The position numbers and the translations under genes are program-made. The notes under the pieces are model-generated. The model worked only from the letters and a program-made list of their open reading frames with translations. It ran no database searches and was not told the origin of the DNA. From a virus: DNA of 23,152 nucleotides. Location: positions 1 through 23,152 of the IMG/VR virus record IMGVR_UViG_3300042731_008554; one strand, 5' to 3'. Positions 1 through 23,152 of the stretch are shown in pieces (positions within the stretch are counted from its first letter, which is position 1; each line of letters opens with the position of its first letter).

Positions 1-691
1 AGTGGACAATACCAGGCTGTGTGGTTTCGATCCGGGTGATAGCAGCCTGGGCGCATGCGTTGCTGAACGCATGGTTACGCAGCGCGAACAGCGTCGCGAG
101 TTCCAATTGCTTTACACTCACATTGTCAATCGTAATGTCAGCTGGTAGTTCAGCAGTATAGATGAGAAATTTGCTGTTCTCCGCGTCAGACCTGCCGGTC
201 ACAATGAAATTGCCCGTGTCGGATTTGTCCCGTTGAATGCTGCCATCGTTGTTGGTTATTCTCAATCGCCCGCTAAGAAGCGTGTCGATTAACAACTGGA
301 CGTGATGCCACCGCCACTGGGTTAGTTTATTTTGACTAATTTTAGGGCGAGTTAGATTTGCCGACGAGTAGATGTTACATAAACCTGTACCGCTACCCCC
401 GTGCCCTTCGCCGCTGCCGACTTCAGAGATTTCATCGTTGGGCGCGGATTCAAAGTCTACTGTCCAATTATCAGGATTATCCCCTGTCCACGCGCTAAAA
501 TCGCCATTGGTCAGCAACTCCACGCCTTTCGTCGGCGTAATCACCAGCTTATTGCTGACAATCGCAATCGTGCCGCCGCCTGGGGAATACCAGCCGTTGC
601 CGGGCGTGCCGTCGGCGCGGTCGAAAGTGTCGTTGAACGATGTACTGCAAACTGATATGGTCGGCAAAAGACGCTGTTGCCTGAGACCCAT
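1..691 (-). CDS. Partial tail/fibre-like structural protein, carbohydrate-binding-like (3' end outside window)
   Basis: The frame is open on the minus strand from an ATG at 689-691 to the window edge, about 230 residues without a stop, so the C-terminus is missing. A GGGA ribosome binding site lies about five bases before the ATG. The protein is rich in Gly, Thr, Asn and Asp, with alternating beta-strand-like segments and two phrases typical of jelly-roll carbohydrate-binding repeats in phage fibres: FNDTFDRADGTPGNGW near residue 19 and LLTNGDFSAWTGDNPDNW near residue 68. It follows another structural gene after two bases. I infer a virion surface or tail protein that binds glycans; the exact family is not established. 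The first 18 residues look unlike the rest, so a later start cannot be excluded. Confidence 0.7.
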   Translation of the reverse strand, partial: MGLRQQRLLPTISVCSTSFNDTFDRADGTPGNGWYSPGGGTIAIVSNKLVITPTKGVELLTNGDFSAWTGDNPDNWTVDFESAPNDEISEVGSGEGHGGSGTGLCNIYSSANLTRPKISQNKLTQWRWHHVQLLIDTLLSGRLRITNNDGSIQRDKSDTGNFIVTGRSDAENSKFLIYTAELPADITIDNVSVKQLELATLFALRNHAFSNACAQAAITRIETTQPGIVH

Positions 692-693
692 GT

Positions 694-1128
694 TTATCCC
701 TTGAATGCTACATATATCTCGCGGGCATCGACCTGGTACGCATCTCCGCCAGCGCCGTCCGTGCTCCACAGCTTGATATAGTGCGCCGCATATACCTCCG
801 GCGGAAGCTCATATGCAGCAGCAACGGTGCCAACGCTGTCGATCGTGACCTGATTGCCGTCTTTGTCGTATAGCGGGTAATAATCCCCACCGCTTGAGTA
901 TGCAACCTTGAAACCAAGTTTTGCTGTGCCACCGCTGGTCCAGTCGTCCGGTACCAGTGCCATGCCGCCAGCAAGCTCACGCATGTCGATCTCGTCACTA
1001 AGAGCAGCAGTGCCCGCAATCGTTACCGTCACATATTTGTATGCGCGACCGATAAACGGTACGGTGTGTGGAACGTCGCGTACACCCTGACGCAGCGCCC
1101 CGTGACCCTGGTATGGGAAATAAGTCAT
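694..1128 (-). CDS. Putative virion structural protein
   Basis: This gene encodes 144 residues starting MTYFPYQGHG. The ATG at 1126-1128 follows GGAGG at four bases; a longer frame to 1146 has no such site. The composition (Gly, Ala, Val, Tyr, no long hydrophobic stretch) and ordered beta-type segments such as YVTVTIAG and YIKLWSTDG suggest a compact beta-sandwich, as in phage decoration or tail-accessory proteins. It lies directly upstream of the carbohydrate-binding-like partial gene and downstream of the glycosyltransferase cassette, so it probably starts the next structural block. No catalytic motif is visible. The role is inferred from context only. Confidence 0.75.
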   Translation of the reverse strand: MTYFPYQGHGALRQGVRDVPHTVPFIGRAYKYVTVTIAGTAALSDEIDMRELAGGMALVPDDWTSGGTAKLGFKVAYSSGGDYYPLYDKDGNQVTIDSVGTVAAAYELPPEVYAAHYIKLWSTDGAGGDAYQVDAREIYVAFKG

Positions 1129-1129
1129 A

Positions 1130-1840
1130 TTACCTCCAGCGCGCACGAACGCGCATCGCTTCTGCTGCGCTAAGAGCCATCTGCGAGTTGCCCAATGTAA
1201 GACATGTTTTGTACATCAAGCTAAGCGGCTCTGATATATATGCGAACTGTTCACCATTCGCAGATAAGCGCAAAAACCAATCATAGTCCCCGGCGCTAAT
1301 TAGCGTCTCATCAAGTATACCATAGCGCTCGTGCAGCGATTTCCGCCACATGGGGTGCGGGTGAATATACCCGCCGAGCAACAGCCTGCCGTGATGGTGC
1401 GGCTGAGCTTCTGTTCTCCCATACGCACACTTATTGCCCCACGTTGCCTTCTCGTTCCGCGTGTACCACCCGCTTGCGTACGCCAGCGCGATGTCATCGT
1501 CGTCATCCAGCACTCCAGCAAGCACGTATGGAAGGTGAGGTGCCATTTTATCATCTACGTTTGCCGGCATGATGTATTTGCCGCGCGCCTCTGCGATTGC
1601 GTAATTCCACGCCGCATACAAACCAACGCGATGCACAGTGTCAATTAGTATAACCGAACCGGGAAAAGTATCGGCAAATTCCCCGGCCATAGTCGCCTGT
1701 TCATCATCAGACGCAACATTTACAAAGACAAGCTCTATATCTTTTGCAATGCCGATATCTGATATGTTTTTGAAAAATCCCGGCAGCCACGCACCCGCGT
1801 TATATGCAGATGTCACTAATGAAACTTTAAACTCTCTCAT
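1130..1840 (-). CDS. Family 2-like glycosyltransferase (GT-A fold)
   Basis: This 236-residue protein resembles inverting GT-A glycosyltransferases, which transfer a sugar from a nucleotide-sugar donor. The N-terminal strand VSLVTSAYN (6-14) is the usual nucleotide-binding start. NVDD (94-97) sits where the metal-binding DXD motif is expected. GDYDWFLRL (184-192) matches the acceptor/catalytic-base region of family 2. It is short for the family and has no membrane segment, so it probably acts in the cytoplasm. It overlaps the upstream glycosyltransferase by 14 bases, implying translational coupling. The donor and acceptor cannot be predicted. Confidence 0.85.
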   Translation of the reverse strand: MREFKVSLVTSAYNAGAWLPGFFKNISDIGIAKDIELVFVNVASDDEQATMAGEFADTFPGSVILIDTVHRVGLYAAWNYAIAEARGKYIMPANVDDKMAPHLPYVLAGVLDDDDDIALAYASGWYTRNEKATWGNKCAYGRTEAQPHHHGRLLLGGYIHPHPMWRKSLHERYGILDETLISAGDYDWFLRLSANGEQFAYISEPLSLMYKTCLTLGNSQMALSAAEAMRVRARWR

Positions 1841-2732
1841 TGGATTCTCCCAGTAGAACGAGCTGTATTATCTCTGACAGACGGTGTGTATATGTGTGCC
1901 CCATCGCCCACGAGCGCGCTTCCTCGGCAACAAGCTCAAGCTCAGCATCGTTTACGTCATTCGCGAGATGATTAGCCAGGGCAAGCATTTCTTTTTCGGA
2001 ATGGTACACATAACAGTTTTTACCATGCTCCAGGCCAAGAAATCTCATGTCTGGCGCATCCGATGTCATCAAGATAGCGCGCGACGCAGGAACCTCAAAC
2101 ACGCGCATGTTCGTATCGTATGCGTAAGAGTGCCCATAGAACGACTGAACGTTAAAAACAACCCGTGCAGAAGAATACAGCTTTGCCGCTTCTTCGTTGG
2201 TGTATGTATACGGCTCTGCCACAGCCAGGTCGAAATTCTTCTGCATTTTCTGAAGCATGATCGCTCTGCCGTCGTCGTATATAGCGCCCACAAATAGAAA
2301 CCCGTGCTTTTTTTCAACATCATGTGGCTGGTATATCTCCGTGTCCACCGCCAAAGGAAGCCATCTAAGCGCCTCGCACGGCATACCAATCAGCTCTAGC
2401 CGGTGAACGTCGGTACCTTGCGCACAGAATACCCACCCGCCATTTGCCAGAGCTCTGAGTGCTTCCTGGTCGCATTTATGTCTATACCACGGCAGTCTGT
2501 TGTCTATGAACCAATATGCAGTTTTTTGCATATACTCTTTCATTGGGCGCGGAAATGATCCAGAGCTGATAACAAGTATTAGATCGGCGGAATCAGCATC
2601 TTCTTCTGTCACATTGCGCACCGTATCAACATCATAATTAAGCGCACGCGCAGCGTCCGCCATGTACCTTACTGGATGCCAGTCCATCCCGAATGCGTCA
2701 AGTGGTTCGCCATTAGTTATCAGAATTTTCAT
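1827..2732 (-). CDS. CgeB-like glycosyltransferase (GT-B)
   Basis: This gene encodes 301 residues. The start MKILITNGEPLDAFGMDWH and a C-terminal half containing FLFVGAIYDDGRAIML (about 165-180), a YSSARVVFNVQ segment and MRVFEVPASRAILMTSDAPDM resemble the CgeB/DUF3880-type glycosyltransferases with a C-terminal Glyco_trans_1_2 domain. The FEVPASRAILMT element replaces the E-x7-E donor-binding loop of GT4 enzymes, as is usual in the CgeB family. It overlaps the upstream GT4 gene by 20 bases and the downstream GT2 gene by 14. A soluble cytoplasmic sugar transferase is likely; the substrate is unknown. Confidence 0.82.
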   Translation of the reverse strand: MKILITNGEPLDAFGMDWHPVRYMADAARALNYDVDTVRNVTEEDADSADLILVISSGSFPRPMKEYMQKTAYWFIDNRLPWYRHKCDQEALRALANGGWVFCAQGTDVHRLELIGMPCEALRWLPLAVDTEIYQPHDVEKKHGFLFVGAIYDDGRAIMLQKMQKNFDLAVAEPYTYTNEEAAKLYSSARVVFNVQSFYGHSYAYDTNMRVFEVPASRAILMTSDAPDMRFLGLEHGKNCYVYHSEKEMLALANHLANDVNDAELELVAEEARSWAMGHTYTHRLSEIIQLVLLGESNERV

Positions 2733-3669
2733 TGTGTACCCCCGCCGCCCTTAGTATTGCTTCTGGTAGATACTTCGCAGGATTACACCTGTCGCGCAAA
2801 AGCTCTAGCTGCTGGATACCAGCAGTAACAATATCATCTCGGTGATCCATAACGCACCACATAGCCTCTTGCATAGTTGTGCCATTGCCAACATACACGG
2901 CGGCCTGGCCGCATACCTCGCGGATGCTGCTGTTGTCGCGCGTGATGACTGGGCACCCATACGCCATAGCTTCAACAAGCGGTATGCCGAATCCTTCGTA
3001 CAGCGACGGGTATACCAGCGCCGTTGCGCTTGCATACAGCGATTTCAGCATTTCGTCTGTAACATTTTGCATTCTGTGCAATATGCCAGGATGAGATACT
3101 TCAAACGCAGCCTCAACCGGGATCATGTGCTCGCCGCCAACGGCAACAATATGCAACGCCTGTGGCACGCTATGCCAGTCGCGATATAGCGAGCGCGCGT
3201 TTTTATACCCGCTGCGATTGCCAACAAGCAAAACGTAGGGAGCATTCATGTTTGCGTTTCTGTCTGGGCTTCTGTCAATCTCAGGTATTACCGGGTATAT
3301 CACATACACATCACCAAGATACCCAATATGTTTTTGCAGGTCAAGAGCTGTGCTGGCAGATATCGCGATCGCAGAGTGCGATTTCCCCAACGACATCTTC
3401 ATTTTTCCCATATCAAATGGCGCTGAGCCAAACTGAGACGGGAACATTGTCTGTATAAAGTCATATACTGTCACTATAGTTGGCACACTATATGGCGAAA
3501 CGCCGTAATACGTCGGAAGATACACATCTGCATCGTTGCACAGATCGGCAACAATGATGTCGTCGTCCGGCATACTTTCTCGAAGAACGTCTATCCATCC
3601 ACGCCACAAGTTTGCTATCCCGCCGGCGGGCTTTGCCCTAAATATTTCCGTATCGATCCAAATCTTCAT
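2713..3669 (-). CDS. GT4-like glycosyltransferase (GT-B)
   Basis: This 318-residue retaining GT-B-type enzyme has an N-terminal acceptor domain with a GGIAN glycine loop (16-20). The linker YVLLVGNRSGYKN (145-157) is followed by the donor domain with YPSLYEGFGIPLVEAMAYGCPV, whose E225 and E233 form the E-x7-E signature that binds the nucleotide-sugar phosphate and ribose. Length is slightly short for the family (350-400). It overlaps the methyltransferase upstream by 32 bases and the CgeB-like gene downstream by 20. It is one of the more canonical enzymes of the cassette and is probably active. Donor unknown. Confidence 0.9.
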   Translation of the reverse strand: MKIWIDTEIFRAKPAGGIANLWRGWIDVLRESMPDDDIIVADLCNDADVYLPTYYGVSPYSVPTIVTVYDFIQTMFPSQFGSAPFDMGKMKMSLGKSHSAIAISASTALDLQKHIGYLGDVYVIYPVIPEIDRSPDRNANMNAPYVLLVGNRSGYKNARSLYRDWHSVPQALHIVAVGGEHMIPVEAAFEVSHPGILHRMQNVTDEMLKSLYASATALVYPSLYEGFGIPLVEAMAYGCPVITRDNSSIREVCGQAAVYVGNGTTMQEAMWCVMDHRDDIVTAGIQQLELLRDRCNPAKYLPEAILRAAGVHNENSDN

Positions 3670-4234
3670 CTTTTACCCACCTAAGTGCTATGCCGAGCTC
3701 GGTCGGCAATACAACATCGGTACCTATGGTTGCTAGCGCCCTGGCAACATCAACGTTCTTTGCGTCATGGAATATTACCAGTCCGCCGATCCTGGTGTTT
3801 CCAGCGATAAATTCCCAGTCTGCTAACACGCCTGGCGTTGTGTGATCGCCGTCAACGAACACGAGATCATATGTAACCTCTGGGATTTCATCCTTTTCAA
3901 CATTGTAGAACTGAACAACGCTGTCCAGCCGCGCCTTTTTCACATTCGTTGCGGCAATTTCCAAAAATGTGTCATTTATGTCCACGGAATGCAAAATTGC
4001 GCCCGGCTGACCGTGATTCTTCATCGCCTCTGCCAGAAACATCGTGCTGTACCCGAAAAAGCACCCAATCTCCAGAGCGATCTGTGGCGACTGCGCTGCG
4101 CATATGCTGTGTATAATCCTTGCCTCAAGCGGTGTAATGCTGCCGCCATTCGGCATGTGCTCCAGCATCGTGTACCCGCCGAATCTGTGCTGCGCGTACC
4201 CTCTTTCTATTTCCCTTATTACGTCATTAAACAT
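3638..4234 (-). CDS. Class I SAM-dependent methyltransferase (Methyltransf_24-like)
   Basis: This 198-residue Rossmann methyltransferase has motif I ALEIGCFFGYST (53-64), an acidic residue D85 at the end of strand 2 for the SAM ribose, and LVFVDGDHTTPGV (124-136) followed by VIFHDA (153-158). The VDGDH plus HD pattern is typical of Methyltransf_24 and related sugar or antibiotic O-methyltransferases that use a metal. Flanked by glycosyltransferases and overlapping its neighbours by 8 and 32 bases, it probably methylates a sugar added by the cassette. That role is inference; a protein or small-molecule target is possible. Confidence 0.85.
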   Translation of the reverse strand: MFNDVIREIERGYAQHRFGGYTMLEHMPNGGSITPLEARIIHSICAAQSPQIALEIGCFFGYSTMFLAEAMKNHGQPGAILHSVDINDTFLEIAATNVKKARLDSVVQFYNVEKDEIPEVTYDLVFVDGDHTTPGVLADWEFIAGNTRIGGLVIFHDAKNVDVARALATIGTDVVLPTELGIALRWVKDEDLDRYGNI

Positions 4235-4460
4235 CTTTGTGCTCGCTGTTTTCTTTTATGTATTCCCTTAGAGCCCCGAACTTCGCTCTGAGTTCGTCAT
4301 CGCCATACATCATGATGTATCGGTCGCCCATTTGCTTGAACGAGAACATGATCGACACGCCATTCGGCTTTGAGCGTAACGACGCGAACTGAAGCTCGTC
4401 AATGCTGAAAATCAGCGATTGGTCGCCGTGCTCGAAAATGAATTTTACATCTGCGCACAT
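4227..4460 (-). CDS. Hypothetical small protein in glycosyltransferase cassette
   Basis: This gene encodes 77 residues starting MCADVKFIFEHGDQSL. It abuts the stop of the upstream glycosyltransferase (start at 4460, neighbour ends at 4461) and overlaps the methyltransferase by 8 bases, so it is firmly embedded in the operon. AGGTACTGTAA precedes the ATG. The protein has alternating beta segments (VKFIFEHGDQSLIFSI, VSIMFSFKQMGDRYIMMY) and then an amphipathic helix, an alpha/beta pattern without cysteines, membrane segments or known motifs. It may be an accessory or regulatory subunit; I recognise no family. Confidence 0.7.
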   Translation of the reverse strand: MCADVKFIFEHGDQSLIFSIDELQFASLRSKPNGVSIMFSFKQMGDRYIMMYGDDELRAKFGALREYIKENSEHKDV

Positions 4461-5429
4461 TTACAGTACCTCCTTGATTGCGGATATAATAGGATCACAG
4501 AAATTGTCCCATGTATAGGTCTGCTCCACGTGGCGCGCTGCCGTAACCGAATGCAGACCAAGGAAACCTTCGCTAACTACTTGCAGTGTCTCAAAAGATT
4601 CTCCGGTCAAATCCATCTTGCCCATATCGATGTTGTCTAGAATGAATGTGGATGAGTTTTTGTAATACCCGCTGGTGACCGTGCAAATCACCGGCAGGCC
4701 CCATGATGCAGCCTCAAGTACTGTGGTGGGGTTCGCATCAGATACGCCGGCGTGTATGAAGTAATCACACTCGTCACATAGCTCGGCTGCTGCATTGGCG
4801 TCCATTCTCGACCACGATATGTGCCTGAAGTACGGCAGCCCGTTCTCCATGATGCTAGTCATTTCATTCGGAAATGGCCCTATGTGTACCAGGCGAAGGT
4901 TGTTCTTTAGCGCCATTGCCATCAGTTGTTTCTGCCCCTTCTCCGGGCGCATGTCCGTTATTGCCAGAAACGTTCTTTCATGCGGCGCGTTCCAGTTCCA
5001 CTTTCTGAACTTGAAGTGCTCTGGGTTAATTGCCATATCCAGCCTGTGCATTTTTGGACGCCACGATGCGAATTCTGATTCGCCTATGGTGTCCATCCAG
5101 TACTTTCCGGTTATCGCAAAGTATTTGTCGCACTGTTTAACCAGATGGTCTGCCCACGCATTCGATTCTGGCATCGCGTGATGAAATGGGAACAGCAAGA
5201 ACATGCGTTTTGCGTTTACCGCTTCCCACATTGGCGTTTGCTTGTTCGGATGCGGGTGCCCTATGACGATATCGTTCTTCCCAAACCGCGCCGGCGAAGC
5301 AACATCCCATTGGTGAAACGTAACATCTCCGAACTCATTCTTGAGACGGCGATACAGTTCTTGCGTGATCGTATCTGGCGAGCGCCGCACATCTGAAAGC
5401 GGATTACCAGCATATACCAGGTGTATCAT
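4461..5429 (-). CDS. GT-B-type glycosyltransferase with altered E-x7-E motif
   Basis: This 322-residue protein begins MIHLVYAGNPLSD. It contains FLAITDMRPEKGQKQLM (154-170), the linker/loop that starts the donor domain in GT4-like enzymes, and CDYFIHAGVSDANPTTVLEAASWGLPVICT (about 221-250). In the donor loop the first glutamate of E-x7-E is replaced by aspartate (D231, E239), a conservative change seen in divergent GT-B proteins. It overlaps the next upstream gene by one base. A cytoplasmic glycosyltransferase of the cassette is likely; altered specificity or reduced activity cannot be judged from sequence. Confidence 0.82.
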   Translation of the reverse strand: MIHLVYAGNPLSDVRRSPDTITQELYRRLKNEFGDVTFHQWDVASPARFGKNDIVIGHPHPNKQTPMWEAVNAKRMFLLFPFHHAMPESNAWADHLVKQCDKYFAITGKYWMDTIGESEFASWRPKMHRLDMAINPEHFKFRKWNWNAPHERTFLAITDMRPEKGQKQLMAMALKNNLRLVHIGPFPNEMTSIMENGLPYFRHISWSRMDANAAAELCDECDYFIHAGVSDANPTTVLEAASWGLPVICTVTSGYYKNSSTFILDNIDMGKMDLTGESFETLQVVSEGFLGLHSVTAARHVEQTYTWDNFCDPIISAIKEVL

Positions 5430-5635
5430 TATTCGCTATTGCCAAGCCGCGCTTCCAGCACTTTGTTCATGTCGCTTACAACAAGCTCTTCGTAGTCACA
5501 TGCCAGGAAATCGCGCACCCACGTCAGCCACACGTTCGGGATTGGCGCGCGCGGCGTGTCAGGGTAATGCGGCTCCTTATCGGCACCGCTACGGCCACTA
5601 TTCAGTTCCTCAACGGCACGTTGCATTTTGGACAT
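5429..5635 (-). CDS. Hypothetical small protein in glycosyltransferase cassette
   Basis: This gene encodes 68 residues starting MSKMQRAVEEL, with a good GGAG site six bases before the ATG. It starts just after the stop of one glycosyltransferase and ends overlapping the start of the next. It is hydrophilic and rich in Pro, Asp and Glu, with a central PNVWLTWVRDFLACDYEELV segment that could be an amphipathic helix. There is no membrane segment, Cys pair or known motif. It may be an adaptor for the neighbouring enzymes. I recognise no family. Confidence 0.7.
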   Translation of the reverse strand: MSKMQRAVEELNSGRSGADKEPHYPDTPRAPIPNVWLTWVRDFLACDYEELVVSDMNKVLEARLGNSE

Positions 5636-5636
5636 T

Positions 5637-6788
5637 TTATACTCCTATTAGTTCGGAAACTGCATCGAGTGCGGGCTTCCAATATTTTTCTGTCACCAGG
5701 TCTGCATCGTATTCTTCAGCACATAGCCTTGCGTGTGCGCGCAATTTGTCTTCTTCCTCGGTGCCACGCGCATTATACCGCTCAATCAGCGCCTCCAGAA
5801 TGTCGGCAACGCTGGGCAGGAATTGCTTCGAAAGCTGAGGTGTAGAAACTGGCAACCCTCTAACTGCCGTGCCGGCAAATGTGAGCTCAGACATCGCGGT
5901 AGCATTTGTTGTGATAACCGGGCACCCTGCCATCTGTGCCTCAAGAACAGTCAGTCCGAACCCTTCACCCATCGACGGATTCAGTAGAACGTCCGCAGCA
6001 TTGTACAGATCATTTATGAAGCCAGTGGGGTACCCAGTAGCCAGCGTTGTTGGGTCGGCAAATCTGATGTTTTCCGGCCCAATACCGTTGATGTTTGCTT
6101 CGTGCATCAGGTCGCAGCCGTGCATTCTTGTCGTGTAGTCGCTGTGCATATACAGTAAACTGTTGGGGTGATCCCTGATGAAATAGCCCCACGCCTCAAG
6201 AACCTGCGGGAACGACTTTCGCACAGGCCAACCCTTGTTTGCGGCAACCATTACGGCAATGAATTTGTCTTTGTGCTCTGGTGTGAATATCTTGCTGCGC
6301 GCCGCGTCGCGATCTCCCGGTAGATATTGGTCCTTGGGCACGCCATGAGGCACATACATCGGGTCAAGGTCGGCCTCAAGCATTTTCTCGAAGCCAAACT
6401 TGCTGTACGCAATCGGCACAAGCGCCGTTCTTAGCGCATCCACCACCTTGGGCGGGATTGGATCGTGATCGACCGGAGCCCATGCAACCCACGGAAATAC
6501 GCCCTGGCGGTACGCCTGACCAAGCACCCATGCATCCACAAGCGTAATTACAACGTCAGCTCCGAAGTGCTTTACGTGTGGAACAACGGCGTCATTTCCC
6601 CACCCATCGCCAATGGCCGGATATACTTCGATGCCCTGTTCCCATGTCAGCCTTGCGCCCTGCAAGCCATAGAATGCGAGAATGGCAACTTCGTGCCCAA
6701 GGTCGCGTATTCGTGGTGTGAAAATAGAGGTTTGCGTGCCGTAGCCCGTGGGTGCCCACGGAGCGTTAGAAACCCACATTATCTTCAT
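5637..6788 (-). CDS. GT4-like glycosyltransferase (GT-B)
   Basis: This 383-residue protein is the largest and most canonical glycosyltransferase of the cassette. The N-terminal domain begins KIMWVSNAPWAPTGYGTQT, with the glycine loop of GT-B acceptor domains. The donor domain carries FIAVMVAANKGWPVRKSF (176-193), then AADVLLNPSMGEGFGLTVLE, with E275 and E283 as the E-x7-E pair, and AGCPVITT after it. Length is normal for GT4. An AGGAG site (TAGGAGATTTTC) precedes the ATG. It is the first enzyme of the cassette in transcription order. Donor and acceptor are unknown. Confidence 0.92.
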   Translation of the reverse strand: MKIMWVSNAPWAPTGYGTQTSIFTPRIRDLGHEVAILAFYGLQGARLTWEQGIEVYPAIGDGWGNDAVVPHVKHFGADVVITLVDAWVLGQAYRQGVFPWVAWAPVDHDPIPPKVVDALRTALVPIAYSKFGFEKMLEADLDPMYVPHGVPKDQYLPGDRDAARSKIFTPEHKDKFIAVMVAANKGWPVRKSFPQVLEAWGYFIRDHPNSLLYMHSDYTTRMHGCDLMHEANINGIGPENIRFADPTTLATGYPTGFINDLYNAADVLLNPSMGEGFGLTVLEAQMAGCPVITTNATAMSELTFAGTAVRGLPVSTPQLSKQFLPSVADILEALIERYNARGTEEEDKLRAHARLCAEEYDADLVTEKYWKPALDAVSELIGV

Positions 6789-6797
6789 GAAAATCTC

Positions 6798-7022
6798 CTA
6801 TTTCTTTGGCAACCCTGGGCCGTGCTGTATCCGAGAAAACACCCGCTTTTCTTCTGGCTCAGGATGTACCGTTATAATTTCCAAAATGTCGCCAGGCAAA
6901 ACAAGGCCAGACCTCGCTGCTACACGGTGCAATTCGCGCGCGAGCAGAAAGACCTGACCTTGTAGTATCTCGACCTGTTCCTCAAGGGCCGTAACCCTTG
7001 GGGCATACGATTTTCTACCCAT
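6798..7022 (-). CDS. Small coiled-coil protein preceding glycosyltransferase cassette
   Basis: This gene encodes 74 residues starting MGRKSYAPRV; the ATG at 7020-7022 has a G-rich site (GAGGGGGG) directly upstream, better placed than an in-frame ATG four codons earlier. Residues about 10-38 (VTALEEQVEILQGQVFLLARELHRV) form a heptad-like coiled coil after a basic N-terminus; the C-terminal half has LPGDILEIITV. It sits nine bases before the GT4 gene and after an intergenic stretch with two hairpins. It may be an oligomeric accessory protein of the cassette or a small head protein. No family recognised. Confidence 0.68.
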   Translation of the reverse strand: MGRKSYAPRVTALEEQVEILQGQVFLLARELHRVAARSGLVLPGDILEIITVHPEPEEKRVFSRIQHGPGLPKK

Positions 7023-7041
7023 TGCCCCCCTCAACTGGACA

Positions 7042-7090
7042 AATAAGACATCTATTGTCTTATTCTAGACCATAATTGCGATTTACGCAA
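7042..7090 (-). promoter_or_regulatory. Intergenic tandem hairpins with weak promoter-like sequence
   Basis: The gap between the decoration-type gene and the downstream cassette holds two inverted repeats: 7042-7050 with 7056-7064 (AATAAGACA/TGTCTTATT, loop TCTAT) and 7076-7080 with 7086-7090 (TTGCG/CGCAA, loop ATTTA). On the minus strand TTGCGT and TAGAAT lie 17 bases apart (7085-7090 and 7062-7067), a weak sigma-70-like match. The AT-rich stem without a clear U run is a poor terminator, so an mRNA processing or stability element, or a weak promoter for the cassette, is as likely. Confidence 0.4.
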
Positions 7091-7091
7091 C

Positions 7092-7508
7092 CTAGTCGAA
7101 CCCAGCACCGGGTAGATAGTCGATATGGATAACTGGATTGACGGCAGAGCCGGCATTTGAAGCCTGAGGGCTGTAGACGAACACGAGCCACTCGCCCTCA
7201 AGCATCGACGCCTCGGTAAATGCGGTGCCGCTAAGAACCTGGAGGTCGCCCCATACGGTGCCACCAAGGTTCGCAGCAGACATCACAGAGCCGCCGGTCG
7301 ATTTCGCGGCAGAGCCGCCGGTCCCCCAGTTCTCGAAAGAGTCAATTGCAGTGCCGCCCTCAGCGCGGTTACCCTCACCAACAGCAACGCTCAAGCGCAT
7401 CAGTTCCAGGTCCACAGGAGCACGGAACACATGAACGCTTCGAGCCGCATCGGTCAGAGTCTCACTCAGGGCTACAACCACAGTTTTGATGTTATCTGAA
7501 CCAAACAT
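7092..7508 (-). CDS. Putative capsid decoration protein
   Basis: This gene encodes 138 residues starting MFGSDNIKTVVVAL. The ATG at 7506-7508 has GGGGG nine bases upstream, while the longer frame would overlap the capsid gene. It lies 14 bases after the major capsid gene. The protein is rich in Gly, Ala, Ser and Thr, with a beta-type pattern (SVHVFRAPVDLELMRLSVAV, EGEWLVFVYSP, VIHIDYLPGAGFD) and a flexible serine/threonine-glycine stretch around 65-90. Position and composition fit a head decoration or stabilising protein. The Ser/Thr-rich loop makes it a plausible acceptor for the adjacent glycosyltransferases, but that is inference. Confidence 0.75.
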   Translation of the reverse strand: MFGSDNIKTVVVALSETLTDAARSVHVFRAPVDLELMRLSVAVGEGNRAEGGTAIDSFENWGTGGSAAKSTGGSVMSAANLGGTVWGDLQVLSGTAFTEASMLEGEWLVFVYSPQASNAGSAVNPVIHIDYLPGAGFD

Positions 7509-7522
7509 TGTATGTAGCCCCC

Positions 7523-8401
7523 TTACACAGTGTTGGGCGAGCTCAGCTCGGCAACCAGGGCGCAGCCCCAATTGTCGCGGCGGACGCCGTGAGCATACCC
7601 CATCGTCATAACAAGTTCCCAGGCGCGTTTAGTGATGTCGCGGTCGGCCTCAAGTCTGGGCGCGCGACGCACGTCCAACGCCAGAGATTCGCGGTGGAAC
7701 AACCCGTTATAACCAGCGGTGCCGGCAGTGCCACGAACCGAGTCGGTGATGGTGCCTCTGGCGATATTCGCGCTGGTAAACCAGGTAGCGTTCATCCACG
7801 AGCCTACATAGAAGCCACGCATGGCTTCGTTAGCTATGTCGCCAAGGAACGCAAAGTTCGCTTCGGGTTTGCCAAGCTCAACCCAAACGTCATGCCACGC
7901 GAACGGGTGCAAGACGTAGCTGAGCGGGTTATTAACGGGCACGGCGCGAAGCTCGGACATTGCGGCGGCGCAACGTTCAATGCCAAGCGCTGAGCCAGCA
8001 TAACCAACCGTCGAAGCGAAGCTTGAAAAGTTGCCCAAGATATCGGTATCAACTTTGTATGCGATCGCAGCACCCATTTCAGAAGACGAGCTGCGACGCG
8101 CGTCCTCCGGGTCTGTGGTGATGCGCCGGTCGGTGAGTTCGACGCCGGTGACAATTTCACCGGGGGTCAGCGTCACCGCAGTGGATTTCGTCCACTGGGT
8201 CGGATTCACGAAGTCCTGATCTTCGTCGATGGTTCTAGCAGTCATCTGCGGGTAGATACCGATATGACGGTCCATCCAGCCCGATGCAGAGTAGTTCGTC
8301 ACCATCGCGGCCATCAGGTTCATCTCGCGCGCAACGAAAAGCGTATCCTCGTAGATATCCGGATACAACTTTTGCATTGACGCAACAGTTGAAAGAGTCA
8401 T
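7523..8401 (-). CDS. Major capsid protein (HK97-fold-like)
   Basis: This 292-residue protein follows the scaffold gene, the usual position for the shell protein. Features that fit include an N-terminal segment MTLSTVASMQKLYPDIYEDTLFVAREMNLMAAMV, a beta-rich E-loop-like region (PQMTARTIDEDQDF, TPGEIVTGVELTDRR), a central alpha/beta region (ALGIERCAAAMSELRAVP then YVLHPFAWHDVW), and RDNWGCALVAEL near the C-terminus. Length matches capsid proteins without an N-terminal delta domain, consistent with the separate scaffold gene and the absence of a visible maturation protease. The call rests on synteny and overall pattern more than on a diagnostic motif. Confidence 0.85.
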   Translation of the reverse strand: MTLSTVASMQKLYPDIYEDTLFVAREMNLMAAMVTNYSASGWMDRHIGIYPQMTARTIDEDQDFVNPTQWTKSTAVTLTPGEIVTGVELTDRRITTDPEDARRSSSSEMGAAIAYKVDTDILGNFSSFASTVGYAGSALGIERCAAAMSELRAVPVNNPLSYVLHPFAWHDVWVELGKPEANFAFLGDIANEAMRGFYVGSWMNATWFTSANIARGTITDSVRGTAGTAGYNGLFHRESLALDVRRAPRLEADRDITKRAWELVMTMGYAHGVRRDNWGCALVAELSSPNTV

Positions 8402-8419
8402 CTGAAGCTCTCCTGACTA

Positions 8420-9115
8420 TTAACCGTCGATAGCTTGACTGGGGAACGGCCCCAGGCCCTCATTGGTCGGCTGGAATACCCCAAGACCACCAGGGTCAGG
8501 TCTTCCAAAATACTCTTCCAGTCTTTGCTCGCGAGTTCTGCCGCCAGTTTTTCCCCCAGGATTTGGCGTGGTCATTTTAGGTTTCCGCGCCTGAGCTCCT
8601 GGCTCCAGCTTGGTGGCGTCATCTTCGCCATTATCGATGCCGCCATCTTCGCCATTATCTTCAGTGGTCGTCTTCTGCGGGGCAATAAGCGAAGCTAGCT
8701 TCTTCGCGTCATCGCGCATTTCCGTCTCATCATTGCCCTGAATGCGACCCCACAACTCAGCAGGAAGACCGGCCTCGCTGCCTATTGTGGTCCTGAGCAG
8801 GTTCTCGCGCTCGCCTTGCAGTTGAGCGCTAAGCGTAACGTTCTGCTCTCTTAGCTGGTCAATAACCCCTCTCAGGTCACCATCTTCTTCAAGTTTCTTC
8901 TGCTCAGCTTCCGCTTGCTTTGTCTCAAACGTGGCAAGCTTCCCCTGAAGTTCATCTAGCTTCGTTTGGAGATCGTTGCGCTGTGTGCGATACCTCGCAC
9001 TTTCGTCGCGCAAATCCTTGACGTAATCCGATGAAAATGTTTGTTTAGGTTCTGTGGTCTGAGCGCCGGGCTCATCCCCATTTGTGTTGTTCGGCTCCTG
9101 GCCGTTCTCATCCAT
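8420..9115 (-). CDS. Phage head scaffolding protein
   Basis: This gene encodes 231 residues, highly charged and hydrophilic. An acidic N-terminus (MDENGQEPNNTNGDEPGAQ) is followed by a long coiled coil at about 30-110 (YVKDLRDESARYRTQRNDL and following heptads), a central LPAELWGRI segment, an acidic low-complexity linker and a basic Gly/Arg-rich C-terminus. This arrangement is typical of phage scaffolds, whose basic C-terminus contacts the capsid protein. The start at 9113-9115 is preferred because GGGGGA lies just upstream; an in-frame ATG four codons earlier lacks such a site. It lies 18 bases before the capsid gene. Confidence 0.88.
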   Translation of the reverse strand: MDENGQEPNNTNGDEPGAQTTEPKQTFSSDYVKDLRDESARYRTQRNDLQTKLDELQGKLATFETKQAEAEQKKLEEDGDLRGVIDQLREQNVTLSAQLQGERENLLRTTIGSEAGLPAELWGRIQGNDETEMRDDAKKLASLIAPQKTTTEDNGEDGGIDNGEDDATKLEPGAQARKPKMTTPNPGGKTGGRTREQRLEEYFGRPDPGGLGVFQPTNEGLGPFPSQAIDG

Positions 9116-9154
9116 AGTTTCCCCCATAGATATTCTACCACATATTAAAAGGCG

Positions 9155-9517
9155 CTATATCCCGTAATCGGGACGACCAGACATAATATTGTATGCCTGT
9201 CTTGGCGAGATCGGGCTGCCGATTGCATCAAACACTTCAGACAGCCATCCCGCAAGCGCATCTGGCATTATCCATCTGCGTGTCCATATATCTGTTCTTG
9301 GGTCATATGGCGCACCGCTTTGCCACCTTTTTGATGCCTCAATATACTCATCACTGGGATTTGGGTCTGGGACTGGCGTGCCGGTTTTCCACAAATCAAC
9401 CAGTGTATCTTCTGCCCATTTTCCGCTGAGCATAGACGTGATCGGCGCAAGAACTCGCACAAGATCTGGACACGTTATAGCAACAGGGCTAGGTAGATCG
9501 CTTGCCGTTAGAACCAT
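9155..9517 (-). CDS. Hypothetical protein between minor head and scaffold genes
   Basis: This gene encodes 120 residues starting MVLTASDLPSPVAITCPDLVR. The ATG has AGGA about ten bases upstream inside a 12-base direct repeat. The protein is largely helical and tryptophan-rich (KWAEDTL, LWKTG, RWQSG, IWTRRWIMPDALAGWLSEVF) with a Pro-rich middle. There is no membrane segment or catalytic motif. The position, between an SPP1 gp7-type gene and the scaffold, often holds small head-assembly genes. I recognise no family; a head accessory role is inferred from location only. Confidence 0.7.
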   Translation of the reverse strand: MVLTASDLPSPVAITCPDLVRVLAPITSMLSGKWAEDTLVDLWKTGTPVPDPNPSDEYIEASKRWQSGAPYDPRTDIWTRRWIMPDALAGWLSEVFDAIGSPISPRQAYNIMSGRPDYGI

Positions 9518-9521
9518 TTTT

Positions 9522-9560
9522 CACAATCCTGGTATTATTGTTTGTAGACACAATCCTGGT
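9522..9560. repeat. 12-bp direct repeat, two copies
   Basis: CACAATCCTGGT occurs at 9522-9533 and again at 9549-9560, a 27-base period, in the 59-base gap between two head genes. On the minus strand each copy reads ACCAGGATTGTG and contains an AGGA Shine-Dalgarno-like core. Only the copy at 9522-9533 lies near a start codon. The second copy also forms a short CTGGT/ACCAG hairpin with 9567-9571. It may be a protein-binding site or a recent tandem duplication. Confidence 0.6.
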
Positions 9561-9576
9561 TATTTTACCAGTCTTT

Positions 9577-11529
9577 CTATTGCCCATAATCAACCTCGCG
9601 CAAATACAACAGCCAGTCTGCAACGCCAAACGCGGAATGCTCTGGCGTTACGCGAACAAAATCGTACGGCGAATACGCCGCATCGCCGCTCATAATAACT
9701 TCGCGCATCCACGCATACTCGCTATCGGCAATTGCTTCTATTGATACGCCCCTGGAGTTGGACGTTACCACGGCGATAATGCGATTTTTATCAGCGCCGT
9801 ACTGCGACGCAAGCTCAGAAGCAACCACGGGCGATCTTGAGAAGCTAGATAGCGCATCACTCAGTATTATAACATCATCTTCGTCAACCCCAGATGCATA
9901 TCTGATAAGGATGTCGTCCGCAAGCCCCTGGTCAATGCCGCGATATATTGGATTGCCATACGCAGGCAATATCTCAAGCCCATCGCGTATTACAGCCAAC
10001 TGCGATCTACTCAGCGAACGCACGCCACCTGACGTGTACTGTTGCAGCGCGCCCTTGAATTTGTAGTAATCGACGCGCGATGGTGCAATGTACCCGGCGA
10101 TCTGATGCACGCTAAGCGGTGCTGGTTGCGGTTGTGTAAATATCCTTGGTATACCGACGCCGCGCCCAACTGCCTGTGCGTAGCTGGCTTGGCGGTACAT
10201 GTTCCCAAACACAGGATCGTTGTACGGTACGGTAAGCTTGTTAAAGTCAAGCCCGCTGCGCCGCCAGTACTGCCACAGTTTATCTCCAAGTATCGATCGC
10301 TGAACATCAGTGGGCTGCGAGTTGAACCACTCCTCACCGGACAAAATTTCTCTTGGTGCCTCGTCTATATCAAAGCCAAGCTCTCTGTATGTCAATGTTT
10401 CTGGCAATGGCGTACACCTGCCCCTATGATGGTCCTCAAGCTCCTCTGTTACAGGGTGCCTTGAGCCGTGCCACGATACACAGCTCGCGCATGTCAGCCG
10501 GTCAAGCTCGGCCCACCAAATCCATCCCTTGATTACGCCACCATTCTCGACTGAATTCAGTCTGTATACTTCGTGCGACACAGTTCTGTACGCATTCATT
10601 TGCACCGTGCGCGTGATGCGCAGCGCGTCATTGAACGGCACATTATCGGTGTATCTTGCAATATAGCGTGCCGTCTTGATTGGGTTCCACCCCTTGGATA
10701 TACCGATTGTTGCAAGATTCCTCAGGATTTCTTCCGACTGCTCGCCATAATACCTGATGCGACTTAGCAATTCAGGGTTTTTTAGATAATTTGTTGCCGC
10801 AGTTACCCACCGCGGGTCAACATGATTCCACGCCGCTGCTATGCCCGCAAGCTGCGCCTCGCTATTTAGTCCATACTGGGCAAGTACCGCATTTAGCGCG
10901 TCACGCTCTGCCGCCGCTGCGGCATGTGATATCAGACCGTCAAGCTCCGACTCTAGCAATGCCGAAAACTCGCGCATTTCTTTGCCAAACTGGTAATTCA
11001 GCTTCATGTTCTTCAGTATCTCTTCCCAGTCTGACTCAGATAATGCCTGTCTAACTGCACGACCAACTATACCGGAAACGCCGCCATACATGGCAACCTC
11101 GGATGTTTTTCTTAGGCCGCTCGTTATAATTCCTGTCAACGACGGCACGCGCGCAGGCGATAAACCAATGCGGTACGTGCGCGTTCCTATTTTGGGCCGC
11201 GTGATTGGCGTTCTTATACCAGCTATGGTGACGGTTTTGTTGTAAATCCTTGGCCGGGTTATTGTTGCTATGATCTGCGGGATCGATGCGGACCTGGCGT
11301 TTATCGTGTCGGCTATCTCGTATACTGTATCCAGTGTAAGCTTTTCGGCGGCACCGCTGATGGATTGCGCAGCAACCCCAACGATCATCCTGTTCGTTGT
11401 GGTGTACAAGCGCGATCGTACGCCGGCATAAGCGTCACTTAGGATATATGCCGTGTCTGCATGTCGCGCAACAAGAGACGCGCGATTTACTGTCGCAATA
11501 TCTCCCAGGAGATCGTCAAACTCTGGCAA
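9577..11529 (-). CDS. SPP1 gp7-like minor head protein fused to ADP-ribosyltransferase-like domain
   Basis: This 650-residue protein follows the portal and methyltransferase genes. Residues about 280-405 match the phage Mu F/SPP1 gp7 head-morphogenesis domain: RITRTVQMNAYRT (304-316), a CASC pair (C347, C350), DHHRGRCTPLP (366-376) and EEWFNSQP (399-406). The N-terminal 280 residues are helical and probably contact portal and interior. The C-terminal part (about 470-650) has the pattern of an ADP-ribosyltransferase toxin fold: IYRG with R530, SSFSRSP (561-567) as the S-x-S strand, and MREVIM with E610, followed by DFVRV. The residue two before E610 is Met rather than Glu/Gln, so activity is uncertain. 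The start is TTG at 11527-11529, directly after the upstream stop, with GGGGGAG ahead of it. Confidence 0.85.
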   Translation of the reverse strand: MPEFDDLLGDIATVNRASLVARHADTAYILSDAYAGVRSRLYTTTNRMIVGVAAQSISGAAEKLTLDTVYEIADTINARSASIPQIIATITRPRIYNKTVTIAGIRTPITRPKIGTRTYRIGLSPARVPSLTGIITSGLRKTSEVAMYGGVSGIVGRAVRQALSESDWEEILKNMKLNYQFGKEMREFSALLESELDGLISHAAAAAERDALNAVLAQYGLNSEAQLAGIAAAWNHVDPRWVTAATNYLKNPELLSRIRYYGEQSEEILRNLATIGISKGWNPIKTARYIARYTDNVPFNDALRITRTVQMNAYRTVSHEVYRLNSVENGGVIKGWIWWAELDRLTCASCVSWHGSRHPVTEELEDHHRGRCTPLPETLTYRELGFDIDEAPREILSGEEWFNSQPTDVQRSILGDKLWQYWRRSGLDFNKLTVPYNDPVFGNMYRQASYAQAVGRGVGIPRIFTQPQPAPLSVHQIAGYIAPSRVDYYKFKGALQQYTSGGVRSLSRSQLAVIRDGLEILPAYGNPIYRGIDQGLADDILIRYASGVDEDDVIILSDALSSFSRSPVVASELASQYGADKNRIIAVVTSNSRGVSIEAIADSEYAWMREVIMSGDAAYSPYDFVRVTPEHSAFGVADWLLYLREVDYGQ

Positions 11530-12090
11530 TTATCTCTTTCTCCCCCACGCAAGCGTATCTGCCATGCCAGGATTCCCAACAATGGGCCATATGTGCTCGG
11601 CCCAAACGCGTCGCGGCCCCTCCCAATGTTTGTCTGGCGAAACGTCGTGTATTGCAATGATCCCTTTTCTAGTTAGCCACGGCCAAAATGCCTCGAAGTC
11701 GTGAAGCGCACCCTCGTAAGTGTGCGAGCCATCAATAAACAACATATTCACCGGCTTGTTCCACTTGGGGGCGATGTCTTGCGACAAACCAACAATTGGC
11801 CTTGCAAGGTGCTCTACACCAACACGCCTCATGTTTTCGCAGAAGTCATCCAGGTTGTGGTGCCATATTGCGTCGGAATACTCTTCCGTCTGATCGGTTT
11901 CGAATGGGTCGATTGCATACACTGTTTGGCCCGCCAGCGCCATTGCTGCTGTGCTAAGCCCTTTATAGCTGCCAATCTCAAGAATGTCGCCATATGCGTT
12001 GCGCGCCAGCATATGCAGCGCCGCACACTCTGCCTGCGTAAGGTACCCGCGAATACCATTAAGCCTGATAAATAGCTCGTCATTATCCAT
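11530..12090 (-). CDS. Class I SAM-dependent methyltransferase (Methyltransf_24-like) inside head operon
   Basis: This 186-residue protein has LEIGSYKGLST (37-47) as motif I, D61 (VYAIDPFE) for the SAM ribose, MLFIDGSHTYEG (116-127) and IIAIHDV (144-150). It belongs to the same broad group as the methyltransferase at 3638-4234 but is clearly divergent from it, so this is not a recent duplication. It is tightly packed between portal (two-base gap) and the minor head gene (stop and start adjacent). It could modify a virion protein or a sugar built by the cassette downstream; the target is unknown. Confidence 0.87.
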   Translation of the reverse strand: MDNDELFIRLNGIRGYLTQAECAALHMLARNAYGDILEIGSYKGLSTAAMALAGQTVYAIDPFETDQTEEYSDAIWHHNLDDFCENMRRVGVEHLARPIVGLSQDIAPKWNKPVNMLFIDGSHTYEGALHDFEAFWPWLTRKGIIAIHDVSPDKHWEGPRRVWAEHIWPIVGNPGMADTLAWGRKR

Positions 12091-12092
12091 AA

Positions 12093-13520
12093 CTAAAAGC
12101 CTGTGCGCGTCTGCATCTCTACAATTGCGTCGCTCATATTCATGTCGGACTCCTGCTTCTCATCGTCTATGCGCTCTTTTTCAGCTTCCCAATCCAGTCC
12201 GCGCTCTTCCGCCATTGTGCGTTTCGATTTGATGCCAAGTTCCTTGTCAACAAGCTGCACCTCCGCAACTTCTATTTCGGAAACCGGCAGCGGGTCTTTC
12301 CAATAAACGGACGGCGTTGCGATCTCGGTTCCATCCCACACAGCAAGCGAGCGTCGCGTCATTTCCGATATGCCGCGACCGTACAATTCACGCTTTAGCC
12401 TGGTGCGATCTAGCATGTCGGCGTACATCATTCTCAGGCCGAAGTTTGTCATCTGGCCGATTTTGTCCTTGTGTGTCTCTGTATCGACCACGCTTGCTTC
12501 CGAGTACAACGCGCCCCTTAGCATGTTGATCATCTGCATGGATGATGCGAGATCAGATTGCATTTCCAGGTTTCTAACAACGCTACCGTCTGGCAAATAG
12601 ATCATCGTATCGGGGCCGGTCTGCTGGTCCTCTTTCTTTTCTGGCTCCTTAGCGCCAACCACGACGGTCTGAGGGCTTGCGTGGTACCGTATAATCTTCA
12701 CGGTATTGGAAAGTACGAAGTTTAATACATCGTTCAGTTTCGCGTGGTGCAGGTCGGATTTCCCATAGCGGGCACGCGGGTTTGGCCAGTTTTTCCATTC
12801 CACAATTGGGGAGAACTGGTAATCCCATATATCTGCGCCAACAACTACCCATCTGCCGCTGTTGGGGCGCATCACGTAATCAGTAATCTCCCAGTATTCC
12901 GCGTCTGTGCCACGGATACCAACGTTTACATTGCCCTTAGGAACAATGTCTTGACGCCATCTCGTTGGCCCATCAGTAGTCCAGTGGATTTCGTACCACA
13001 GCACTTTGTTCCTGTCGGATTCGTCCCAAAATATCGTAACCTTATCGGTGTCCAACAGCGCAAGCCTGGGTGGCGTTACCGTATCGTCAGGCTCAAGAAT
13101 CTTGATGAACACGTGCCCGGTGACAAACCCCATTGTTGCGGCATCCACCAGGAATATTTCCCCGTCGTTTGCTCCCCAGAACATATCGATCGAGCGCTGC
13201 TCGTCCGATTCTTGCACATCGACACTCGCGCTTTCGATAGACGGCACAATGTCAAATCCATACGCCTGGCTGTCTTCCTGAACAAGGACGCGCGGCATCT
13301 CTGGCAGCATAAACGCGACTGCTCTATCTATGATGCCGGTCGTCAGGTTCATGATAACGTTATCGTCGCGCGTTCCCGGCCTCGGTCTTAGCTGTGGCTC
13401 GTGTGCCCCGTCATAGTACGCGAAAAACTCCTTTATTGCCCCCTGGCGATCGGAGCGCTCCTTGTCGCCCTTCTCTAACAGGGCGCGGTCTGATGGTTTG
13501 TATTCAACAGCAGAAGGCAT
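12093..13520 (-). CDS. Portal protein (SPP1 gp6-like)
   Basis: This 475-residue protein lies directly downstream of the large terminase and upstream of the gp7-type gene, the standard portal position. It starts MPSAVEYKPSDRALLEKGDK and contains the portal-like patterns NVIMNLTTGIIDRAVAFML (54-72), DAATMGFVTGHVFIKIL near 145 with LALLDTDKVTIFWDE near 180, and PIVEWKNWPNPRARYGKSDL. A long helical region follows (LASSMQMINMLRGALYSEA), ending in an acidic, Glu/Asp-rich C-terminal tail. GGGAG lies seven bases before the ATG. It forms the dodecameric DNA channel that docks the terminase. Confidence 0.9.
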   Translation of the reverse strand: MPSAVEYKPSDRALLEKGDKERSDRQGAIKEFFAYYDGAHEPQLRPRPGTRDDNVIMNLTTGIIDRAVAFMLPEMPRVLVQEDSQAYGFDIVPSIESASVDVQESDEQRSIDMFWGANDGEIFLVDAATMGFVTGHVFIKILEPDDTVTPPRLALLDTDKVTIFWDESDRNKVLWYEIHWTTDGPTRWRQDIVPKGNVNVGIRGTDAEYWEITDYVMRPNSGRWVVVGADIWDYQFSPIVEWKNWPNPRARYGKSDLHHAKLNDVLNFVLSNTVKIIRYHASPQTVVVGAKEPEKKEDQQTGPDTMIYLPDGSVVRNLEMQSDLASSMQMINMLRGALYSEASVVDTETHKDKIGQMTNFGLRMMYADMLDRTRLKRELYGRGISEMTRRSLAVWDGTEIATPSVYWKDPLPVSEIEVAEVQLVDKELGIKSKRTMAEERGLDWEAEKERIDDEKQESDMNMSDAIVEMQTRTGF

Positions 13521-13530
13521 TTAAAACTCC

Positions 13531-14988
13531 CTATCGATTGTACAGCCAGTTACCCTGTACAACCTTCACTTCGCGCGACGATCTGGTGGCGTGGTGCGCC
13601 ATACTAAGTGTGTCAACCTGATCTTTGTCTTTGCCGCGTGGAAACTCAAGCATTTCATCAATCAGATCGTCAACATAAGCGCCATGACCCAAGTATAGCA
13701 TACCGGCCTCGGCCAAAGCGCTTACACCGCGCGCCCTAGCTACCTTGTCTTTGTCATGATGCACGCCGCGAACAGGCCACGATGTTCTGGCAAGCATCTC
13801 CTGAACAGACGCCATCTGGAACTGGTTTTGCTCGATGATCACGTCATCTAACCTGTGATATTTATCGTGTGCCCGTTTGCATATCTCTTCTATGCGATGT
13901 ATTTGCTCGCGAAATGTCCATTTCCCGCGCGTAACGTTTAGAACAATTAGTCTTCCTGCCAAGTCCGCGCCGGCAGTCATAATGGCCGAATACGCAGACG
14001 TTTCGTTCTGGCTAATAGCAAGGTCAACTGTAACAACAACCTTGCGCAGCTTATTTATGGAGAACCCCTCAGGGTACCCACGCCTGATGTGCTCAATCTG
14101 GAACACCTCGCCCGATAAACCGCGCGGGTCGCCCTGGTACGATGCCCTGAACAGTACAGAGCCGATCTCTTTCTTGATTGCCTCAAGCTTTCCCATCGGC
14201 CATATATCCGGCCAATAACTATAAAAGCTTTCGCTTTCCGGGGGCTCTTCGATCACGGCTGGGGTATGCATAACGGTCCACCCTCCGGATTCTATGATGC
14301 GCCCGGCCATATCGTCGGAATTCCATCTCGTCATGATGACGCGAACAACTGCCTCTGGGCCATACAGGCGCGTAAGCAGCGTTAGCCTGAACCAATCCCA
14401 CACGCGGTCACGCTGCAACTGGGTGCGCGAGTTTTCGTCATCGTGTGGGTCGTCCAATACAACCATGCCGGTCAGACGACGACCAATGACGCCGCGACTC
14501 TGCACGCCGGACGAAAACAGCGTAACGTCCTTTGGCTGTCCGTACCTTAGACGCTGCGAGCGCCACTCAGCAACGCTGTAGTCTGTGTTCAACACCGTAT
14601 AATCGCCAGCGCGCCAATTGTCCTTGTCTGGCCTGATGTTAGGGAACACAAGATGGTACCTTGGGTCTGACTCGATCATCTGCGCAACTGCACGCGACCG
14701 GTCAGATGCCTGGGCATCAGATATAGACCCAATGTAATTTGTGCTTAATGGATTGTTGCCAATGTGCCACGCAACCAGAGCAAGAGAAATCCACGTGGTC
14801 TTTGCGCTGGAGGGCGGCGCAATAATCAGCAAACGCTTGATGTCTGGATTAGAAGCCGCCTGTATCCACTGCTTGTGGTGATCTGCTGGCGGGTGACCTA
14901 GAACAAATGCGCCAAACGCGGCAAGTGATTGCCTGGACGCTTGCGCCATAGCTGCCAACATACTTTCTGGATCAATCGTTTTACCCAT
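13531..14988 (-). CDS. terL: Terminase large subunit (ATPase/nuclease)
   Basis: This 485-residue packaging motor has Walker A at APPSSAKTT (57-65) and Walker B MVVLDD (175-180), with the acidic pair followed by PHDDENS. The coupling region VIMTRWNSDD is near 218. The RNase H-like nuclease domain shows VVTVDLAIS (D322), VIIEQNQF (E386) and DQVDTLSMA (D459), the three acidic metal ligands. All catalytic elements are present and length is normal. It overlaps the small subunit gene by 8 bases. The phylogenetic class (headful or cohesive end) cannot be read directly. Confidence 0.96.
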   Translation of the reverse strand: MGKTIDPESMLAAMAQASRQSLAAFGAFVLGHPPADHHKQWIQAASNPDIKRLLIIAPPSSAKTTWISLALVAWHIGNNPLSTNYIGSISDAQASDRSRAVAQMIESDPRYHLVFPNIRPDKDNWRAGDYTVLNTDYSVAEWRSQRLRYGQPKDVTLFSSGVQSRGVIGRRLTGMVVLDDPHDDENSRTQLQRDRVWDWFRLTLLTRLYGPEAVVRVIMTRWNSDDMAGRIIESGGWTVMHTPAVIEEPPESESFYSYWPDIWPMGKLEAIKKEIGSVLFRASYQGDPRGLSGEVFQIEHIRRGYPEGFSINKLRKVVVTVDLAISQNETSAYSAIMTAGADLAGRLIVLNVTRGKWTFREQIHRIEEICKRAHDKYHRLDDVIIEQNQFQMASVQEMLARTSWPVRGVHHDKDKVARARGVSALAEAGMLYLGHGAYVDDLIDEMLEFPRGKDKDQVDTLSMAHHATRSSREVKVVQGNWLYNR

Positions 14989-15487
14989 CTACGATTTTAA
15001 CCCTGTCGATTCTTTTCGCAAGCTCGGCCTGTACATCGCGCTGCTTTATGTCAGACATTTTAGGTGGCTCGTCAACGCCAAGCGCGGCATATGCCTTCCT
15101 AAGCTCTTCATCGCTGAGCTTGGCGCTGGCTATAATGTTAACTGAGCGCTGGTCAACTTTGCGCGGCGCATATGCGCCAATCAGCTTTGCCTCCATGTCT
15201 ATGATCTTCATACCACGGTCTATGGCTTGCAAGTTGCCGCCTGCGGCTTCCTCGTATATAGCAAGCCACAGCCTTTCCAGGCGCATGTACAATATCTCAC
15301 GGTACGCTCCCGCAAGCTCTGCGGTTCTGTCTTGTAATTCAACAAGCTGCCGCCTGATTGCGGCGTTCACCGTGCTGGTTGCAACGCCGCGCTGATTGGC
15401 AATATCTTGCGGGCTCGCGCCCGCCAGAACCATTTCCAGTATCTCGTAGCTTTCTGTGGTTCTTTCAATCTCTCTATACCCGGCCAT
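14981..15487 (-). CDS. terS: Terminase small subunit
   Basis: This 168-residue protein lies immediately before TerL. An N-terminal helix-turn-helix (TESYEILEMVLAGASPQDIANQRG then VATSTVNAAIRRQLVEL, about 9-50) fits the DNA-recognition domain, followed by a central helical oligomerisation region (AYREILYMRLERLWLAIYEEA) and a C-terminal SDEELRKAYAALGV segment. The ATG at 15485-15487 is preferred because GAGGAGGA lies directly upstream; an ATG at 15508 would add MTETRRK and has no good site. It recognises the packaging start site and regulates TerL. Confidence 0.85.
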   Translation of the reverse strand: MAGYREIERTTESYEILEMVLAGASPQDIANQRGVATSTVNAAIRRQLVELQDRTAELAGAYREILYMRLERLWLAIYEEAAGGNLQAIDRGMKIIDMEAKLIGAYAPRKVDQRSVNIIASAKLSDEELRKAYAALGVDEPPKMSDIKQRDVQAELAKRIDRVKIVDG

Positions 15488-15671
15488 CTTCCTCCTCGTC
15501 TCTGTCATACAGCAGACGACGCACTGCGCCAGCCGCTACCAGAGCAAGGGCGAGAAGCGCTTCGCGTCTAGCGGCCATCGCAAGCGCTGCCATGTCGCGC
15601 AGCGCGGTTGCTCCACCCCCAGCACGACCGCGCCGCGCTCTGCCTCCGCCCCCCTTTTTTGGCCCAGGCAC
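15474..15671 (-). CDS. Small basic/hydrophobic protein upstream of terminase
   Basis: This gene encodes 65 residues from a GTG start (15669-15671) that overlaps the upstream stop as TAGTG, with GGGGGAG six bases ahead. The N-terminus MPGPKKGGGGRARRGRAGGG is a Gly/Arg/Lys tail like those that bind nucleic acid. Residues 33-56 (MAARREALLALALVAAGAVRRLL) form an alanine/leucine-rich helix that could be weakly membrane-associated, and the C-terminus is acidic. The stop overlaps the small terminase start. It may act with the terminase on DNA. No family recognised, and the low-complexity composition lowers confidence. Confidence 0.6.
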   Translation of the reverse strand: MPGPKKGGGGRARRGRAGGGATALRDMAALAMAARREALLALALVAAGAVRRLLYDRDEEEDGRV

Positions 15672-16807
15672 TAGGTTCTCCCCCTGACGGAATCACTTTC
15701 CTCGGTTATGAACGTAAGGCCATTGATATCGCAGTACTGGCGAATAGCAAGACCGCCGCCATACACAACAAACAGCAGGTCTTCTGGTCTATCTACGCCC
15801 GCCCTGGTCATAGCTATGCTAACTGCTGCATCCAGCATATCTATGGCGTCCTCAAGCTCAGTGTACCCACGAGTAGCGTACGCTTTCCACCCCTGTGGAA
15901 CGCCAAGCATATTGTAGTCGTCGAATTTCTCCGCAACATTCATGTCAACAAATACGCGCAAGCCGCACGTTTGCCAATACCTGGACAACCAGCGCTTTTT
16001 GTATATATAGTACAGCCCAACGGCAACCGGCGTGTCTGCCCCGCATGAGAAATTAGGCTCAACAACAGAAACCGCGCCACTGTTGGGTAAATGCTCAGGA
16101 TGCTTCCACAAAGCGGTAAATTTGTAGTCATCAGTGTAAAAATGCACTGAGCCGTCATACGATTTGCCTCTGTGCCTGGCGGTGCGACCCCATTTCTCAA
16201 ATGGCGAGTCAACATAATCTGCCTGCAAAGACAAATCAAGCACTGGTATTCCCCACCGATTGTTTGTTGAGAACAGCGCATTTGGCACATCTGACGGTTT
16301 AAATTTCTCGTCAGCGTCGCCGGTTTGCTCTTCTGCGGCGCTGCCCTTGGATTGCAGCATGTCACTGATCGATTCCATTTTGCGTTCGCGTATCTGGCGT
16401 ATCGCATCAAGATCAAACCCGACCGTTATGTTTGGCGTGCTTTCCGCAAGCTTCTTGAGAATGTTTTTTAGCGCTGACTGGTCGTAGCCAGCGCGCCTGC
16501 CTACTTCATTTAGCGCGAGCGATACTGCATCGTGCTGCTCGGCAGGTATCCAGTCCGCAACAATAACAGGGACCATCCAGGCACCGTCTTTGGAGACGCT
16601 GATATTACGTGGTGGGTCGTTCCCAGCCTTGCAGTATGCATCTAGCGCCTGGATGCGCCCGTTTCCACCAATTACAACGCTATTGCTAACAACAACATCG
16701 CCTATGAAACCGTAATCCCTAAATGAGGCGTGTAGCTCTTCGATATCGTGCTTTTTTGGGTTGCCTTCCAGCAACATTCCCCTTAGCTCTTCAAGCGGCA
16801 ATCTCAT
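15671..16807 (-). CDS. ParB-like N-terminal domain fused to DUF4417
   Basis: This gene encodes 378 residues from the ATG at 16805-16807, which overlaps the upstream stop (TAATG) and has GGAGG seven bases ahead. Residues about 10-110 match a ParB/sulfiredoxin-like domain: GNPKKHDIEELHASFRDYG (15-33), then VVIGGNGRIQALDAY (44-58), the phosphoryl-binding GxxR-like motif, and ADWIPAEQHDAVSLALNE. Residues about 180-360 resemble DUF4417: NRWGIPVLDLSLQADYVDSP, then AVSVVEPNFSCG and a C-terminal LLFVVYGGG. Proteins with either half are common beside phage terminases. A DNA- or nucleotide-dependent packaging accessory role is inferred; the function of DUF4417 is not known to me. Confidence 0.85.
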   Translation of the reverse strand: MRLPLEELRGMLLEGNPKKHDIEELHASFRDYGFIGDVVVSNSVVIGGNGRIQALDAYCKAGNDPPRNISVSKDGAWMVPVIVADWIPAEQHDAVSLALNEVGRRAGYDQSALKNILKKLAESTPNITVGFDLDAIRQIRERKMESISDMLQSKGSAAEEQTGDADEKFKPSDVPNALFSTNNRWGIPVLDLSLQADYVDSPFEKWGRTARHRGKSYDGSVHFYTDDYKFTALWKHPEHLPNSGAVSVVEPNFSCGADTPVAVGLYYIYKKRWLSRYWQTCGLRVFVDMNVAEKFDDYNMLGVPQGWKAYATRGYTELEDAIDMLDAAVSIAMTRAGVDRPEDLLFVVYGGGLAIRQYCDINGLTFITEESDSVRGRT

Positions 16808-17076
16808 TAGCACGCCTCCGCGCGCACCGCACGCATCAATCGCAAACGGTCTGGGTGCATATGCCATGCCACGTCTTCCAGAACGCGATCGATCTCGCCG
16901 TACGGCAGCTCCATGACATTTTCGTCGGTAAATTGGTCGATATACCTGAGCAGATCGCCAAGCGCAGCCATCTCAACATCTACATTGCCGGCAGTAGTAA
17001 ATGTAGTCGAAAGCTCAAGTATGACCTGCGCGTCCTCGATTGTCAGATTAGAGAAATCAAACCTTATTCTCTGCAT
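16807..17076 (-). CDS. Hypothetical protein
   Basis: This 89-residue protein starts MQRIRFDFSNLTIEDAQVI, with a GGGGG site five bases ahead. It is acidic and helical: a beta-strand-like start, then an amphipathic helix (DAQVILELSTTFTTA), MAALGDLLRYIDQFTDENVM and a C-terminal YGEIDRVLEDVAWHM helix. It overlaps the zinc-binding gene upstream by 20 bases, and its stop overlaps the start of the ParB-DUF4417 gene. There is no recognisable motif. Coupling suggests it is made in step with the downstream ParB-like protein. Confidence 0.72.
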   Translation of the reverse strand: MQRIRFDFSNLTIEDAQVILELSTTFTTAGNVDVEMAALGDLLRYIDQFTDENVMELPYGEIDRVLEDVAWHMHPDRLRLMRAVRAEAC

Positions 17077-17329
17077 TTTTCCCCCTGTGACGCATTAGGC
17101 TGTAATGTCTTTTCCTTAGACGGAATTCGGAGTCAAGCCAATATCGCAGCCTGCGCAGTTCCAGAATCTCGTCCCTGTGAGCAACGTAATACGCTCGCGC
17201 GCGCTGCTTCGCACAGTATTTGCACGTGTACGCGTGCCCATCTGGCGAGCTTGCGTCTTTGTGGAACGCATCAAGCGGCTTGCGCCACCCGCATACGCTG
17301 CACAACTTCTGCGTCTGCTTTGTGACCAT
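17057..17329 (-). CDS. Small zinc-ribbon (CxxC/CxxC) protein
   Basis: This 90-residue basic protein has KLCSVCGWRKPLDAFHKD (8-25) and YTCKYCAKQRARAYYVAH (34-51). The two Cys-x2-Cys pairs about 26 residues apart form a four-cysteine zinc site. This pattern is common at the N-terminus of phage HNH-type endonucleases, but the catalytic HNH residues are not evident here and the remaining 40 residues are a basic helix (RLRYWLDSEFRLRKRHYSLMRHRG). It probably binds nucleic acid; a nuclease role is unsupported. Its start overlaps the upstream stop. Confidence 0.78.
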   Translation of the reverse strand: MVTKQTQKLCSVCGWRKPLDAFHKDASSPDGHAYTCKYCAKQRARAYYVAHRDEILELRRLRYWLDSEFRLRKRHYSLMRHRGKNAENKV

Positions 17330-17703
17330 TATACACCAACAATGTCACAATATCTTAGCCATACAATAGATATCGCCATAGCAGGCGATAATTTTTGCGA
17401 ATACACGATGCCGTGCTCTGGCGAAACAACGGCATATACACAGGCGATTCCCTGGAGATCGATCGACAACGCAGCGTACGGAAGCTCGTAGAATAGAACC
17501 CACGCATCATCCATGCTTTCCGAGTACCGGGGAAAGCCTATGCGTTTGGCAACAACGCTGGTTGCTGCCTCGAACGTGTCTCTTTTTCCATCAGGCGACA
17601 CTGCAACGAACAAATTGTTGTCGGTCGCGCGTATTTCCCACCCGCGGCGGTGACACACGGCAAACCGTACTTGTTCTGATGTCAGATCGTCATAATTATC
17701 CAT
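17329..17703 (-). CDS. Hypothetical protein, phage ABA-sandwich-like
   Basis: This 124-residue protein starts MDNYDDLTSEQVRFAVCHRRGWEI. The early SEQVRFAVCHRRGW and central FPRYSESMDDAWVLFYELP segments resemble the small phage alpha/beta sandwich proteins found in early or recombination operons. The C-terminal half is beta-rich and mildly hydrophobic (ALSIDLQGIACVYAVVSPE, AMAISIVWLRYCDIVGV) but not a convincing membrane segment. It overlaps the RusA gene upstream by 8 bases and the zinc-ribbon gene downstream by one. Function unknown. Confidence 0.75.
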   Translation of the reverse strand: MDNYDDLTSEQVRFAVCHRRGWEIRATDNNLFVAVSPDGKRDTFEAATSVVAKRIGFPRYSESMDDAWVLFYELPYAALSIDLQGIACVYAVVSPEHGIVYSQKLSPAMAISIVWLRYCDIVGV

Positions 17704-18067
17704 GCGTCACAGCCCAAAGCACAGAATCCATAGAAAACGGCGCTATTGCCGTACGTATCCCAGGGTTCTCCTTGTCCAATTCCATTCTAGCATATAATTC
17801 TACGACCTGTTTGTCGTTCTCGTACGCGTATCCCTGTAGCCCATCTAGCAACGCCTTAGTATAGTTATCAACGTCTCCGCGCTGTCTTGTTGGCATGGTT
17901 ATTTCGGCATATACGCTGATATCGCCGCACACCATTTCCATCCCGGCGGCGCTAAGGGCAATGTGTTCCAGCCAATCTTTATAGCCATCAGGGTAATATG
18001 CGCCACGGCGTCCAAGCCTTGGGCGCGGGCATACCCTGGGACGCCCAGGAATGCTAATAAGTTGCAT
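17696..18067 (-). CDS. rusA: RusA-type Holliday junction resolvase
   Basis: This 123-residue protein has the length typical of RusA (about 120). The core GDVDNYTKALLDGLQGYAYENDKQV (64-88) carries D65, D67, N68 and K71 with D75, and the ND pair with D85: the acidic metal ligands and conserved lysine of RusA. The N-terminus has the basic RPRVCPRPRLGRRG stretch and a strand SVYAEITMPTRQ before the core. It resolves four-way DNA junctions by paired nicking as a dimer, useful for replication or before packaging. It overlaps the upstream coiled-coil gene by 14 bases and has only a weak ribosome site, so coupled translation is likely. Confidence 0.93.
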   Translation of the reverse strand: MQLISIPGRPRVCPRPRLGRRGAYYPDGYKDWLEHIALSAAGMEMVCGDISVYAEITMPTRQRGDVDNYTKALLDGLQGYAYENDKQVVELYARMELDKENPGIRTAIAPFSMDSVLWAVTHG

Positions 18068-18218
18068 CCGTTATACCAATCTTTTCCAACGCCTCCGCGA
18101 AACGGACGAATGCAATTCTGAGGTTCTCGTACGCCTGCGCAAGGTTTTCCACGTCCTTGACTAGCTGTGATTTTCCCGATTGCACGGGCTTGGTGGTATC
18201 GCTAGATATCGTACTCAC
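18054..18218 (-). CDS. Small coiled-coil hypothetical protein
   Basis: This gene encodes 54 residues from a GTG at 18216-18218, which overlaps the end of the membrane-protein gene and has AAAGG seven bases upstream. An ATG ten codons earlier lacks a clear site, so the GTG is preferred. The N-terminus is Ser/Thr-rich, and residues about 20-48 (LVKDVENLAQAYENLRIAFV and on) form a heptad-type helix. It overlaps the RusA gene by 14 bases. It may be a small dimeric regulator or accessory; no family recognised. Confidence 0.62.
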   Translation of the reverse strand: MSTISSDTTKPVQSGKSQLVKDVENLAQAYENLRIAFVRFAEALEKIGITDATY

Positions 18219-18483
18219 TGTCAAACCTTTCGAATATGACCATTCCAATCAGTGCGGGCCACGACACCATTGTTCCAATAGACATATACATAGTGTACCC
18301 AACGAAGCTTGCAGCCTCAACGGGGGTCCACGGAGTACCGTTATACGTATCGACGCATTCTTTCAGCGAGAAGCCGTTGTAATATATCGATCTAGTCAGT
18401 ATGCATATCATGGATGAGAACACACCGACCGCAAGCAATATGCCAATGCCGGTATATACATCCCACAGCATATCTAAGTCCAT
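18202..18483 (-). CDS. Small membrane protein, two predicted TM segments
   Basis: This 93-residue protein starts MDLDMLWDVYTG, with GGGAG about nine bases before the ATG. There are two hydrophobic stretches: residues 12-31 (GIGILLAVGVFSSMICILTR) and 57-84 (EAASFVGYTMYMSIGTMVSW then PALIGMVIF), separated by a polar loop with YNGTPWTP. The acidic C-terminus ends FDSEYDI. It lies between the first operon gene and the coiled-coil gene. It could be an inner membrane protein altering host physiology or exclusion; nothing identifies it as a holin. No family recognised. Confidence 0.72.
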   Translation of the reverse strand: MDLDMLWDVYTGIGILLAVGVFSSMICILTRSIYYNGFSLKECVDTYNGTPWTPVEAASFVGYTMYMSIGTMVSWPALIGMVIFERFDSEYDI

Positions 18484-18489
18484 AGCTAG

Positions 18490-19137
18490 CTACTCCCACG
18501 TCTCTGCAACCAGGCCGTAGTGTATTGAGCTATCTCTGAGAGACATCAATACACGCTGAACTCCTGGGAGATCGCAACCGTAATGCACCAGCAGCAGCCC
18601 CAGAGATTCAATAATAGCCGCCGATCTGATGCCATCAACGCAGTCGAGGTGGCCCGGAAGAAGCACGCCAGTCTCAAGGCTTGCAATATCAGGGGGCATT
18701 TCTGTGCCGCCAACTGCATCTACAGTGATTTTGCCGGCGCGGCCAGCGGTTCGCGCAAAGTCCACAAGCCACCGATCAAACATGTCGGTCTTTTCTTTAG
18801 CGTCGATGCACGCAAGCATATAGCAAAACGACAACTTTATTGCAGTAATGTCGCTGCCATCCAGGTGCGAGCGCGCAACGCGCATGGCTGCGTCGATTAT
18901 TGCATCGTTGCGTTTCATATCGCCAATAATTTCATCTAGCGCGTGGGAAATTGCCGATGATGCCGCCGCCGCAATGTACAAAGAGCCCGACAGCGCTTTT
19001 TGGAACACTGTCGATGCGCGCTCCTCTGCGGAAGCTTCTTCGACGATGCGCGCAAGGCTCTCATCGCTACCGGTGCGTCTTTTGATAAGATCGCTCATCT
19101 CTACTAGATTCTCGGTTTCGGCTGTTTTGTATGCCAT
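18490..19137 (-). CDS. Hypothetical protein, first gene of leftward operon
   Basis: This 215-residue protein has AGGAGG five bases before the ATG and a near-consensus promoter just upstream. It is mainly helical: a charged N-terminus with LVEMSDLIKRRTGSDESLARIVEEA, then an Ala/Ser-rich segment (SGSLYIAAAASSAISHALDE) and a mixed helical C-terminal half with HLDCVDGIRSAAIIESLGLLLVHYGCDLPG. There is no signal peptide, clear membrane segment or catalytic motif. As the first gene after the strongest promoter, it should be abundantly made. No family recognised. Confidence 0.78.
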   Translation of the reverse strand: MAYKTAETENLVEMSDLIKRRTGSDESLARIVEEASAEERASTVFQKALSGSLYIAAAASSAISHALDEIIGDMKRNDAIIDAAMRVARSHLDGSDITAIKLSFCYMLACIDAKEKTDMFDRWLVDFARTAGRAGKITVDAVGGTEMPPDIASLETGVLLPGHLDCVDGIRSAAIIESLGLLLVHYGCDLPGVQRVLMSLRDSSIHYGLVAETWE

Positions 19138-19166
19138 GATTCCTCCTGTTATATTATGCTATGCTG

Positions 19167-19195
19167 ATAATACACCTAAAAATGCAACGTGTCAA
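19167..19195 (-). promoter_or_regulatory. Sigma-70-type promoter, leftward
   Basis: On the minus strand TTGACA (19190-19195, full consensus) and TATTAT (19167-19172, 5 of 6) are separated by exactly 17 bases. The hexamers lie 30-58 bases upstream of the 18490-19137 gene, giving a short leader that ends in AGGAGG. It should start the operon that runs through RusA to the terminase and head genes. The -35 box is part of a palindrome shared with the divergent promoter. Confidence 0.82.
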
Positions 19196-19204
19196 GCGCT
19201 TGAC
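19191..19204. promoter_or_regulatory. 14-bp perfect palindrome between divergent -35 boxes (putative operator)
   Basis: GTCAAGCGCTTGAC is a perfect inverted repeat. Each arm overlaps the -35 hexamer of one of two divergent promoters. A dimeric DNA-binding protein on this site would cover both -35 boxes and control both directions. No obvious repressor gene is in the window, so the ligand would have to be encoded elsewhere or by the host. The palindrome partly follows from two TTGAC elements back to back, which tempers the operator reading. Confidence 0.6.
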
Positions 19205-19228
19205 TTGCGCGGCGCAACGCGCTAATAT
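19200..19228 (+). promoter_or_regulatory. Sigma-70-type promoter, rightward
   Basis: TTGACT (19200-19205, 5 of 6) and TAATAT (19223-19228, close to TATAAT) are 17 bases apart on the plus strand. They lie about 32 bases before the ATG of the only plus-strand gene, which has an AGGGGAA ribosome site. It is the sole rightward promoter here with a matching gene. Confidence 0.78.
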
Positions 19229-19259
19229 GTTATGGGAAAATATCTTTATAGGGGAACAT

Positions 19260-19499
19260 ATGAAAATCGTACTAAAAATAGCAGTGTGCGCCACGGCGAT
19301 GGTTGGCATCTCGGCGATGATCATCATCACGCTTGGAAATCCAACACAGGAAAATATTATATTACTTGCGCTTTTGTCGGTGTGGTGTACTGCAATCGCA
19401 ACCGGCGCAATCATCCTGGATGCCGTGTATATCCCAAGGGTAAGCAGGGAAAACCACTCCACAATACCAAGCGGGTACCAATACGACGATAAAGCATAG
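19260..19499 (+). CDS. Small two-TM membrane protein on the opposite strand (moron-like)
   Basis: This 79-residue protein starts MKIVLKIAVCATAMVGISAM. AGGGGAA lies five bases before the ATG, and a near-consensus promoter precedes it. Residues 4-23 and 33-54 (IILLALLSVWCTAIATGAII) are hydrophobic enough to span the membrane, and the tail (PRVSRENHSTIPSGYQYDDKA) is polar. It is the only gene in the window transcribed rightward, with its own promoter inside a leftward genome, the hallmark of an independently expressed accessory (moron) gene. A role in superinfection exclusion or host membrane modification is possible but unproven. It ends two bases before the tRNA-Arg gene, facing it. Confidence 0.8.
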   Translation: MKIVLKIAVCATAMVGISAMIIITLGNPTQENIILLALLSVWCTAIATGAIILDAVYIPRVSRENHSTIPSGYQYDDKA

Positions 19500-19501
19500 A
19501 A

Positions 19502-19573
19502 TACCGCAGGGGGGACTCGAACCCCCACTGCCAGTTTAGAAGACTGGTGCCCTGTCCATTAGGCGACTGCGGC
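19502..19573 (-). tRNA. tRNA-Arg (UCU)
   Basis: On the minus strand all four arms fold. The acceptor GCCGCAG pairs with CTGCGGT (one G-U), the D-stem is GCCT/GGGC, and the anticodon stem CCAGT/ACTGG encloses loop CTTCTAA (anticodon TCT, reading AGA). The T-arm GGGGG-TTCGAGT-CCCCC is canonical, with A at the discriminator. CCA is not encoded. The first base of the tRNA is also the last base of the stop codon of the gene at 19573-19812, so the two must be processed from one transcript. It probably supplements rare AGA decoding. Confidence 0.93.
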
Positions 19574-19812
19574 TATTCTTGCTTTTCCCGCTTTGCTTTT
19601 ACGCGTGCGCGAGCGCTGTTTCTGCGCTCAATTGTTTCCTGCTTCAGCTTTCTACCTGCCTCGTTAAGCTGGTAGTACTGGTGCACAACACGATCTTGTG
19701 CTGCTGCCTCTTCCGGGCTTATCATGTAATCCATATCGCGCTTCGCGGCAATATATACGATGACTGGGCCAATCAAGGCTGCGGCGGCAAGAATTATATT
19801 TAGGTCACTCAT
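19573..19812 (-). CDS. Small membrane-anchored protein between two tRNAs
   Basis: This 79-residue protein starts MSDLNIILAAAALIGPVIVY, with GGGAG seven bases upstream. Residues 5-23 are one N-terminal membrane anchor. The rest is a charged helix-rich domain (SPEEAAAQDRVVHQYYQLNE) with a strongly basic C-terminus (RRNSARARVKAKREKQE). It fills the gap between tRNA-Thr and tRNA-Arg almost exactly. A longer frame running through the tRNA-Thr gene is rejected. A spanin or holin role is not supported; the topology fits a single-anchor cytoplasmic protein that may touch nucleic acid or membrane. Confidence 0.75.
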   Translation of the reverse strand: MSDLNIILAAAALIGPVIVYIAAKRDMDYMISPEEAAAQDRVVHQYYQLNEAGRKLKQETIERRNSARARVKAKREKQE

Positions 19813-19825
19813 GTGCAACTCCCAA

Positions 19826-19893
19826 AGCCGGTGGCGGGAGTCGAACCCGCGTCTCGCGCCGTACAAAGACGCCGCCGAACTGTTCGCACCGGC
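19826..19893 (-). tRNA. tRNA-Thr (UGU) with degenerate D-arm
   Basis: The acceptor stem GCCGGTG/CACCGGC is a perfect 7 bp. The T-arm GCGGG-TTCGACT-CCCGC is canonical. The anticodon stem GCGTC/GGCGC (one T-G) holds loop TTTGTAC, giving anticodon TGT for ACA codons. Between acceptor and anticodon stems only 14 bases remain (CGAACAGTTCGGCG) instead of about 19. They can form only CGAA-CAG-TTCG, and T8 and the GG of the D-loop are missing. Total length is 68. It is clearly tRNA-derived; whether it is charged and functional or decaying is open. Confidence 0.75.
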
Positions 19894-19900
19894 GTTTTGA

Positions 19901-20359
19901 TTATGTGCCGCGGTATCGCCATGAATCGGGGTGGGCCTCCCAGCTCGTCGGGAGCGTTCCGCCACACGGCTGAAGCTTGTCATCTTGGGGCTGACGGACT
20001 GTTTCGACTGGGCTAGCAAATCCTTCGGCACCGGTACACCACACCCATTCTTCGCTTTGCGTACCCCTGTAGTATTGCATGGGTTTGATCTTCCCGGTCA
20101 GCACGCCAAGCAACCTGTACAGCGCGGTCGCAGTTTCTTTATCCATGCCCATCTCGTCTAGCGCGACCTCGTAGCTGACGGGCTCGCCCGATTTGTTGTC
20201 GCTAATCCAGAAGCCAATCAGGGCTTGAATCATGTCCGGCGCTTGGCCGAAATCGTCCTCGAAGCGCGAGACGTATGTTTGAACGCCATGCTTCAGTGTG
20301 ATAACGACGACATCATCGTCGCCATATTCCAGACTAACCGTTTTCAAATGCTCTGACAT
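19901..20359 (-). CDS. Hypothetical protein
   Basis: This 152-residue protein starts MSEHLKTVSLEYGDDDVVVITL, with AGGAG eight bases before the ATG. It is acidic and alpha/beta: an N-terminal beta hairpin (KTVSLEYGDDDVVVITLKHG), then helices DMIQALIGFWISDNKSGE and DEMGMDKETATALYRLLGVLT, and a C-terminal Trp/Cys-containing tail (EEWVWCTGAEGF). There is no catalytic motif or membrane segment. It overlaps the deoxyribosyltransferase-like gene upstream by 26 bases and ends shortly before tRNA-Thr. No family recognised. Confidence 0.75.
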   Translation of the reverse strand: MSEHLKTVSLEYGDDDVVVITLKHGVQTYVSRFEDDFGQAPDMIQALIGFWISDNKSGEPVSYEVALDEMGMDKETATALYRLLGVLTGKIKPMQYYRGTQSEEWVWCTGAEGFASPVETVRQPQDDKLQPCGGTLPTSWEAHPDSWRYRGT

Positions 20360-21029
20360 ACTCTTTCTCCTGTGACCAATAGCGTATCGGCTTATTTAGA
20401 TTCTTCGCATATTCTATCTCGGAACGCGTTGATTCGCCAATATATCCGTCATAGTCAACGACGAAAACCTCTTCCGAGCACCAAATTTTGTGCTTGTGAA
20501 AATCGTCAAGTTTGTATTTCAGGGCACCCGCGCTGGGCATAATCCCAACATCAACGAGCCATTCGACGTGTTCGTCACTGCGCAGATTAACGCCAGACCC
20601 AAGCACTATGTTGCCCCGCGCAGTCTCCACGCATTCCACAAGCTGCTGCTGACGCCAGAAGCGCGTGGAGCCGCATATGCAAATTACTTTTGGGTCTAGA
20701 GATTTGCCGCGCCATATCAGCAGCGAAGTTATCATATCGTCAAACTCAGCATGAAACGTTTCATGGTCCCTGAAGACGGATGCCCTGATGTGAAAGCAAT
20801 CGCCAGAGCGCCACGGAAGTGAAATCTCGTACATGTCCGTGGTCGGGTTCCAATCGACGTAATCCATATGCATACTGACGCACGCCAGCAGCCATTGTAG
20901 CCGGCCATACGCCGCCTCGCGCTCTGTGGGATGAAATTTGGGCCGGCGCTCGGCCAGATATATCAGTATCACGACTGCCACACTAAATAGTGTAAACAAT
21001 ATGATCGCATTTCCTAGTTCTATGTCCAT
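20334..21029 (-). CDS. Membrane-anchored nucleoside 2-deoxyribosyltransferase-like protein
   Basis: This 231-residue protein starts MDIELGNAIILFTLFSVAVV, with AGGAGG six bases upstream. Residues 7-26 form one membrane anchor. From about 112 it shows the nucleoside 2-deoxyribosyltransferase-like pattern common in phages: KVICICGSTRF (114-124), DDFHKHKIWCSEEVFVVDYD (175-194), then GYIGESTRSEIEYAKNLNKP, with the Gly-rich substrate loop and an acidic residue in the catalytic region. The family acts on nucleosides or nucleotides, exchanging or hydrolysing the glycosidic bond. The middle part (40-110) is unassigned. The anchor is unusual for the family. It probably has a role in nucleotide salvage or modified-base supply. 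Confidence 0.82.
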   Translation of the reverse strand: MDIELGNAIILFTLFSVAVVILIYLAERRPKFHPTEREAAYGRLQWLLACVSMHMDYVDWNPTTDMYEISLPWRSGDCFHIRASVFRDHETFHAEFDDMITSLLIWRGKSLDPKVICICGSTRFWRQQQLVECVETARGNIVLGSGVNLRSDEHVEWLVDVGIMPSAGALKYKLDDFHKHKIWCSEEVFVVDYDGYIGESTRSEIEYAKNLNKPIRYWSQEKEYVRAFENG

Positions 21030-21044
21030 CTATTCCTCCTAATG

Positions 21045-21128
21045 TCAGTCATCTTCTGGATAATCCCAATAGCCGCTGTGGCGACGTACAGTGAAGTCGC
21101 CGCCATCTAGTAGTTTTTTCGGTGCCAT
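21045..21128 (-). CDS. Tiny hypothetical protein (27 residues)
   Basis: An open frame fills the gap between two genes: MAPKKLLDGGDFTVRRHSGY, then WDYPEDD, with its stop at 21045-21047. An alternative start five codons earlier (ATG at 21141-21143) has GGAA eight bases upstream and would overlap the end of the previous gene, giving 32 residues. The composition (basic start, aromatic and acidic end) looks protein-like, and the flanking genes leave exactly this gap. Too short to classify. Confidence 0.45.
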   Translation of the reverse strand: MAPKKLLDGGDFTVRRHSGYWDYPEDD

Positions 21129-21135
21129 GATTGCT

Positions 21136-21432
21136 CTAGCCATCTTCTTGTTCCGTGCCAGCACAATCGACCACCATTTCCCAATTGATTTCAGAGTGTC
21201 CATTAACATCATCCTTGATGAGATCAGTAATCATCTCGACTATCTTATAGTCAAGCTCGCCGGCAAACAACATACCGTCCGACACGTCAACGTACCCACT
21301 GCTGGAACAGATACGCCACGCTCGTTCCGCCGGGCGGCGCTCAAGCTTTAAGCCGTGGGCCTGTAATGCGGCGCACGCTATCATCTCCATAATCTTCGTA
21401 TGGGCATTTATCAGGTGATTCATCTCCGTCAT
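21136..21432 (-). CDS. Hypothetical protein with long overlap into upstream gene
   Basis: This 98-residue protein starts MTEMNHLINAHTKIMEMIAC, with GGAG seven bases upstream. The first helix (HLINAHTKIMEMIACAALQA) is amphipathic, then a basic ERRPAERAWRI, a beta segment YVDVSDGMLFAGEL, and a helix IVEMITDLIKDDV. The C-terminus is acidic. It overlaps the 3' end of the upstream gene by 92 bases in another frame, unusually long for this window. An internal start (second or third Met) would shorten the overlap but loses the best ribosome site. No family recognised. Confidence 0.65.
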   Translation of the reverse strand: MTEMNHLINAHTKIMEMIACAALQAHGLKLERRPAERAWRICSSSGYVDVSDGMLFAGELDYKIVEMITDLIKDDVNGHSEINWEMVVDCAGTEQEDG

Positions 21433-21703
21433 TTTTCCACTCCGCTATATAGATATAATGTTCTGGGCTGAGATCATACGTCGGGATGTACCACCCGGCG
21501 TATTTGACAACGCATTTCGACACGGCAATCGACACATCGCCATACGTAATACAGAACTCGTGCGGAACATCGTCGATGAAGTCCACCAACGCATCGTCGT
21601 CGGTTGCGAACATGATGCGCCCGCTGTTAATGTCGATATCAAACAGAATGCATTTCCTAAACCAATCGTCAAAGTGTACTGTTGCGTTAATAGCTTTACT
21701 CAT
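21341..21703 (-). CDS. Hypothetical acidic protein
   Basis: This gene encodes 120 residues from the ATG at 21701-21703 (MSKAINATVHFDDWFRKCIL), with AGAAG seven to eight bases upstream. A longer frame is rejected because it would run into the 57-residue gene upstream. It is acidic and beta-rich (ILFDIDINSGRIMF, EFCITYGDVSIAVSKCVVKY, HYIYIAEWKNDG) with DDDALVDFIDDVP. There is no membrane segment or catalytic motif. It overlaps the next gene by 92 bases. Function unknown. Confidence 0.72.
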   Translation of the reverse strand: MSKAINATVHFDDWFRKCILFDIDINSGRIMFATDDDALVDFIDDVPHEFCITYGDVSIAVSKCVVKYAGWYIPTYDLSPEHYIYIAEWKNDGDESPDKCPYEDYGDDSVRRITGPRLKA

Positions 21704-21869
21704 ATTGTTTCTTCTCATCCTCATTTTCGCTCGCCATGATCGCCGCGATTTGTTTCTTCGCTTGTTTTTCTGTGTTATGGCAACCAAGTGTTTTCCCCGT
21801 GCGCTCACCTTGGTCGTTCACCTTGTAAACGCAATACAAGTTCTGATTACGAAACACTTTGTACGGCAT
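21696..21869 (-). CDS. Small conserved phage-type protein (MPYKVF family)
   Basis: This 57-residue protein starts MPYKVFRNQNLYCVYKVNDQ and continues with GKTLGCHNTEKQAKKQIAAI and an acidic end. The pattern (short beta hairpin YKVF..YCVYK, a Gly-Cys-His turn, then a Lys/Ala-rich helix ending AAIMASEN) recurs in small proteins and N-terminal domains of tailed phages, from memory of the pattern only. GGGAGG lies three to four bases before the ATG, and a consensus promoter is about 30 bases further upstream. It overlaps the next gene by 8 bases. Function unknown. Confidence 0.78.
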   Translation of the reverse strand: MPYKVFRNQNLYCVYKVNDQGERTGKTLGCHNTEKQAKKQIAAIMASENEDEKKQYE

Positions 21870-21898
21870 ATGAACCTCCCGTGATATATCCTGCGCGT

Positions 21899-21927
21899 AT
21901 GGTATCACGCCCTGGAAGATATGTCAA
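21899..21927 (-). promoter_or_regulatory. Sigma-70-type promoter, leftward
   Basis: On the minus strand TTGACA (21922-21927, full consensus) and TACCAT (21899-21904, 4 of 6) are 17 bases apart in the 71-base gap before the MPYKVF gene. It would drive that gene and those after it toward the tRNAs. Confidence 0.7.
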
Positions 21928-21940
21928 TCAGCGGCGCTAA

Positions 21941-22339
21941 CTAATAGTATATCTGGTCTTTAAACACCTGGACCGGTACGCCGATGAACCGGTACGCATA
22001 CTCGCTGATATATACTACCGGTAGCGGATTCCACGATTTCGTGCCAATCATCTCAATCGTCGTGTCGATCATTGCATACACAACACCGCCAGCATACAGG
22101 AAATCGACCGCATGCTTTGTCTTGTTTCGCCAATCCTCGAATTCGCGCAGTTCGTCCGAACAGAACCACATGTCTACAACGCTCAAGTTCTGTCTGACAA
22201 GGCCGCTGACACCAGGCGTATTGTACTGGATGCGATGTGGCGGAACATATATCTCTTCGCCGTCAATGCGAATGCGAACCACCGAAAGCTTCGCCTTTTC
22301 TATTCTCCTCGCTCTTTCCCTTTTCTCGCTACCGAACAT
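21941..22339 (-). CDS. Hypothetical protein
   Basis: This 132-residue protein starts MFGSEKRERARRIEKAKLSV, with GGAG about seven bases upstream. The N-terminal 20 residues are a basic helix. The rest is beta-rich: VVRIRIDGEEIYVPPHRIQY, LSVVDMWFCSDELREFEDWR, AGGVVYAMIDTTIEMIG and PVVYISEYAYRFIGVPVQVF. There is no membrane segment or catalytic motif. It overlaps the upstream gene by 11 bases. Possibly nucleic-acid binding through the basic helix; no family recognised. Confidence 0.74.
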   Translation of the reverse strand: MFGSEKRERARRIEKAKLSVVRIRIDGEEIYVPPHRIQYNTPGVSGLVRQNLSVVDMWFCSDELREFEDWRNKTKHAVDFLYAGGVVYAMIDTTIEMIGTKSWNPLPVVYISEYAYRFIGVPVQVFKDQIYY

Positions 22340-22529
22340 CTACAGCTCCAATCGCGGCCATCGCATCCCTTAGTATGTCGATCAACTCGAATGTCTCGGC
22401 AATCGTCAGCGTGACTTCCATGCCGTTCTCTTGCCCGGTCTGCACGCTGATATATTTCGTGCCGTCCCAACTGCTGATCCACGCGCACACCGCAATGTCT
22501 GTGTCTAAGTTGCAGTACCAGTCCGACAT
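22329..22529 (-). CDS. Small hypothetical protein, first gene after right-end promoter
   Basis: This gene encodes 66 residues from the ATG at 22527-22529 (MSDWYCNLDTDIAVCAWISS), with AGGAGG five bases upstream. A longer frame upstream is rejected because it would run through the leader hairpin. It is acidic, with a Trp/Cys-containing beta start (DIAVCAWISSWDGTKYISVQ) and a C-terminal helix (TIAETFELIDILRDAMAAIG). It is the first gene of the leftward early-type block, preceded by a promoter and an attenuator-like leader. Function unknown. Confidence 0.75.
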   Translation of the reverse strand: MSDWYCNLDTDIAVCAWISSWDGTKYISVQTGQENGMEVTLTIAETFELIDILRDAMAAIGAVDVR

Positions 22530-22544
22530 TATTCCTCCTGGTAG

Positions 22545-22588
22545 AAAAACGTGTGTGCAGCCGTACGCGCCGCACACACCTTCGGCGC
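22545..22588 (-). terminator. Attenuator-like terminator/antiterminator pair in leader
   Basis: On the minus strand GTGTGTGC (22579-22572) pairs with GCACACAC (22558-22551), an 8-bp GC-rich stem followed one base later by TTTTT (22549-22545), a Rho-independent terminator shape. An alternative stem GCGCCG (22588-22583) with CGGCGC (22572-22567) overlaps the terminator's 5' arm, so only one can form. It lies between the promoter and the first gene's ribosome site. A further hairpin GGACTGC/GTGGTCC at 22617-22599 precedes it. Confidence 0.55.
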
Positions 22589-22639
22589 TATGGCCGGCGG
22601 ACCACTAAAGGCAGTCCCCCCTCCATATGGATTACATGC

Positions 22640-22668
22640 ATCGTACCACACACCACGCACGCTGTCAA
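22640..22668 (-). promoter_or_regulatory. Sigma-70-type promoter, leftward
   Basis: On the minus strand TTGACA (22663-22668) and TACGAT (22640-22645, 4 of 6) are separated by 17 bases. The predicted start is near 22633, giving a leader of about 105 bases before the ATG at 22529. It is the right-most promoter of the leftward genes. Confidence 0.75.
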
Positions 22669-22934
22669 TACGCACGCACGCCACGCACGTGCGAAAAACG
22701 TTCTTCTATCGATGCGGCGCTGCAACGAACGCGCAGTGAGACTATCGCGGCGCTCCGCGGGCGCGTACGTCCGCGCGGGCGCGTGTGCGGGCGCGTATGC
22801 GCGCATGTGCGCGGGCGTGTGTGCGCGCATGTGTGCGCGTGACGCGCGCGTGTGTGTGGGCGTGTGCGTGTGCGCGCGTGTGTTAGGCGCACACGTGTGT
22901 GCGCGCGCGTATAATGTATGCTTAGCGTTGCTAC

Positions 22935-22951
22935 ATATGTGTGCCACATAT
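22935..22951. repeat. Inverted repeat (possible operator) beside a TATAAT
   Basis: ATATGTG (22935-22941) and CACATAT (22945-22951) form perfect 7-bp arms around TGC. A perfect TATAAT lies 20 bases to the left (22910-22915, plus strand), but the region 17 bases upstream of it has no -35 match. A protein-binding site is possible. Confidence 0.45.
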
Positions 22952-22982
22952 TATCAGTGTCACATACAATCAGTGCTTCATA

Positions 22983-23041
22983 GTACGTGGTGCTAATGGT
23001 ACGTAGTGCGTATATACGTGTAAGCTAATGGTACGTGGTGC
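22983..23041. repeat. Short direct repeats GTACGTRGTGC (iteron-like)
   Basis: GTACGTGGTGC occurs at 22983-22993 and 23031-23041, with a one-mismatch copy at 22999-23009 and a partial copy at 23091-23100. Two copies are part of an 18-base unit GCTAATGGTACGTRGTGC (22992-23009 and 23024-23041), period 32. Such clusters can be initiator or regulator binding sites. Confidence 0.6.
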
Positions 23042-23055
23042 ATCATAGTGTGTAT

Positions 23056-23091
23056 GGGGTATGGGGTGTGTGGTGTGGGGGTAGTGTGGGG
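23056..23091 (+). other. Potential G-quadruplex cluster
   Basis: Four G runs lie at 23056-23059, 23063-23066, 23077-23081 and 23088-23091 on the plus strand with loops of 3, 10 and 6 bases. This fits a G-quadruplex-forming motif with one long loop. It is embedded in a TGTGG-rich tract. Confidence 0.5.
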
Positions 23092-23152
23092 TACGTGGTG
23101 TGTGTGGTGTGCGGGGGTGTGTGTGGTGTGTGGTGTATACGCAGTGAGTGTA

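Follow-up and report, generated by a model that had tools for sequence, protein, structure and literature searches.

The window, an entire IMG/VR record of 23,152 bases from an uncultivated tailed phage, carries a cassette of eight open reading frames (ORFs) at 1130-6788, all on the minus strand, encoding five glycosyltransferases (GTs), one methyltransferase and two small products. The GTs comprised three GT4-type GT-B enzymes, one CgeB-like GT-B enzyme and one GT2-type GT-A enzyme, and the methyltransferase was a PF13578, sugar-type O-methyltransferase. The initial annotation had proposed five GTs and a SAM methyltransferase coupled by overlaps at this position; the Pfam families, the catalytic motifs and the ORFs in place all agreed with it, and the genes were tightly packed, with neighbours either overlapping by 1-32 nt or no more than 1 nt apart (junctions in transcript order: +1, -1, 0, -8, -32, -20, -14 and +1 nt). 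The cassette lay directly downstream of the major capsid protein (MCP) gene and the gene for a cement-like protein. An arrangement between capsid-type and tail/fibre-type genes had also been claimed; the capsid side held, and the tail/fibre side did so only in part, with a product at 694-1128 that matched no Pfam or PHROG family and an appendage-like product at 2-691, whose relative in locus L016 matched a tail PHROG weakly. Judging by relatives, neck and tail genes are expected, and these lie beyond the contig end.

Table 1. Features of the cassette and of the flanking virion genes, in transcript order
Feature	Coordinates	Strand	Evidence
MT2, second PF13578 methyltransferase, between portal and MuF	11530..12090	-	3.6e-23; resembles MT1
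MCP, candidate acceptor	7523..8401	-	PHROG major head protein 1.7e-4; alignment A6
Cement/decoration-like beta-sandwich protein, candidate acceptor	7092..7508	-	family A5
Small ORF between cement gene and GT-B1	6798..7025	-	sequence only
GT-B1, predicted GT4-type, lead enzyme of the slot	5637..6788	-	PF13692 2.2e-12; phrog_2170 (PHROG 2170) 6.1e-28
Small ORF, 68 aa	5429..5635	-	AGGAG ribosome site
GT-B2, predicted divergent GT4-like GT	4461..5429	-	PF00534 1.3e-6; DX7E at residue 231
Small ORF, 77 aa	4227..4460	-	AAGGAGG ribosome site
MT1, class I SAM O-methyltransferase	3638..4234	-	PF13578 2.9e-17
GT-B3, predicted GT4-type GT	2713..3669	-	PF13692 8.1e-17; EX7E at residue 225
CgeB-like GT-B	1827..2732	-	PF13524 (CgeB-type) 1.4e-13
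GT-A, GT2-type GT	1130..1840	-	PF00535 7.6e-15
Protein after cassette, candidate virion protein	694..1128	-	position
Appendage-like protein, partial, truncated by contig end	2..691	-	phmmer 8e-34 to L016:797-1840

An AF2 model of GT-B1 (pLDDT 95.3) showed a GT-B double Rossmann fold, and its top PDB match was the chlorovirus GT B736L (3oy2; profile 6.6e-13; fold 4.6e-20, TM 0.77). Its EX7E motif lies at residue 275, and E275 and E283 were invariant across 41 sequences. A Pfam Glycos_transf_1 or Glyco_trans_1_4 domain above the cut-off, the domain criterion for CAZy GT4-type enzymes, was found in GT-B1, GT-B2 and GT-B3, and on this basis all three are predicted GT4-type GT-B glycosyltransferases. 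GT-B2 gave the weakest Pfam match of the cassette (28.5 bits vs a cut-off of 26.4), and a search of phages and IMG/VR found no relatives of it. The D-D and GDYDW motifs of GT-A were read straight from the sequence, and relatives of this enzyme occur in Prochlorococcus phages P-SSM2 and P-SSM5.

The nearest NCBIfam model of MT1 was a rhamnosyl O-methyltransferase, with a match below the cut-off. MT2, which the initial annotation did not list, was the sole methyltransferase recognised between portal and MuF among 52 loci, and it likely belongs to the same pathway as the cassette. Neither small ORF within the cassette gave a match in Pfam, PHROG or relative searches, and the codon score of the 68-aa ORF was not above that of another frame; the suggestion that the two encode accessory factors found no support. 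The ORF between the cement gene and GT-B1 likewise had no relatives in our searches.

A foreign origin of the cassette was rejected, with GC content (0.47-0.56) and codon use like those of its neighbours, and a consensus-site search upstream found no dedicated promoter above chance. An anti-phage defence system was also rejected, as PADLOC returned generic methyltransferase matches (mad2) only. Single-protein IMG/VR scans with MCP, GT-B2 and the CgeB-like GT found no close relatives of the window, and the TerL scan gave one match, at 25%.

Relatives of GT-B1 were encoded on at least 570 IMG/VR stretches, and the recurring gene order was MCP, cement protein, GT-B1, variable glycan genes and neck genes. 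In the locus samples, which include near-identical contigs and for which the MCP and portal queries were derived from the GT-selected loci, GT-B1 started 9-1508 bp downstream of MCP in all GT-selected loci where an MCP was recognised (66/66), lay downstream in 72/72 MCP-selected loci with enough downstream sequence (within 1.33 kb in 68), and was present in 21/25 portal-selected loci with this MCP vs 2/8 among loci that had a different capsid gene and showed 9 kb or more of sequence (Fisher p 0.002-0.004, uncorrected for relatedness). The divergence of GT-B1 correlated with that of MCP (Mantel r 0.78) and of the neck protein (r 0.86), and in the portal-selected sample GT-B1 followed the MCP lineage, not the portal.

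The genes behind GT-B1 were exchangeable and included GTs (GT2 proteins in 14/60 representatives), methyltransferases, epimerases, UDP-galactopyranose mutase (GLF) and radical-SAM enzymes; locus L038 carried fused GT-B1-type and methyltransferase regions, and the L043 slot contained a sugar ABC transporter. The initial annotation had suggested checking whether the cassette moves as one unit. Genome comparison gave the opposite picture: GT-B1 stays with the capsid module and the other genes swap. The cassette occupies a widespread, little-noticed capsid-side slot and is an unusually large example of it, its five GTs and two methyltransferases standing at the large end of the slot-size range.

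The larger slots raised the question of whether they bring their own acceptor, so that the glycan would sit mainly on the appendage/fibre genes after the cassette (2-691 and 694-1128) and not on the capsid. The large slots of L021, L039 and L051 end in a protein of ~125-135 aa, which in L039 is a PHROG head structural protein, and a repeat-rich protein of 499-730 aa, followed by a neck gene, and a comparable pair stands at the same place in the window. Most slots, however, consist of GT-B1 and two further genes and have no such pair, so GT-B1 must in general have an acceptor other than a fibre, and we regard this explanation as quite unlikely.

On the capsid side, the model of the cement-like protein (pLDDT 73) had as its best fold match chain H of the cyanophage Pam1 capsid (prob 1.00, E 2.3e-3); the product is labelled only cement-like because model confidence was moderate and no fold match fell below E 1e-3. 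We also considered the Ser/Thr C-terminal tail of MCP, DA[ST]xP[ST], as a glycosylation site, an attractive idea since a paper citing the mycobacteriophage work of Freeman 2023 places glycans at C-termini. The tail was missing from phiPsal1-type MCPs and is no evidence for such a site, because the GT-free relative L250 also has it. Separately, the best MCP matches included Anaerolineae/Chloroflexi MAG contigs, which serve as a host lead only.

We consider it likely that the cassette enzymes assemble a methylated glycan step by step, in the cytoplasm, on a protein of the virion, for which MCP and the cement-like protein are the best candidates. Virion glycosylation is the best-supported reading because hundreds of contigs link GT-B1 to MCP and the two diverge together, because the enzymes lack membrane spans (none was found in any cassette product), because the enzyme classes, including PF13578, are shared with two groups of glycosylating mycobacteriophages, and because stepwise assembly of a methylated capsid glycan is established in chloroviruses. 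The stepwise, methylated virion glycan of the initial annotation stands to this extent, and its branching and number of sugars found no support. Against it, the GTs share no sequence kinship with the proven enzymes of Che8 or Dylan (Corndog cluster), the acceptor of B736L, which binds GDP-mannose, is unproven, and the capsid glycan of that virus contains no mannose.

Genomic adjacency by itself is also compatible with late modification of the host surface (capsule or O-antigen), which would block superinfection or re-adsorption of progeny. Such a role has been suggested for a GT in the virion block of Gratiaviridae (PMC8008677) and, among other options, for the GTs of freshwater actinophages (PMC10202952). 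Polysaccharide pathways typically use GT4 and GT2 enzymes, several NCBIfam neighbours are of that sort, and the L043 transporter would also fit. However, membrane-bound GTs, GtrA-type flippases and lipid-carrier enzymes are all absent from the cassette; the set of a serotype-converting gtr cluster (GtrA flippase, GtrB and polytopic membrane GT) is not present in it, and a weak GtrB-like match of GT-A was the sole gtr-type resemblance. Moreover, GT-B1 tracks the lineage of MCP and not the portal, and it co-diverges with MCP, neither of which would be required of a host-surface enzyme. We judge host-surface modification to be unlikely.

Glycosylation of hypermodified phage DNA bases against nucleases, which has been proposed for freshwater actinophages (PMC10202952), appears highly improbable here. 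Virus GTs acting on DNA do exist, but the window, a genome fragment, showed neither a base-hydroxylating enzyme nor one for hydroxymethyl-nucleotides, and none is annotated in the complete, slot-bearing phiPsal1 genome. The cassette gave no TET-associated GT match, and it adjoins MCP, not replication genes.

In virion glycosylation as we propose it, the cassette would act as a late-operon module whose enzymes draw on host nucleotide-sugars once the capsid genes are translated. GT-B1 would probably add the first or an early sugar to the virion protein, GT-B2, GT-B3, the CgeB-like GT and GT-A would extend the chain, and MT1, perhaps also MT2, would O-methylate a sugar rather than protein. We infer the acceptor, this order of action, the sugars, the methylation of sugar and the purpose, whereas gene content and order, intact motifs, the conserved GT-B1/MCP pair and the exchangeable genes behind it are what the sequences show. 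The end product would be a phage-specific methylated glycan at the particle surface, which may serve adsorption, stability or shielding; the antibody evasion suggested earlier gained no support, and no animal association was seen.

More broadly, we give about an even chance to the view that, in a large capsid lineage of mostly uncultivated tailed phages, GT-B1 is close to a core gene and primes the capsid with a first sugar, with a hypervariable cargo site behind it building each phage's glycan, in some cases through sugar-nucleotide, radical-SAM or sugar-uptake genes of its own, as a routine process in many environmental phages. To our knowledge, proven virion glycosylation in phages is known only from a few mycobacteriophages. 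If this view is true, surface glycans would be a common, variable trait of phage particles, and GTs assigned in papers to DNA protection or superinfection exclusion would need re-reading; the slot offers cultivable test cases (Mae-JY09).

Systems of this kind have been described in a handful of phages and in algal viruses, and the link to the mycobacteriophage GTs is one of analogy, not homology. Corndog (Cluster O) encodes an O-methyltransferase and three GTs within the virion operon (PMC4351075), and its cluster resembles the window in having a PF13578/TylF O-methyltransferase with GTs there; glycosylated virions are reported for that cluster. However, the Corndog cassette lies between portal and protease rather than after MCP, and its GT2/GT25-like enzymes have no sequence similarity to those of the window. 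Genes 108-110 of Che8-type phages (Cluster F) likewise combine several GTs with PF13578 (in Che8, a GT2-PF13578 fusion), but they stand at the right genome end, include no GT4 enzyme and show no sequence similarity to the window. The GT25-like Che8 gp110 and Corndog gp38 are, according to PMC12363180, indispensable for glycosylation of the capsid, and phmmer with Che8 and Dylan proteins found no homologue in the window. Microcystis phage Mae-JY09 and Pontimonas phage phiPsal1 share with the window MCP, a GT-B1 relative (45% and 33%, respectively), sugar genes and adaptor/neck genes. Their slots have only two further members, a GT-A and an epimerase in Mae-JY09 and a methyltransferase and a GT2 in phiPsal1, whose authors did not discuss the slot. 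Chlorovirus PBCV-1 is a eukaryotic virus with an unrelated capsid, genes not grouped in a single cassette and an N-linked glycan, unlike the window. As proposed here, however, its soluble viral GTs and methyltransferase build a methylated MCP glycan stepwise in the cytoplasm, its A064R, a GT-GT-methyltransferase, acts on the capsid glycan (PMC7019647), and it is a chlorovirus GT that GT-B1 matches best in structure.

The window is a tailed-phage fragment that spans the whole of its 23,152-base IMG/VR record. The minus-strand gene order was TerS, TerL, portal, methyltransferase, MuF, an unknown ORF, scaffold, major capsid protein (MCP), a cement-like protein, a small ORF and the putative glycan cassette. 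The cassette junctions measured +1, -1, 0, -8, -32, -20 and -14 nt, with +1 nt to the following ORF. Pfam placed all cassette enzymes far above chance except GT-B2, which was barely over its cut-off, and catalytic motifs were found in the enzyme sequences. Both small cassette ORFs had ribosome sites; a search for their relatives found none. Elsewhere, the window carried a tRNA-Arg with a TCT anticodon (19502-19573), a DUF4417 domain with a ParB/nuclease-like PHROG match upstream of TerS (15671-16867), and low-complexity repeats rich in GC and GT at the right end of the record (22757-23136).

Glycosyltransferases (GT), methyltransferases (MT) and small cassette ORFs of the window
Feature	Position	Strand	Remark
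GT-B1	5637-6788	minus	
68-aa ORF	between GT-B1 and GT-B2	minus	
GT-B2	4461-5429	minus	
77-aa ORF	between GT-B2 and MT1	minus	
MT1	3638-4234	minus	
GT-B3	2713-3669	minus	
CgeB-like GT	1827-2732	minus	
GT-A	1130-1840	minus	
MT2	11530-12090	minus	same family (PF13578) as MT1

Relatives of GT-B1 were present in the GenBank phages Mae-JY09 of Microcystis (45%) and phiPsal1 of Pontimonas (33%), where they stand straight after MCP, or after MCP and one small gene, and before adaptor/neck genes; S-CBS4 and TJE1 carried weaker relatives. At least 570 IMG/VR stretches encode GT-B1. In the best 80 loci, scaffold and MCP came first and in most cases a protein of about 130 aa stood next; GT-B1 and the variable genes then led to neck, adaptor, tail completion and tail tube. 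Among loci picked by GT-B1, the window and phiPsal1 included, GT-B1 began 9 to 1508 bp past MCP in 66/66 with a recognised MCP. Because these loci had been picked by GT-B1, a second sample was drawn by MCP, and GT-B1 was found in all 72 loci with enough downstream sequence (68 within 1.33 kb). In a portal-selected sample, 21 of 25 loci with an MCP of this lineage had GT-B1. One of the remaining loci, L243, shares its contig with L233, where GT-B1 lies 4.5 kb downstream, just beyond the L243 flank; L308 had only a marginal MCP match; L250 and L251, which look like one phage, had no GTs. Of the portal-selected loci whose capsid gene was of a different kind and that showed 9 kb or more, only 2/8 had GT-B1. 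These counts indicate a strong association and not an unbiased rate, because the samples overlap, some of their members are near-duplicates, and both the MCP query and the portal query were derived from GT-selected loci. GT-B1 divergence tracked that of MCP (r 0.78) and neck (r 0.86).

A natural GT-free control is L250 (8292-12275), a relative with this MCP type in which the stretch from MCP to neck carries no GT. Most lineage MCPs, that of L250 included, end in a short Ser/Thr-Pro tail, DA[ST]xP[ST]. In L097 (7668-13647), close to one end of an Anaerolineae contig of 222 kb, GT-B1 lies with another GT and with neck/adaptor genes by chromosomal-looking genes; no capsid gene was seen there, and the region is possibly a prophage remnant.

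The GT-B1 model, built with 41 sequences (pLDDT 95.3), resembles retaining GT4 enzymes in its predicted fold. Its top match by both sequence profile (6.6e-13) and fold (4.6e-20, TM 0.77) was chlorovirus NY-2A B736L, which binds GDP-mannose; the capsid glycan of that virus is without mannose (PMC9614988). The cement-like protein between MCP and GT-B1 was modelled as a beta-sandwich (pLDDT 73); its best fold match was a cyanophage Pam1 capsid chain (probability 1.00, E 2.3e-3), and the KHP40 cement protein was also among the top matches. Since phiPsal1-type loci, in which the cement protein is absent, keep GT-B1 directly after MCP, MCP is the most general candidate acceptor. Where slots are larger, their enzymes may in addition serve the repeat-rich proteins encoded after them. 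The initial annotation had suggested that the presumed glycan might evade antibodies, an idea that found no support in this environmental record. Chloroflexota MAG contigs were among the window's nearest capsid matches, a lead towards Chloroflexota as its possible host.

We counted genes of at least 100 aa from GT-B1 to neck/adaptor in 54 closed slots, and found one gene in 4, two in 28, three in 8, four, five and six in 4 each, and eight in 2. In the window, five enzymes and two further ORFs follow GT-B1 and the contig stops before the slot closes, which puts the window at the upper end of the range. Among sixty cargo representatives, GT2 accounted for 14 matches; there were also epimerases, GLF, radical-SAM proteins and methyltransferases of several families. 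Individual slots held a UDP-galactopyranose mutase (L021:5505-6512; PF03275, 2.3e-64) and B12-binding and SPASM-type radical-SAM proteins (L006:4667-5914, L011:12315-13232). Ahead of the neck gene, L043:11820-17798 held a full set of ribose-type ABC transporter genes, for ATPase, permease and periplasmic binding protein, as well as two GH42-like genes; such content is highly unusual for a phage virion operon. One L038 protein joins GT-B1-type and methyltransferase-type regions, and Che8 gp108 joins GT2 to PF13578; these fusions suggest that the two activities serve one product.

MT2, absent from the initial annotation's finding, sits between portal and MuF with gaps of 2 and 0 nt. Of 52 related loci, half had portal and MuF no more than about 200 bp apart, with no ORF found in that interval. 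The window MuF (9577-11529) has 650 aa, about twice the usual 330 aa or so of its relatives; its C-terminal extension had no Pfam match, and MuF 524-619 gave a weak minor-head PHROG match.

In phages of the Corndog cluster, the virion operon includes three GTs and an O-methyltransferase, for which the authors proposed capsid modification (PMC4351075). PMC12363180, citing Freeman 2023, describes both Che8 gp110 and gp38 of Corndog as essential to capsid glycosylation. The methylated glycan of chlorovirus capsids is made in the cytoplasm by GTs that the viruses themselves encode, together with a GT-GT-methyltransferase protein (PMC7019647). The window shares its enzyme classes and their kind of place with these systems, whereas its GTs are unrelated in sequence to those of Che8 and the Corndog cluster. 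The cassette would thus be a new variant that probably works like the Corndog, Che8 and chlorovirus systems, outside the Che8/Corndog GT families.
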